This document shows, piece after piece, positions 1 to 64,000 of a stretch of 64,000 nt of DNA. The position numbers and the translations under genes are program-made. Source of the stretch: Streptomyces sp. NBC_00461 (GTDB taxonomy: Bacteria > Actinomycetota > Actinomycetes > Streptomycetales > Streptomycetaceae); assembly GCF_036013935.1 (NCBI RefSeq), contig NZ_CP107902.1:6729001-6793000 (forward strand), given 5' to 3'. The notes under the pieces are model-generated. The model saw only the letters and a program-made list of their open reading frames with translations. It had not been told where the DNA came from and ran no database searches. Each line of letters opens with the position of its first letter. Position 1 is the first letter of the stretch.

Positions 1-183
1 CATGATGGTGCGGCGCGCCTCGTGCAGCTTGGCGCGCAGCACCTCGACCTGGTAGCCGAGGTCCTCGGCGTGCTGGATCGCCTTTTCCCGCTCGGTCTTC
101 AGCCGCTCCATCTCGGCCTCGAACCGAGAGAGGTGGTCGACGTCAGCCGCCGGCTCTCGCTCCTGGCGTTCGTAGCCCCGCAC
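1..183 (-). CDS. scy: Scy coiled-coil polarity scaffold, N-terminal fragment
   Basis: Partial gene: the first 61 codons lie here and the rest is beyond the left edge. The peptide starts VRGYERQEREPAADVDHL and continues into charged heptad-like sequence (SRFEAEMERLKTEREKA, then LGYQVEVLRAKLHEARR). This is the N terminus I remember for Scy, the long coiled-coil protein that organises hyphal tip growth with DivIVA and FilP. The GTG start at 183 is chosen from that similarity; the reading frame stays open upstream without a stop, so the start is likely but not proven. The neighbouring epimerase gene on the same strand matches the scy-mce order of other streptomycetes. Confidence 0.8.
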   Translation of the reverse strand, partial: MRGYERQEREPAADVDHLSRFEAEMERLKTEREKAIQHAEDLGYQVEVLRAKLHEARRTIM

Positions 184-569
184 TGCGCGGTCCCATCCGT
201 CCCCTGGTCGCAAGTCTGGCCATACGAGCTCCGTCCATCCGCCGAACGGGGCCCCCGGGGAATGGTGTCAGATCAACGGCGGAGCACGGGCTGCTGCCCC
301 GACGCCCGCCCCCCGAAACCCGGTCCCCGGCGGTCCCGGTGTCAAAAGGTGGCGTCGTCCGCCCTCAGAGCGGGCCGCGCGTCGTCCGGCACATGCGGTC
401 GCAAGGCGCCGGAAGGTCCTTGTAGCGGGGAGCCACCAGGGCCTTTCGGCAGCGCGGCGAGCGTGCGTGCCAGGCGTCGTACGGCAGGCGCCACCTCAGA
501 CGCCAGGACCGGGTCACCCCCCAAGAAGCGGCGACCGCCCCCAACCCTACCGGCCCATATGTACGGGGG
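184..569. other. Intergenic region between mce and scy
   Basis: This stretch of 386 bases separates the end of the epimerase gene from the scy start on the same strand. It should hold the scy promoter. I see short GC-rich self-complementary patches but no convincing terminator, operator or coding region. The open frames crossing it have no family similarity. Confidence 0.5.
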
Positions 570-1010
570 TCAGTGCTCAGGTGACTCAACAGGCGCCGAA
601 GTGACCAGTTCTGTCAGAACGCCGTGGCAATCCTTGGGGTGCAGGAACGTGATCCGTGACCCCATGGAACCGCGTCGCGGCTCTTCGTACAGCACGCGTA
701 CGCCCTTGTCGCGGATGTCCGCGGCCTCGCTGTCGACATCCGCCGTACCGAAAGCGATGTGGTGGACGCCCTCGCCGTTCTTGTCGAGCCACTTGGCGAC
801 GGTCGAGTCCGGACGCGTCGGCTCTAGAAGCTGCAGGTAGGAGGCGCCGCCGTCGGACGTGTCGTTGATCTTGAGCATGGCCTCGCGCACGCCCTGCTCC
901 TCGTTGACCTCGGAGTGGAACACCTCGAAGCCGTACGTGGCCCGGTAGAACTCGACAGTTTTGTCGAGGTCGAAGCAGGCGATCCCGATGTGGTCGATTC
1001 GCGTCAGCAT
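570..1010 (-). CDS. mce: Methylmalonyl-CoA epimerase
   Basis: A protein of 146 residues, the usual length for this family. It interconverts (2R)- and (2S)-methylmalonyl-CoA, linking propionyl-CoA carboxylation to methylmalonyl-CoA mutase and supplying extender units. It has the two-module vicinal-oxygen-chelate fold: IDHIGIAC near residue 5 and VHHIAFGT near residue 82 supply metal-binding histidines, and HPKDCHGVLTELV near the end supplies the last metal ligand (Glu). The start is ATG with no competing upstream start. It is divergent from the thiolase at 1159, and meaB follows, so three acyl-CoA genes are grouped. Confidence 0.95.
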   Translation of the reverse strand: MLTRIDHIGIACFDLDKTVEFYRATYGFEVFHSEVNEEQGVREAMLKINDTSDGGASYLQLLEPTRPDSTVAKWLDKNGEGVHHIAFGTADVDSEAADIRDKGVRVLYEEPRRGSMGSRITFLHPKDCHGVLTELVTSAPVESPEH

Positions 1011-1158
1011 GGTGTTAGTGCAGCGCTCCCCCAGTGGTTACGCAACGTGCGCGCGATCACACCGACGGCCGGGTGACGGCACGGAGTGCCACTCAGTACA
1101 TTCGAAGTAAACCCTCGTTCACTTCTTCAGCTGTGCAGCTGGAAGGGGATCGCACCTC

Positions 1159-2361
1159 ATGTCTGGAACGAACAGCACGACCTCCGTGATCGTCGCGGGT
1201 GCTCGCACCCCGATGGGGCGGTTGCTCGGCTCTCTCAAGTCCTTCTCCGGAGCCGACCTCGGCGGCTTCGCGATCAAGGCCGCCCTCGACCGTGCGGGGA
1301 TCGGTGGCGACCAGGTCCAGTACGTGATCATGGGTCAGGTCCTGCAGGCCGGCGCGGGCCAGATCCCGGCACGCCAGGCCGCGGTCAAGGCCGGCATCCC
1401 GATGAACGTCCCGGCACTCACCGTCAACAAGGTGTGTCTGTCCGGCCTCGACGCCATCGCCCTCGCCGACCAGCTGATCCGCGCCGGCGAGTTCGACGTG
1501 ATCGTCGCGGGCGGCCAGGAGTCCATGACCAACGCCCCCCACCTGCTGCCGAAGTCCCGCGAGGGCTTCAAGTACGGGGCGATCGAGATGCTCGACGCCA
1601 TGGCCCACGACGGCCTGACCGACGCCTTCGAGAACATCGCCATGGGCGAGTCGACGGAGAAGCACAACACGCGCCTCGGCATCCAGCGCCCCGAACAGGA
1701 CGAGATCGCCGCCCTGTCCCACCAGCGCGCCGCCGCCGCCCAGAAGAACGGCATCTTCGAGGCCGAGATCACCCCGGTGGAGATCCCGCAGCGCAAGGGT
1801 GAGCCGGTCCTCTTCAGCAAGGACGAGGGCATCCGCGGCGACACCACCGCGGAGTCCCTGGGCAAGCTGCGCCCGGCGTTCACCCGGGACGGCACGATCA
1901 CCGCCGGCTCCGCCTCGCAGATCTCGGACGGTGCGGCGGCCGTGGTCGTGATGAGCAAGGCCAAGGCGCTGGAGCTGGGCCTGGACTGGATCGCGGAGAT
2001 CGGCGCGCACGGCAATGTGGCGGGTCCGGACAACTCCCTGCAGTCCCAGCCGTCCAACGCGATCGCGCACGCCCTGAAGAAGGAGGGCCTGGAGGTCGAG
2101 GACCTGGACCTCGTCGAGATCAACGAGGCCTTCGCGGCCGTGGCCGTGCAGTCAATGAAGGACCTCGGGATTTCCACGGAAAAGGTGAATGTCAACGGCG
2201 GAGCGATCGCCCTGGGCCACCCGATCGGCATGTCCGGCGCCCGGCTCGTCCTGCACCTGGCACTGGAGCTCAAGCGCCGGGGCGGCGGCGTCGGCGCGGC
2301 CGCGCTGTGCGGCGGCGGCGGTCAGGGTGACGCGCTGATCGTGCGGGTACCCAAGGCCTGA
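1159..2361 (+). CDS. Acetyl-CoA C-acetyltransferase (thiolase)
   Basis: A protein of 400 residues, full length for a biosynthetic or degradative thiolase, converting two acetyl-CoA to acetoacetyl-CoA and back. The nucleophilic Cys sits in VNKVCLSG (about residue 93). The C-terminal signatures are [14 protein letters not shown], with the catalytic His, and CGGGGQGDA, with the second Cys replaced in position by the CGGGG loop typical of the family. ATG 1159 is preceded by a GGAAGGGGA purine stretch. meaB starts 35 bases downstream on the same strand, so the two are probably cotranscribed. In streptomycetes the acetoacetyl-CoA made here can feed the ethylmalonyl-CoA and isobutyryl-CoA routes (established knowledge; not shown by this sequence). 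Confidence 0.95.
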
Positions 2362-2396
2362 ACCCGTCGCCGGGCAATTCTCTGAACGGAGCTGTG

Positions 2397-3353
2397 ATGC
2401 AGGACGTCTCCACCCTGGTGGCCCAGGCCAGGGAAGGCCGGCCGCGGGCCGTGGCCCGGCTGATCTCGCTGGTCGAGGGGGCGTCCCCGCAGCTCAGGGA
2501 GGTCATGGAGGCACTTGCTCCGCTCACGGGGAACGCGTACGTGGTCGGTCTGACCGGTTCCCCGGGCGTCGGCAAGTCCACGTCGACCTCCGCGCTCGTG
2601 ACGGCGTACCGCAATCAGGGCAGACGGGTCGGCGTCCTGGCCGTCGACCCGTCGTCCCCCTTCTCGGGCGGCGCGCTCCTCGGTGACCGCGTCCGTATGT
2701 CGGACCACGCCTCGGACCCAGGTGTCTACATCCGCTCCATGGCGACCCGTGGTCACCTCGGTGGCCTCGCCTGGGCCGCCCCGCAGGCGATCCGCGTGCT
2801 GGACGCGGCGGGCTGCGACGTGATCCTGGTCGAGACGGTGGGCGTGGGCCAGTCGGAGGTGGAGATCGCCTCCCAGGCGGACACGAGCGTGGTGATGCTG
2901 GCCCCGGGCATGGGCGACGGCATCCAGGCGGCGAAGGCCGGAATCCTCGAGATCGGCGACGTCTACGTCGTCAACAAGGCGGACCGGGACGGTGCGGACG
3001 CCACCGCCCGCGAGCTGAACCACATGCTGGGCCTGGGCGAGTCCCGCGGTCCCGGTGACTGGCGCCCGCCGATCGTCAAGACGGTCGCCGCGCGCGCCGA
3101 GGGCGTCGACGAGGTCGTCGAGGCCCTGGAGAAGCACCGCGCGTGGATGGAGGAGCGGGGAGTGCTGGCGCAACGCCGCCTCGCCCGTGCGTCCCGCGAG
3201 GTGGAGACCATCGCGGTGACGGCCCTGCGCGCCCGCATCGGCGACCTGCACGGCGATCGCCGGCTGAGTGTGCTGGCGGAGCGGATCGTGGGCGGGGAAC
3301 TGGATCCGTACGGTGCCGCGGACGAGCTGGTGGCGGGGCTGACGGAGGGCTGA
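2397..3353 (+). CDS. meaB: MeaB-type G-protein chaperone of B12-dependent acyl-CoA mutases
   Basis: A protein of 318 residues of the MeaB/ArgK P-loop GTPase family, which protects and reloads adenosylcobalamin in methylmalonyl-CoA or isobutyryl-CoA mutase. The P-loop is GLTGSPGVGKSTSTSALV at about residues 51-68. Further family motifs are LAVDPSSPFSGGALLGDR (the Mg and base III region), ILVETVGVGQSEVEI and the guanine-specificity motif VVNKADRDGAD. ATG 2397 is preferred over the adjacent GTG at 2394 because CGGAG lies five bases upstream. icmA, a plausible client, is about 6 kb downstream. Confidence 0.93.
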   Translation: MQDVSTLVAQAREGRPRAVARLISLVEGASPQLREVMEALAPLTGNAYVVGLTGSPGVGKSTSTSALVTAYRNQGRRVGVLAVDPSSPFSGGALLGDRVRMSDHASDPGVYIRSMATRGHLGGLAWAAPQAIRVLDAAGCDVILVETVGVGQSEVEIASQADTSVVMLAPGMGDGIQAAKAGILEIGDVYVVNKADRDGADATARELNHMLGLGESRGPGDWRPPIVKTVAARAEGVDEVVEALEKHRAWMEERGVLAQRRLARASREVETIAVTALRARIGDLHGDRRLSVLAERIVGGELDPYGAADELVAGLTEG

Positions 3354-3528
3354 GGCGGGCCTTTCCCGCATCCCCGTCGCCAACTCCCCAACCCCGCTGC
3401 TACGTTGATGCACATGTACCTCCTCCTGGCATAGGGCACGCCCGAGCCCGCGCACGGCGAGCGGTGACCGACCGCACGGCCCGCGCGGCGATCAGGCGTC
3501 CCCTTTCCGCCTCGAGTCGAGGACTCCC

Positions 3529-4755
3529 GTGTCTTCCATACCGGTCGGACGGCCGTCGTACGCCGCCGTCCTTCGTATCCCGCATGCCCGCCGCACCTTC
3601 GCCGCCGCCCTGCTCGGCAGACTGTCGTACGGCGTCGTCCCGCTGTCCGTGATGCTCGCCGTGACCCGGGCCACCGGGTCCTACGCGGTGGCGGGCACCG
3701 TCATGGCCCTGTTCGGCGGCACCAGCGTCTTCCTGTCGCCCGCGAGGGCGGCCCTCACCGACCGGCACGGCCCGCGCCGCGCGCTCATCCCGATGGTCGT
3801 CGCCTACGCTGCCCTGCTCGGGCTGCTGACGGTGCTCCTCGGGCGTCCGGGTGCCGCCTCGCCGCTGACTCTGGGGGCGGTGACCGCCGCGGCGGGCGCC
3901 TGTACTCCGCCGCTGGGCCCGACCATGCGCGCCGTCTGGGGCCGACTCGCCCCGGACCGTGATCTGTTGCAGCGCGCCTACAGCCTCGACGGCGTCGCCG
4001 AGGAACTGCTCTTCGTCTCGGGGCCGTTGCTGGTCGGCGTCCTCGTGGGCTTCGCCCCGCCGACGGCCGGGATCGTCCTCGGCACGGCGCTGATCGTGGT
4101 CGGGACCGTCGGGTTCGTGTCGTCGCCGGCGGTACGGGACACGCGGTCACAGGACGGGCCGGCGCGGCACCGGTCCGGCGGGCGGCCGATACTGCTCGGG
4201 CTCCGACGGCCCGTGACCGCCGCCGCGGGCGTCGGGCTCGCGCTCGGCGCGGTCGATCTGCTGGTCGTCGCGTTCACCGGGCGGCAGGGGTACGGCGGTG
4301 ACAGCGTGGCCTGGGTACTGGCCGCCCTGTCCGCTGGGAGCGCCGTCGGCGGACTGCTCAACGGGGCGGTGACCTGGCGGGCCCCGGCGGGGAGGCGGCT
4401 GCCCCTGCTGACCGCCGGGCTGGGGCTCGCGCTCCTCGGCGCCGCCCTGGTCCCGGACCTCGTCACGCTCGCCCTGGCCGCCACCGTGGCCGGGTTCTTC
4501 GTGTCCCCGGCGATCACCACGGCCTACCTCATCGCCGACGAGTCCGCCGCACCGGACACCCGCGTCCGCGCCGGCGCCTGGGTCAACACGGCCGTCAACG
4601 CGGGCGGCACGGCCGGAACCTCAGCCGCCGGCGTGCTGGCCGGGGCCTTGCCGACGGGCTGGTGTTTCGCGGCGACCGGCGGCGTCGTACTGCTGACGGC
4701 CCTGACGACGGTGACGGTGACGGTCGCCGGGCCGGACCGGACCGGAACAGCCTGA
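3529..4755 (+). CDS. MFS transporter, 12 helices
   Basis: A protein of 408 residues, mostly hydrophobic, with the pattern of a 12-helix major facilitator. The loop between helices 2 and 3 reads ALTDRHGPRRALIP, a variant of the MFS signature A. A hydrophilic central loop lies near residues 205-222 (DTRSQDGPARHRSGGRP). GTG 3529 follows CGAGGA by six bases. Substrate is unknown; such proteins commonly export drugs or sugars. It stands alone: 175 bases separate it from meaB, and the next gene is the MarR regulator on the other strand, which could control an exporter, although divergent control is excluded because the two genes converge. Confidence 0.8.
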   Translation: MSSIPVGRPSYAAVLRIPHARRTFAAALLGRLSYGVVPLSVMLAVTRATGSYAVAGTVMALFGGTSVFLSPARAALTDRHGPRRALIPMVVAYAALLGLLTVLLGRPGAASPLTLGAVTAAAGACTPPLGPTMRAVWGRLAPDRDLLQRAYSLDGVAEELLFVSGPLLVGVLVGFAPPTAGIVLGTALIVVGTVGFVSSPAVRDTRSQDGPARHRSGGRPILLGLRRPVTAAAGVGLALGAVDLLVVAFTGRQGYGGDSVAWVLAALSAGSAVGGLLNGAVTWRAPAGRRLPLLTAGLGLALLGAALVPDLVTLALAATVAGFFVSPAITTAYLIADESAAPDTRVRAGAWVNTAVNAGGTAGTSAAGVLAGALPTGWCFAATGGVVLLTALTTVTVTVAGPDRTGTA

Positions 4756-5175
4756 CCTGCCCCCGGCTTCTCCTGGCTTCCTCCCGGTTTCCACGGGTTG
4801 CCCGAGGCGGCACCGTCGGGCCGTGCACGAGGCCGCACGGAGGTACTGGGCGAGTCCGCCGACAGGGCGAGACACGGATCCCGGCCGGGCGGTGCGGTAG
4901 TCCGGCGGCCGCCGTCGCGGCCGGGCGTTCCCGGACACGCGGTGCACCCGGCTGTTCGTCGACCACTCCAGGTCCGGCAGCCGGCGCTGGTACGACTGGC
5001 TGACGTGCCGCGGGGCAGCGTGCGGGCCGGCGCCGCGCGTGCGCGCCCGCCGCCTGCCGCCTGCCGGTCGGGGCCGTGCCCTGCCCGTCGGCCTCGCGCG
5101 GTCAGCGAAAAGTGGGCCGTGCGGTCCTGGGCGTACCAGGTGCCGCACGGCCCGGTGTGTCCTGCCGCGCGGACC
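4756..5175. other. Convergent intergenic region without a supported gene
   Basis: This region of 420 bases lies between the convergent MFS and MarR genes. Open frames cross it but have no similarity, no ribosome site and atypical composition. The only structure I support is the hairpin at 5114-5153. Confidence 0.5.
5114..5153 (-). terminator. Hairpin downstream of the MarR gene
   Basis: GGGCCGTGCGG at 5114-5124 pairs perfectly with CCGCACGGCCC at 5143-5153, and CCTGG/CCAGG extends pairing inside the loop. It lies 22 bases past the MarR stop, the expected place for a rho-independent-type terminator of Streptomyces, which often lack the U tract. Confidence 0.65.
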
Positions 5176-5655
5176 CTAGGGCCGGCGCCCCCGCTGCCCG
5201 CGGAGGTGCTGCGCGATGGGCTTCAGGGCCTTGTCGAGTTCCGCCATGGCCTCGGGGGACAGCAGATCGATGAAGTGGCGGCGCACGGACCCCACATGGT
5301 GCGGCGCGACCTTCTGCATCGTTTCCAAGCCGTGCTCGGTGAGGACCGCGTAGAGCCCGCGGCGGTCGGACTCGCAGTTCTCACGGCGGACCAGGTTCGC
5401 GTTCTCCATCCGGGTGATCTGGTGGGAGAGGCGGCTCTTGGACTGGAGGGTGGCGGATGCGAGATCGCTCATGCGCATCCGTACGTCCTCCGACTCGGAG
5501 AGGTTCACCAGGATCTCGTAGTCGTTCATCGTCAGGCCGAACGGCTGCAGGTCCCTCTCGAGCTGGTACGTCAACAGCCTGTTGACCTCCAGGTGGGTGC
5601 GCCAGGCGCACTGCTCCGCATCGGTCAGCCAGCGAGTGGCCGTCTCGGTCTCCAT
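5176..5655 (-). CDS. MarR-family transcriptional regulator
   Basis: A protein of 159 residues with the MarR winged helix: helices near residues 20-70, the recognition region MRMSDLASATLQSKSRLSHQITRM (given in parts: RMSDLASATLQ, then KSRLSHQITRM) and the wing NLVRRENCESDRRGLYAVLT with the conserved D-x-R-G turn. ATG 5655 is the only sensible start. It is separated by 95 bases from the AIM24-family cluster on the same strand and has no divergent partner, so its targets are not evident. Cys residues at CAWRTH and ENCESDRR could make it redox-responsive, which is only a guess. Confidence 0.9.
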   Translation of the reverse strand: METETATRWLTDAEQCAWRTHLEVNRLLTYQLERDLQPFGLTMNDYEILVNLSESEDVRMRMSDLASATLQSKSRLSHQITRMENANLVRRENCESDRRGLYAVLTEHGLETMQKVAPHHVGSVRRHFIDLLSPEAMAELDKALKPIAQHLRGQRGRRP

Positions 5656-5750
5656 GAATCAAGTCTACCTAAAATGTTGAAAGGCGAACTAGTGAGGGTG
5701 GCGTGACGGTGGCGTGCACACGTTCGACGTCACACTCCGCAGACTACCGC

Positions 5751-6554
5751 TCACAGCCCGAAGCGACGCTGGAGGTCCCCCAGCTGTCCGGGAAGGCGCG
5801 GTGTGCCGGCTTGCTGCGAAGGGCCCGCGTGTGCCCCGCCGCCACCGGGCACGCCGGCCTGCTGGGGAACCGCTCCGGTGGCCTGCTCGGCCATCAGGGT
5901 CTCCGAGGACTGGAGCAGTACCGTGCCGGCCCCGATGAACTCGAACTGGTGCTCCTCCCCGGAGGCCCCGCCGAGGCCTGTCATCGCACGTAGACCCCCC
6001 ATGACGCCCGTCAGGTAGCCGTGGTCGTAGTGGTGGCACGGCGAGGGGCAGTCGGCCCAGCCGACGAGTGCCTGCGGGTCCACCCGGATCGGCGGTTCGA
6101 TGAACACCACCGGACCGTTAGATGCAGCCACGAACTTTCCGGTTCCGATCAGGGTCAGAAAACCCGGCACGATTGATTGCTTGAGAGCGAGACTTGGCTG
6201 AAAAGCGAGCAGGTTGCCCGAGCGAATGGTCAGGTTGCCGTCTTCCAGGTCGTACGAATTCACGTCGAAGGCCCGGTCGGCGAGGAGCATCTTGCCCGAG
6301 CCCTCCGCCACGACCCAGTCGCTCGCGTGCAGTGGCGAATGAAAGGACGTACGGACAAGTCGGTCGAGTCGCCCGTGCCCGATGCCGTTGAACTCCATCG
6401 AGCCGTAGTAGGCGATCATCTTCCCCTTCTGCAGGAACCACTGGCTCCCCTTGAGCTCGACGCAGAAGGTGTACTTGTTCACGTTGTCGTCGACCGGCAG
6501 GGTCATCGGGTCGAAGACCGTCGGGCTGCCGCCCGGAGCCCCGTACATGCTCAC
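5751..6554 (-). CDS. AIM24-family protein (third of three tandem paralogues)
   Basis: A protein of 267 residues with the AIM24/DUF124 beta-helical fold, recognised from the repeated motifs FLQKGKMIAYYGSMEF, GSGKMLLADRAFDVNSYDLE, LTIRSGNLLAF, VDPQALVGW and FEFIGAGTVLLQSSE, each with a counterpart in the two genes upstream. It has an extra C-terminal Gly/Gln/Pro-rich tail of about 50 residues that the paralogues lack. The start ATG overlaps the stop of the preceding gene (6551-6554), so translation is probably coupled. The biochemical role of bacterial AIM24 proteins is unknown; a membrane- or tubulin-free scaffold role is not established. Confidence 0.85.
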   Translation of the reverse strand: MSMYGAPGGSPTVFDPMTLPVDDNVNKYTFCVELKGSQWFLQKGKMIAYYGSMEFNGIGHGRLDRLVRTSFHSPLHASDWVVAEGSGKMLLADRAFDVNSYDLEDGNLTIRSGNLLAFQPSLALKQSIVPGFLTLIGTGKFVAASNGPVVFIEPPIRVDPQALVGWADCPSPCHHYDHGYLTGVMGGLRAMTGLGGASGEEHQFEFIGAGTVLLQSSETLMAEQATGAVPQQAGVPGGGGAHAGPSQQAGTPRLPGQLGDLQRRFGL

Positions 6555-7213
6555 AGCTTCTCCTCCGAGGCCTGGACGTAGACCGCGCCGCTGCCGCTGA
6601 GCTCCAACTGGAAGGCCTCGCCGGAGCCGCGGCCCACCATGTCGCGCCAGCCCAGCGCCGTGGACAGCTTGTTGCGGACGTCGCCGTGGTGGGCGACGTA
6701 CGCCTGCGGGTCGACGTGGACGGGCCGCTGGGGGGTGATCGGGAGCTCGAAGACACCGCCGTGGGCCATCACGGCGACGGCGCCGTGGCCCTTGAGGGTG
6801 GTCGTGAACAGCCCCTGGCCGGTGACCTGGCCGCGCACCATGCCCATGACGCCGCCCTGCGAGCCCATGAACATCGTGCCCTGCTGGAGCGTGCCCTCGA
6901 AGGCGAGCAGGCGGTCCGCCTCGACGTAGAGGGTGTCGCCGGTGAGGTTGATGACGTGGACGTGGTGGCCGCCGTGCCCGAACAGGACCGTGCCGCTGCC
7001 CTCCACGCTCATCAGGGGCGTGGCCTCGTTGGCGACCCGGCGGCCGATCATCGACATGACCCCGCCCTGGCCGCCCTGGATGTTCGGGGTGAAGGAGACC
7101 TCGCCCTTGTAGGCGAGCATGGCGCCACGCTGGCTGAACAGCCGCTGACCGGGCAGGACGGTCGCCTCGACCATCTTGGAGTTGATCTCGCGCAGGGTCA
7201 TGTCACACATCAC
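6551..7213 (-). CDS. AIM24-family protein (second of three)
   Basis: A protein of up to 220 residues of the same family: RLFSQRGAMLAYKGEVSF, GSGTVLFGHGGHHVHVINL, LYVEADRLLAFEGTL, MGSQGGVMGMVRGQ, VDPQAYVAHHGDV and FQLELSGSGAVYVQASE are the repeated strands. The start is uncertain: ATG codons at 7213, 7210 and 7201 are all possible, and none has a clear Shine-Dalgarno site because it overlaps the end of the gene before it (7203). All three paralogues keep Gly-rich turns at the same positions. It is the middle gene of a coupled three-gene operon. Confidence 0.85.
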   Translation of the reverse strand: MMCDMTLREINSKMVEATVLPGQRLFSQRGAMLAYKGEVSFTPNIQGGQGGVMSMIGRRVANEATPLMSVEGSGTVLFGHGGHHVHVINLTGDTLYVEADRLLAFEGTLQQGTMFMGSQGGVMGMVRGQVTGQGLFTTTLKGHGAVAVMAHGGVFELPITPQRPVHVDPQAYVAHHGDVRNKLSTALGWRDMVGRGSGEAFQLELSGSGAVYVQASEEKL

Positions 7214-7841
7214 CCGCGATCGTGTTGCGCTCGCTCGGCTGTACGTACACCAGCCCGTCCCCCTCGAAGCGGATCTGGAAGGCCTCGCCGCCGCCCTCCC
7301 CGAGGAGCGTGCGGAAGGTCACACCGGACTGGAAGGACTGCCGCAGATTTCCCTGGTGCGCGATGTAGGCGCCGGGGTCGACGGTCAGCGGGTACTGCGC
7401 GCTCACCCGCAGCACCACCGCCTGGCCGTCCGACATGATCGCCGCCTGGCCGTGGCCCTCGACGGTCGTCGTGAACAGTCCGTTGCCCTGTGAGGCGCCG
7501 CGCATTCCGGTGAAGGTCGTGCCGGTCCTGAGACCGGTGTCGGTCGCGAGCAGATTGCTCGACTCCACGTACAGCTTGTCCCCCTGGAGGCTGACGAGGT
7601 TGATCTCGGAGGCGCGGTCCGCGAACCAGCACGTGCCGTGCCCCTTCACCTCCATCACGGTCATCTGCTCGCCGGTGATCCGCCGGGTCACCATCCCCCG
7701 GATGCCCTCACCGCCGCCGCTGAGCTTCTTGAAGGCCATCTGCCCGTCGTACGCGACCATCGAGCCGTTCTTCGCCTTCACGGCGTCCCCGGTCATGTCG
7801 ACGGCGAGCACCTTGCTTCCTTGAAGTCGGAACATCGCCAC
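7203..7841 (-). CDS. AIM24-family protein (first of three)
   Basis: A protein of 212 residues that opens the operon. Motifs matching its neighbours include [77 protein letters not shown] and [17 protein letters not shown]. The start codon at 7841 gives [19 protein letters not shown] 7835 (MFRLQGS) is equally possible. No signal peptide or membrane segment is visible in any of the three. The upstream gap of about 150 bases holds the promoter shared with, and divergent from, the DUF3817 gene at 7993. Confidence 0.85.
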
Positions 7842-7992
7842 GTTGCGAAGGTAACCGCGGGCGGCTGCGCCGAACAGGGCTCAAAGGTGGAGAGGGACCC
7901 TGACCGCACCCTGAGAGCGACGGTTTGTCAGAATGGACGAACGCTTGTGCTTACATTCACAAAGAGCGACCGTCTCCCACCGAAGGTGACCC

Positions 7993-8346
7993 GTGGACCT
8001 CAAGACCGCCACCGCCCTGCGCCGGCTCCGACTCGTCTCGGCCCCCGAGGCCGTGTCCTTCCTCCTGCTGCTGGTCTGCTCCGTGCTGAAGCGGACCACG
8101 GACTTCAACGCGGTGCCGGTGATGGGCATGGTCCACGGCGTCCTGTTCATCCTGTACGTGATCTTCTGGGCCGACGCCTGGAACCGCACCAAGTGGCCGC
8201 TGAGGACCGCGGCCTTCTACTTCGTCCTCTCCGTCCTGCCCACCGGCGGCTTCTTCGCCGAGCGCAAGCTCAAGCGCGCCGCCGAGAACGCTGTCAACGC
8301 AGCCATCGCCTCGCGCGCCCGCCAGGAAGGGATCGTGAACGCATGA
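7993..8346 (+). CDS. DUF3817 membrane protein
   Basis: A small integral membrane protein of 117 residues with about three helices: [33 protein letters not shown] and [19 protein letters not shown]. The H-G-V/W-L-Y/F-x-x-Y segment and the PTGGFF-ERK ending are family hallmarks that recur in the second copy at 9319. Function is unknown. GTG 7993 is preceded by GAAGGTGA. The stop overlaps the ATG of the next gene (ATGA at 8343-8346), so the two are translationally coupled. Confidence 0.8.
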
Positions 8347-8636
8347 TCGTCGCCTTCTCCGTGACACCGTTGGGGGTCGGCGACGAGGTGGGGGAGTACG
8401 TCGCCGACGCCGTCCGCGTGGTCCGCGAGTCGGGTCTGCCCCACCGCACCGACGCGATGTTCACGAGCATCGAGGGCGAGTGGGACGAGGTCATGGACGT
8501 CGTCAGGCGCGCCGTCGCCGCGGTCGAGGCACGGGCACCGCGCGTGTCCCTCGTCCTCAAGGCCGACATCCGCCCGGGAGTGAAGGACGGTCTCACCGCC
8601 AAGGTGGAGACGGTGGAGCGGTATCTGGCCCAGTAG
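8343..8636 (+). CDS. MTH1187-family thiamine-binding-like protein
   Basis: A protein of 97 residues, the normal size for the MTH1187/YkoF-like (DUF77) family. It begins [20 protein letters not shown] and has [16 protein letters not shown] sequence ([18 protein letters not shown]) and the late strand [13 protein letters not shown], matching the ferredoxin-like fold that assembles into tetramers and in some members binds thiamine. No enzyme function is known. It is coupled to the upstream DUF3817 gene. Confidence 0.85.
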
Positions 8637-8765
8637 TCGAGAGCTATGGGCTGTGGGCCGGGGCGCGGGGTCCGGCCCGCTGTCCGTCGCCCGTCCCGGC
8701 CGCTCGGCGGACCGAAAGGCGAGACGGGGCTGACCAGCATGTGACCGGCCGGTAAGGTCGATGCC

Positions 8766-9275
8766 GTGCCGAAGCCGCTCAGTCTTCCCTTCGATCCGAT
8801 CGCCCGCGCCGACGAACTCTGGAAGCAGCGCTGGGGAAACGTGCCGTCGATGGCGGCCATCACCTCGATCATGCGTGCGCACCAGATCCTGCTCGCCGAG
8901 GTCGACGCGGTGGTGAAGCCGTACGGACTCACGTTCGCGCGGTACGAGGCGCTGGTGCTGCTCACCTTCTCCAGGGAGGGCGAGCTGACGATGTCCAAGA
9001 TCGGCGAGCGCCTCATGGTGCATCCGACGTCGGTGACCAACACCGTGGACCGGCTGGTGAAGTCGGGCCTGATGGCCAAGCGCCCCAACCCCAACGACGG
9101 GCGGGGCACCCTCGCCTCCATCACCGACAAGGGCCGCGAGGTCGTCGAGGCGGCCACCCGCGACCTGATGGCGATGGACTTCGGCCTCGGTGCCTACGAC
9201 GCCGAGGAGTGCGGGGAGATCTTCGCGATGCTGCGGCCGCTGCGGGTGGCGGCGAGCGACTTCGACGCGGACTGA
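8766..9275 (+). CDS. MarR-family transcriptional regulator
   Basis: A protein of 169 residues. The winged-helix core is clear: VVKPYGLTFARYEALVLL, then LTMSKIGERLMVHPTSVTN (recognition helix) and the wing MAKRPNPNDGRGTLASITDKG with its D-G-R-G turn. GTG 8766 gives MPKPLSLPFDP. It lies between two DUF3817 genes in the same orientation; the following gene starts 43 bases downstream and is probably cotranscribed. Ligand and targets are not visible. Confidence 0.9.
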   Translation: MPKPLSLPFDPIARADELWKQRWGNVPSMAAITSIMRAHQILLAEVDAVVKPYGLTFARYEALVLLTFSREGELTMSKIGERLMVHPTSVTNTVDRLVKSGLMAKRPNPNDGRGTLASITDKGREVVEAATRDLMAMDFGLGAYDAEECGEIFAMLRPLRVAASDFDAD

Positions 9276-9318
9276 CCCCGCCCAAGATCTCCCGGAACGG
9301 GCGGTTACGCTCGACGCC

Positions 9319-9657
9319 ATGAAGAAGAGCGTGCTGACCCGCTACCGCGTCATGGCCTACGTCACCGGTGTGCTGCTGGTCCTGCTGTGCCTGAGCATGA
9401 TCGCCAAGTACGGCCTGGACGTCGACGGCGCCGCGGACTTCACCCGCGTCGTCGCCATCGCGCACGGCTGGCTCTACGTGGTCTACCTGATCTTCGCCTT
9501 CGACCTGGGCTCCAAGGCGAAGTGGCCGGTGGGCAAGCAGCTGTGGGTGCTGCTCGCGGGCACGATCCCGACGGCCGCCTTCTTCGTCGAGCGGAAGATC
9601 AGCCACGAGCTGGAGGCCAAGGCCGCCGGCCCGTCTCCCGCGGTCGCCAAGGCGTAA
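9319..9657 (+). CDS. DUF3817 membrane protein (second copy)
   Basis: A protein of 112 residues related to the gene at 7993. Helices are VMAYVTGVLLVLLCLSMI, VVAIAHGWLYVVYLIFAFDLG and LWVLLAGTIPTAAFFVERKI. The A-H-G-W-L-Y-x-x-Y-L and P-T-A-A-F-F-x-E-R-K blocks define the family. The function is unknown. ATG 9319 follows a GGGCGG-rich stretch, and a terminator-like hairpin follows the stop. Confidence 0.82.
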   Translation: MKKSVLTRYRVMAYVTGVLLVLLCLSMIAKYGLDVDGAADFTRVVAIAHGWLYVVYLIFAFDLGSKAKWPVGKQLWVLLAGTIPTAAFFVERKISHELEAKAAGPSPAVAKA

Positions 9658-9664
9658 CCACCCC

Positions 9665-9692
9665 ACCGCCGCACGGACACGCGTGCGGCGGT
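9665..9692 (+). terminator. Terminator hairpin after the second DUF3817 gene
   Basis: ACCGCCGCAC at 9665-9674 pairs perfectly with GTGCGGCGGT at 9683-9692 across an eight-base loop, beginning five bases after the stop codon. Confidence 0.7.
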
Positions 9693-9706
9693 CTTCCATC
9701 GACATG

Positions 9707-9724
9707 TACTAGGACGTCCAAGTA
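9707..9724 (+). promoter_or_regulatory. Candidate operator upstream of icmA
   Basis: TACTAGGACGTCCAAGTA is an 18-base near-perfect palindrome centred on GGACGTCC; only the fifth and fourteenth bases fail to pair. It ends 11 bases before the icmA start codon and therefore overlaps the promoter or leader. The binding protein is unknown. Confidence 0.6.
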
Positions 9725-9735
9725 AATTCGATGGT

Positions 9736-11430
9736 ATGAACGCTGACGCCATCGAGGAGGGCCGCCGTCGCTGGCAGGCCCGGTACGACGCCTCGCGCGG
9801 GCGCGAGGGCACCGGGGGCCCGAAGAACCGGACGCGCACCACGCTCTCCGGGGATCCCGTGGAGCCCGTGTACGGGCCCCGGCCCGGGGACGCGTACGAG
9901 GGCTTCGAGCGGATCGGGTGGCCGGGGGAGTACCCCTTCACGCGCGGGCTGTATCCGACCGGATACCGGGGGCGGACGTGGACCATCCGGCAGTTCGCCG
10001 GGTTCGGGAACGCCGAGCAGACCAACGAGCGCTACAGGACGATCCTCGCCAACGGCGGCGGGGGACTGTCCGTGGCCTTCGACATGCCGACCCTCATGGG
10101 GCGGGACTCCGACGAGCCGCACTCCCGGGGCGAGGTCGGGCACTGCGGGGTCGCCGTCGACTCGGCCGCCGACATGGAGGTGCTGTTCCGTGACATCCCG
10201 CTGGGTGACGTCACCACCTCCGTCTTCTGCATGTACCTCGTGGCCGCCGAACGGCAGGGTGTCGACCCGCGGGTGCTCAACGGCACGCTCCAGACCGACA
10301 TCTTCAAGGAGTACATCGCCCAGAAGGAGTGGCTCTTCCAGCCCGAGCCGCATCTGCGCCTCATCGGCGACCTGATGGAGTACTGCGCCGCCCGGATCCC
10401 CGCCTACAAACCGCTGTCGGTCTCCGGCTACCACATCCGCGAGGCCGGTGCGACGGCCGCGCAGGAGCTGGCCTACACGCTGGCCGACGGGTTCGGGTAC
10501 GTGGAGTTGGGGCTCAGCCGCGGGCTGGACGTGGACGTCTTCGCGCCCGGGCTGTCCTTCTTCTTCGACGCGCACGTGGACTTCTTCGAGGAGATCGCCA
10601 AGTTCCGCGCGGCACGCCGCATCTGGGCGCGCTGGATGCGGGACGTCTACGGCGCCCGGTCCGAGAAGGCGCAGTGGCTGCGCTTCCACACGCAGACCGC
10701 CGGTGTGTCCCTGACCGCCCAGCAGCCGTACAACAACGTCGTGCGTACGGCGGTGGAGGCGCTCGCGGCGGTGCTCGGCGGGACCAACTCGCTGCACACC
10801 AACGCCCTGGACGAGACCCTGGCACTGCCGAGCGAGCAGGCCGCTGAGATCGCCCTGAGGACCCAGCAGGTGCTCATGGAGGAGACCGGGGTCGCCAACG
10901 TGGCCGATCCGCTGGGGGGTTCGTGGTTCGTCGAGCAGCTGACGGACCGGATCGAGGCGGACGCGGAGAAGATCTTCGAGCGGATCAGGGAGCGTGGGCT
11001 GCGGGCGCATCCGGACGGCCGGCACTCCATCGGCCCGATCACCTCCGGAATCCTGCGCGGGATCGAGGACGGCTGGTTCACCGGCGAGATCGCCGAGTCG
11101 GCATTCCGGTACCAACAGGCCCTGGAGAAGGGCGAGAAGAGGGTCGTGGGCGTGAACGTCCACCACGGATCCGTCACCGGGAACCTGGAGATCCTGCGGG
11201 TCAGCCACGAGGTCGAGCGGGAGCAGGTGCGGGTGCTCTCCGGCCGGCGGGCGGCGCGTGACGAGGCCGCGGTGCGCACGGCGCTGGACGGGACGCTCGC
11301 CGCGGCCCGGTCCGGCGCGAACATGATCGAGCCGATGCTCGGCGCCGTACGCGCGGAGGCGACCCTCGGCGAGATCTGCGGGGTGCTGCGGGACGAGTGG
11401 GGGGTGTACACGGAGCCTGCGGGGTTCTAG
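9736..11430 (+). CDS. icmA: Isobutyryl-CoA mutase large subunit, with a nine-residue internal gap
   Basis: A protein of 564 residues carrying only the acyl-CoA-binding TIM barrel; the cobalamin domain is on a separate subunit in this enzyme type. It interconverts isobutyryl-CoA and butyryl-CoA, linking valine catabolism to fatty acid and polyketide precursors. The specificity residues fit isobutyryl-CoA mutase: Phe87 in TIRQFAGFG (Tyr in methylmalonyl-CoA mutase) and Gln196 in EYIAQKEW (Arg in that enzyme). In family members I remember, these two residues are 118 apart; here they are 109 apart. The gap falls after TTS (residue 162), where MTISGPAVP would be expected before [13 protein letters not shown]. 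The deleted strand contains substrate-contact residues, so activity is doubtful. A seven-residue insertion near residue 27 keeps the total length close to normal. Confidence 0.9.
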
Positions 11431-11600
11431 TGCCGCGGCAGGGAACGTTTGCCCGTCAAGGAGCGGCGTCCGGTGCGTGCTCTCGGCGTGCCGGCCGGAA
11501 GTCCTCGTACTGGACGTACTTGGGCTTTCGGCCGGTGCGGTGAGAGTGCGTGCCGGGCGTCGCGACGGGGCGAACGTTGCCTGTTGCGGCACTAGGTGCC

Positions 11601-11623
11601 AAGGGGTTCCGCCCCTGGACCCC
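11601..11623 (+). repeat. Streptomyces-type interspersed repeat
   Basis: AAGGGGTTCCGCCCCTGGAC followed by CCC is a short element that I know to be scattered in Streptomyces intergenic regions. GGGG and CCCC can pair around TTCCG. It is followed near 11650 by GCCGGACGGGCTGATG, related to the hairpin at 60234. Both lie in the gap of 214 bases between icmA and the TetR gene, which holds no gene. Confidence 0.5.
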
Positions 11624-11644
11624 CGTCGGCCTACGGCCTCGTCC

Positions 11645-12277
11645 TCATTCGCCGGACGGGCTGATGGACGTGAGCCCGGTGAGCAGGACCTGGGTGAACC
11701 GGCGTACCCACTCCTCGTCCGCCGGCTCCGCGCTCACCAGGGTGCGGTGGACCACCGCCCCGGCCACCACGTCGAAGATCAGATCGACCGTGCGGTCCGC
11801 CTCGCCCGGATCCGTCTCCGGGGGCAGTTCGCCGCGGATCTGGGCGCGCGACCGGCCCTCCAGAACCAGCCGTTTCTGCCGGTCGACGATCGAGTCGCGG
11901 ATCCGCTCCCGCAACGCCTCGTCGCGGATGGACTCCGCGACCACCGCCATCAGGCCGCTCTTGGCCTCCGGGCGGGCCAGGATCGCGGCGAACTGCAGGA
12001 CGACACCCTCGATGTCGGCGGCCAGGGTGCCGCGGTCGGGGAGCACGAGTTCGTCGAAGAGCTCGGCCACCGCGTCGACCACCAGCTCGTTCTTGCCCGC
12101 CCAGCGGCGGTAGAGGGTCGTCTTCGCAACCCCGGCGCGGGTCGCCACGTCTCCCAGGGTGAGCTTGGACCAGCCCAGCTCCACCAGCGCCTCCCGGGTG
12201 GCCGCGAGGATCGCGGCATCGGCCTCGGCGCTGCGCGGGCGTCCTGAGGCGCGTGGGGCGGGAGTGCGGCTCTGCAT
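11645..12277 (-). CDS. TetR-family transcriptional regulator
   Basis: A protein of 210 residues. The N-terminal helix-turn-helix is typical: AILAATREALVELGWSKLTL, then VATRAGVAKTTLYRRWAGK. The C-terminal ligand domain is hydrophobic and of the larger TetR_C type (VDLIFDVVAGAVVHRTLV). I chose the ATG at 12277 (MQSRTPAPRASGRPRS) over the GTG 24 codons upstream because the added residues have no resemblance to family N termini. The divergent gene at 12488 encodes the thioredoxin-TPR protein; the region between could hold its operator, but no clear palindrome was identified there. Confidence 0.9.
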   Translation of the reverse strand: MQSRTPAPRASGRPRSAEADAAILAATREALVELGWSKLTLGDVATRAGVAKTTLYRRWAGKNELVVDAVAELFDELVLPDRGTLAADIEGVVLQFAAILARPEAKSGLMAVVAESIRDEALRERIRDSIVDRQKRLVLEGRSRAQIRGELPPETDPGEADRTVDLIFDVVAGAVVHRTLVSAEPADEEWVRRFTQVLLTGLTSISPSGE

Positions 12278-12487
12278 CCCCTGACCATAAACCGGCGGTT
12301 CCTGTGAGGCCGTGAGGGAGATCACCGGGGGGTGGTGTCCGGGAGGCACGCGGTGCCATTACGCTACGACTCGTAGCGAAACCACTGGCGTGGCGCGGGG
12401 TGGGGACCCGGCGCCGAACACAGCGCAGTACGACCGGCTTTCACATGGCTTTTCACACACCGCGCGCGGACGGGGGAGGATAGGCGC

Positions 12488-13468
12488 ATGCAGCCACGGA
12501 ACATGTCCATGAGCGGAGTCGTCGACCTCGCCGCGGTGAAGGCGGCCCAGGAGGCCAAGACGAAGGCGGAGCAGGCGCGCGCCGAAGCCGCCCGGCAGGG
12601 CGGCGGCCCGGGAGCCGTCTCCCCGGCCGATCTGGTGATCGACGTCGACGAGGCCGGATTCGAGCGCGATGTCCTGCAGCGGTCCACCGAGGTGCCCGTC
12701 GTCATCGACTTCTGGGCCGAGTGGTGCGAGCCCTGCAAGCAGTTGAGTCCCGTCCTGGAGCGGCTCGCCGTCGAGTACGCCGGGCGCTTCCTCCTTGCCA
12801 AGGTCGACGTCGACGCCAACCAGATGCTGATGCAGCAGTTCGGGATCCAGGGGATCCCCGCGGTGTTCGCCGTCGTCGCCGGGCAGGCGCTGCCGCTCTT
12901 CCAGGGGGCCGCCGGCGAACAGCAGATCCGGCAGACCCTCGACCAGTTGGTGCAGGTCGCCGAGGAGCGTTTCGGTCTGACCGGACTGGCGGTCGACCCG
13001 GACGCCGAGTCGGGCGGCGGCCAGGCGGAAGCCGAGGCGATGCCGGCCGGACCGTACGACGCGCTGCTCGAAGCCGCCGTACGCGCCCTGGATTCAGGGG
13101 ACTTCGGCGGTGCCGTCCAGGCCTACCGGAACGTGCTCAGCGACGACCCGGGCAACCCGGAGGCCAAGCTGGGTCTCGCCCAGGCCGAGTTGCTCCAGCG
13201 CGTGCAGGGGCTCGACCCCCAGCGGGTGCGCAAGGACGCCGCCGAGAAGCCGGCCGATGTGCAGGCGCAGATCGTCGCCGCGGACCTGGATCTGGTCGGC
13301 GGTCATGTGGAGGACGCCTTCGGGCGGCTCATCGAGACCGTGGGGCGCACGGCGGGTGACGACCGCGACACGGTACGTCTGAGGCTGCTGGAGCTCTTCG
13401 AGGTCGTTGGGGCGGATGATCCGCGGGTGGCGGGCGCGCGTCGGGCGCTCGCACGGGCCCTGTTCTGA
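12488..13468 (+). CDS. Thioredoxin domain-TPR protein (YbbN/CnoX-like)
   Basis: A protein of 326 residues. Residues 1-45 are a charged, Ala-rich lead. The thioredoxin fold follows (VPVVIDFWAEWCEPCKQLSP), with a CxxC active site C80-E81-P82-C83 and the cis-Pro motif GIQGIPAVF. The remaining part (about 175-326) consists of TPR-like helices such as YDALLEAAVRALDSGDFGGA and NPEAKLGLAQAELLQR. That layout is the one of YbbN/CnoX-type co-chaperones that hold or transfer oxidised client proteins. The WCEPC site differs from WCGPC of thioredoxin, so it may not be a general reductant. It stands alone, transcribed away from the TetR gene. Confidence 0.88.
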   Translation: MQPRNMSMSGVVDLAAVKAAQEAKTKAEQARAEAARQGGGPGAVSPADLVIDVDEAGFERDVLQRSTEVPVVIDFWAEWCEPCKQLSPVLERLAVEYAGRFLLAKVDVDANQMLMQQFGIQGIPAVFAVVAGQALPLFQGAAGEQQIRQTLDQLVQVAEERFGLTGLAVDPDAESGGGQAEAEAMPAGPYDALLEAAVRALDSGDFGGAVQAYRNVLSDDPGNPEAKLGLAQAELLQRVQGLDPQRVRKDAAEKPADVQAQIVAADLDLVGGHVEDAFGRLIETVGRTAGDDRDTVRLRLLELFEVVGADDPRVAGARRALARALF

Positions 13469-13553
13469 GCGGGGCGGCAGGCCGGTTCTGACCTGTCGTT
13501 AAACGCCGGGGCATGTGGTGCCCGAGTGAAAGATTTGCCGACGGAACGTCAAT

Positions 13554-13591
13554 GCGGCCGCGCTTTACCAAATCTTGGTAAACGCGGCCGC
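13554..13591 (+). promoter_or_regulatory. Long inverted repeat with inner TTTACCAA/TTGGTAAA dyad
   Basis: GCGGCCGCG (13554-13562) plus TTTACCAA (13564-13571) pair with TTGGTAAA (13575-13582) plus CGCGGCCGC (13583-13591), leaving a single bulged C and a three-base loop. It lies about 85 bases after the thioredoxin-TPR stop, so it may be a terminator; the AT-rich inner dyad would also suit a repressor operator. Confidence 0.55.
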
Positions 13592-13720
13592 TGTTACTGC
13601 AAGTAAGTTTCGGGCGTTGATCTGTCGGTTTCTGTCCAATGATCAACGGTTTTGTCTCTGGCCCTGACTGCACCCTCCGTCGCCGCCCGAGACCTGTGGG
13701 TCGTTGTTCGGTTATCCGGC

Positions 13721-13738
13721 CGTTACTACCCAGTAACG
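13721..13738 (+). promoter_or_regulatory. Palindrome CGTTACT-N4-AGTAACG
   Basis: A perfect seven-base inverted repeat with a four-base spacer (ACCC). A shorter copy of the same half-sites (TTACT, GCA, AGTAA) lies at 13595-13607. Such palindromes are typical TetR-family operators; the regulator here is unknown. It may control the three genes from 14117. Confidence 0.5.
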
Positions 13739-14116
13739 AAGCCCCTTGTGCGGGCGGCGAGAATGCACCACGATCGGCGACGCTCGGTCCATTCCCGTAC
13801 CCCGGCAGCCGGTTGGGTCGCGGGGCTTCCTGGGTCCCCACCGAGCAGAGGCGGCGCCACTGGCGCCGGCTCTTGGACAGGGGGGTCTTCGCCCACTCGG
13901 CGGAGCCTGTCCAGCAAGGTTGTGCGTGATGTGTGTCAGGCGCGACCAGTGGTTGTCGCTCGGGGGTGATCGCCGGTGATCGGTGCGCGGTTTCAGCGCC
14001 TCCGAGTACAGGCGCTCTCCTTCCCGAGGACGTAGCACTTCTCCCATCCCTGCCCGGCTGAGCCGCCAATTGGGGGCAGCCAGGGCCAGGAGATGTACGT
14101 CCGAGAAGGAGGAAAT

Positions 14117-14749
14117 ATGGAGTCCCAGGTGCGTGGCGGGACCAGATGGAAGCGGTTCGCTGTGGTCATGGTGCCCAGCGTCGCCGCTACGGCCGCGATA
14201 GGTGTCGCCCTCGCGCAGGGCGCTCTCGCCGCGTCGTTCAGCGTGTCCGGCCAGCAGTTCAAGGTGACGGCCGACCAGCTGGAAGGCACCGGCTTCTCGC
14301 AGTACGGAGCCATTGACTCGGGGTACACCCTCGACGGCAAGAAGACGGCGCACCCGGTCGCGGTCTCGGCGTTCAAGTCCGCGACCATCAAGAACCTGTG
14401 CCAGTCCGTCGTGACCCCGGACATCCCGGTGATCGGCAGTGTCAGCCTGATCCTCAAGGCCGGTGGCGGCAGCCAGCCGGTCGAGGCCGACAACCTCTAC
14501 ATCGACCTCGATGACCTGAGCGCCGACGCGACGTTCAAGAACATCGACATCGGTGTGGCCGCCAAGGACGCCAGCAAGGGTCCCGGCATCCACAGCGGTG
14601 ACACCGCGAACCCGTACGGATTCGCACAGCAGGCGGACTCGGCCTCGCTGAGCAGCGTGAAGCAGACGGCGTGGGCCACCACTGCCGGAACCTTCAAGCT
14701 CAGTGGGCTGAAGATGTCCGTCTCGACGGGTGTCAAGGAGTGCTACTAA
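14117..14749 (+). CDS. DUF6230 exported protein
   Basis: A protein of 210 residues. ATG 14117 is chosen because GAAGGAGGAAAT lies directly upstream. A signal-like segment (KRFAVVMVPSVAATAAIGVALAQGALA in parts: VVMVPSVAATAAIGVALAQ, then GALA) covers residues 12-37. The mature part is rich in small polar residues, with KVTADQLEGTGFSQYGAIDS and a single late Cys in LCQSVVTPDIPVIG and KECY at the very end. Family members are often labelled cholesterol esterase without evidence; I see no GxSxG lipase motif. A DUF6114 gene follows, as is usual for this family. Confidence 0.75.
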   Translation: MESQVRGGTRWKRFAVVMVPSVAATAAIGVALAQGALAASFSVSGQQFKVTADQLEGTGFSQYGAIDSGYTLDGKKTAHPVAVSAFKSATIKNLCQSVVTPDIPVIGSVSLILKAGGGSQPVEADNLYIDLDDLSADATFKNIDIGVAAKDASKGPGIHSGDTANPYGFAQQADSASLSSVKQTAWATTAGTFKLSGLKMSVSTGVKECY

Positions 14750-14758
14750 GCACTCGCT

Positions 14759-14793
14759 GACGGGCGGGGGAGCCTATGGCGCCCCCGCCCGTC
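14759..14793 (+). terminator. Hairpin between the DUF6230 and DUF6114 genes
   Basis: GACGGGCGGGGG at 14759-14770 pairs perfectly with CCCCCGCCCGTC at 14782-14793, and GCC/GGC adds pairing inside. It begins 10 bases after the DUF6230 stop and may partly terminate or stabilise the upstream mRNA. Confidence 0.65.
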
Positions 14794-14879
14794 GCCCTTC
14801 CACCACATTCTTCACACGTGGTGCAACTCACCACCACAGCACCATCACCACAGCAAAGCCGTACAGGGAGCTGTATTCC

Positions 14880-15437
14880 ATGAGCGCCGAGACTCCTGCC
14901 GTACCCGCCGGCCAGTTCAGTCGCCGGAGGGTGCAGTTCCGCGCCTGGCGGGGCACGCGGCCGTTCTGGGCCGGCCTGTTCGTCATGCTCGCCGGACTCC
15001 CCATCGCCTACTTCCCGTACGCCCACCTGCAGGTCGGGCATCTGACTCTGGCGATGGCCACCACCGCGGGCGCCGGGTCCCTGATCATCGGTGTGCTGCT
15101 GGTGGTCCTGGGCTTCAGTCTCTGGTTCCAGAAGCACGTCCGTACCTTCGCGGGTATCGCGGCGATCCTGCTGGGACTGGTCTCCATCCCCGTCTCGAAC
15201 CTCGGCGGTTTCCTGCTGGGCTTCCTGCTCTCGCTGGTCGGCGGGGCGATGGCCGTGTCCTGGGCGCCGGGCGAGCCGCCGGCCGAGGCCGCGCGAGAGG
15301 GCACACCGGCAGCGGGCCCCGCCCCCGAGGCACTGGACCCGGACACCACCATCCTCAAGCCCGTGCTGGGTGAGTCCAACGATCTGTCAGGAACGAGCCC
15401 GGCGAACGGGGCGAACGGGAGGCACAGTGCCGGCTGA
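14880..15437 (+). CDS. DUF6114 membrane protein
   Basis: A protein of 185 residues. ATG 14880 gives MSAETPAVPAGQFSRRRVQF, then RAWRGTRPFWAGLFVMLAGLP, the conserved W-R-x-T-R-P-F-W entry of the family. About four helices follow: AGLFVMLAGLPIAYF, LTLAMATTAGAGSLIIGVLL, FAGIAAILLGLVSIPVS and FLLGFLLSLVGGAMAVSW. The C-terminal third is a hydrophilic Pro/Ala-rich tail. It always accompanies DUF6230 proteins in my experience, suggesting a membrane partner; function unknown. Its stop overlaps the next start by 11 bases. Confidence 0.78.
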   Translation: MSAETPAVPAGQFSRRRVQFRAWRGTRPFWAGLFVMLAGLPIAYFPYAHLQVGHLTLAMATTAGAGSLIIGVLLVVLGFSLWFQKHVRTFAGIAAILLGLVSIPVSNLGGFLLGFLLSLVGGAMAVSWAPGEPPAEAAREGTPAAGPAPEALDPDTTILKPVLGESNDLSGTSPANGANGRHSAG

Positions 15438-16764
15438 CGAGGTGACCCACGGGACGGATGTGGACGAGTCCCGCGTGAGAACCGGGCCGCGCCACGCGGC
15501 ACCCAAGAAGCCGCTGTTCACCAGGTTCCACATGCCGGCCGGCAAGGCGATAGCCACGGTGGCGATGCCGACGGCGGTCCTCATGGGAATGGGGTTCACG
15601 TCCTCGCTCGCCCTCGCGGACAGCGGCGGTTCGGGTGCTCCGACGGCGAAGAGCCTGACCGCGGACGAGTACAAGGACTGTGTGGCCGCTCTGGGCGACG
15701 ACGCGTCGGCCTCGCCGTCGCCGTCCGCCTCGGAGAGTTCGAGCCCGTCGGACGAGAAGGCGACGCCTTCACCGTCGTCCACCTCCTCGAAGGACGCCTC
15801 CGACTCGGGCAAGGCGGGATCGTCGGGTTCGTCGGATTCAGGTTCCGACGACAAGGCGACGCCCGCGCCGTCCGCCTCGGAGAGTTCGAGCAAGGACTCG
15901 TCGAGCGGCGACACCGCCACGCCGAGCCCCTCGGCGTCCGCGAGCAGCGGTGGCGGTCTGCTGAACGACCTCGGCGACGCGATCGGCGGCCTCTTCACAG
16001 GGGGCAGCGGCAGCTCCACGTCGAGCGCGAGCCCGACGCCGTCCGCGTCCTCCCCCTCGGCGAGCGCGAGCAAGGACTCGTCGACGTCCTCGGACAAGAG
16101 CGTCACGGACAGCGTCAAGGACACGACCAAGAAGGTCACCGACACGGTGGGCGACACCGTGAAGGACACGACCGACAAGGCGTCCAAGGCGGCCGACAGC
16201 GCCACCAAGACGGTGGAGAAGGCGGCCGGCGAGGCCACCTCCTCCGCGAGTCCCTCGCCGAGCTCCGGTGCCGACGCGGCGAACTGCCCGACCGCCACGG
16301 ACGACGAGGGCGGCGTCGACAACAAGGTGACGCTGCCGGACGACCCCTGGTACCTGGACGCCAGCTCGCTGCTGCTGCAGAAGGCCGACTACCAGGGCAT
16401 CGTCAAGGTGAAGACGGCGAACGGCACCACCAAGAAGGTGCTGAAGTACGTCGTTTCCGGCGGTGTCGACATCGGTGACCTGCACCAGACGGTCAAGGAC
16501 AAGAACGCCGGGAAGACCTACCACGTGCAGGCCGGTTCGGGTACGACGTCCACCTTCCGCGACGGCGCCGTCACGATGTACACGGAGTCCATCTCGGGCA
16601 ACCTGTTCGGGCTGATCCCGATCACGTTCAGCCCGGACAGCCCGCCGCCGCTCAACATCCCGCTGATCTACTTCACTCACGTGAAGGTCGTCCAGGCCGG
16701 TCAGTTCGGCGGGACGCTGCACATCCCCGGGATGCATGTGTACACGACCGACGGAGCCGGCTGA
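15427..16764 (+). CDS. Secreted or anchored Ser/Ala/Pro-rich protein
   Basis: A protein of 445 residues that I recognise only as the usual third member of the DUF6230/DUF6114 set. GTG 15427 overlaps the preceding gene. After a positively charged lead, residues 37-62 (GKAIATVAMPTAVLMGMGFT, then SSLALA) look like a signal peptide. Residues 80-310 are a long low-complexity Ser/Ala/Pro/Lys region with repeated SASPSPSASESSSP-like blocks and a KDTTKKVTDTVGDTVKDTTD segment predicted to be helical. The C-terminal 150 residues form a probable folded domain (LYLDASSLLLQ-like DDPWYLDASSLLLQKADYQG, then VSGGVDIGDLHQTVKDKNAG, TFRDGAVTMYTESISG). No catalytic motif is visible. A cell-surface stalk plus head domain is my inference. 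Confidence 0.7.
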   Translation: MPADEVTHGTDVDESRVRTGPRHAAPKKPLFTRFHMPAGKAIATVAMPTAVLMGMGFTSSLALADSGGSGAPTAKSLTADEYKDCVAALGDDASASPSPSASESSSPSDEKATPSPSSTSSKDASDSGKAGSSGSSDSGSDDKATPAPSASESSSKDSSSGDTATPSPSASASSGGGLLNDLGDAIGGLFTGGSGSSTSSASPTPSASSPSASASKDSSTSSDKSVTDSVKDTTKKVTDTVGDTVKDTTDKASKAADSATKTVEKAAGEATSSASPSPSSGADAANCPTATDDEGGVDNKVTLPDDPWYLDASSLLLQKADYQGIVKVKTANGTTKKVLKYVVSGGVDIGDLHQTVKDKNAGKTYHVQAGSGTTSTFRDGAVTMYTESISGNLFGLIPITFSPDSPPPLNIPLIYFTHVKVVQAGQFGGTLHIPGMHVYTTDGAG

Positions 16765-16801
16765 GCGCCACCACAGACCCGTTCGGGAGCCGCGCACAGA
16801 G

Positions 16802-16835
16802 CTGAGGGCGCCCCTCTTCGGAGGGGCGCCCTCAG
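16802..16835. terminator. Bidirectional terminator at the left edge of the island
   Basis: CTGAGGGCGCCCCTC at 16802-16816 pairs perfectly with GAGGGGCGCCCTCAG at 16821-16835 around a TTCG tetraloop. It lies between the convergent secreted-protein gene and the type II thioesterase gene. Its stem is almost the same as that at 42776-42810. Confidence 0.85.
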
Positions 16836-16863
16836 TGCGTACACACCCGTTTGTGGCTGCGGC

Positions 16864-17643
16864 TCAGCGGGTCGGCGTCGTGCGCAGGGTGTCGATCCAG
16901 GTCAGGGTGAGGGCCGCCAGTTCGTCCTGCTGCTCCTGGAGATAGAAGTGCCCGCCCGGCAGCACCCGCACGTCACAGGTGCCGGCGGTGTGCTCCGCCC
17001 AGGATTCGGCCGCCTTCGGTGTCACCAGGGGGTCCTGGTCGCCGACCACGACCCTGACGGGGCAGCCGAGCCGCTGTCCCCGAGGGTGGACGTAGGTCTC
17101 CAGCGCCGTGTAGTCGCCACGCACCGCGGGAAGCGCCAGCCTCATCAGGTCCTCGTGGGCCAGGACCCGCGGGTCGGTGCCCGACAGGCGCCTGATCTCG
17201 GCCAGGAGCGCGTCGTCACCGAGGTGGTGGATCGTCCGTTCCCGAGGTGCGGAGGGGGCGGGGCTGCCGGAGACGACCACTCCCAACGGGCCGGCGCCGC
17301 GGGCTTCCAGGCGGGCGGCGACCTCGTAGGCGACGACGGCCCCCATGCTGTGCCCGAACAGGACGCAGGGCCCGGTGCCGCGGGCGACGACGGCTTCGCT
17401 CGCCCGGTCCGCGAGGGCGTGCAGGTCGTGCGGGGGCGGCTCGGCCGAGCGGTCCTGCCGCCCCGGGTACTGCACGGCCAGGACCTCGACCTCGTGCCGT
17501 AGCCGTGCGGAGAGCTTCAGATACGTCCCGGCCGATCCCCCCGCGTGCGGAAAGCACACCAGCCGGACGGCCGCGGAGGGGGAGGGGTGGAAGCACTTGA
17601 TCCAGTCGGTGGTCCCGTCCCGGGTGGGCTCAGCGTTCGGCAA
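16864..17643 (-). CDS. Type II thioesterase
   Basis: A protein of 259 residues of the alpha/beta-hydrolase editing thioesterase family that removes stalled acyl groups from PKS carrier proteins. It has RLVCFPHAGGSAGTYLKL (oxyanion region), the nucleophile elbow LFGHSMGAVVAYEVA, and the late Asp and His in VGDQDPLVTP and LPGGHFYL. The TTG at 17643 is taken as the start because GGAGGA lies exactly five bases upstream, inside the end of the SDR gene, giving MPNAEPTRDGTTDWIKCFHP; the longer frame extending to 17748 adds unrelated residues. It overlaps the SDR gene by 14 bases and ends the minus-strand operon. Confidence 0.93.
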   Translation of the reverse strand: MPNAEPTRDGTTDWIKCFHPSPSAAVRLVCFPHAGGSAGTYLKLSARLRHEVEVLAVQYPGRQDRSAEPPPHDLHALADRASEAVVARGTGPCVLFGHSMGAVVAYEVAARLEARGAGPLGVVVSGSPAPSAPRERTIHHLGDDALLAEIRRLSGTDPRVLAHEDLMRLALPAVRGDYTALETYVHPRGQRLGCPVRVVVGDQDPLVTPKAAESWAEHTAGTCDVRVLPGGHFYLQEQQDELAALTLTWIDTLRTTPTR

Positions 17644-18544
17644 CGAGTTCCTCCGAGACGTCCCACAGCTCGGCCGCGCGGGCCGCGTCGTGCGACTGCG
17701 GGGAGCTCTCGCGCCGCTTGCGCCCCGAGAAGTAGGTCCCGGTGACATCGGCGACGTCGGGGGAGGTGGTCAGCCAGGCCAGGTCACTGCCGGAGCCGGC
17801 CACGGAGCGGGTACCGGGCAGGACACGGACCAGCACCGGGGCCATCGCGTGGTAGATCCGCTGTGTCCACTGCGGCCAGTCCCGGTCGAGTCCGGTCTCC
17901 GGCATCAGGCCCGGGTCGAAGGCGTTGACGGTGATGCCGAGTTCGGCGACGCGCGGGGCCAGTTCGTACGTCAGATAGAGGTTGGCGAGCTTGGAGGTGG
18001 CGTAACGGACGCGGCCCGCCTTGGGGGAGCCGCCCAGCTCGGTCTGCGCCGGGTCGGCGAGCGCCTTGGGGTGCTGCCAGTGCGGCGCGGGGAATCCCAT
18101 CGACTTGCGCGGGCCCTGATGCACCTCGCTGGACACCAGCACGATCCGGCCCGGCGCCACGATGTGGTCGGCGAGCAGCCGGATGAGCAGGAAGTGGCCC
18201 AAGTGGTTGGTGGCGAAGGTGAGTTCGTGTCCGTCGGCCGACTGCTGCACTCCGTTGACGACCTGGACGCCCGCGTTGCACACCAGCGCGTGCAGCGGTG
18301 GCCGGCCGCTGTCCGCCAGCAGCTTCGCGGCCGCCGTGCGGACCGAGTCCAGTGAGGCGAGGTCGAGTTCGAGCACCTCCAGAGAGGCGCCGGGAGTACG
18401 GGACCGGATGCGCTCGGCCGCAGCCTCGCCGCGCTCGACGCTGCGGCAGGCCAGGATCACATGGTGGCCGAGGGCGGCGAGATCCCCGGCGGTGATCTCC
18501 CCAAGGCCGGCGGAGGCGCCAGTGACGATGATGGACGTGGTCAC
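17630..18544 (-). CDS. Short-chain dehydrogenase/reductase
   Basis: A protein of 304 residues of the classical SDR type most like retinol dehydrogenase or protochlorophyllide reductase-like enzymes. The NAD(P) motif is VTGASAGLGEITAG, the structural motif LVCNAGVQ, and the catalytic pair is in VRYATSKLANLYL (Y-x-x-x-K). Arg after ILACRS favours NADPH. GTG 18544 is chosen because AGAGGA precedes it by seven bases; a GTG at 18601 would extend the protein by 19 residues without a ribosome site. In the cluster it could reduce the aldehyde or a ketone of the released chain or oxidise a hydroxyl; the direction cannot be read from sequence. Confidence 0.9.
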   Translation of the reverse strand: MTTSIIVTGASAGLGEITAGDLAALGHHVILACRSVERGEAAAERIRSRTPGASLEVLELDLASLDSVRTAAAKLLADSGRPPLHALVCNAGVQVVNGVQQSADGHELTFATNHLGHFLLIRLLADHIVAPGRIVLVSSEVHQGPRKSMGFPAPHWQHPKALADPAQTELGGSPKAGRVRYATSKLANLYLTYELAPRVAELGITVNAFDPGLMPETGLDRDWPQWTQRIYHAMAPVLVRVLPGTRSVAGSGSDLAWLTTSPDVADVTGTYFSGRKRRESSPQSHDAARAAELWDVSEELVAER

Positions 18545-18605
18545 GTTGAATTCCTCTTGTTGCGACGGGAGTTGAGGCGCGGACGTAGGTCTGTCAATCA
18601 CTCTG

Positions 18606-20201
18606 TCATGCCGGTCTGTCGCCCGAGGCCGCCATGGTCCGTGGTGTGTCGAGCGCAGAGGCGTCCCCCAGCGCGCTGGAGTGGAGGTCCGTGGAGCGGA
18701 TGAAGACGAAGCCGATCACCGCGCCGACCGAGGCGAGCACCCCGCACGCGAACAGCACGTCGTTCAGGCCGTGCACGAACGCGGCGCGCGCGGCGGCGGT
18801 GACCTGGTCGGCCAGGGCGGGCGGAAGGGTGGCGGTCAGTTCCCGGCCCCCACCGGCGGCCGCGGCCCGGCCGGCCTCCGCGGCGTGCGGGCCGAGCTGC
18901 CGCCCGGCGTCCGAATGGGTGAACGCGTCGACGACCCGGTTCTGGAACAGGGCTCCGAACCCCGCGATGCCCACGGCGACCCCCACCTGCTGGAAGGTCT
19001 CGCCGATGCCCGAGGCCATGCCCGCCTTGGCCGGTTCGGTCACCCCGATGCACAGCGACGCACGCGGCGGATTGAACATGCCGAGCCCGACGCCGCTGAC
19101 GATCATGCTGGGCAGCAGCGCGGTCCACTCGTCCTCGACCGTCACCCGGCCCATCAGGAAGAGGCCCACGGCGATGCAGGCGAGCGCGGTCCCGACGAGC
19201 AGCCGCGGCGGGAGCGACACGGTGAGCGGGCCGGTCGCCGCCGCGGCGGCGAACAGCGTCAGGGTCAGCGGGAGGAAGCGCACACCGGTCTCCCAGGGGG
19301 AGTGGCCGAGCACGTTCTCCATGTAGGAGCCCTGGAGGAAGATGGCGGACAGCACCGTCGCGTTGGCGATGAAGGCGGTGAGGGAGATCCCGTTGAACGT
19401 GGGTATCCGGAACAGCGACAGGTCCAGCATCGCCGCGGCGCCCCTGCGCAGCTCCAGCGGGACGAAGACCGCCAGCAGGACGATCCCGGCCGTGAACATG
19501 CCGAGTATCAGCGGGCTGGTCCATCCCTCGGCCTGGCCGCGCATGAAGCCGAGGACCACCAGGGTCAGTGCGGCGCTGAAGACGGCCAGGCCCGCCCAGT
19601 CGACTCCGTGCGGCTGGGGATCGCGGGACTCCTTGAGCCGCCATGCGCCGACGAGTACCACCGCCACGCCGATGGGGACGTTCACCAGGAAGATCCACCG
19701 CCAGCTCAGCAGGTCGGTGAGCGCCCCGCCGATCAGCGGACCGAAGGCGATGGCGAGGCCCGAGACCGCCCCGAAGACGCCGAAGGCGAGGCCGCGGTCC
19801 TTGCCCCGGTACTCGTGACCGATCAGCGCGGGGCCGACGGCGAAGAGCAGGGCCGCGCCCAGGCCCTGGGCCGCGCGGGCGATGTTCAGCGCCGTCACGT
19901 CCGGGGCCAGGCCGCAGGCCAGTGAGGCGAGGGTGAAGACGACGAAGCCGGTCTGGAAGACCCGCTTGCGCCCGAGCCGGTCGGCGAGCGAGCCGCCGGT
20001 GAGCAGGAAGACGGCCAGGGTGAGCGCGTAGGCGTCCAGCACCCACTGAAGGTCGGAGAAGTCCGCCCGGAGCGCGGTGCGCATGTGCGGCAGGGCGACG
20101 TTCACCACCGTCAGGTCGAGCATGAGCATGAACGCCGCGGTGGACACGATCGTGAGCGTCCACACGCGCGCGTGGGGCAGTCCGTTGGGTGTGGCCGACA
20201 A
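18606..20201 (-). CDS. DHA2-family MFS exporter, 14 helices
   Basis: A protein of 531 residues of the EmrB/QacA class with 14 predicted helices. It carries GGSLADRLGRKRVFQ (signature A between helices 2 and 3), FMLMLDLTVVNVALP (helix 1, the D-x-T-V-V-N-V-A-L-P motif) and GFGPLIGG-like sequence SGLAIAFGPLIGGALTD (the antiporter motif C). The TTG start at 20201 is set by GAGGAG six bases upstream. These transporters usually export small hydrophobic compounds with protons, so it is the likely product exporter and self-resistance gene. It lies between the GMC oxidase and the SDR in one operon. Confidence 0.92.
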   Translation of the reverse strand: MSATPNGLPHARVWTLTIVSTAAFMLMLDLTVVNVALPHMRTALRADFSDLQWVLDAYALTLAVFLLTGGSLADRLGRKRVFQTGFVVFTLASLACGLAPDVTALNIARAAQGLGAALLFAVGPALIGHEYRGKDRGLAFGVFGAVSGLAIAFGPLIGGALTDLLSWRWIFLVNVPIGVAVVLVGAWRLKESRDPQPHGVDWAGLAVFSAALTLVVLGFMRGQAEGWTSPLILGMFTAGIVLLAVFVPLELRRGAAAMLDLSLFRIPTFNGISLTAFIANATVLSAIFLQGSYMENVLGHSPWETGVRFLPLTLTLFAAAAATGPLTVSLPPRLLVGTALACIAVGLFLMGRVTVEDEWTALLPSMIVSGVGLGMFNPPRASLCIGVTEPAKAGMASGIGETFQQVGVAVGIAGFGALFQNRVVDAFTHSDAGRQLGPHAAEAGRAAAAGGGRELTATLPPALADQVTAAARAAFVHGLNDVLFACGVLASVGAVIGFVFIRSTDLHSSALGDASALDTPRTMAASGDRPA

Positions 20202-20327
20202 GTCCAGCTCCTCGGTGATGGTGGGGCAACCGGCCTTGCGCCGACCGGTCTTGCGTCCGGCTTGTGTCGAACGGCTCCGTCGCGCACCGGCGGTGCAGGT
20301 GGCTCAGCCACGCGAACAGGTGGTGGC

Positions 20328-21887
20328 TCAGCCCGCCGTGATGATGTTTTCCAGGGCCCGGGACACCGAGCGGTCGGCCAGGGCGGTGGTGGTCAGCGCC
20401 GGCGGCATGGCGCCGGTGGAGCCGGGCAGCAGGGAGCTGTCCACCGCGAACAGGTTGTCGTGGCCGATGAGTTGGCCCGCCGAGTCGGTGGCCTCACCCA
20501 GGACGACGCCCCCGGTCGAGTGAGAGGTCAGCAGGGGGGTCACGATGTCGAGCCCGAGCCCCGTGGCGGCGTTGAGCCGCTGCGCGGTGCCCTGCACGGC
20601 GGCGGTGACGCGCAGGATCCGAGGGTCGGCGGCGGGCCAGTACAGCTCCGCGCTGTCGCTCAGCAGCCGGTAGGTGAAGCGGCCGATCGGGGGTGCCACG
20701 GACATCGCGAGGGCGGTGTCCGTGAGCGGTCCGAGCGCCGGGTAGCCCAGCGGGAAGCTCAGCAGGCTCACCGGAGCCTTCGGGTTGTCCCAGTCGGTCG
20801 CGAGGATGTGGGCGGGCCCGCCCTGGGCCTTGCCGGTGAGCGGCAGACCGGCCCGGGCGACGATGTGGTCGCCGCCGCTGCCCCAGTTGCGCCCCACCTG
20901 GTCGTTGAGGCGTGGCAGATGACCGCGTGCCTTCGCCCGCACCAGCAGACGGGTGGTGCCCAGCGACCCGGCGGCCAGGAAGACATGGCGGGCGGTGAAC
21001 CGCGGGCGCGCCAGCTCGTGGCCCTGCTCGTCGATCTGCCGGCAGTCGATCACATAGCGGTCGCCGTCGGCCCGGATGTCCAGCACCTGGTGCAGCGGCA
21101 GCACCTCGGTGCGTCCGGTGGCCTCCGCGGCGGCCAGGATGGTGCGGTCCACGCTGCGCTTGGCACCGCTGTTGATGCCGAGCATGGCGTCGCCGACGAT
21201 CGCCGAGCGGACCGCCGTACCGGCTATCTCGGCGCGCACGGTCTGCCAGTCGATCGCCATGTCGACGCGCCGGGTCCCCAGCCCCGCGCGTTCGGCGGCG
21301 GTCAGGAAGTCACGCGCGTTGGCGTAGTAGGGGGAGGCGAGCACGTCGTCGGGGATGGGAGCGACGCCGATCAGCCCGCGCGCCCGGGGATACCAGGTCC
21401 CGGCCATCTCGGCGTAGTCGAGCCGGGTGCCGAAACTCGCGCGGAACAGCTGCTCCGAAGGAGCCTCCATGACGGCGTAGTTGACCAGCGAGCCGCCGCC
21501 GACACCGGCACCCGCCAGACACGTCACGCCGCCGCCGGCGTAGGCCTCCAGTACGCCGGTGAACAGGCTGACCGGTTCCCGGCTGAGGGGCGAAGTGGTG
21601 GACAGCCAGGAGGCCCGTCCGTCCGGGCGGGCCTGCGGGGCGAAGGTGTCACCGGAGGGGGTGATGGTCCAGCGTCTTCCCCGCTCCAGGACGACGGAGT
21701 TGATTCCGGCCTGGGAGAGCCTGAGGGCCGCCACCGACCCGGCGTAGCCGCTGCCGATGACGACAGCGTCCACGGACTCGGAGGCCTTCGCCTCGGTGCT
21801 GAGCAGGGGTACGGACAGCGCCGCAGCTCCGGCTGCTCCCGCACCGCGCTTGAGGATCTGTCGTCGGGTGGGCGCAGGCTGGGTCAT
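20328..21887 (-). CDS. Tat-exported GMC oxidase, cholesterol-oxidase-like
   Basis: A protein of 519 residues. The N terminus TRRQILKRGAGAAGAAAL is a twin-arginine signal, so the enzyme probably folds with FAD in the cytoplasm and acts outside. The FAD site is VVIGSGYAGSVAALRL (residues 42-57). FLAAGSLGTTRLLVRAKARG and HSTGGVVLGEATD align by eye with cholesterol oxidase. The catalytic His is kept (H456), but the position 38 residues later, Asn in cholesterol oxidase, is Met494 in GSTGAMPPALTTT, and the region of its catalytic Glu reads DNPKAPVSLLSFP with no acid. A different alcohol substrate is therefore likely, perhaps the exported polyketide. ATG 21887 is chosen because it begins the Tat signal. 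Confidence 0.85.
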   Translation of the reverse strand: MTQPAPTRRQILKRGAGAAGAAALSVPLLSTEAKASESVDAVVIGSGYAGSVAALRLSQAGINSVVLERGRRWTITPSGDTFAPQARPDGRASWLSTTSPLSREPVSLFTGVLEAYAGGGVTCLAGAGVGGGSLVNYAVMEAPSEQLFRASFGTRLDYAEMAGTWYPRARGLIGVAPIPDDVLASPYYANARDFLTAAERAGLGTRRVDMAIDWQTVRAEIAGTAVRSAIVGDAMLGINSGAKRSVDRTILAAAEATGRTEVLPLHQVLDIRADGDRYVIDCRQIDEQGHELARPRFTARHVFLAAGSLGTTRLLVRAKARGHLPRLNDQVGRNWGSGGDHIVARAGLPLTGKAQGGPAHILATDWDNPKAPVSLLSFPLGYPALGPLTDTALAMSVAPPIGRFTYRLLSDSAELYWPAADPRILRVTAAVQGTAQRLNAATGLGLDIVTPLLTSHSTGGVVLGEATDSAGQLIGHDNLFAVDSSLLPGSTGAMPPALTTTALADRSVSRALENIITAG

Positions 21888-21970
21888 GGGTGGCGTGGGC
21901 TCTTCTCTTCGCGGACTCTTCGGCGCTTCACTTCGGCGCTTCACGATTCCGGGTGGGCCCGCGCCGCGGC

Positions 21971-22030
21971 AACCCCTGACTTCGGCTGCCGGCAACAGGG
22001 GTTGTAACCATAGGTAATAGGGGTCGTACC
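21971..22030. promoter_or_regulatory. Divergent operator region between the GMC oxidase and LuxR genes
   Basis: The intergenic region is 380 bases. Within it AACCCCTG (21971-21978) is the exact inverse of CAGGGGTT (21996-22003). AGGGGTTGTAACC (21997-22009) is echoed by AGGGGTCGTACC (22019-22030), exactly 22 bases on, two helical turns. The same kind of elements recur before PKS1 at 25246-25275. The LuxR protein is the obvious candidate to bind them. Confidence 0.6.
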
Positions 22031-22267
22031 GCCTATGCTCGGAGTGAAATGTGAGGGGAAGGGGAAGGAGTTGCAGGAGTCTGCCGGGGGCTAAGGGCGT
22101 TTGCCGGGTGAGCCTTCCTAGGCTGTTCGGTGTACCTGGCAATGGGGGCAGCGCGGCCCCTCGATGTGCCGGGCGCGGGGGGCGGCGCGGCCCCTCTACC
22201 TGCGGAAGCTCCGTGTGGTGACGGATTTTTCGCAAACTTGAATTACCTAATGGGGGAAATAGAGAGA

Positions 22268-25057
22268 ATGAACTTATGTGAACGGGACGGAGAGATCCGG
22301 CAAATACGAGGGCTACTGGCGGAAAGCAGAGAGGGCCACGGGAGGGTCGCCCTCATAAGCGCCGCAGCGGGCGCGGGGAAGACCGCGCTCTTACGGGAGT
22401 TAGAAGCGGAACTCTCCGACGATGTCATCTCCCTCGGCGCAAGCTGCGCCCCGTCCGACCGCGACGTCCCGTACGGAATGCTGACCGAGCTCCTCGAAAG
22501 TCCCGCACTCGGCGCGGAGGACGCCCGGCGGGCCAGGAGTCTGCTGGGAAACCGCACCGTTCTGGCCGGTTCCGGCTTTTCGAGACTTATCCGGGACATG
22601 GCCGAGCAAAAGCCGGTCGTCATCACCGTGGACGGTCTCCACAACGCGGACCCGGAATCAGTGGTTCACCTGGTGCGGGTGGTGCGCCGGGTGCCCTCCG
22701 ACAGAGTGCTCGTGGTTCTCTCCGAACGTCCCCAGCCGGCCGAGGCGTACTCGGCACTGCACAGCGAACTGCTCGGGCGACCGCATGTCAGCTTCATCCG
22801 GCTCCGCCCGCTGTCCCCACGAGGGGTGCGGGAGATGGTCGACGCCGACACCGGGGCGAGGGCCGCGGCCCCGCCGGCCGCCGACCTGCACGCGCTCACC
22901 GGAGGCAGCCCGCTCCTGGTCCAGGCACTGCTGCAGGACCTGCGCGCGTCCGGACAGACCGCGGTCGCCGACGTCCCGCCCGGCGGCCCCGCCTTCGGCC
23001 ACGCGCTGCTGGGCTGTCTGCACTCCGCGGGCCCGACGACGCTGGCGGTCGCCCGCGGGATCGCACTGCTGGACGGGGCGGCCACCCACGCGCTTCTGAG
23101 GCGGCTGCTCGACCTGCCGCTGGAGGCCGTCGCACGGGCCGTGGCCGAACTCGACGCCGTCGGGCTGGTGCGCGGCTGCCGGCTGCGCCATCCCACGGCG
23201 GTCCGGGTGATTCTGGGCGAGATGGCGCAGGGGGACAGGACGACATGGCACCGGCGGGCGGCGCGGCTGCTCCTCGACTCGGGCACCGCCGCGGCGGGTG
23301 TCGCCCGGCAGCTCCTGCACGCGGACTGCGTCGCCGAGACCTGGATGGCACAGGCTCTCGTCGACGGCGCCGGCGAACTCCTCGACGAGGACGACGGCGA
23401 GCAGGCCCGGGCATGCGCGCTCCTCGCCCTGCGGGCCGGTGTCGGCGACCTGCGGCTCCAGGCGGAGGCGGTCGCCGCGCTGGCCCGCGCCGAACTGCTG
23501 CTCAGCCCCGCCGCGGCACCCCGGCTGTACCCCTACCTGTCCGCGGCGATCAGACACGGCCATCTCTCACCACGCCTGGCCCTCGAACTCCCCGGGATTC
23601 TCTGGTGGCACGGCCGGGCCGGGCAGAACCAGCGGCTCTACGGCCACCTCGCGCGTCTCGTGGATGGCGCGAACCCCGGACCGGCCATGGAACTGCGCGC
23701 CTGCGGCACGATGCTCACCACGGTCTTCCCGCAACTCGCCGAGCACATACCGGACCTACGGGACCAGAGCAGTGATCTGCAGCTGGCCAGCGCGGCGTTC
23801 ACCACCGCCACCCGCATGAAGGTCTTCATGCAGCTGCGCGCCGTACAGACGCACGGCCCCAGGGCCGACGCCGTGCGCAGCGCCGAGCAGGTGCTCGGCG
23901 CCACCCGGCTCAGCCACCGCACCGTCGAGCCGCTCGCCATGGCCGTGGCCACGCTCCTCGGCTGCGACCGGCCCCGGTCCGCCCGCAAGTGGGCGGACCG
24001 GCTGCTGGCCGAAGCCACCGACCGGGGCGCCGCCCACTGGGAAGGCCTGATGGCCGCCCTGCGCTCCCAAGCCGCCCTGTACGAGGGCGATCTGGTGGGT
24101 GTCGAACACTATGCGCGGCGGGCGCTGCGCCGGATGCCGCCGCAGGCGTGGGGCGTCGGGCTCGGCACCGTCTACGCCCTGCTGCTGCGCGCGTTCACCG
24201 GGACGCGACGGCATGGCGAGGCCGCCGAGCTGCTCAGCAGGCCGGTGCCGGAGATGCTGTTCGAGAGCACCCCGGGGCTGCTGTATCTGTACGCCAAGGG
24301 CTGTCACCATCTGGCCACGCACCAGTACCAGGCGGCACTCGCCGACTTCCACGCCTGCGGCGAGCTGATGGCGAAGTGGGGCATGAGCCGTTCCACGATG
24401 GTGCCGTGGCGCTGCGGGGCGGCACAGGCGCTGCTGGCACTCGGCGAACCGGACGCGGCCGGCCGCCTGGCGGAGGAACAGCTGTCGGCTCTGATGTCCG
24501 GCGGACACTTCCGGGTGAGAGGAATGGCGCTGCGCGTCCTGGCCGCCACCCGGCCACTCGAGCAGCGGTCCGAACTCCTCGTCCAGGCGGTGAACCTGCT
24601 GCGGAACAGCGGTGACCGGGTCGAGCTGGCGGAGGCCCTCGCCGATCTGGAGGACGCCCAGCGCCTGCTCGGCGAGAACGCACCCGCGCGCAGGCCGGTC
24701 CGGCCCAGCCTGCACGCGGTCATCGGAGGCCGGGCGGCCCTGCCCGTGCAGCTGACGGCGGTCACCGCCCCCGACGCCCGGTCCGCCGACCCGGAGCCCG
24801 CCGAGGACACCTCCGCCGATCTGCTGAAGCCCCTCACGGAGGCCGAACGACGGGTGTGCGACCTCGCGGCCCGGGGCCGCAGCAACCGGGAGATCTCCGG
24901 TGAGCTGTTCATCACCGTCAGCACCGTCGAACAGCATCTGACCAGGATCTACCGCAAGTTGAACGTCAAGGGGCGCCAGGACCTGCCCGTCGAGCAGACC
25001 GAGGCCCACCCCGACACCCTGCACGCCACGCCCCCTACCCGACTGCGCAAGGTATGA
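22268..25057 (+). CDS. LAL-family LuxR transcriptional activator with three TTA codons
   Basis: A protein of 929 residues: an N-terminal P-loop ATPase (VALISAAAGAGKTALLREL, residues about 28-46; VVITVDGLHNADPESV is the likely Walker B region), a long helical middle, and a C-terminal LuxR helix-turn-helix (LTEAERRVCDLAARGRSNRE, then ISGELFITVSTVEQHLTRIY). This is the usual make-up of pathway activators such as PikD and AveR. ATG 22268 is chosen with GAGAG and GGGGGAA upstream; ATG 22250 is possible. TTA codons at 22274, 22391 and 22400 make it probably dependent on the bldA tRNA, delaying the cluster to late growth. It is divergent from the GMC operon and points at PKS1. Confidence 0.92.
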   Translation: MNLCERDGEIRQIRGLLAESREGHGRVALISAAAGAGKTALLRELEAELSDDVISLGASCAPSDRDVPYGMLTELLESPALGAEDARRARSLLGNRTVLAGSGFSRLIRDMAEQKPVVITVDGLHNADPESVVHLVRVVRRVPSDRVLVVLSERPQPAEAYSALHSELLGRPHVSFIRLRPLSPRGVREMVDADTGARAAAPPAADLHALTGGSPLLVQALLQDLRASGQTAVADVPPGGPAFGHALLGCLHSAGPTTLAVARGIALLDGAATHALLRRLLDLPLEAVARAVAELDAVGLVRGCRLRHPTAVRVILGEMAQGDRTTWHRRAARLLLDSGTAAAGVARQLLHADCVAETWMAQALVDGAGELLDEDDGEQARACALLALRAGVGDLRLQAEAVAALARAELLLSPAAAPRLYPYLSAAIRHGHLSPRLALELPGILWWHGRAGQNQRLYGHLARLVDGANPGPAMELRACGTMLTTVFPQLAEHIPDLRDQSSDLQLASAAFTTATRMKVFMQLRAVQTHGPRADAVRSAEQVLGATRLSHRTVEPLAMAVATLLGCDRPRSARKWADRLLAEATDRGAAHWEGLMAALRSQAALYEGDLVGVEHYARRALRRMPPQAWGVGLGTVYALLLRAFTGTRRHGEAAELLSRPVPEMLFESTPGLLYLYAKGCHHLATHQYQAALADFHACGELMAKWGMSRSTMVPWRCGAAQALLALGEPDAAGRLAEEQLSALMSGGHFRVRGMALRVLAATRPLEQRSELLVQAVNLLRNSGDRVELAEALADLEDAQRLLGENAPARRPVRPSLHAVIGGRAALPVQLTAVTAPDARSADPEPAEDTSADLLKPLTEAERRVCDLAARGRSNREISGELFITVSTVEQHLTRIYRKLNVKGRQDLPVEQTEAHPDTLHATPPTRLRKV

Positions 25058-25118
25058 CCGCGGGCGCTCGTGAACGGGTCGCACCGCTCACGAGCGTCCC
25101 CTACGCGGTCGCTCCCCT

Positions 25119-25190
25119 CGGGGGTGCTGAGGGGTGCTGAGGGGTGCTCAGGGGGCTCAGGGGTCCTCAGAGTCCTCAGGGGGCTCAGGC
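25119..25190 (+). repeat. Short GGGGTGCTGA-type repeats after the LuxR gene
   Basis: GGGGTGCTGA occurs three times in succession from about 25121 (the third copy ends CA), followed by degenerate GGGGGCTCAG and GTCCTCAG copies. The tract lies in the gap of 387 bases between the LuxR gene and PKS1. It may fold as part of a terminator, but the copies are mostly direct. Confidence 0.6.
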
Positions 25191-25245
25191 GTGCCTAGGG
25201 GTGCCGCCCGGTGGCGGGCATCCGCAGGTCAGACGGGCGTCCGCG

Positions 25246-25275
25246 AACCCCTGTAAGCCGGATAAGGGTTGTCAC
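25246..25275 (+). promoter_or_regulatory. Candidate operator upstream of PKS1
   Basis: AACCCCTG at 25246-25253 is followed nine bases later by TAAGGGTTGTCAC at 25263-25275. It repeats both half-sites of the divergent operator at 21971-22030 (AACCCCTG and AGGGGTTGTAAC). It lies about 170 bases before the PKS1 start codon, a suitable place for an activator. Confidence 0.6.
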
Positions 25276-25444
25276 GGACGCCGCGGGTGACGAAGCCTCT
25301 TGTGTATCTGAGCTGCCGCATCGCCGCGGTGGCGCTTCCCCGGCCGTCCGAGCCGGGGCCCGCAGCGCACGGGCCGACACCGACGTCGGCGAATGGTGCG
25401 CCGTTGCCGATTCCGCATCCTGACCTGACCTTTCCGGGGGAACC

Positions 25445-33103
<7,659 letters not shown>

Positions 33104-33165
33104 CGCCACATGAGCGGGTCCACGTCCACGAACACCATCATCATGCCCGGCACTGGGGGAATTTC

Positions 33166-36100
33166 ATGACAACGGCCACCAACGGCAGCACCACTCACGA
33201 CCGTTCCGACCTGCTGCGCCGCGCCCTGGTCGAGCTGAAGACCGCGCGCGCCGAGGCCGCCGAAGCCAAGAAGGCCCTCACCGAGCCGATTGCTGTGGTG
33301 GGGGTGGGGTGTCGTTTTCCTGGTTCTGGTGGGGGTGTTGAGGGTTTTTGGGATCTGTTGACGCGGGGTGGGTCCGGGGTGGGGTTGGTGCCGGGGGACC
33401 GGTGGGATGTGGAGGCGTTCTTCGACGCTGATCCGGAGGTGCCGGGGCGGACGTATGCGCGGCATGGCGGGTTTGTGGATGGGGTGCGGGAGTTTGATGC
33501 GGGGTTGTTCGGGATTCCGCCGCGGGAGGCGGTGCGGGTGGATCCGCAGCATCGTCTGGTGCTGGAGGTGGTGTGGGAGGCGCTGGAGCATGCGGGGGTG
33601 GCGCCGGATTCTTTGCGGGGCAGTCGTACGGGTGTGTTTGTGGGGATGGGTGGGAGTGATTATGAGCGGTTGACGGCTTCGGGTGGGGATGTGTCGGGGC
33701 TGGATGGTTATACGGCGACGGGGGGTGCGCTGAATTTCGCGGCGAACCGGGTGTCGTATGTGCTGGGGCTTGAGGGTCCGAGTCTGGTGGTGGATACGGC
33801 GTGTTCGTCGTCGTTGGTGGCGTTGCATCTGGCGTGTCAGGCGTTGCGGGCTCGGGAGTGTGAGCGGGCGCTGGTGGGTGGGGTGAATCTGCTGTTGTCG
33901 CCGGGGACGACGGTGGCGTTGTCGAAGGCGCGGATGTTGTCGCCGGAGGGGTTGTGCAAGACCTTCGATGCTTCGGCGGATGGTTATGTGCGGGGTGAGG
34001 GCTGCGGTGTGGTGGTGCTGCGGCCGCTTGCGGACGCGCTCGCGGAGGGGCAGGACGTCCTTGCGGTGATCAGGGGCTCCGCCGTCAACCAGGACGGGAA
34101 GAGTTCAGGACTCACCGTGCCGCGTGGACCGGCCCAACAGGAGGTGATCCGGCGGGCGTTGGCGGTCGGTGGGGTCGCTCCGGGTGATGTGGGTTATGTG
34201 GAGGCGCACGGGACGGGGACGCCGTTGGGTGATCCGATCGAGGTGCGGGCGCTGGCCGGGGTGCTGGGTGAGGGGCGTGCGGTGGACCGGCCGGTGGTGT
34301 TGGGGTCGGTGAAGACGAATATCGGGCATCTGGAGGCGGCGGCCGGTATCGCGGGTCTGATCAAGACGATTCTGGCGGTCGGTCGTGGGGTGATTCCGCC
34401 GCATCTGAACATGTCGACGCCTAATCCGTTGCTGGCGTGGGACGAGTTGCCGGTGCGGGTGGCGACGGAGTTGACGCCGTGGAACGAGGAGCGTCGGGTG
34501 GCGGGGGTGTCGTCGTTCGGGTTCGGCGGGACCAACGCGCATGTGATCGTGGAGTCCCCGCCCGCGCCGGCCGAGACGATCGTCGACGTCGCGGATCAGG
34601 GTCCGGTGGTGGTGAAGGTGTCCGGGCGCAACGAAGACGCCCTGCGCGCCTCCGCACAGCAACTCGCCGCGTTCGTACGGGACTCCGCGACCCCGGTCGC
34701 ACTGCACGGGGTGGCCTGGGAGGCCGGCGTGGGCCGGGCGGACCTGCCGCACCGGGCCGCCGTCGTGGCCGGCTCGCTGACCGAACTCGCCGACGGGCTC
34801 GGGCATATCGCCGAGGGCGGGTCGCTGCCCGCCGGCGTGGTGTCGGGCCGGCGCGACGAGACCGGCGCGCCCAGGATCGCCTTCCTGGCGCCCGATGGGG
34901 AGGCCACCGGGCTGCCGTCCGGCCTGTACGGGCGGATCGACGTGGTGACGGAGACCGTCGACGAGATATGCGAGGCCGTCGACCTGACACCGTCGGCACT
35001 GATCGCCTCCGACGCGGAGCCTCAGGGCGGCGGTGCGCTCGCGGCATACGCGGCGGCCGTGGCCCTGGGAGCCTGGTGGAAGTCCGTCGGCGTGGCCCCG
35101 GACGTTGTCGCCGGGCATGGCGCGGGCGCCTACGCGGCCGCCGCGCTCGCCGGAGTCCTCACCGTCGCCGACGGCGCGCGCCTCGTCGCCGCGGCCGACG
35201 ATCGGGAGACGCTGGCGAAAGTCCTCGCCGACATCGAACTGCGCCTGCCGGAGGTCGACTTCGTGTCGGACGCCACCGGCAAACCGGCCGGCGCCGAGGC
35301 GGTCACCGTCGACTATTGGCTGCGCCAGGCCGCCGAACCCGTCCCCTTCGAGGACGTGCTGTGGTCCACGCTGGGCATCCGGACCCGGGTCCTGGTCGAG
35401 CTGGGCTCGCCGGACCGGCGGCCGATGCTCGCTGAACTGGTCTCGGAGGGCGGACTGACCCGCGTCGCCTCCACGCCCCCCGCGGACACCACCGCCGACG
35501 CGCACGAGTGCCTGCTGCAGGCGCTGGCCCGCGTGTGGAGCGAGGGTGCCGACGCGAACTGGGCCCAGGTCAACGGCCCGCGGCCCGCCCGGGTACCCAA
35601 GCTGCCCACATACCCCTTCCAGCGCCGTACGTACTGGATGCAGCCCGCAGCCCACGACACCGCCGCCCAGGTCACCGCGCAGCCCGCCGCCGGTGACGCG
35701 GGTGCGGCGCTGCGCCCCCGCGTCCTCAAGGCGGCCACCGGGGACACGATCGGCGAGACCCGGCTGTCGCTGTCGGTCCTGCCGTTCCTCGCGGAACACC
35801 GGGTGCACGACCGGCTCGTCGTACCCGGCGTGGTCTACCTCGAACTGCTGCTGCGCTGCGCGGCGGAGACCTTCGACGGCCCGGTGCGCATCGAGGGTCT
35901 GGAACTGTCCCGGCCGCTGGTGCTGGGCGACGACGACGCGGCGACCGTCCAGGTCGTCATCTCTCCGGCCGAGTCAGGCCGGGCCCGGGCCCGGGTGTTC
36001 AGCGCGGACCCCAAGGGCGGCTGGCAGCAGCATCTGACCGTCGTGGTCGTCGAGGAGGAGCCCGCCTCCCCCGAGGACCCCGGCACCGGCACCCAGGCCT

Positions 36101-38253
36101 CGGCGGTCGACCTCCACGCCGTACGGGCACGCTGCGCCGAGAGCCTCGACGCGGACACCTTCTACCGGCAGGCCTGGCACCCCTCCTTCCGGCTCGGCCC
36201 CAGCTTCCGCCTGGTCCAGAGCGCCTCGCGGGGCCCCGGAGCGGCGGTGGGCACCCTGGTCCGGCCCGGCCCGGACGCCGAGGGGATCACCGCGGGGATC
36301 CGGCCGGAACTGCTCCTGCTCGACGCGTGCGTGCAACTGGTCGCGGTGGCCGCGCACTCCGGCACCGAGGGCTGGGACCAACGGCCCGTACGGCTGGGCA
36401 CCGGCTACCAGAAGATGGTCGTGCACCGGCCGGTGGAGGGCGCCGCACTGGAGTGCGCCGCCACGGTCCGGGACACCGCGGACGGTTCGGTCATCGGTGA
36501 CATCGCGCTCACCACGACGGACGGCACCCCCGTCGCCGACCTGCTGGGCGTTTCGTTCCGCCCGGTCGGCCCGCAGGTACTGAGCCGGCTGATCGCCGAA
36601 CGGGCCACCGGCGAGGGCGGATCCGGGGCGCCGGACGCGGCACCGGCGCCGGCCCGCGAGGTGCTCCTCGCGGCGGACCCGGTCCGGCGGCAGCGTCTCC
36701 TGCTCGATCACTTCGTACGGGTGCTGGCCGGCATTCTGGCGGCCGAGCCCGAGGAGGTGCACCCGGACACCCCGGTGACCGACCTGGCCGACTCGCTGAT
36801 GATGGCCGAGCTGCAGACCATGGTGGACCGGGACCTGGGCATCACGATCCCGATGGAGATGATCTTCGACGGCAGCGGGCTGCGCAGCCTGGCCGCCTGG
36901 GCCGCCGAGGAGTTGGTCGAAACCGCGGAAACGGCGGAAACGGCTGACACGGCTGACACGGCGCATGCCGCGGAAGCCTCACCCTCAGCCGTCGCCAGGG
37001 CGGCGGAGCCGGCACCCGTTGCCGCGCCGAAGCCCCGCCCGCGCCGCCGCAAGACCATGACCGTCGAGGAGATGGCCGGACGGGCGCGGCTGGAGGAGTC
37101 GATCGCCCCCGCCCTCCCGCCGGAGCCCGTGGGCACCGCCCCCGAGGCCACCCTGCTCACCGGCGCCACCGGATTCGTCGGCGCCTTCCTGCTCGCCGAA
37201 CTGCTCGACCGTCGCTCCGGCGACGTCCTGTGCCTGGTCCGCGCCGACGACGAGGCACATGCGCTCCGCCGGATCGTGGCCAATCTGGAGGCCTACGGCG
37301 TCGACCCGGAACCGTACCGGGAGCGCATCGTGCCGCTCGTCGGCGACCTCGGCGAGCCGTTGCTCGGGCTGGACGACGGCGCGTTCGCCGCACTGCACGC
37401 CCGGGTGGGCTCGATCATCCACTGCGGCGGCATGGTGAAGTGGACGTACCCCTACAGCGGTCTTGAGGACGCGAACGTCGCCGGTACCCGGGAGGTGCTG
37501 CGGCTGGCCACGGCCGGCGCGGCCCGGCCCGTGCACTTCATCTCCACCGTCGGTGTCTTCTCCTCCATCGACTACACCGCCGACCTGGTGCACGAGAGCG
37601 ACGACCTGCACAGCAGCGGAGCACTGGCGGTCGGCTACGCGCAGACCAAGTGGGTGGCCGAGCAGATGGTCCGCACCGCCCACGAACGCGGCGTACCGGT
37701 CACCATCCACCGCATCAACACCGGCGGGCACAGCCGTACGGGCTCCTTCAACCGTCTCGACCATCTGAACATGATGCTCAAGGGCTGCATCGAGGCCGGC
37801 ATCGCGCCGCAGGACGTGCGGATGCCCGTACAGCCCGCGCCGATCGACTACGTGGCCGCCGCCGTGGTGGAAGTGGCAGGCCGTCCCGAACTGAGCGGCC
37901 GCACCTTCCACCTGGTCAACCACGGGTCGCTGAGCTGGTCCCAACTCTTCGACCACGTAGAGGAGTTCGGCTACCCGATGCGGCGGCTGCCGTTCGACGA
38001 GTGGAAGGAGCGGGTGACCAACCGCAGCTCGGGAACCATGGCGCTGCTCGGCCTCGCGCCCTTCCTCAACGACACCGTCGACGACGTACGGCTGCCGCTG
38101 TCCGACTCGGCCGAGACCCGCTCGGCTCTCGACCCGGCCGGACTGGTCTGCCCGTCCCTGGACGCCGACCTCGTCCACACCTATCTGCGGCGCTTCGTCG
38201 CCACCGGCTTCGTCGACGCGCCGGCGCGGCCGGACGCACCGCAGCACGCCTGA
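33166..38253 (+). CDS. Type I PKS, terminal module: KS-AT(inactive)-DH-ACP-thioester reductase
   Basis: A protein of 1695 residues. An N-terminal docking helix (RSDLLRRALVELKTARAEAA) precedes KS3 (about 40-460, Cys213 intact). AT3 (about 560-825) is dead by sequence: GHGAG at 650-654 has Gly652 for the nucleophilic Ser, PGQG is PDGE, and compared with AT1 about 83 residues including the HAFH motif are missing. DH (about 850-1150) has His878 in HRVHDRLVVP and Asp1053 in LLDACVQ, so it may be active, although the motif Gly is Asp. ACP3 has Ser1210. A linker contains ETAETAETADTADT repeats. The terminal reductase has TGATGFVG (1332-1339) and Y1491/K1495, giving an aldehyde or alcohol. There is no KR in this module. 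ATG 33166 follows GGGGGAA. Confidence 0.95.
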   Translation: MTTATNGSTTHDRSDLLRRALVELKTARAEAAEAKKALTEPIAVVGVGCRFPGSGGGVEGFWDLLTRGGSGVGLVPGDRWDVEAFFDADPEVPGRTYARHGGFVDGVREFDAGLFGIPPREAVRVDPQHRLVLEVVWEALEHAGVAPDSLRGSRTGVFVGMGGSDYERLTASGGDVSGLDGYTATGGALNFAANRVSYVLGLEGPSLVVDTACSSSLVALHLACQALRARECERALVGGVNLLLSPGTTVALSKARMLSPEGLCKTFDASADGYVRGEGCGVVVLRPLADALAEGQDVLAVIRGSAVNQDGKSSGLTVPRGPAQQEVIRRALAVGGVAPGDVGYVEAHGTGTPLGDPIEVRALAGVLGEGRAVDRPVVLGSVKTNIGHLEAAAGIAGLIKTILAVGRGVIPPHLNMSTPNPLLAWDELPVRVATELTPWNEERRVAGVSSFGFGGTNAHVIVESPPAPAETIVDVADQGPVVVKVSGRNEDALRASAQQLAAFVRDSATPVALHGVAWEAGVGRADLPHRAAVVAGSLTELADGLGHIAEGGSLPAGVVSGRRDETGAPRIAFLAPDGEATGLPSGLYGRIDVVTETVDEICEAVDLTPSALIASDAEPQGGGALAAYAAAVALGAWWKSVGVAPDVVAGHGAGAYAAAALAGVLTVADGARLVAAADDRETLAKVLADIELRLPEVDFVSDATGKPAGAEAVTVDYWLRQAAEPVPFEDVLWSTLGIRTRVLVELGSPDRRPMLAELVSEGGLTRVASTPPADTTADAHECLLQALARVWSEGADANWAQVNGPRPARVPKLPTYPFQRRTYWMQPAAHDTAAQVTAQPAAGDAGAALRPRVLKAATGDTIGETRLSLSVLPFLAEHRVHDRLVVPGVVYLELLLRCAAETFDGPVRIEGLELSRPLVLGDDDAATVQVVISPAESGRARARVFSADPKGGWQQHLTVVVVEEEPASPEDPGTGTQASAVDLHAVRARCAESLDADTFYRQAWHPSFRLGPSFRLVQSASRGPGAAVGTLVRPGPDAEGITAGIRPELLLLDACVQLVAVAAHSGTEGWDQRPVRLGTGYQKMVVHRPVEGAALECAATVRDTADGSVIGDIALTTTDGTPVADLLGVSFRPVGPQVLSRLIAERATGEGGSGAPDAAPAPAREVLLAADPVRRQRLLLDHFVRVLAGILAAEPEEVHPDTPVTDLADSLMMAELQTMVDRDLGITIPMEMIFDGSGLRSLAAWAAEELVETAETAETADTADTAHAAEASPSAVARAAEPAPVAAPKPRPRRRKTMTVEEMAGRARLEESIAPALPPEPVGTAPEATLLTGATGFVGAFLLAELLDRRSGDVLCLVRADDEAHALRRIVANLEAYGVDPEPYRERIVPLVGDLGEPLLGLDDGAFAALHARVGSIIHCGGMVKWTYPYSGLEDANVAGTREVLRLATAGAARPVHFISTVGVFSSIDYTADLVHESDDLHSSGALAVGYAQTKWVAEQMVRTAHERGVPVTIHRINTGGHSRTGSFNRLDHLNMMLKGCIEAGIAPQDVRMPVQPAPIDYVAAAVVEVAGRPELSGRTFHLVNHGSLSWSQLFDHVEEFGYPMRRLPFDEWKERVTNRSSGTMALLGLAPFLNDTVDDVRLPLSDSAETRSALDPAGLVCPSLDADLVHTYLRRFVATGFVDAPARPDAPQHA
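33278..34670 (+). repeat. KS direct repeat, copy B
   Basis: The second copy of the 1393-base KS repeat (see 25464-26856). The repeat ends abruptly after AACTCGCCGC in both genes; beyond it, the two AT regions are related but clearly diverged. Confidence 0.92.
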
Positions 38254-38292
38254 GCCGGACGCACCAGAGCACACTCTGACAGGAGTTCACCG

Positions 38293-39501
38293 ATGACGAC
38301 CCTGGCCATCGATCTCACCAGCACCGAATACCGGCTCAACCCCTGGCCGCTGTACGCCAGGCTGCGCGACGAGTCCCCCGTCCACCATGTGCGGGGCGGC
38401 GCCGCGGACGGCTCGGACTTCTATGTGCTGAGCCGCTACGACGACGTCGCGCTCGCCCTGAAGGACAAGAAGCTGTTCTCGTCCCAGATCCGGCGGGACG
38501 ACTACATGAACCTGCCGATGCTGGTCAACCGCGACGCCCCGGAGCACACCCGGCTGCGCCACATGGCCAACCGCGCGTTCAACGCCCGTCTGGTCCGCAC
38601 GCTCGGCGACTGGGTGCAGACCCTCGTGGACGACCTGATGACCGAGGTGCTCTCGCACGACCGGGTGGAGTTCGTCGAGGCGTTCACCACCATGCTGCCC
38701 CTGCGCGTGGTCGGCGGCATGCTCGGCATCCCGCTCGACCGCAAGAAGGACCTGCGCCGCTGGTCGCAGGCGGTGATGGACAGCTTCGCGGTGGCCGCGG
38801 GCATGGATCCCGACGAGGCACCCGGGTTCTTCGAGGACCTGATGGAGTTCGGGAACTACATGGGCGACCTGGCCGCCGAGCGCAAGGGCAAGCCCAACCA
38901 GGAGGACATCCTGGGCGAGCTGGTCGTCCAGCACGAGGCGGGCGACCTGACCCGGGACGAACTGGTCACCATGGCCTGGTCGTTCGTCGCCGCAGGGCAC
39001 GAGACCACCATGAACCTGCTGGGCGGCGGCTTCCACATGCTGCTGAGCGACCCGGAACTGGCCAAGCGGATGCTGGCCGCTCCCGAGCGCTCCGGCGACT
39101 TCGCCGAGGAGTATCTGCGGCTGAACAGCCCCACCCAGTGGCTGCTGCGCCGCGCCAAGGAGGACGTCGAACTGCACGGGTCCGTCATCCCCGAGGGCGC
39201 GCTGGTGCACGTGCTGCTCGGCGCGGCCAACCGGGACCCGCGTCACTTCCCCGACCCCGACACCTTCGACCTGGACCGCCCCAACAGGGGCGACCACATG
39301 GCCTTCGGCGCGGGCCCGCACTTCTGCCCGGGCGCCGCCCTGTCCCGGCTGCTGGCCGACCGCGCCTTCCACGCCTACTACGACCACCTCGACCGGTTCT
39401 CCCTGGACCCCGAGGCGCCGGCCCAGTACCGCACCCGGCAGGGGTCGTACGGCATCGCGCGGATGGACGTTCTGGTGACACCGACCACGGGGGACAAGTG
39501 A
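38293..39501 (+). CDS. Cytochrome P450
   Basis: A protein of 402 residues, a soluble bacterial class P450 without membrane anchor. Visible motifs are the I-helix AGHETT (234-239), with His in place of the more usual acid-side Gly-Asp/Glu spacing but E237-T238 kept, the K-helix EYLR, and the haem loop FGAGPHFCPG with the ligand Cys345. ATG 38293 is preceded by AGGAG. It follows PKS2 by 39 bases and its stop overlaps the ligase start (TGATG), so it belongs to the PKS operon and most likely hydroxylates or epoxidises the polyketide or the fatty starter. The redox partner is not in the window. Confidence 0.95.
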   Translation: MTTLAIDLTSTEYRLNPWPLYARLRDESPVHHVRGGAADGSDFYVLSRYDDVALALKDKKLFSSQIRRDDYMNLPMLVNRDAPEHTRLRHMANRAFNARLVRTLGDWVQTLVDDLMTEVLSHDRVEFVEAFTTMLPLRVVGGMLGIPLDRKKDLRRWSQAVMDSFAVAAGMDPDEAPGFFEDLMEFGNYMGDLAAERKGKPNQEDILGELVVQHEAGDLTRDELVTMAWSFVAAGHETTMNLLGGGFHMLLSDPELAKRMLAAPERSGDFAEEYLRLNSPTQWLLRRAKEDVELHGSVIPEGALVHVLLGAANRDPRHFPDPDTFDLDRPNRGDHMAFGAGPHFCPGAALSRLLADRAFHAYYDHLDRFSLDPEAPAQYRTRQGSYGIARMDVLVTPTTGDK

Positions 39502-41258
39502 TGACGACAGCGACCACCCTTCCCACGACCTCCGCGACGCCCTCCGATCCGGCGGCGGAGACGACCCTGGACCGGTTCCTGCACCACGCCGAACGGCAGC
39601 CCACCGCACCGGCGTTCACCTTCCTCGACGACGACGGCGAGGTGCAGCGGACGCTGTCCTACGGCGAGCTGGACGCGACGGCGCGCAGCATCGCCGCCGG
39701 ACTGCGGTCCAGGCTGGCGCGCGGGGAGCGGGCACTGCTGCTGCTGCCCGAGGGCCTGGACTTCGTCCCCGCGTTCTTCGGCTGTCTCCAGGCCGGCGTC
39801 ATCGCCGTACCGGCGTACCCGCCGCTGCCGCTGCAGAACCGGCAGCGGATGGAGACCCTGAAGTCCATCGTCGACGACTGCCGGCCCGCCGCGGTGATCG
39901 TGGCCGTGCCGCCCGAGATGCTGGACACCGTGCGCTCGGTGATGCCGGACCTCGCGGACCTGTGGTGGACCACCGTGGCGGAGCTGTCCGCCGCCGACGC
40001 CGCCGACGCCCCGGACGACCACCGCCCCGGGCCGGACGACATCGCCTTCCTGCAGTACACCTCCGGCTCCACGGCGATGCCCAAGGGCGTGACGGTCACC
40101 CACCGGGCGCTCGCCCACAACGAGGAGATGATCCGGGAGTCCTTCGAGCACGACCAGGGACTCACCGGCGTGGGCTGGCTGCCGCTCTTCCACGACATGG
40201 GCCTGATCGGCCACGTGGTGCAGCCGTTGTGGATGGGCGGTCACTCGATCCTGATGTCACCGCTGACGTTCATCAGGCGGCCCGTCCGCTGGCTGCGGGC
40301 GATCTCCCAGTACCGGGCCACCACCAGCGGCGCACCCAACTTCGCGTACGACATGTGTGTCGCCCGCATTCGTGAGGAGGACTGCGAGGGCCTGGACCTG
40401 AGCAGCTGGAAGGTCGCCTACACGGGCGCAGAACCGGTGCGGGACCGCACCCTGCGCGCCTTCGCCGAACGCTTCGCCGCCCACGGCTTCGACTCCACCG
40501 CCGCCTACCCGTGCTACGGGCTCGCGGAGGCGACCCTGCTGGTCACCGGTGCCCGGGTGGCGGCCGAGCCCGTCCGGCTCACCGTGGACGACGAGGCACT
40601 GGGCGCCGGGCGGGTGCTGCCGGCCGACGTCGGGACGACGCTGGTCAGCAGCGGGATCACCCGCATGGACCGGGAAGTGGTCATCGTCGACCCGGACACC
40701 GCCGAACCGGTCGGGCCCGGCCGGGTGGGCGAGATCTGGATCGGCGGGCCTGACCTGCCCACCGGCTACTGGGGCAGGCCCCAGGTCAGCGACGAGGTCT
40801 TCGCCGCCAAGCCCGTCGGAGGCGGCGGCCCCTACCTGCGCTCCGGCGACCTGGGCTTCCTGCACGACGGCGAGCTGTACGTCACCGGGCGCTGCAAGGA
40901 CCTGATCATCGTCGGCGGCCGCAACCACTACCCCCAGGACCTCGAATTCACCGCGGAGCAGGCCCACTCCGCGCTGCGCACCGGCTGCTCCGCGGCGTTC
41001 GCGGTCGAGGACGGCGGAGCCGAACGCGCGGTGCTCGTGGCCGGCGCCGGGCAGGGCGCGGCCGGGACCGACGAGGCCGCTGCCGCCAAGCGCGCCGAGA
41101 TCGCGCGCGTGGTGCGCACCGCGGTCGCCGCCGCGCACGGCATCACCCTCGACGACGTGGTGGTGGTCGGTCCCAACGCGGTGCCCAGGACATCCAGCGG
41201 CAAGGTGCAACGTGGTGCCTGCCGGGCCGCCTACCTGCGAGGAGAGTACGCCCAGTGA
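39501..41258 (+). CDS. Fatty-acyl-AMP ligase
   Basis: A protein of 585 residues of the FAAL branch of adenylate-forming enzymes. Motifs are LQYTSGSTAMPKGVTVTHRA (A3), LPLFHDMGLIGHVVQPLWMG, FIRRPVRWLRAISQYRATTS and GAPNFAYDMC, which are characteristic of FAALs, then YGLAEATLLVTG (A5), YLRSGDLGFL (A7) and the late KDLIIVGGRNHYPQDLE. FAALs activate a carboxylic acid with ATP and pass it to a carrier protein rather than to CoA. The ATG at 39501 overlaps the P450 stop. The next gene encodes a free ACP and overlaps it, so ligase and ACP are almost surely partners that make the PKS starter. Confidence 0.95.
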   Translation: MTTATTLPTTSATPSDPAAETTLDRFLHHAERQPTAPAFTFLDDDGEVQRTLSYGELDATARSIAAGLRSRLARGERALLLLPEGLDFVPAFFGCLQAGVIAVPAYPPLPLQNRQRMETLKSIVDDCRPAAVIVAVPPEMLDTVRSVMPDLADLWWTTVAELSAADAADAPDDHRPGPDDIAFLQYTSGSTAMPKGVTVTHRALAHNEEMIRESFEHDQGLTGVGWLPLFHDMGLIGHVVQPLWMGGHSILMSPLTFIRRPVRWLRAISQYRATTSGAPNFAYDMCVARIREEDCEGLDLSSWKVAYTGAEPVRDRTLRAFAERFAAHGFDSTAAYPCYGLAEATLLVTGARVAAEPVRLTVDDEALGAGRVLPADVGTTLVSSGITRMDREVVIVDPDTAEPVGPGRVGEIWIGGPDLPTGYWGRPQVSDEVFAAKPVGGGGPYLRSGDLGFLHDGELYVTGRCKDLIIVGGRNHYPQDLEFTAEQAHSALRTGCSAAFAVEDGGAERAVLVAGAGQGAAGTDEAAAAKRAEIARVVRTAVAAAHGITLDDVVVVGPNAVPRTSSGKVQRGACRAAYLRGEYAQ

Positions 41259-41503
41259 GCACGAAGACCCTGACCCGGCGGCAGGTGCGGAGCTGGCTGG
41301 TCGGCCGGGTGGCCGAGCATCTCAAGGTCGCCCCCGAGACCGTCTCCCCGCAGGCCGTCTTCAGCGAGCTGGGACTGTCCTCCGTCCAGGCGGTCGAACT
41401 CACCGCGGAACTGGAGGACTTCAGCGGCCTGAAGATACCTCCCACGATGGTCTACGAGTACCCCACGATCGACGACGTCGCGGCGTACGTCGCCGGCCAG
41501 TGA
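41255..41503 (+). CDS. Stand-alone acyl carrier protein
   Basis: A protein of 82 residues, a complete ACP. The phosphopantetheine site is in SELGLSSVQAVELTAEL, where Ser43 replaces the serine of the DSL motif and Ser42 replaces the acid. The GTG start overlaps the ligase stop (GTGA). It has a relatively basic N terminus (TKTLTRRQVRSWLVGRV). It is the probable acceptor from the acyl-AMP ligase and donor to KS1 or to the KAS III enzyme that follows. Confidence 0.93.
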   Translation: MSTKTLTRRQVRSWLVGRVAEHLKVAPETVSPQAVFSELGLSSVQAVELTAELEDFSGLKIPPTMVYEYPTIDDVAAYVAGQ

Positions 41504-41520
41504 CGCGAGGAGACCCCGCC

Positions 41521-42555
41521 ATGGCACTCAGTCCTGTCCCCGGGGCGCGGATCGCGGCTCTGGGGCACTATCTCCCGGCCACCGTGCTGTCCACCGAGGC
41601 CGCCGCCGAGCGGCTCACGGTGGACGCGGAGTGGATCGTGGCGCGCACCGGGATCCGGGAACGCCGGCTGGCGGACCCGGACGAGACGGTCGCCGACATG
41701 GCCACGAGCGCGGCACGTCACGCGCTCACCAAGCTGTCCGCGGACCCCCGTTGCACCGACCCGGCGCAGGAGATCGACACGGTGATCGTGGCGACGTCCA
41801 GCGCGGAGTCCACCATGCCCACCACCGCGGCCCGGGTCGCGGCCCGGCTCGGGCTGGCGCAGCCGGCGGCGTTCGACCTCAACAACGCCTGCGCCGGGTT
41901 CTGCCATGCGCTGGCGGTCGCCGACGCGCTGATCCGGGCGGGCAGCAGTCGCGGCGCGTTGGTGATCGGCGCCGACAAGGCCAGCGCCTGGCTGGACTGG
42001 ACGGACCGGGACACCGCGATCCTCTTCGCGGACGGCGCCGGCGCGGCCGTGGTGCTGCCGCACGAGCGCCGGGCCATCGGGCCGGTGCGGTGGGGCAGTG
42101 CGGGAGAGCGCGCGGACCTCATCGCCATCGACCCGGTCGACCGGGTGCTGCGCCAGGAAGGCCGGGCGGTCTACCGCTGGGCCACCGGGCTGGGCTCCAC
42201 GGCCCGGGAGGTCTGCGACAACGCCGGCGTCAAGCCCGGCGACCTGGCCGCCTTCGTCCCCCACCAGGCCAATCTGCGCATCGTCGACGCACTCGCCCGG
42301 CACCTGAACCTGGACGGCGTCCCCGTCGCCACCGATGTCGTGGACACCGGCAACACCATGGCCGCGACGATCCCGATCGCGCTGTCCCGCATGACCAGCC
42401 GCCCCGAGGCCGAGGTACGGGGCAACGTGCTGCTGTTCGGCTTCGGCGCGGGGCTGGCGTACGCCGGACAGGTCGTCGACCTGGATCTGGCGTCGGCGTC
42501 TCCGGCAGCGGCGCCCTGTGAGCCGGTCGCGGTGAGCGTGGGCCGCGGTGACTGA
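41521..42555 (+). CDS. KAS III (FabH-like) ketosynthase or acyltransferase
   Basis: A protein of 344 residues with the complete FabH triad: Cys124 in NNACAGFCHAL, His248 in FVPHQANLRI and Asn278 in DTGNTMAAT. The entry helix W-I-x-x-R-T-G-I-x-x-R (EWIVARTGIRERR) is canonical. ATG 41521 is preceded by GAGGAG. In pathways such enzymes either start chain assembly by decarboxylative condensation with malonyl-ACP, or act as acyltransferases. Placement after the ligase-ACP pair suggests it handles that ACP. The last 20 residues (PAAAPCEPVAVSVGRGD) are an extra tail. Confidence 0.92.
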   Translation: MALSPVPGARIAALGHYLPATVLSTEAAAERLTVDAEWIVARTGIRERRLADPDETVADMATSAARHALTKLSADPRCTDPAQEIDTVIVATSSAESTMPTTAARVAARLGLAQPAAFDLNNACAGFCHALAVADALIRAGSSRGALVIGADKASAWLDWTDRDTAILFADGAGAAVVLPHERRAIGPVRWGSAGERADLIAIDPVDRVLRQEGRAVYRWATGLGSTAREVCDNAGVKPGDLAAFVPHQANLRIVDALARHLNLDGVPVATDVVDTGNTMAATIPIALSRMTSRPEAEVRGNVLLFGFGAGLAYAGQVVDLDLASASPAAAPCEPVAVSVGRGD

Positions 42556-42760
42556 ACTCCCGGCATCCCGGCCGGCCCGCTCCGACGGCCGGCCCGCACC
42601 CTCGACGGAGGAAGAGCCTCCGGGGGATCAGGCCCAGCACGAACAGGCCCAGCACGAACAGGCCCAGCACGAACAGGTTCAGTACGAACACGCCGTCCTC
42701 CGGGCCCTCCTCACCTTCACCGGGGGTCTGGCCGGCCCCAGCAGCGCGAACCCAGGCTGA
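42548..42760 (+). CDS. Possible small repeat protein (hypothetical)
   Basis: A possible protein of 70 residues. GTG 42548 overlaps the end of the KAS III gene by eight bases, with no clear ribosome site. Residues 27-47 are four pentapeptides of the form Q-(A/V)-Q-(H/Y)-E encoded by 15-base repeats. The C terminus (LRALLTFTGGLAGPSSANPG) is weakly hydrophobic. I do not recognise it. It could be the last gene of the operon, or merely repeat DNA between the cluster and the terminator. Confidence 0.35.
   Translation: MTELPASRPARSDGRPAPSTEEEPPGDQAQHEQAQHEQAQHEQVQYEHAVLRALLTFTGGLAGPSSANPG
42629..42688 (+). repeat. Four tandem 15-base repeats
   Basis: CAGGCCCAGCACGAA occurs at 42629, 42644 and 42659, and a variant CAGGTTCAGTACGAA at 42674. 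The 15-base period preserves the reading frame of the small ORF. Such arrays change copy number easily. Confidence 0.9.
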
Positions 42761-42775
42761 ACAGCGAGCGGAACA

Positions 42776-42810
42776 CTGAGGGCGCCCCCTGTCGCAGGGG
42801 GCGCCCTCAG
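42776..42810. terminator. Bidirectional terminator at the right edge of the island
   Basis: CTGAGGGCGCCCCCTG (42776-42791) pairs perfectly with CAGGGGGCGCCCTCAG (42795-42810) around a TCG loop. It lies between the convergent cluster and pyk. Its arms match those of the hairpin at 16802-16835 over their first 13 bases. Confidence 0.87.
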
Positions 42811-42847
42811 CGCAGTACAGGAGCCTTCAAGGCCCTTGCCGGGTACG

Positions 42848-44275
42848 TCAGTTGCTGCCGCCGGCGATGTGGTGGACGCGGAGCATGTTGGTGGTGCCGG
42901 GGACGCCGGGGGGCGAGCCGGCGGTGATGATGACGATCTCGCCCGGGCTGAAGCGGTTGATCTTGGCGATCTCCTGGTCGACCATGTCGACCATCTCGTC
43001 CGTGGTGTTCACGAACGGCACGACGTGCGACTCCACGCCCCAGCTGAGGGTCAGCTGGTTGCGGGTGTTCTCGTCGGTGGTGAAGGCGATGATCGGCTGC
43101 TGGGCGCGGTAGCGCGACAGACGGCGGGCGGTGTCGCCGGACTGGGTGAAGGCCACCAGGCCGCGGCCGCCGAGGAAGTCGGCGATCTCGCACGCGGCAC
43201 GCGCGACCGAACCACCCTGCGTGCGCGGCTTCTTGCCCGGCACCAGCGGCTGCAGGCCCTTGCTCATCAGCTCCTGCTCGGCCGCGACGACGATCTTCGA
43301 CATCGTCTTCACGGTCTCGACCGGGTAAGCGCCGACGGAGGACTCCGCCGACAGCATGACCGCGTCCGCGCCGTCCAGGATCGCGTTGGCGACGTCGGAC
43401 GCCTCGGCGCGCGTGGGCCGGGAGTTGGTGATCATCGACTCCATCATCTGGGTCGCCACGATCACCGGCTTGGCGTTGCGGCGGCACAGCTCGATGAGCC
43501 GCTTCTGCACCATCGGGACCTTCTCGAGCGGGTACTCGACGGCCAGGTCACCACGCGCGACCATGACGGCGTCGAAGGCCATCACGACGGCCTCCATGTT
43601 GTCCACCGCCTGCGGCTTCTCCACCTTGGCGATGACCGGGACGCGGCGCCCCTCCTCGTCCATCACCCGGTGGACGTCGTCCACGTCCTTGGCGTCGCGG
43701 ACGAAGGACAGTGCGACCATGTCGCAGCCCATGCGCAGCGCGAAGCGGAGGTCCTCGACGTCCTTCTCGGACAGCGCCGGCACGTTGACGGCCGTGCCGG
43801 GCAGGTTGATGCCTTTGTGGTCGGAGACGACACCGCCCTCGATGACGATCGTCTTCACCCGCGGGCCCTCGACGTCCAGGACCTTCAGCTCGACGTTGCC
43901 GTCGTTGATCAGGATCTGGTCGCCGCGGTCCACGTCACCGGGCAGGCCCTTGTACGTCGTGCCGCAGATGGACTTGTCGCCCGGGACGTCCTCGATCGTG
44001 ATGACGAACTCGTCACCCCGCTCCAGCTCCACCGGACCCTCGGCGAAGGTCTCCAGCCGGATCTTCGGTCCCTGCAGGTCGGCGAGGACACCGATGGCCC
44101 GGCCGGTCTCCTTGGAGGCGGCCCGGACGCGGTCGTACCGCCCCTGGTGCTCGGCGTGGGTGCCGTGGCTGAAGTTGAACCTGGCCACGTTCATTCCGGC
44201 CTCGATCATCGAGACCAGCATTTCGTGGGAGTCGACCGCGGGGCCGAGAGTACAGACGATTTTCGAACGGCGCAT
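42848..44275 (-). CDS. pyk: Pyruvate kinase
   Basis: A protein of 475 residues, full length. It transfers phosphate from phosphoenolpyruvate to ADP in the last step of glycolysis. Motifs include SKIVCTLGPAVDS (N terminus), NVARFNFSHGTH, the catalytic Lys in VPVIAKVEKPQAV, MVARGDLAVE (Mg site) and the signature region VATQMMESMI. The C-terminal allosteric domain is present. ATG 44275 begins MRRSKIVC. It is transcribed in the same direction as pta and ackA, with 116 bases between, and may be partly cotranscribed with them. Confidence 0.96.
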   Translation of the reverse strand: MRRSKIVCTLGPAVDSHEMLVSMIEAGMNVARFNFSHGTHAEHQGRYDRVRAASKETGRAIGVLADLQGPKIRLETFAEGPVELERGDEFVITIEDVPGDKSICGTTYKGLPGDVDRGDQILINDGNVELKVLDVEGPRVKTIVIEGGVVSDHKGINLPGTAVNVPALSEKDVEDLRFALRMGCDMVALSFVRDAKDVDDVHRVMDEEGRRVPVIAKVEKPQAVDNMEAVVMAFDAVMVARGDLAVEYPLEKVPMVQKRLIELCRRNAKPVIVATQMMESMITNSRPTRAEASDVANAILDGADAVMLSAESSVGAYPVETVKTMSKIVVAAEQELMSKGLQPLVPGKKPRTQGGSVARAACEIADFLGGRGLVAFTQSGDTARRLSRYRAQQPIIAFTTDENTRNQLTLSWGVESHVVPFVNTTDEMVDMVDQEIAKINRFSPGEIVIITAGSPPGVPGTTNMLRVHHIAGGSN

Positions 44276-44391
44276 GGGGCGATCCTATCGGTTTGTTTCG
44301 CCGCGGAATATTCCGTCTGGCGGAAGATACAAATGGGCGGGTCGGTGCTCAGCTGCGTTACCGCTCAGTCGCCGAGCGGCGGCGCCGCATA

Positions 44392-45600
44392 TCAATGCCG
44401 TCCGACCAGTGCGTAGGTCTGTGTGGCGATTTCCAGTTCTTCGTCGGTGGGCACCACGGCGACCTTCACCCGTGCGTCCTCGGGCGAGATCAGCCGCGGT
44501 TCGTCACTGCGTACGGCGTTCAGCGTGCCGTCCACCGCCAGGCCCAGGGTCTCCAGGCCCGCGACGGCCGCCTCCCGCACCGGCGCCGCGTTCTCGCCGA
44601 CCCCGGCGGTGAACGCGATCGCGTCCACGGTGCCGAGTACGGCGTAATAGGCGCCGATGTACTTCTTCAGACGGTGAATGTAGATGTCGAAGGCGAGCTT
44701 CGCCTCTTCGTCGCCCTCGTCGACCCGGCGCCGTATCTCCCGCATGTCGTTGTCGCCGCACAGGCCGACCAGCCCGCTCTTCTTGTTGAGAAGAGTGTCG
44801 ATTTCGTCTGTGGACATTCCGCCAACTCGCGCCAAATGGAAGATGACGGCCGGATCCAGGTCTCCGGAGCGTGTACCCATCACGAGCCCCTCCAAGGGCG
44901 TCAGCCCCATGGAGGTGTCCACGCAGCGGCCCTTCGCGACCGCCGAGGCCGACGCCCCGTTGCCCAGGTGCAGCACGATCACGTTCACCTCGGACGGGTC
45001 CCTGCCGAGCAGCTTCGCCGTCGCCCGGGACACATACGCGTGCGAGGTCCCGTGGAAGCCGTAGCGCCGGATGCGGTGCTCGTCGGCGGTCCGCACGTCG
45101 ATCGCGTAGCGGGCGGCGGACTCCGGCATCGTGGTGTGGAAGGCGGTGTCGAAGACGGCGACCTGGGGCAGGTCGGGCCGCAGGGCACGGGCCGTACGGA
45201 TGCCGGTGAGGTTGGCCGGGTTGTGCAGGGGCGCCACCGGGATCAGCCGCTCGATCTCGGCGAGCACGGTCTCGTCGATCACGGTCGGCTCGGTGAAGGA
45301 CTTCCCGCCGTGCACGACGCGGTGCCCGATCGCGGCGAGCTCTGGTGAGTCGAGCCCGAGACCGTCCCTGGCCAGCTCCTCCGACACGATCTTCAGGGCG
45401 GTCTCGTGGTCGGCGATCCGGCCGCCGAACTCGCGGCTCTCGCCGCCGCTCGCGAGGGGCGTGTGCCTGATGCGCGAGGTCTCCTCGCCGATCCGCTCGA
45501 CGAGGCCCGCGGCCAGCCGGCGGCTGCCCTGCATGTCGAGCAGCTGGTACTTCACCGACGAGGAGCCGGAGTTGAGGACGAGGACGCGGGAGGGGCTCAC
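44392..45600 (-). CDS. ackA: Acetate kinase
   Basis: A protein of 402 residues. It interconverts acetyl phosphate plus ADP with acetate plus ATP. The N-terminal motif RVLVLNSGSSSVKYQLLD contains the conserved Asn and the phosphate loop; FDTAFHTTMP and RRYGFHGTSHAYVS carry the catalytic Asp and His residues; DLDPAVIFHL and FTAGVGENAAPVRE are later family motifs. GTG 45600 overlaps the pta stop in GTGA, so translation is coupled to pta, giving the acetyl-CoA to acetate overflow pathway. Confidence 0.96.
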   Translation of the reverse strand: MSPSRVLVLNSGSSSVKYQLLDMQGSRRLAAGLVERIGEETSRIRHTPLASGGESREFGGRIADHETALKIVSEELARDGLGLDSPELAAIGHRVVHGGKSFTEPTVIDETVLAEIERLIPVAPLHNPANLTGIRTARALRPDLPQVAVFDTAFHTTMPESAARYAIDVRTADEHRIRRYGFHGTSHAYVSRATAKLLGRDPSEVNVIVLHLGNGASASAVAKGRCVDTSMGLTPLEGLVMGTRSGDLDPAVIFHLARVGGMSTDEIDTLLNKKSGLVGLCGDNDMREIRRRVDEGDEEAKLAFDIYIHRLKKYIGAYYAVLGTVDAIAFTAGVGENAAPVREAAVAGLETLGLAVDGTLNAVRSDEPRLISPEDARVKVAVVPTDEELEIATQTYALVGRH

Positions 45601-47687
45601 TGTGCGGTCGCCTTCTCGTTCGAGTTCTGGGCCTGTATCGCCGTGATGGCGACGGTGTTGACGATGTCCGAGACCAGGGCGCCCCGGGACAGGTCGTTGA
45701 CGGGCTTGCGCAGACCCTGCAGCACCGGACCGACCGCGATCGCCCCGGCCGAACGCTGCACGGCCTTGTAGGTGTTGTTGCCGGTGTTCAGGTCGGGGAA
45801 GATCAACACGCTTGCCTGGCCTGCGACTTCGGAGCCCGGCAGCTTGGTCTCGGCGACGGACGGCTCCACGGCGGCGTCGTACTGGATCGGCCCCTCGATC
45901 TTCAGGTCGGGGCGCCTCTCCCGCACCAGCTCGGTGGCCTCGCGCACCTTGTCGACGTCGGCGCCCGAGCCGGACGTGCCCGTCGAGTACGACAGCATCG
46001 CGATCCGCGGCTCCACGCCGAACTGCTCGGCGGTGGCGGCCGACTGGATGGCGATGTCGGCCAGCTGCTGTGCGTTCGGGTCGGGGTTCACGGCGCAGTC
46101 GCCGTAGACGAGGACCTTGTCGGCCAGGCACATGAAGAAGACGGACGAGACGATGCCGGCGTCCGGCCTCGTCCGGATGATCTCGAAGGCGGGCCGGATC
46201 GTCGCGGCCGTGGAGTGCACGGACCCCGACACCATGCCGTCGGCCAGCCCCTCCTGGACCATCAGCGTGCCGAAGTAGTTCACGTCCGAGACCACGTCGT
46301 ACGCCAGCTCGACGGTGACGCCCTTGTGGGCCCGCAGAACGGCGTACTTCTCGGCGAAGGAGTCGCGCAGCTCGCTGGTCGCGGGGTCGATCAACTGGCA
46401 GCCGCCCAGGTCGATGCCGAGGTCGGCGGCCTTCTTGCGGATCTGGTCGACCGGCCCCAGGAGGGTGAGATCGCAGACGCCGCGGCGCAGCAGGACCTCG
46501 GCGGCGTGCAGGACGCGGGGCTCGGTGCCCTCGGGGAGGACGACACGGCGCCGGTCGGAGCGGGCCTGTTCGAGCAGCTTGTGCTCGAACATCATCGGGG
46601 TGAGGCGGTCGCTGCTCGGGGCCGAGACGCGCCGGGTGAGGTCGCCGGTGTCGGCGTACCGCTCGAAGAGCCCTAGCGCGGTCTCCGCCTTCCTCGGGGT
46701 GGCCGCGTTCAACTTCCCTTCCAGGGAGAAGAGTTCGGCCGCGGTGGGGAAACTGGTGGTGGCCACCGAGAGCACCGGGGTGCCCGGGGCGAGGCGGGCG
46801 GCCAGGGTGAGGATCCCGTCGCTCGGCACCTCGTTCAGGGTCAGCAGTACGCCGGCTATCGGCGGGGTGCCGGCGCTGTGCGCGGCCAGCGCGCCGACGA
46901 CCAGGTCGGCGCGGTCGCCGGGGGTGACGACCAGGCATCCCGGGGTGAGAGCGGCGAGGAAATTCGGCAGCATCGCACCGCCGAACACGAAGTCGAGCGC
47001 GTCCCGGGCGAGACCCGAGTCGTCGCCCAGCAGCACCCTGGCGCCGAGGGCCTGGGAGATCTGGGCCACCGTGGGCGCGGAGAGCGCGGGCTCGTCGGGC
47101 ACGACGTAACAGGGCACGGGCATACGGGAGTCGAGCCTGCGCGCGATCTCGTCCCGGTCCTCCCGGCCCACCCGGTTGGTCACCATCGCCAGCACGTCGC
47201 AGCCCAGCCCCTCGTACGCCCGGTAGGCGTTGCGGGTCTCGGCGAGCACCGACTCCGCGAGCTGCCCACGGCCGCCCACCACCGGGATCACGGAGGCGCC
47301 GAACTCGTTGGCGAGGCGGGCGTTGAGGGACAGCTCGTCGGGGAGCTGGGTGTCGGCGAAGTCGGTGCCGAGGACCAGTACCACCTCGTAGTCGCGCGCG
47401 ACCAGGTGGAAGCGGTCGACGAGGGTCGACACCAGCTCGTCCGTGCCCTGCTCCGCCTGGAGGGCGGACGCCTCGTGGTAGTCCATGCCGTAGACCGTGG
47501 CCGGGTCCTGGGAGAGCCGGTAGCGGGCGCGCAGCAGCTCGAACAGGCGGTCGGGGCTGTGGTGGACGAGCGGCCGGAACACCCCGACCCGGTCGACCTG
47601 CCGGGTCAGGAGCTCCATGACCCCCAGCTCGACGACCTGCCGGCCGTCGCCGCGGTCGATACCCGTCACGTACACGCTGCGCGTCAC
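45597..47687 (-). CDS. pta: Phosphate acetyltransferase, long type
   Basis: A protein of 696 residues, the long three-domain form. An N-terminal P-loop-like domain of the BioD fold starts SVYVTGIDRGDGRQVVELGV (its usual Ser/Thr-rich loop is degenerate), a DRTGG domain follows in the middle, and the C-terminal catalytic PTA domain (about 370-690) has VVLPEGTEPRVLHAAEVLLR, GMVSGSVHSTAATIRPAF and MLSYSTGTSGSGADVDKV. It makes acetyl phosphate from acetyl-CoA. GTG 47687 is chosen because GGAGAG lies seven bases upstream and the frame upstream is repeat DNA. It opens the operon, divergent from pfkA. Confidence 0.95.
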   Translation of the reverse strand: MTRSVYVTGIDRGDGRQVVELGVMELLTRQVDRVGVFRPLVHHSPDRLFELLRARYRLSQDPATVYGMDYHEASALQAEQGTDELVSTLVDRFHLVARDYEVVLVLGTDFADTQLPDELSLNARLANEFGASVIPVVGGRGQLAESVLAETRNAYRAYEGLGCDVLAMVTNRVGREDRDEIARRLDSRMPVPCYVVPDEPALSAPTVAQISQALGARVLLGDDSGLARDALDFVFGGAMLPNFLAALTPGCLVVTPGDRADLVVGALAAHSAGTPPIAGVLLTLNEVPSDGILTLAARLAPGTPVLSVATTSFPTAAELFSLEGKLNAATPRKAETALGLFERYADTGDLTRRVSAPSSDRLTPMMFEHKLLEQARSDRRRVVLPEGTEPRVLHAAEVLLRRGVCDLTLLGPVDQIRKKAADLGIDLGGCQLIDPATSELRDSFAEKYAVLRAHKGVTVELAYDVVSDVNYFGTLMVQEGLADGMVSGSVHSTAATIRPAFEIIRTRPDAGIVSSVFFMCLADKVLVYGDCAVNPDPNAQQLADIAIQSAATAEQFGVEPRIAMLSYSTGTSGSGADVDKVREATELVRERRPDLKIEGPIQYDAAVEPSVAETKLPGSEVAGQASVLIFPDLNTGNNTYKAVQRSAGAIAVGPVLQGLRKPVNDLSRGALVSDIVNTVAITAIQAQNSNEKATAQ

Positions 47688-47698
47688 GCGTGCTCTCC

Positions 47699-47728
47699 GT
47701 TTCGTCTGTCGCTGTTTCGTCTGTCGCT
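47699..47728 (-). repeat. Two tandem 15-base repeats in the pta leader
   Basis: GTTTCGTCTGTCGCT occurs twice back to back at 47699-47713 and 47714-47728 on the plus strand. The pair sits about 12 bases upstream of the pta start codon. It may be a protein-binding site or a slippage-prone leader. Confidence 0.7.
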
Positions 47729-47954
47729 GGGGTGTCGCCGGAACAAAAATCGCCCACCGAGGTGAGCAGAACCCTCTTGACAATACCCTCGCCGGTGGTT
47801 AAGGCGCCCGCCAGGATCGAGGGTCGAGCCGATGGCCCGACAGGGTGATTCCGGCCAGAGGGGACGGAGGGGGCGGAGGGGGACATCGTCCTTCTGGCCG
47901 TGAAACAATCGGATCGGCTCACCGGCACCCACACCGAGCAGGAGACACAGCACG

Positions 47955-48980
47955 ATGCGCATCGGAGTTCTCACCGCCGGCGGCGACTGCCCTGGTCTGA
48001 ACGCAGTGATCCGGTCGGTCGTGCATCGAGCGGTCGACCACTACGGCGACGAGGTCATCGGCTTCGAGGACGGCTACGCCGGCCTGCTCACCAGCCGCTA
48101 CCGCAGCCTCGACCTGAACGCGGTCAGCGGCATCCTGGCCCGCGGCGGCACCATCCTCGGCTCCTCCCGCCTGGAGCGCGACCGGCTGCGCGAGGCCTGC
48201 GAGCGGGCCGAGGACATGGTCGAGGCGTTCGGCATCGACGCGCTGATCCCCATCGGCGGCGAGGGCACGCTGACGGCGGCACGCATGCTGTCCGACGCCG
48301 GCCTGCCGGTGGTCGGCGTCCCGAAGACGATCGACAACGACATCTCCTCCACGGACCGCACCTTCGGCTTCGACACCGCGGTCGGTGTCGCCACGGAGGC
48401 GATGGACCGTCTCAAGACCACCGCCGAGTCCCATCAGCGCGTGATGGTCGTCGAGGTCATGGGCCGGCACGCGGGCTGGATCGCCCTGGAGTCCGGCATG
48501 GCCGCCGGCGCCCACGGCATCTGCCTGCCCGAGCGGCCCTTCGACCCGGCCGACCTCGTCAAGATGGTCGAGGAGCGCTTCGCCCGCGGCAAGAAGTTCG
48601 CCGTCGTGTGCGTGGCGGAGGGCGCCCACCCCGCCGAGGGCAGCATGGACTACGGCCACGGCGAGATCGACCAGTTCGGTCACGAGCGCTTCCAGGGCAT
48701 CGGCACGGCGCTGGCCTACGAGCTGGAGCGCCGGCTCGGCAAGGAGGCCAAGCCGGTCATTCTCGGCCATGTCCAGCGCGGTGGCGTCCCGACGGCGTAC
48801 GACCGCGTCCTCGCCACCCGCTTCGGCTGGCACGCGGTGGAGGCGGCGCACCGGGGCGAGTTCGGCAGGATGACCGCGCTCAAGGGCACCGACATCGTGA
48901 TGGTGCCCCTCGCGCAGGCGGTGACCGAGCTGAAGACGGTGCCGAAGGACCGGATGGACGAGGCCGAGTCGGTCTTCTAG
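47955..48980 (+). CDS. pfkA: 6-phosphofructokinase
   Basis: A protein of 341 residues. It phosphorylates fructose 6-phosphate at C1. Motifs are MRIGVLTAGGDCPGLNAVIR, GGEGTLTAA with Gly104, VPKTIDNDI with Lys124, MGRHAGWIALESG and HVQRGGVPTAYDR. Gly104 is the residue associated with ATP use; Lys124 is the residue associated with pyrophosphate-type enzymes. This mixed signature is known for actinomycete enzymes, which use ATP. ATG 47955 follows GCAGGAGACA. It is divergent from pta over 267 bases. Confidence 0.95.
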   Translation: MRIGVLTAGGDCPGLNAVIRSVVHRAVDHYGDEVIGFEDGYAGLLTSRYRSLDLNAVSGILARGGTILGSSRLERDRLREACERAEDMVEAFGIDALIPIGGEGTLTAARMLSDAGLPVVGVPKTIDNDISSTDRTFGFDTAVGVATEAMDRLKTTAESHQRVMVVEVMGRHAGWIALESGMAAGAHGICLPERPFDPADLVKMVEERFARGKKFAVVCVAEGAHPAEGSMDYGHGEIDQFGHERFQGIGTALAYELERRLGKEAKPVILGHVQRGGVPTAYDRVLATRFGWHAVEAAHRGEFGRMTALKGTDIVMVPLAQAVTELKTVPKDRMDEAESVF

Positions 48981-49005
48981 AGCCTGTCGGGGTACTACCG
49001 ATGCC

Positions 49006-49728
49006 TCACTCGGTGTTGTCCTGGACCGCGGCCCAGAAGTGGTCGACGATTCGGTCCAGGAAGTCCCGCCCCAGGTCGCTCGACTCGTTGGCGGCGGTTC
49101 CGTCGCCCCAGCTCAGCGAGGCGACCATCTGCCCCTGGTAGTCCTGGTGCAGCTGCTGGAGGGAGTCCTCCAGCAGCCGCCGGTCCAGGGGCACCACTTT
49201 GCCGACCGGGCGGACGTAGGCCTGCCAGCGCGTACTCGCGGCACTGCGCAGCAGTTCGGTGAGCTTGCCCTCGCGCCCGGTGACGGAGATGAAGTCGGGG
49301 AGCGAGAGCCGGAGCAGCTCGGCGAGCGCGGCCGACTGGCGTTCGTTGCCCCGCCAGCTGTTGTGCTCCTCCATGTGGAGATAGGCGAGGAGTTCGAGGC
49401 CGGCGCTGCGGGCGATGTCCTCGGGGGCCAGACGGCGGGCGATGCGGTGTTCGCGCAGGGTGCGCGGCTTTCCGATGAGTTCACCGGGGGAGCACCACAA
49501 CACGCCAGCGAGGGCGGCGAGTTCGGAGTCGGAGGGGCTGAGCTGCCCCCGCTCCCAGGCGACGACGAGGTCCGGGGTGATGTAGGGGAGCCCGTAGGAG
49601 ACGCGCAGGCCGTAGGCGACATGTTCGGGTCCCATGTCGAGGGCGGTACGCAGGCGGCGAGCGGACTGGGCGTTGAAGGGCGGTGGTGGCTGGGCGGGCT
49701 GATTCGGGCGGGTAGGACGTTGGCGCAC
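49006..49728 (-). CDS. XRE-type helix-turn-helix DNA-binding protein
   Basis: A protein of about 240 residues. The N-terminal region holds a Cro/CI-like domain (ARRLRTALDMGPEHVAYGLR, then YITPDLVVAWERGQLSPSDS, ELAALAGVLWCSPGELIG), followed by a second segment with a related pattern (LREHRIARRLAPEDIARSAG). The rest is helical with no recognised domain. GTG 49728 (VRQRPTRP) and TTG 49737 are both possible starts, and neither has a strong ribosome site. It converges with pfkA and has no clear partner; targets are unknown. Confidence 0.82.
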   Translation of the reverse strand: MRQRPTRPNQPAQPPPPFNAQSARRLRTALDMGPEHVAYGLRVSYGLPYITPDLVVAWERGQLSPSDSELAALAGVLWCSPGELIGKPRTLREHRIARRLAPEDIARSAGLELLAYLHMEEHNSWRGNERQSAALAELLRLSLPDFISVTGREGKLTELLRSAASTRWQAYVRPVGKVVPLDRRLLEDSLQQLHQDYQGQMVASLSWGDGTAANESSDLGRDFLDRIVDHFWAAVQDNTE

Positions 49729-49905
49729 GGGCCACAAGCTAGGCGCACCGTGACGTGCTGACTACGGTCTGTTCGGCCAGGATCGCGGATTGTAGGAACG
49801 TACGGCTGGGGCGGTCGGGAGCGGCTGGCCGGAGATCGTCTGTCGATCGGGCCGGGATGATCGCGAGGATGGGCGCGGGCCGCCCGGACGGGCGGCGGAG
49901 AGGGC

Positions 49906-50361
49906 GTGATCTTCGTGTACGAGGTGAATGGCAAGGTAGAGGGGCATATTCGCGAGCGTCTGCTGGCGCCGAACTTCTGGCACCTCGCGACGGTCGGCGC
50001 CGACGGTGCGCCGCAGGTCTCGCCCATGTGGGCGGACCTCGAAGGTGAGTACGTCATGGTCAACACGGCGATGGGACGGGTGAAGGAGCAGAACCTGCGG
50101 CTCAATCCCAACGTTTCGCTGTCCCACCACGACCCCGGCAACCCCTACGACCGAGTGGAGATCCGGGGCCGGGTCGTGCGGTTCGTGGAGGGGGAGGAGG
50201 CGGAGCGGTCGATGGACCGGCTGACGAAGAAGTACATCGGCGAGGACCGGTATCCGTGGCTGCTGCCCGGGGAGCGGCGGGTGATGCTCCTGATCGAGCC
50301 GGTGCGGGTGCGCAGGGTGGTGGGCGTGGAGCCGTTCCGCCCGGGAGTGCTCAACCCTTGA
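49906..50361 (+). CDS. PPOX-fold protein, probable F420- or flavin-dependent enzyme
   Basis: A protein of 151 residues with the split-barrel fold of the pyridoxamine-phosphate-oxidase-like group: FWHLATVGADGAPQVSPMWADLE is the family start, then VNTAMGRVKEQNLRLNPNVSL and YDRVEIRGRVVRFVEGEEAE. The pattern is closest to the TIGR03618 (Rv1155-like) F420-binding proteins. Substrate is unknown. GTG 49906 follows GGAGAGGG. It stands alone between an XRE gene and a convergent response regulator gene. Confidence 0.85.
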   Translation: MIFVYEVNGKVEGHIRERLLAPNFWHLATVGADGAPQVSPMWADLEGEYVMVNTAMGRVKEQNLRLNPNVSLSHHDPGNPYDRVEIRGRVVRFVEGEEAERSMDRLTKKYIGEDRYPWLLPGERRVMLLIEPVRVRRVVGVEPFRPGVLNP

Positions 50362-50442
50362 CCGCCCCGCCCAGCGCGAAGCCACCCCCCAGCCGCCGGG
50401 CGATCAGCACGTACAGCAGGAGGTCAATGAGTGTGCCGCGAT

Positions 50443-51168
50443 CTAACGTCTTCGCTCGTCACCCCGGTCGCCCCGTTCGTCACGAACCCACCGATACTGC
50501 AACTCCGGGCGCCCCACGGTCCCGTACTGCGGATTGCGGGCCGCGCGTCCCGCGTCCACCAGATGCTCCAGATACCGCCGGGCCGTGATCCTGGAGATTC
50601 CCACCGCCTCCGCCAGCGCCGCGGCCGTCAGCCCCGCTCCGCAGTCCCGCAGCGCCACCGTCACCCGCTCCAGCGTCGGCGAGCTCAGTCCCTTGGGCAG
50701 CGCCGCGGGCGACGGCGCCCGCAGCGAGGCCAGCGCCCGGTCCACCTCGTCCTGCCCGCTCGCCTCACCCACCGCCGCATGGAACTCCGCGTACCGCACC
50801 AGCCGGTCCCGCAGCGTCGCGAAGGTGAACGGCTTCAGCACGTACTGCACCACCCCCAGCGACACCCCCTCCCGCACCACGGTCAGATCCCGCGCCGACG
50901 TCACCGCGATCACGTCCGCGTGATGCCCGGCCGCCCTCAGCGACCGCGCGAACTGCAACCCGTGCACATCCGGCAGATGCAGATCCAGCAACAGCAGATC
51001 CACCGGCGTACGGTCCAGCAGACGCCGCGCCTCCGCCCCCGTGTGCGCCTTGCCCACGGCCACGAACCCCGGCACCCGGCCGACGTACATGACATGCGCG
51101 TCCGCGGCCACCGGATCGTCCTCCACGACCAGGACGCGGATGGGCTGGACGGGCTGCTCGGTCGTCAT
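50443..51168 (-). CDS. CitB/DcuR-type response regulator
   Basis: A protein of 241 residues. The receiver domain has RVLVVEDDPVAADAH, the phosphoacceptor Asp in VDLLLLDLHLPDVHG and the conserved Lys in VQYVLKPFTF. The C terminus has the helix-turn-helix GLTAAALAEAVGISRITARR typical of the CitB/DcuR family. The ATG overlaps the kinase stop (ATGA), so the two are made together. The divergent dctA-like gene is the likely target: this family usually switches on uptake of C4-dicarboxylates or citrate. Confidence 0.94.
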   Translation of the reverse strand: MTTEQPVQPIRVLVVEDDPVAADAHVMYVGRVPGFVAVGKAHTGAEARRLLDRTPVDLLLLDLHLPDVHGLQFARSLRAAGHHADVIAVTSARDLTVVREGVSLGVVQYVLKPFTFATLRDRLVRYAEFHAAVGEASGQDEVDRALASLRAPSPAALPKGLSSPTLERVTVALRDCGAGLTAAALAEAVGISRITARRYLEHLVDAGRAARNPQYGTVGRPELQYRWVRDERGDRGDERRR

Positions 51169-52811
51169 ACGTCACCTCTCACCGTGGTGCGCGTGATCGC
51201 GCCGGCCGGGGCGGCGGCACTCAGGGGCAGCCGGGCCTCGAAGACCGCGCCGCCCTCCTGGCCCTCCGCCACCGTCAGCGTGCCCTCCTGCCGGGCCACC
51301 GCCTGTCGTACCAGGGCGAGGCCCAGACCGCGCCCGCCGGGGCCGGCCGGCTTCGTCGAGAACCCCCGTTGGAACACCAGCTCCGCATGGGCGGGATCCA
51401 CCCCCGCGCCGCTGTCCGCGACCCGCATCACCAGCTCGGAGTCCTCCGCGTACGCCGTCACCGTCACCCGGGCGCCGACGCTGCCCTGGGCCGCGTCCAC
51501 CGCGTTGTCGATCAGGTTGCCGAGGATCGTGACCAGGTCGCGGGCCGGCAGGGTCGGCGGGAGCAGGCCGTCGTCGAGGCGGCTGTCCTCCGACACCACC
51601 AGCTCCACGCCCCGCTCGTTGGCCTGCGCCGTCTTGCCGAGCAGCAGCGCCGCCAGCACCGGTTCGCTCACCGCCGCCACCACCTGGTCGGTCAGCGCCT
51701 GGGCGAGCTCCAGCTCGGCCGTCGCGAAGTCCACGGCCTCCTCGGCCCGGCCGAGCTCGATCAGGGACACCACCGTGTGCAGCCGGTTCGCCGCCTCGTG
51801 CGCCTGCGAGCGCAGGGCCTGGGTGAAGCCCCGCTCGGAGTCCAACTCGCCCATCAGCGACTGGAGTTCGGTGACGTCGCGCAGAGTCACCACCGTCCCG
51901 CGCCGCTCCCCGCCGGACACCGGCGAGGTGTTCACCACCAGCACCCGGTCCGCCGTCAGAAGCACCTCGTCCACCCGCGGCTCCGAGGCCAGCAGGGCAC
52001 CCGTCAGCGGGGCGGGCAGACCGAGCTCCGCGACCGACCTGCCCACCACGTCCTCCTGGGACGGCACACCCAGCAGCTCCTGCGCCCCGTCGTTGACCAG
52101 TGCCACCCGGTACTGTCCGTCCAGCATGAGCAGCCCCTCGCGCACGGCGTGCAGTGCGGCCTCGTGGTAGTCGTGCATATGGCTGAGCTCGGCCGCGTTC
52201 ATGCCGTGGGTGTGACGGCGCAGGCGGGCGTTGACCACGTACGTGCCGACCGCGCCCAGCGCGAGGGCGCCGGCCGCCACCCCGAGCAGGGCCGACACCT
52301 GGCCCTGCGCCTGCTTGCTGATCGCCTGCACCTTGATGCCGGCGCTGACGAGGCCGACGATCCGCGTGCCGTCGTAGACGGGAGTGACCGCCCGGACCGA
52401 CGCCCCGAGCGTGCCGGTGTAGGTCTCGGTGAAGGACTTGCCGTGCAGCGCCGGCCCGATGGTGCCGACGAAGTGCTTGCCGATCTCGTCCTTGTTCGGG
52501 TGGGTCCAGCGGATGCCCTTCGGGTTCATGATCGTCACGAAGTCGACGTCCGCGTCGCGCATCACCTTCAGCGCGTACGGCTGGAGCTGCGCGGTGGGGT
52601 CCGGGGTCTTGATCGCCGCCACCACGGACGGGGCGTCCGCGATCGAGCGGGACACCGCCATGGCCTGGCGGGCGGCCGCGTCCTCGGCCTGTGCCCGGTC
52701 GCTGAAGTAGCTGAACAGTGCATATCCGGCCACGAGCACCGCTATCAGCACCGCCTGCATGGCGAAGAGCTGGCCTGCCAGGCTGCGGGGTCTCGGGACG
52801 GGGATGCGCAT
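51165..52811 (-). CDS. CitA/DcuS-type sensor histidine kinase
   Basis: A protein of 548 residues. Transmembrane helix 1 (LAGQLFAMQAVLIAVLVAGY) and helix 2 (near 175-195, SALLGVAAGALALGAVGTYV) flank an extracytoplasmic sensor with MNPKGIRWTHPNKDEIGKHF and GTLGASVRAVTPVYDG, characteristic of the CitA/DcuS PAS-like (Cache) fold. A cytoplasmic PAS domain, a dimerisation region with LRSQAHEAANRLHTVVSLIE (phosphoacceptor His) and an ATPase domain (LGNLIDNAVDAAQ, GGRGLGLALV) follow. ATG 52811 is chosen (MRIPVPRPRS) because it directly precedes helix 1. Confidence 0.94.
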   Translation of the reverse strand: MRIPVPRPRSLAGQLFAMQAVLIAVLVAGYALFSYFSDRAQAEDAAARQAMAVSRSIADAPSVVAAIKTPDPTAQLQPYALKVMRDADVDFVTIMNPKGIRWTHPNKDEIGKHFVGTIGPALHGKSFTETYTGTLGASVRAVTPVYDGTRIVGLVSAGIKVQAISKQAQGQVSALLGVAAGALALGAVGTYVVNARLRRHTHGMNAAELSHMHDYHEAALHAVREGLLMLDGQYRVALVNDGAQELLGVPSQEDVVGRSVAELGLPAPLTGALLASEPRVDEVLLTADRVLVVNTSPVSGGERRGTVVTLRDVTELQSLMGELDSERGFTQALRSQAHEAANRLHTVVSLIELGRAEEAVDFATAELELAQALTDQVVAAVSEPVLAALLLGKTAQANERGVELVVSEDSRLDDGLLPPTLPARDLVTILGNLIDNAVDAAQGSVGARVTVTAYAEDSELVMRVADSGAGVDPAHAELVFQRGFSTKPAGPGGRGLGLALVRQAVARQEGTLTVAEGQEGGAVFEARLPLSAAAPAGAITRTTVRGDV

Positions 52812-52963
52812 GTCGTCAGTGTGCCTCTCACGCTGAGTGTGAACTAAATGAACGGAAGGGTGACCGCCCTCACAGAGCGGGAGATAGTCACGGCATTCCC
52901 CTATATCCCCGGACGTGAGCCGCACGCCGGTTGATGCCGATGACGTCGTCAAGGAGGGCAGCC
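52812..52963. promoter_or_regulatory. Divergent promoter region between the sensor kinase and dctA-like genes
   Basis: A stretch of 152 bases with a locally lower G+C segment around 52840-52860 (TGTGAACTAAATGAACG). It should hold both promoters and the response-regulator sites. I could not identify a clear repeated operator. Confidence 0.5.
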
Positions 52964-54343
52964 GTGGCCAGCACCCCCGCTACCGCACCTGCCGCACCCG
53001 CCAAGCGGGACCGCACCCACTACCTCTACATCGCGGTGATCATCGCGGTGGTTCTCGGCATCGGCGTCGGGTTCGCCGCGCCAGATTTCGCCAAAGAGCT
53101 CAAGCCGATCGGCGCGGGCTTCGTGAACCTGATCAAGATGATGATCTCGCCGATCATCTTCTGCACGATCGTGCTCGGCGTCGGTTCCGTGCGCAAGGCC
53201 GCCAAGGTCGGCAAGGTCGGCGGGCTCGCCCTCGGCTACTTCATCGCCATGTCCTTCGTGGCGCTGGCCATCGGCCTGGTCGTCGGCAACATCATCCACC
53301 CGGGCAGCGGGATGCACCTGACCGAGGCCGTGAAGGGCGTCGGGCACGAGCAGGCGAAGGCCGCCGCCGAGGGGCCCGTCGACTTCCTGCTCGGGATCAT
53401 TCCGACCACGTTCGTCTCGGCCTTCACCGAGGGCGTCGTCCTCCAGACCCTCCTCGTGGCGCTGCTCGTCGGGTTCGCCCTGCAGGCCATGGGGCGCTCC
53501 GGTGAGCCGATCCTGCGCGGGGTCGAGCACATCCAGAAGCTGGTCTTCCGCATCCTCGGCATGATCATGTGGGCCGCGCCCGTCGGTGCCTTCGGTGCGA
53601 TGGCCGCCGTGGTCGGCGAGACCGGAGTGGACGCGCTCAAGGCGCTGGGCACGATCATGGCCGGTTTCTACATCACCTGTCTGCTGTTCGTCGTCATCGT
53701 GCTCGGCACGCTGACGAAGCTCGTGGCGAAGGTGAACCTCTTCCAGCTGCTGAGGTACCTCGGCCGGGAGTTCCTGCTGATCATCTCCACCTCGTCGTCC
53801 GAGTCCGCGCTGCCGCGGCTCATCGCGAAGATGGAGCACCTGGGTGTCGGCCGTCCGGTCGTCGGTATCACCGTGCCGACCGGCTACTCCTTCAACCTCG
53901 ACGGCACGATGATCTACCTGACCATGGCCTCGCTGTTCATCGCGGACGCCATGGACCAGCCGATGAGCATCGGCCAGCAGATCGGTCTGCTGCTGTTCAT
54001 GATGGTCGCCTCGAAGGGCGCGGCCGGTGTCTCCGGTTCCGGTATCGCGGTCCTCGCCAGCGGTCTGCAGTCGCACAAGCCCGCCCTCGTCGACGGCGTC
54101 GGCCTGATCATCGGCATCGACCGCTTCATGAGCGAGGCCCGCGCCGTCACCAACTTCGCCGGCAACGCCGTCGCGACCCTGCTCATCGGTACCTGGACCG
54201 GCGAGGTCGACAAGGAGCGCGTGGACCGCGTCCTGGCCGGCGAGCTGCCCTTCGACGAGAAGACGCTGCTGGACGACGCCGAGCCGGACGTCCCGGTGGA
54301 GGTGCCCGAGCAGGGCGGCGAGAAGGAACTCGCCAAGGCCTGA
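52964..54343 (+). CDS. Dicarboxylate/glutamate:cation symporter (DctA/GltP family)
   Basis: A protein of 459 residues with eight or more helices and two hairpins. Hallmarks are IKMMISPIIFCTIVLGVGS, the Ser-rich first hairpin ISTSSSESALPRLIAKMEHL, the motif PTGYSFNLDGTMIY, and the second hairpin region SKGAAGVSGSGIAVLASGL with GIDRFMSEARAVTNFAGN. The Arg in EARAVTN suits C4-dicarboxylates. GTG 52964 is chosen because AAGGAGGG lies five bases upstream; the upstream start at 52931 lacks one. It is divergent from the CitA/CitB-like two-component genes, which probably control it. Confidence 0.95.
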   Translation: MASTPATAPAAPAKRDRTHYLYIAVIIAVVLGIGVGFAAPDFAKELKPIGAGFVNLIKMMISPIIFCTIVLGVGSVRKAAKVGKVGGLALGYFIAMSFVALAIGLVVGNIIHPGSGMHLTEAVKGVGHEQAKAAAEGPVDFLLGIIPTTFVSAFTEGVVLQTLLVALLVGFALQAMGRSGEPILRGVEHIQKLVFRILGMIMWAAPVGAFGAMAAVVGETGVDALKALGTIMAGFYITCLLFVVIVLGTLTKLVAKVNLFQLLRYLGREFLLIISTSSSESALPRLIAKMEHLGVGRPVVGITVPTGYSFNLDGTMIYLTMASLFIADAMDQPMSIGQQIGLLLFMMVASKGAAGVSGSGIAVLASGLQSHKPALVDGVGLIIGIDRFMSEARAVTNFAGNAVATLLIGTWTGEVDKERVDRVLAGELPFDEKTLLDDAEPDVPVEVPEQGGEKELAKA

Positions 54344-54402
54344 GCCCTTCAGTCCCCCGGGCGGCCGAAACTCCCCCCGTCGATCGGTCGCCCGGTCGAG
54401 AA

Positions 54403-54447
54403 CGCCGAGCGGCCGGGTCCCTCCCCCGTGGACCCGGCCGCTCGGCG
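54403..54447 (+). terminator. Terminator hairpin after the symporter gene
   Basis: CGCCGAGCGGCCGGGTCC (54403-54420) pairs perfectly with GGACCCGGCCGCTCGGCG (54430-54447) around a nine-base loop, 60 bases after the stop. Confidence 0.85.
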
Positions 54448-54533
54448 CGTTGATCCTCACCAACCTCTTACCTGCGTCCACTAGCGTGCCGCGCCGATCG
54501 TCAGGCGCGGCAAGCTGTTTGGAGGCACGGGGG

Positions 54534-55310
54534 ATGAAGATCGACTGGGACCGGCGCACATGTGCCCGAAAGGGGCATGTCACCTATGCCCCGGACGACT
54601 CCCGGCTGCGGGTACGGCTGCACGCCGAGACCGCTCTCGGGGACGTCTGGCGCTGTCTGCGCTGCGGCGACTTCGCGCTGGGCGAGCCGCACGGGTCGGG
54701 ACCGGCGAGCGAGGCGCCCCTCGTGCCGCGCGGGAAGGTGCTGCGCGACCTGTTCATCCTGCGCTTCCTGGCGATCGAGCGGGCCGTGCGCGGCGTGTTC
54801 ATCGTGCTGGTCGCGGCGGCGGTGTGGAAGTTCAGCAACAGCCAGGACTCGGTACGCAGCCTCTTCGACGAGTACCTGAACGTCTTCCGGCCCGTCTTCA
54901 AGCACTTCCACTACGACCTCGACCACTCACCGATCGTCGGCAGCATCCAGAAGACCTTCGGCTACAAGCACTCCACGCTGCTGCTGGTGGCCGCACTGCT
55001 CGTCGCCTACGCCCTGATCGAGCTCGTCGAGGCGGTGGGCCTGTGGTACGCCAAACGCTGGGCCGAGTACCTCACGGTGGTCGCCACCGCCGCCTTCCTC
55101 CCGCTGGAGATCTACGAACTCACCGAGCACATCAGCTGGCTGAAGATCGGCACCCTGGTCCTCAACATCCTCGCCGTGCTCTACATCGCCCTCGCCAAGC
55201 GGCTGTTCGGGCTCAGGGGCGGCCGCCGGGCCTTCGACGAGGAACGGCAGAGCGCGTCCCTGCTGGAGGTCGAGGAGTCGGCCGGCATGCCCGCCGCCCA
55301 GCGCGCCTAG
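54534..55310 (+). CDS. DUF2127 membrane protein
   Basis: A protein of 258 residues. The N terminus has Cys-His motifs (CARKGH and CLRCG) that may bind a metal. Then come about four helices: AVRGVFIVLVAAAVWKFS, TLLLVAALLVAYALIELVEA, YLTVVATAAFLPLEIYEL and LVLNILAVLYIALAKRLFGL, the DUF2127 pattern with its conserved charged IEL-VEAVGLWYAKRWAEYL segment. Function is unknown. ATG 54534 is preceded by GGAGGCACGGGGG. It is transcribed alone, with terminator-like DNA on its 5' side. Confidence 0.85.
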   Translation: MKIDWDRRTCARKGHVTYAPDDSRLRVRLHAETALGDVWRCLRCGDFALGEPHGSGPASEAPLVPRGKVLRDLFILRFLAIERAVRGVFIVLVAAAVWKFSNSQDSVRSLFDEYLNVFRPVFKHFHYDLDHSPIVGSIQKTFGYKHSTLLLVAALLVAYALIELVEAVGLWYAKRWAEYLTVVATAAFLPLEIYELTEHISWLKIGTLVLNILAVLYIALAKRLFGLRGGRRAFDEERQSASLLEVEESAGMPAAQRA

Positions 55311-55435
55311 GTCAGTCGGCGGCCCAAGGGCGGGTGCGTTTGGGGGCACTTGCCCCAAATCCTTTGACCTGCGGGACCGTTGGGCATCAGGCTGGGAGGC
55401 CTCGGGGGTGCACGGCCCAACGCACGGAGGTGTAC

Positions 55436-57013
55436 ATGGGGCAGCCCGACGAGGTGGAGATCCTCAGCACGGACGAGTACAAGAGGCGGTACGGCGCGGA
55501 GCGCGAGCCCTCGCCCCTGTCGCTTGAGCGGGTCAACGAACTGTTCCACGAGTTCCTTATGGCGGTCGCGCGCCCGAAGCGCAGTGACGCCGACGGCAGC
55601 CGCGACCTCGCCAAGCGGCTGCGCGAACACCTGGGTTCGGCGCCGACCGACCGCCCGGTGGTCAAGTCCGCGTACGCGCCGTTCGACCTGCCCAACGTCC
55701 ATCTCGCGCTGGAGCGCTGGTTCGCCGCGGACGGCCGGTCCTACGAACTGGTCGGCATGCGCGGCGCCCAGCACCACGGCGATCTCACCCTCGGCGACAT
55801 CATCGAGGCCGCCGACCGCTACGACCGCTTCGTGATCGGCGCCGTCGACTACGCCCATCTGCCGGTCTCGCCCGACCGGGAACTGGCCTGCGTCTCCTGC
55901 GGGTTCTATCTCGGAGCGGAGGGCGACGAGCGTTTCGCCGTACTCCTGCGCGGCCCGCAGGACGCGTACGGACGCAACAAGGTCGAGCTCGAAGTCCTCG
56001 CCCGCGACAAGGAGTTCGCGGACCGGCTGCTCGCCGGGATCGACGCCCTCGTGCGCGAGCACAACGTCTTCCGCGGTCAGGTGCTCTCCTTCGAGGGCTC
56101 GCAGTTCGGCCACGGCCTCGGCCCGTTCCGCTTCCACCGCCGCCCCGGCCTGACCCGTGACGACATCGTGCTGCCGGCCGGGCTCCTGGAGCGGGTGGAG
56201 CGGCAGGTCGTGGGGGTGGCGCGCCGCCGCGAGCAGCTGCGCGCCGCGGGCCAGCACCTGCGCCGGGGACTCCTCCTCTACGGTCCTCCCGGCACCGGCA
56301 AGACCCACACGATCCGCTATCTCCTCTCCCACCTTCCGCAGTTCACGGTCGTCGTCCTGTCCGGCGAGAGCATCGACGCCATCGGCCCGGCGTGCGCCCT
56401 GGCCCGTATGCTCCAGCCCGCACTCGTCGTCCTGGAGGACTGCGACCTGATCGCCGAGGCCCGCGACTACGGCAACGGCGAACAGCCCCTGCTCTTCCAG
56501 GTCCTGAACGAGATGGACGGCCTCGGCGACGACGCCGACGTCGCCTTCCTGCTCACCACCAACCGCGCCGACCTGCTGGAACCGGCCCTGATCCAGCGCC
56601 CGGGCCGCGTGGACCTCGCCGTGGAGATCCCGCTGCCGGACGCGGAGGGCCGCGCCGCGCTGCTCGCCCTGTACGGCGCGGGCCTCGGCCTCGGCCAGGA
56701 CGTCGCCGACGAGGTCGTGGCCCGGACCGAGGGCACGACGGCCTCGTTCACCAAGGAGCTGGTCCGCCGGTCCGTCCTGATCGCGGCGGAACGCGAGTCC
56801 CCCCGCACCGAACCGTCCGACATCCGCGAGGCCCTCGACGAGCTCATGTCCGACCGCGACCGGCTGACCCGCCGGCTGCTGGGGGTGCGGAACGCGAGCG
56901 AGGACGAGGAGGACGAGGAGGAAGGCGACGAGGACTACGACGGCAGGGGGCATGGTGGGCCGCCCTCGGGGGAGTGGCTGCTGGGCCCGCGTCCCGGCCG
57001 TGCGCCCCGCTGA
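55436..57013 (+). CDS. AAA ATPase
   Basis: A protein of 525 residues. The first 270 residues have no domain I recognise. The AAA module follows: Walker A LLLYGPPGTGKTHTIRYLLS, a Walker B-like ALVVLEDCDLIAEARDYGNG in which Glu-Asp replaces the usual Asp-Glu order, sensor 1 LLTTNRADLLEPALIQRPGR with the arginine-finger region, and a small helical lid. The C terminus is acidic (EDEEDEEEGDED) and then Gly/Pro-rich. ATG 55436 is preceded by GGAGG at five bases. It may remodel a protein complex; neighbours give no clear client. Confidence 0.87.
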   Translation: MGQPDEVEILSTDEYKRRYGAEREPSPLSLERVNELFHEFLMAVARPKRSDADGSRDLAKRLREHLGSAPTDRPVVKSAYAPFDLPNVHLALERWFAADGRSYELVGMRGAQHHGDLTLGDIIEAADRYDRFVIGAVDYAHLPVSPDRELACVSCGFYLGAEGDERFAVLLRGPQDAYGRNKVELEVLARDKEFADRLLAGIDALVREHNVFRGQVLSFEGSQFGHGLGPFRFHRRPGLTRDDIVLPAGLLERVERQVVGVARRREQLRAAGQHLRRGLLLYGPPGTGKTHTIRYLLSHLPQFTVVVLSGESIDAIGPACALARMLQPALVVLEDCDLIAEARDYGNGEQPLLFQVLNEMDGLGDDADVAFLLTTNRADLLEPALIQRPGRVDLAVEIPLPDAEGRAALLALYGAGLGLGQDVADEVVARTEGTTASFTKELVRRSVLIAAERESPRTEPSDIREALDELMSDRDRLTRRLLGVRNASEDEEDEEEGDEDYDGRGHGGPPSGEWLLGPRPGRAPR

Positions 57014-57082
57014 CCTTCACGCCGACCCTGACACCGAGACCTGACGCCGACCCCCCGGACGTCTGTCGTCGAGCGCTGTTGC

Positions 57083-57101
57083 CTTGACGTCGGCGTCAGG
57101 G
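57083..57101 (+). promoter_or_regulatory. Candidate MerR operator/promoter
   Basis: CCTTGACGTCGGCGTCAGG contains the dyad TGACG-N4-CGTCA and a TTGACG -35-like hexamer. It ends 15 bases before the merR start codon, the usual layout of a MerR-type self-regulated promoter. Confidence 0.6.
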
Positions 57102-57116
57102 ATTACGTTCGTAGGC

Positions 57117-57503
57117 ATGCGAATCGGCGAGCTGGCCGCACGGGCCGGTACCACGACGCGGACGCTGCGCTACTACGAGTCGCGCGGGCTGCTGCCCGCA
57201 CGGCGGGGCGACAACGGCTACCGGACCTATGACGAGAGCGACCTGAAGCTGCTCCTGCAGGTCAGGACGCTCCAGGACTTCGGGTTCGACCTGGAGGAGA
57301 CGCGGCCGTTCGTGGAGTGTCTGCGTGCCGGGCACCCGGAAGGCGACTCCTGCCCCGCGTCGCTGGCGGTCTACCGGCGCAAGCTGGACGAACTCGACGC
57401 ACTGATCGAGGAGTTGCAGGCGGTGCGGGCGAAGATCGGCGTGCGGCTGGCCACGGCCGGAGGAGATTCACCGTTGTGCGAACTGGGAGGACGGGAACTG
57501 TGA
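57117..57503 (+). CDS. MerR-family transcriptional regulator
   Basis: A protein of 128 residues. The winged-helix start MRIGELAARAGTTTRTLRYY (ESRGLLPARR follows) is typical, with YRTYDESDLKLLLQVRTLQD and a dimerisation helix. Cys residues are in VECLRAG, GDSCPASL and PLCELGG; the last two could sense redox state or bind a metal, as suits the thioredoxin gene coupled to it. ATG 57117 follows the candidate operator. The stop overlaps the thioredoxin start. Confidence 0.93.
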   Translation: MRIGELAARAGTTTRTLRYYESRGLLPARRGDNGYRTYDESDLKLLLQVRTLQDFGFDLEETRPFVECLRAGHPEGDSCPASLAVYRRKLDELDALIEELQAVRAKIGVRLATAGGDSPLCELGGREL

Positions 57504-57832
57504 TCGGAGCAGTGGGTGTGGCCGCGGTGACGGACGCGGACTTCGAGACGGAGGTGATGCACAGTGATCTGCCGGTCCTCGTGGAGTTCACCGCCGACTG
57601 GTGTCCGCCGTGCCGGCAGATGGGACCGGTGCTCAGCGCCCTCGCCGCGGAGGAGGGGGAGCGGCTGAAGGTGGTCCAGCTCGATGTGGACACGAACCCG
57701 GAGACCACCAACGCGTACCGGGTCCTGTCGATGCCGACCTTCATGGTCTTCCGCGGTGGCCGGCCGGTGAAGTCGATGGTGGGCGCCAGGCCCAAGCGGC
57801 GGCTCCTTGAGGAGCTGGCGGACGTCCTGTGA
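57500..57832 (+). CDS. Thioredoxin
   Basis: A protein of 110 residues with the full thioredoxin fold: LPVLVEFTADWCPPCRQMGP with the active site C35-P-P-C38, the buried Asp in VVQLDVDTN and cis-Pro in VLSMPTFMVF. WCPPC instead of WCGPC usually shifts the redox potential. GTG 57500 overlaps the MerR stop (GTGA), with GGGAGG upstream, so the regulator and thioredoxin are translated together. This implies stress-induced thiol reduction; the exact signal is not shown. Confidence 0.94.
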   Translation: MIGAVGVAAVTDADFETEVMHSDLPVLVEFTADWCPPCRQMGPVLSALAAEEGERLKVVQLDVDTNPETTNAYRVLSMPTFMVFRGGRPVKSMVGARPKRRLLEELADVL

Positions 57833-57845
57833 CCTGACGCAATAC

Positions 57846-57885
57846 AAAGAAATCCCCCGAGCAATTGCGCTCGGGGGATTTCTTT
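57846..57885 (+). terminator. Terminator hairpin after the thioredoxin gene
   Basis: AAAGAAATCCCCCGAGC (57846-57862) pairs perfectly with GCTCGGGGGATTTCTTT (57869-57885) around AATTGC. The AT-rich base of the stem gives a TTTCTTT tract on the transcript's 3' side. Confidence 0.9.
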
Positions 57886-57969
57886 GCGTATATTCAATGG
57901 TTCGCGACTTCAGGGCAATTGAGTCACGAAGAAGTCCAGTGAGCACATTCTATATGCGCGGGAGTGGAA

Positions 57970-60210
57970 TTGTCAAACAGCGATGAAATTCGTGGTGAGC
58001 AGGAATTCATCGACGGGCTGTACGCGCGCGTGGACGCCCTGCGCGGGGACACCGAGGCCGGCGTCACGGACGCGCTGGCCCAGGGCAACACGCCCATGCA
58101 GGCCCGGCTGGAGCGGGACATCCTGGTCGCCGAGCGCTCGGGACTGCTCGCGGCACTGAACGCCGTGGACGGCTCGCTCTGCTTCGGCCGTATCGACCTC
58201 ACCTCGGGCACGAGCCACCACATCGGCCGTATCGGGCTGCGCACCGACGACGAAGAGCGCACGCCGATCCTGATCGACTGGCGTGCCGACGTCGCCCGCC
58301 CCTTCTACCTGGCCACCGGGCACACCCCGATGGGGCTGCGCCGGCGTCGGCACCTCACCACCAGCGACCGTACGGTCACCGCCCTGCACGACGAGATCCT
58401 CGACCTGGGGGACCAGGAGAGGACCGGTCACGAGGACCCGACCGGCGACGCCGTGCTGCTGGCCGCGCTCAACTCCGCGCGCACCGGCCGCATGAGCGAC
58501 ATCGTGCAGACCATCCAGGCCGAGCAGGACGAGATCATCCGGGCACCGCACCGCGGGGTGCTCGTGGTCGAGGGCGGCCCCGGCACGGGCAAGACGGCCG
58601 TGGCACTGCACCGGGCCGCGTATCTGCTGTACGAGCACCGGGAACTGCTCGCCAAGCGGGCCGTTCTCATCGTCGGCCCCAACCCCGCGTTCCTCGGCTA
58701 CATCGCGGAGGTGCTGCCCTCGCTCGGCGAGACGGGCGTGCTGCTCGCGACCGTCGGAGAGCTGTTCCCCGGCGTGAAGGCGAGGGCGACCGACACCCGT
58801 GCGGCGGCCGCGGTGAAGGGCCGTGCCGACATGGCGGCCGCGCTCGCCGAGGCCGTACGCGACTGGCAGGCGCTGCCCGACCCGGTGATCGCGATCGAGC
58901 ACGACCGCGAGATCCTGATGCTCGACGACGGCCTGGTGAAGATGGCCCGCGAGCGCACCCGTGCCGCGGACCTGCCGCACAACGTGGCCCGCGAACACTT
59001 CGAGGGCCACATCCTCAACACGCTCACCGACATGGTCGCCGAACGCATCGGCACGGACCCCTTCGACGGTACGAACCTGCTGGACCCCAGCGACATCACG
59101 CAGATCCGCGACGAGCTCGCCGAGAACCCCGAGGTGTGGGCGGCCATCGACCAGCTCTGGCCGCGGCTGACCCCGCAGCGGCTGGTCGCGGACTTCCTCG
59201 CCGATCCCGTCGGCTATCTCCCCGACGAGGACGCGGCCGCCATCCGCCGCCCGGTGACACGGGCCTGGACGGTGGCGGACGTACCGCTGCTGGACGAGGC
59301 CGCCGAACTGCTCGGTGTGGACGACCGGGTGCGGCGGGCGCGGGTGGAGCGCGAGCGGGAGACGCAGGTCGCCTACGCGCAGGGCGTGCTCGACGTGTCG
59401 TACGCCTCGCGCACCTACGAGTTCGAGGACATCGACCAGGAGGACTCGGAGGTGCTGTCCGCGCACGACATCATCGACGCCGAGCGGTTCGCCGAGCGCC
59501 AGGAGGAGGACGACCACCGCAGCGCCGCCGAGCGGGCGGCGGCCGACCGGACCTGGGCGTTCGGGCACATCATCGTCGACGAGGCGCAGGAGCTGTCGCC
59601 GATGGCGTGGCGGCTGCTCATGCGGCGCAGCCCGACCCGCTCGATGACCCTGGTCGGCGATCCCGCGCAGACCGCGGAGGCGGCGGGTGTCGGCTCCTGG
59701 GCGGGGATCCTGCAGCCGTACGTCGAGGACCGCTGGGAGCACACGCGGCTCGGCGTCAACTACCGCACCCCAGCCGAGATCATGGAGGTCGCGGCGGCGG
59801 TGGTGCGGGCCGAGCAGCCGGACTTCGAGCCGCCGAGTTCGGTGCGGTCCACCGGCGTCCGGCCGTGGGCGCGTGCGACCGACGATCTGGCCGGTGCGGT
59901 GGCCAAGGCGGTGGAGGAGCTGACGCCTGCGGAGGGGCGGCTCGCGGTCATCGCGCCGCGGCATCTGCATCGGCGGCTGGCGGCGCGGCTGGACGGGGTG
60001 ACGGTGGGGGCGGAGCCGGATCTGACCCGTGCGGTCGTTCTTCTTGATCCGCGTCAGTCGAAGGGGCTGGAGTTCGACTCGGTGCTGGTCGTGGAGCCGG
60101 GGCTGTACGGGACGAGTGATCTGTACGTGGCGCTGACCCGGGCCACGCAGCGGTTGGGGGTGTTGCACAGTCGGGCGTTGCCTGTGGCGCTGGCTGCTGC
60201 GTTTGCGTGA
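57970..60210 (+). CDS. HelD/HelR-type superfamily 1 helicase acting on RNA polymerase
   Basis: A protein of 746 residues. An N-terminal charged coiled coil (EQEFIDGLYARVDALRGDTE onward) precedes a split SF1 ATPase: Walker A VVEGGPGTGKTAVALHRAAY, GHIIVDEAQELSPMAWRLLM (motif II), LVGDPAQTAEA (motif III), LGVNYRTPAEIMEV and the late SKGLEFDSVLVVEP and YVALTRATQRL. This is the actinobacterial HelD layout; members release RNA polymerase, and the HelR type confers rifamycin tolerance by displacing the drug. TTG 57970 is chosen because GGGAG lies five bases upstream; GTG 57964 is an alternative. It stands alone behind the thioredoxin terminator. Confidence 0.88.
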   Translation: MSNSDEIRGEQEFIDGLYARVDALRGDTEAGVTDALAQGNTPMQARLERDILVAERSGLLAALNAVDGSLCFGRIDLTSGTSHHIGRIGLRTDDEERTPILIDWRADVARPFYLATGHTPMGLRRRRHLTTSDRTVTALHDEILDLGDQERTGHEDPTGDAVLLAALNSARTGRMSDIVQTIQAEQDEIIRAPHRGVLVVEGGPGTGKTAVALHRAAYLLYEHRELLAKRAVLIVGPNPAFLGYIAEVLPSLGETGVLLATVGELFPGVKARATDTRAAAAVKGRADMAAALAEAVRDWQALPDPVIAIEHDREILMLDDGLVKMARERTRAADLPHNVAREHFEGHILNTLTDMVAERIGTDPFDGTNLLDPSDITQIRDELAENPEVWAAIDQLWPRLTPQRLVADFLADPVGYLPDEDAAAIRRPVTRAWTVADVPLLDEAAELLGVDDRVRRARVERERETQVAYAQGVLDVSYASRTYEFEDIDQEDSEVLSAHDIIDAERFAERQEEDDHRSAAERAAADRTWAFGHIIVDEAQELSPMAWRLLMRRSPTRSMTLVGDPAQTAEAAGVGSWAGILQPYVEDRWEHTRLGVNYRTPAEIMEVAAAVVRAEQPDFEPPSSVRSTGVRPWARATDDLAGAVAKAVEELTPAEGRLAVIAPRHLHRRLAARLDGVTVGAEPDLTRAVVLLDPRQSKGLEFDSVLVVEPGLYGTSDLYVALTRATQRLGVLHSRALPVALAAAFA

Positions 60211-60233
60211 ACGGGAGGGTTTCGCCCCCGCCG

Positions 60234-60278
60234 CTCAAACGCCGGAGGGGCTGGAAACCAGCCCCTCCGGCGTTTGAG
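60234..60278. terminator. Long bidirectional terminator between the helicase and glgB genes
   Basis: The arm at 60234-60254 pairs over 21 bases without mismatch with 60258-60278 around AAA. The core GCCGGAGGGGCTGG belongs to the GCCGGA(C/G)GGGCTG family common in Streptomyces. It separates convergent genes. Confidence 0.9.
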
Positions 60279-60282
60279 GAGG

Positions 60283-62925
60283 CTAGGCCGGGCGTAGCCA
60301 GAGCGTCGCGAGCGGGGGCAGGGACAACCTGATGCTGGCCGGGCGGCCGTGCCAGCCCTGGGGTTCGGGCTTGATGACGTCAGGGTTGGTGACGTCGCTG
60401 CCGCCGTACTTGGCGAGGTCGGTGTTGAGGGTCTCGTGCCAGGCCGGGACGTCGTCGGGGACGCCGAGGCGGTAGTCCGGGCGGACGACGGGGGAGAGGT
60501 TGGAGACCGCCAGCAGCGGGGTGCCGTCGGTGGCGTGGCGCAGGAACGCGAAGACGTTGTCGTCGGCCGCGTCGCCGACGATCCACTGGAAGCCGGCCGG
60601 GTCGATGTCCCGCTGCCACAGCGCCGGCGTGTGGCGGTAGACGACGTTGAGGTCGCGGACCAGGTCGCGCACCCCGCGGTGGTCGGCCTCGGCGCCGTAG
60701 GCCGGGTCGAGGAGCCACCAGTCCGGGCCATGAGCCTCCGACCACTCCGCGCCCTGCGCGAACTCCTGCCCCATGAAGAGGAGTTGCTTGCCGGGGTGGG
60801 CCCACATGAAGGCCAGGTAGGCGCGCAGGTTGGCGCGCTGCTGCCACCAGTCGCCCGGCATCTTCGAGACCAGGGAGCGCTTGCCGTGCACCACCTCGTC
60901 GTGGGAGATGGGCAGGACGTAGTTCTCGCTGTAGGCGTACACCATCGAGAACGTCATCTCGTTGTGGTGGTACTTGCGGTGCACCGGCTCATGGCTCATG
61001 TAGTCGAGGGAGTCGTGCATCCAGCCCATGTTCCATTTCAGGCCGAAGCCGAGGCCCCCGAAGCCGCCCGGGCCCCGGTGGTGCGTGGCCCGGGTGACAC
61101 CGTCCCAGGCCGTCGACTCCTCCGCGATCGTCACGACACCCGGCACCTGCCGGTACACCGTCGCGTTCATCTCCTGCAGGAACGCCACCGCGTCCAGGTT
61201 CTCCCGGCCGCCGTGCTCGTTCGGCACCCACTGGCCGGGCTCGCGCGAGTAGTCGAGATAGAGCATGGAGGCGACCGCGTCGACCCGCAGGCCGTCGATG
61301 TGGAACTCCCTGCACCAGTACACGGCGTTCGCGACAAGGAAGTTGCGCACCTCGCGGCGGCCGTAGTCGAACTCCAGCGTGCCCCAGTCGGGGTGAGCGG
61401 AGCGCAACGGGTCCTCGTGCTCGTACAGGGGGCGGCCGTCGAACTCCGCCAGCGCCCAGTCGTCGCGCGGGAAGTGCGCCGGCACCCAGTCCATCAGGAC
61501 GCCGATGCCTGCCTGGTGCAGCGCGTCGACCAGGTACTTGAAGTCGTCGGGGCTCCCGAGTCGGGCCGTGGGGGCGTAGAAGCCGGTGACCTGGTAGCCC
61601 CAGGAGCCGCCGAAGGGGTGTTCCGCGATGGGCATCAGCTCGACGTGCGTGAAGCCCAGGTCCTTGACGTACGCGGGCAGCTGGTCAGCGAGTTGACGGT
61701 ACGTCAGACCCGGGCGCCAGGACGGCAGATGGACCTCGTAGACGGAGAACGGCGCCTCGTGCGCGGGCAGGTCGGCACGCCGCTCCAGCCACTGCTCGTC
61801 GTGCCACTCGTGGTGGGAGGCGGTGATCACGGACGACGTGTTGGGCGGGGTCTCCGTGCGCCGGGCCAGCGGGTCGGCGCGCAGGGTCTTCGAACCGTCG
61901 GGCCGGGTGATCTCGAACTTGTACAGCTCGCCCTCGCCGATCCCGGGCAGGAACAGCTCCCAGACACCGGAGGAGCCGAGCGAGCGCATGGGATGACCGG
62001 AGCCGTCCCAGAAGTTGAAGGTGCCGGCCACGTGCACGCCGCGCGCGTTCGGCGCCCACACGGAGAAGCGGGTGCCGGCCATGCCCTGGTGCGTCATCGG
62101 GTGCGCGCCGAGCACCGTCCACAGTTCCTCGTGCCGGCCCTCGCCGATCAGGTGCAGATCGAGGTCGCCCAGCGTGGGCAGGAAGCCGTACGCGTCCTCG
62201 GTGTCCTGGACCGTCCCCTCGTACGCCACCAGGATCCGGTAACCGGGGACCTCGGACAGGGGCAGCAGGCCGGAGAAGAACCCGTCCCCGTCGTCGTGCA
62301 GCTCCGCCCGCAGGTCCCCGGCGACGACGCTCACGGACAGCGCGTACGGCCTGAAGACCCGGAAGGCGACCCCGCCGGGCACCTGGTGGGCGCCCAGCAC
62401 CGTGTGCGGATCGTGGTGCGTACCGGTGAGCAGCCGCTCACGGTCACCGGCGCCGACGGCGGGGGAGACCGGCGAGTCGCCGACGGTCCCGACGGGCGCC
62501 GTGCGGGACGCGAGCCGCTCCGGTACGGGTACGGGTGCCTTCGTCGTGGCCTTGGTGACGGGTTTCCTGGCAGCTGACTTCGCGGGTGGCTTCGCCGGTG
62601 CCTTCTTCGCGATGGTCGTCTTCCTCGCGGCGGCCTTGGTCGCCACCGCTTTCTTGGCGACGGCCTTCTCGGCAGCGGTCTTCCCAGCGGTGGTCTTCTC
62701 GGCGGTCGGCTTCTTCACCGCGGTCTTCTTCACCGCCGTCGTCTTCGTGGTCGCCTTCTTGACCGCGGGCTTCTCGGCCGGCGCCTTCTTCGCCGCCTTC
62801 GCGGGCGCGACCGTCTTCTCCGCGGCCTTCTTCACCGCCTTCTTCACACTCTTCGCGGCTTTGGCGGCCTTCTCCTCGGCCTTCTTCTTCGGATCCGAAC
62901 CGCTGGGCGTGGGGCGGGGGGTCAC
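60283..62925 (-). CDS. glgB: Glycogen branching enzyme with Lys/Ala-rich N-terminal extension
   Basis: A protein of 880 residues, about 145 longer than the E. coli enzyme. Residues 9-130 are a basic low-complexity tail with repeated KKA, AKKA and VKK units and many TTK segments, like the tails of bacterial histone-H1-like proteins. Then come the N-terminal CBM48 domains and the GH13 catalytic barrel. Visible catalytic residues are Asp549 (LRVDAVASM), Glu602 (TIAEEST) and the Asp of ISHDEVVHG. It forms alpha-1,6 branches in glycogen or in maltosyl-transferase-made glucan. GTG 62925 has GAGGAGG upstream. It is coupled to mak in the GlgE-type pathway. Confidence 0.94.
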
Positions 62926-62945
62926 GGGCGGCGCCTCCTCTGCAA

Positions 62946-62975
62946 AGGTCAGGTCACGTCAGGTCAGGTCAGGTC
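62946..62975 (+). repeat. Tandem AGGTC repeats between glgB and mak
   Basis: Five copies of AGGTC and one ACGTC lie in series at 62946-62975. They cover the mak stop and the gap before the glgB ribosome site on the minus strand. Confidence 0.85.
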
Positions 62976-64000
62976 GGACACGGCGTAACGCTCTATCGCC
63001 GCCATCGGGACGGGCAGCCAGTCGGGGCGGTGGCGGGCCTCGTAGACGACCTCGTAGATCGCCTTGTCGGTCTCGTAGGCGCGCATCAGTACCGGGTCGG
63101 TGCGCGGATCGCGGCCGCTGACCTCCGCGTACCCGGAACAGTAGGCGGCCCGGCACGCATCGGCCCAGCCCCCTGCGTGCGATCCCGCCGAGTGGGCCGC
63201 GTAGTCGAAGGACCTGAGCATCCCCGCGATGTCCCGCACCGGCGGCTGCGGCATCCGTCGCTCGGCGAGTGGCCTGGACGGCTCGCCCTCGAAGTCGATC
63301 AGCCACCACTGCCCGGCCGGCGAGCGCAGACACTGCCCGAGGTGCAGGTCGCCGTGGATGCGCTGCGCGGTCCAGGTACGGCCCTCCGCGGCCAGGTCGG
63401 CCAGTGCCGTGAACGCGGAGTGCAGCGCGGGCGCGTGCGGACGCAGCGCGGGTACCGCCTGAGCGGCCACGTCGAGGCGTTCGATCATGCCGTCGGCCAG
63501 CATCTGCACCTGGGTGTGGCCCATCGTCATGGTCGGCAGCGCGCGGGCGAGCGCGGTGTGCACCTCGGCCGTGGCGCGCCCCAGGGCCTGCGCCTCGGCG
63601 CCGAAGTCCTCGCCCTTGGCCAGCTCGCGCAGCGCCAGCTCCCAGCCGTCCGAGGCGCCCTGCAGGAACGGCTGGAGCACGCCGAGCACACACGACTCCC
63701 CGGCAGGCTCCGCGGTGAGCCACGCGGTCGGAGCGGGCACCCGGGCACAGCCCTCGCGGGCCAGCGCCAGCGGCAGTTCCAGGTCGGGGTTGACGCCGGG
63801 CACGATCCGGCGCAGCAGCTTCAGGATGAACGTATCTCCGTAGACGACCGACGAGTTCGACTGCTCGGCGGTCACCATCCGGGGGACCAGTCCGGCGCGG
63901 ATCTCCTGGCCGGGCTCCCGCTCGAAGCGCAGCCCGCCGATGCGGGCCTGGGAGCGCAGCGCCTCCAGGAGCATCTCGGCGGGCCGGGGGTCGTACAGGG
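62964..64000 (-). CDS. mak: Maltokinase, 3' part
   Basis: At least 345 C-terminal residues; the start lies beyond the right edge. It phosphorylates maltose to maltose 1-phosphate for the GlgE glucan pathway. Family motifs are IHGDLHLGQCLRSP (the catalytic Asp), WWLIDFEGEPSRPLAERR and RDIAGMLRSFDYAAH, with SYGD-like NSSVVYGDTFILKLLRR earlier. It is 38 bases upstream of the glgB start in the same direction. The actinobacterial gene order treS-mak-glgB makes trehalose synthase the likely gene just outside the window. Confidence 0.93.
   Translation of the reverse strand, partial: LYDPRPAEMLLEALRSQARIGGLRFEREPGQEIRAGLVPRMVTAEQSNSSVVYGDTFILKLLRRIVPGVNPDLELPLALAREGCARVPAPTAWLTAEPAGESCVLGVLQPFLQGASDGWELALRELAKGEDFGAEAQALGRATAEVHTALARALPTMTMGHTQVQMLADGMIERLDVAAQAVPALRPHAPALHSAFTALADLAAEGRTWTAQRIHGDLHLGQCLRSPAGQWWLIDFEGEPSRPLAERRMPQPPVRDIAGMLRSFDYAAHSAGSHAGGWADACRAAYCSGYAEVSGRDPRTDPVLMRAYETDKAIYEVVYEARHRPDWLPVPMAAIERYAVSDLT

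Follow-up and report, generated by a model that had tools for sequence, protein, structure and literature searches.

The 6-methylsalicylic acid synthase handles its β-carbons in the order keto, hydroxy, keto and then uses a DH-type domain, and in the dehydrating bimodules of trans-AT polyketide synthases (PKSs) the downstream module has a DH and lacks a KR. Sharing of domains has been described for the aureothin PKS, in which one acyltransferase (AT) loads successive modules, and for azalomycin, whose ER acts across proteins (both in the available sections of PMC9899208). Discrete ATs rescue AT-null DEBS according to the accessible text of PMC6164871, an excerpt of PMC4661987 describes displacement of the AT in trans in algal PKSs, and AT-less modules are treated in PMC11907408, likewise available in part. 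The venemycin PKS was considered as a precedent and dropped, since the available text of PMC6941969 gives no sign of a missing AT. A literature search on the cluster type presented here, on inactive ATs whose role is taken over by another module and on bacterial alkylsalicylaldehydes returned no description of it among the matches listed, from a collection that covers few subscription papers.

The window analysed here, a stretch of 64,000 nucleotides from Streptomyces sp. NBC_00461, encodes two PKS proteins and a set of associated enzymes (L001-L006 and L047 are related loci introduced below):

20328..22049, - strand: GMC-type oxidoreductase, 5' end not fixed; homologues in L004, L005 and L047
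25445..33103, + strand: PKS1, KS1-AT1-ACP1-KS2-AT2-KR-ACP2 (domain analysis)
27032..28051, + strand: AT1, intact, with GHSVG and HAFH (sequence, Pfam); proposed donor for ACP3
30161..31183, + strand: AT2, intact, with GHSVG and YAFH; alternative donor
31940..32605, + strand: KR of module 2 (Pfam KR)
33166..38253, + strand: PKS2, KS3 - AT3 relic - DH - ACP3 - thioester reductase (TD) (Pfam, translation)
35710..36549, + strand: DH of module 3, catalytic His and Asp kept (Pfam PKS_DH_N / PS-DH)
36688..36909, + strand: ACP3, phosphopantetheine Ser kept (Pfam PP-binding)
37141..38178, + strand: TD (Pfam NAD_binding_4)
38293..39501, + strand: cytochrome P450, which adjoins PKS2 in L001-L006 and L047 too
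39501..41258, + strand: fatty acyl-AMP ligase-type starter activation enzyme (Pfam AMP-binding and DIP2-like AMP domain)
41255..41503, + strand: discrete acyl carrier protein (Pfam PP-binding)
41521..42555, + strand: KSIII, FabH-like (Pfam ACP_syn_III)

From its pair of domains, we take the ligase at 39501..41258 to be a FAAL. Module 3 alone is without a working AT, AT1 and AT2 being intact, and it contains a DH and no KR; no discrete AT gene was found among the cluster proteins searched, a subset of the ORFs. The TD, with NAD_binding_4 and the Thr/Ser-Tyr-Lys residues, is of the thioester reductase release type. The domain order (no KR, KR, no KR plus a DH-type domain) is that of a 6-methylsalicylic acid (6-MSA)-type programme. 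The processing order is the same as in the known synthase, which differs in that the present system is spread over three modules and two proteins and has a FAAL acyl starter and reductive release.

The initial annotation had described AT3 as dead, and the lesions that it named were all recovered from the sequence:

34867..35610, + strand: AT3 relic, large AT subdomain only (Pfam Acyl_transf_1 profile positions 67-114; predicted model)
34891..34902, + strand: PDGE where PGQG is expected (sequence reading)
35113..35127, + strand: nucleophile elbow GHGAG, Gly replacing the catalytic Ser (sequence reading)
35194..35256, + strand: 21-residue stub replacing a 104-residue AT segment with the catalytic His and the HAFH motif

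The elbow occupies residues 650-654 of PKS2 (the Met at 33166 being residue 1), where AT1 reads GHSVG. Between RLVAA (35179-35193) and DFVSD (35257-35271) there are 21 residues, against 104 in AT1 (27395-27706), HAFH included, and the reading frame of AT3 is open throughout. From established AT structure, the missing segment is the ferredoxin-like small subdomain. The Pfam Acyl_transf_1 profile (319 positions) matched AT1 over positions 2-302 and AT3 over 67-114 only. Structure prediction of the region, proposed in the initial annotation as a check, gave a compact AT large subdomain (AlphaFold2, alignment of 53 sequences; pLDDT 91.4, pTM 0.90). All 50 Foldseek matches listed for this model were KS-AT or AT structures of PKSs, with TMq up to 0.86 in alignments that span 401-465 columns for the 346 model residues. 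Lacking both the Ser nucleophile and the subdomain that supplies the catalytic His and the specificity motif, AT3 should not function as an acyltransferase; the remainder of it has been retained and is predicted to fold as the large AT subdomain.

A scan of genome contigs with the segment from AT3 to TD recovered relatives at six loci: Streptomyces caeruleatus (L001), Streptomyces sp. 8K308 (L002), Pseudonocardia alaniniphila (L003), Nocardia alba (L004), a Rhodococcus MAG (L005) and Streptomyces sp. KL109B (L006). All six combine an elbow that lacks Ser with the deletion, which leaves a stub of about 20-26 residues, and this rules out sequencing error or decay in a single strain. Since the lesion is common to organisms from Streptomyces to Nocardia and a Rhodococcus MAG, it is old and has been retained. 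A protein search scored 7,989 candidates and gave 1,186 matches, of which the best 120 were listed; 81 of these and the query make up a set of 82 KS-(AT)-DH-ACP-TD proteins, in which the L002 locus is P0015. The 39 rows P0084-P0122 (33 of 39 list a KR; coverage 31-53% of the query) were excluded from all counts. With class limits that we set on the residues between alignment columns, AT3 was intact in 24 proteins (one partial at the Ser), a relic in 37 (four partial) and core-less in 21 (several incomplete), the core-less and partial-relic counts being approximate in that 9 of 25 short-span rows lack the N-terminus including the KS, and P0026, classed as core-less, retains a shortened elbow. 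Core-less members include Amycolatopsis, Actinoplanes, Arthrobacter and Oerskovia. The nucleophile position of the 33 readable relics is Gly in 31, Ala in one and Ser in one (P0039), and the stub measures 8-32 residues in relics compared with 96-106 in the 24 intact AT3s.

Several members of this set stood out individually. P0039 retains GHSVG with its small AT subdomain reduced to 32 residues and is a possible intermediate of AT loss. The AT3 relic of P0004 spans 311 residues compared with 255 in the query, to which P0004 is otherwise 88% identical. The AT core is gone from P0076-P0079 and P0082, which are proteins of the same type from Arthrobacter, Oerskovia, Arsenicicoccus and their kin.

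The cluster has a patchy distribution. In the matches listed for 61 relatives, the one full-length DH-ACP-TD match was that of the organism's own genome; in 60 class-wide genomes, only its own genome passed 1e-85; and 59 genomes of the genus of N. alba gave two matches at 1e-100, N. alba itself and a further locus, L047. On plasmids, 54 records had short PKS matches, none of which spanned most of the query (best 9%), and there was no DH-ACP-TD match at 1e-80. The KSIII gene is present in the Streptomyces clusters L001, L002 and L006, and no match to it was found in the DNA examined for L003, L004, L005 or L047, so priming may differ between clusters with and without KSIII. A pyruvate kinase gene lies at the end of the cluster in the window (42555-42848) and also 3' of KSIII in S. 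caeruleatus, which suggests that these two clusters share a chromosomal site.

Catalytic residues outside AT3 are conserved. The Cys-His-His triad of an extending ketosynthase is present in KS3 of the window and in all 64 proteins with a readable KS (22 with intact, 26 with relic and 16 with core-less AT3), so that 42 of these 64 keep it without a working AT. The ACP phosphopantetheine Ser and the TD Thr/Ser-Tyr-Lys triad are each found in 82 of 82 proteins, as is the catalytic His of the DH; its partner is Asp in 78 and Glu in the other four. In all five orthologous PKS1 proteins read (L001-L004, L006), GHS is retained in AT1 as well as in AT2. HAFH is found in AT1 of the window, L001 and L006, L002 gives a YASH match, and AT1 of L003, L004 and L047 gave no match to the specificity-motif search pattern; AT2 has YAFH in the window and six loci. 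Over five comparisons, dN/dS was 0.43-0.67 for the relic AT, 0.21-0.54 for AT1 and 0.36-0.64 for the DH, by a simple counting method poorly suited to high-GC DNA. ACP3 evolves rapidly: five orthologues share 24-91% identity with the window and have dN/dS of 0.33-1.47, and in L003 (37%, dN/dS 0.98) and L004 (24%, 1.47) it is the least conserved functional domain compared. By its dN/dS the relic AT is constrained, if somewhat relaxed. In favour of a dying pseudogene cluster with AT3 as its first casualty, the relic AT has about twice the dN/dS of AT1 in the closest comparison (window and L001; 0.43 vs 0.21). Against it, different genera retain the other catalytic residues examined, the frames are open and relics account for 37 of the 82 proteins, and we find this explanation hardly credible. 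The AT3 lesion is real, old, retained, common to several genera and under constraint.

The initial annotation had also found the sequence flanking the lesion very close to AT1 and had called AT3 a decayed duplicate. This closeness applies to the KS and to the beginning of the KS-AT linker, at 98% DNA identity:

25466..26856, + strand: KS1 copy of a GRINS-like repeat pair
33280..34670, + strand: KS3 copy of the pair, with a 1,240 bp core, GC skew 0.40 and TA skew 0.34
26284..26320, + strand: KS1 patch matching the next feature
34098..34134, + strand: KS3-specific patch (..KSSGLTVPRGP..), un-homogenised, KS gating loop 2 by motif

GRINS are defined in the available sections of PMC9899208 as segments of at least 500 bp that are more than 80% identical to a segment elsewhere in the same PKS and have mean GC and TA skew above 0.15. 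KS1 and KS3 of the window fall within these limits, with 98.2% identity over 1,240 bp and GC/TA skews of 0.40/0.35 and 0.40/0.34, respectively (KS2, -0.10 and -0.09). GRINS-like skew was also seen in L001, where the KS3 TA skew of 0.14 is just below the limit, and in L006; it is borderline in L004 and absent in L003, L047 and KS3 of L002, whose KS1 is cut off. The near-identity of modules 1 and 3 evidently sits in the KS, in a GRINS-like pair kept alike by gene conversion. The pair resembles described GRINS in being duplicated KS segments with GC and TA skew (PMC9899208, available sections) and differs from them in that the two copies remain distinct over a 37-bp stretch of the presumed KS gate.

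Of the 22 mismatches between KS1 and KS3 of the window, 19 fall within the 42 nt after NQD, where 0.7 would be expected. The corresponding counts are 16 of 75 in L001 (2.5 expected) and 20 of 57 in L006 (1.9 expected). In L003, L004 and L047, with 71-80% identity between KS1 and KS3, there are 11, 16 and 12 mismatches in the patch compared with 12.3, 9.8 and 8.4 expected, so that the contrast is seen only where the remainder has been homogenised. The KS1 motif is NGLTAP in the window, L001, L003, L004 and L006 and SGLTAP in L047. KS2, where read, has AGLTVP, and KS3 has TVP, with Val at this position in 62 of 66 KS3 rows and Ala in four. KS gating loop 2 (FabF 265-275) begins at Asp265, a residue conserved in nearly all KSs compared in the accessible part of PMC7138838. 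We infer that the patch is gating loop 2 and that the Asp of NQDG corresponds to FabF Asp265. Because the KS3 patch has survived homogenisation of KS1 and KS3 in three genomes, KS3 seems to have been kept by selection as a distinct, working KS.

The closeness to AT1 did not extend to the AT itself. In fixed-length pieces, the amino-acid identity between AT1 and AT3 of the window is about 60% ahead of the deletion and 41% beyond it. Within-genome values for the window, L001, L002, L003, L004 and L006 are 60, 71, 61, 52, 56 and 74% before and 41, 41, 33, 40, 26 and 48% after. In the part before the deletion, a relic's own AT1 is its closest relative in four of six cases (the exceptions are the window, to which the AT1 of L001 is closer, and L003); in the part after it, other relics, which are 23-48% identical to each other (77% for the window and L001), are at least as close as the relic's own AT1. 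This pattern fits gene conversion from module 1 that reaches the front of the AT and ends before the deletion, with independent loss in each lineage as the alternative. Since the likeness of KS1 and KS3 is a gene-conversion tract and the AT sequence after the deletion has no such likeness, the description of AT3 as a simple decayed duplicate of AT1 is not supported. A recent duplication of AT1 was rejected as the source of the likeness, since the 98% identity of the KS drops in the AT to 60% before the deletion and 41% after it.

In a tree of the DH-ACP-TD region (82 rows, quick method), the state of AT3, intact or not, needs at least three changes when loss and regain are both allowed. The P0070 and P0072 relics are nested among intact ATs on starred branches, both in this tree and in a careful AT tree. 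Two distant branches evidently lost AT3 separately, and a single ancestral loss for all relics is unsupported. The AT tree needs seven changes between relic and intact, and AT1s and relics are intermixed in it, probably in part because of the conversion-affected AT front: the KL109B relic pairs with the AT1 from the same genome (100/100), and the AT1 of N. alba has as its sister a group of seven relics (from Nocardia, Rhodococcus and others; 100/99). Regain of AT3 by gene conversion from module 1 is possible in the main clade. The algal PKSs in the excerpt of PMC4661987 have likewise lost cis ATs from modules in evolution; the present case differs in being bacterial, in affecting the terminal module only and in having apparent intermediates of loss. 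P0016, which combines an intact AT3 with the KS1-type patch NGLTAP and adjoins a clade of core-less AT3s, is a possible case of AT regain by conversion from module 1.

L047, from the genus of N. alba, has a 3,238-residue protein with AMP-binding, three PP-binding, two KS, two AT and KR domains and a second, 1,742-residue protein with KS, AT, DH, PP-binding and NAD_binding_4 (Pfam). The AMP ligase and an ACP are fused upstream of KS1, as they also are in N. alba by tblastn matches, and homologues of the P450, the GMC enzyme and an SDR lie downstream of the PKS. AT3 of L047 is full-length, with GHSVG and QAFHS. L047 appears to be the same line with a live-looking AT3, and extension by module 3 is therefore likely the ancestral state.

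Two alternatives had been offered in the initial annotation, that another AT feeds ACP3 or that module 3 does not extend. The intact KS triad in 64 of 64 proteins, together with the same gene order and a working-looking AT3 in L047, favours the first, and we hold with moderate confidence that module 3 still extends and that ACP3 is loaded in trans by one of the PKS1 ATs, probably AT1. Among the possible donors AT1 ranks first, given its HAFH malonyl motif in the window, L001 and L006 and its being of the same AT type as the relics. Some findings run against this reading: AT1 and AT2 are on a different polypeptide from ACP3, ACP3 diverges fast and HAFH is not seen in every AT1. Moreover, conversion between KS1 and KS3 could by itself preserve the catalytic residues of KS3 in the genomes where the repeats are skewed (window, L001, L006), although the triad is retained as well in L002 and L003, which have a KS3 without skew.

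In the second alternative, a non-extending module 3 would pass the ACP2 product through KS3 to ACP3, the DH would remove the hydroxyl left by the KR of module 2 and the TD would release an enal, making the module a cis-AT counterpart of a dehydrating bimodule. AT3 is dead by sequence, none of the cluster proteins searched is a discrete AT, and module 3, like a dehydrating bimodule, has an intact DH and no KR, an arrangement that would fit dehydration and release of the module 2 product more directly than extension does. Non-extending KSs often lose a His. KS3, unlike the KS of a dehydrating bimodule, which lacks the catalytic His, keeps Cys-His-His, as do all 64 readable proteins, 42 of them without a working AT, and L047 represents the same line with an apparently working AT3. 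We consider non-extension rather unlikely. Another possible source of malonyl groups is the housekeeping malonyltransferase FabD, which serves fatty acid synthesis in bacteria. Loading of ACP3 by FabD in place of AT1 or AT2 would agree with the capacity of discrete ATs to load AT-null modules (PMC6164871, accessible text). In the loci read, however, the AT3 deficit adjoins an intact AT1 of the same AT type, which makes FabD an improbable donor.

Loading of ACP3 by PKS1 would resemble the aureothin PKS in that a cis AT serves other modules besides its own (PMC9899208, available sections). There this occurs within one polypeptide, whereas here PKS1 would load PKS2; in addition, the AT relic is retained here, and relatives show the AT intact, reduced or gone. 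Trans-AT PKSs are similar in having extending-type KSs without a working AT, and the core-less class keeps little or no AT core. The present family differs from them: cis ATs are found in modules 1 and 2, the cluster proteins searched include no discrete AT, and in many members a folded AT remnant is predicted to persist.

With loading in trans as the preferred reading, biosynthesis may proceed as follows. The FAAL would load an acyl starter, module 1 would leave a ketone and module 2 would give a hydroxyl. ACP3 would then be malonylated in trans, most likely by AT1 of PKS1 and less likely by AT2 or the cell's FabD, and module 3 would add the third malonate, all three modules thus extending, as we infer. 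The AT3 remnant would act as a spacer or scaffold between KS3 and the DH. The change from Ser to Gly was perhaps favoured, in that a lone Ser without the small subdomain might waste malonyl-CoA, which is speculation. The DH, as a dehydratase or ring-closing aromatase, and the TD would act last, with release as an aldehyde or alcohol, and the product would perhaps be modified by the P450 and the GMC enzyme. By analogy with the 6-methylsalicylate order, here laid out over three modules with a FAAL starter, a 6-alkylsalicylaldehyde-type product or a reduced form of it is plausible, and we predict it with lower confidence. A 6-MSA-like programme would also make sense of a DH without a KR, as a ring-forming dehydratase.

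More broadly, we tentatively propose a scattered actinobacterial family of three-module PKSs that would make 6-alkylsalicylaldehyde-type aromatics by a module-wise 6-MSA programme. In it, AT1 would load ACP3 across the subunit boundary as well as its own ACP. A stepwise record of cis-AT loss (intact; small subdomain lost with the Ser kept; Ser changed to Gly; AT core gone) would be preserved in the family, and GRINS conversion would overwrite KS3 together with the first part of the dead AT, the KS gate loop being protected by selection. Taken jointly, steps included, this proposal is doubtful enough that we would not expect every part of it to hold.

The origin of AT-less modules is debated and, to our knowledge, living intermediates are scarce. 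Intact, relic and core-less AT3s in otherwise matching modules, together with P0039, make each step of the loss testable in real proteins. The conversion-resistant KS patch points to KS residues that may not be swappable. If loading by PKS1 is correct, the family could offer a short, tractable line in which polypeptides share an AT, a point of relevance to PKS engineering.
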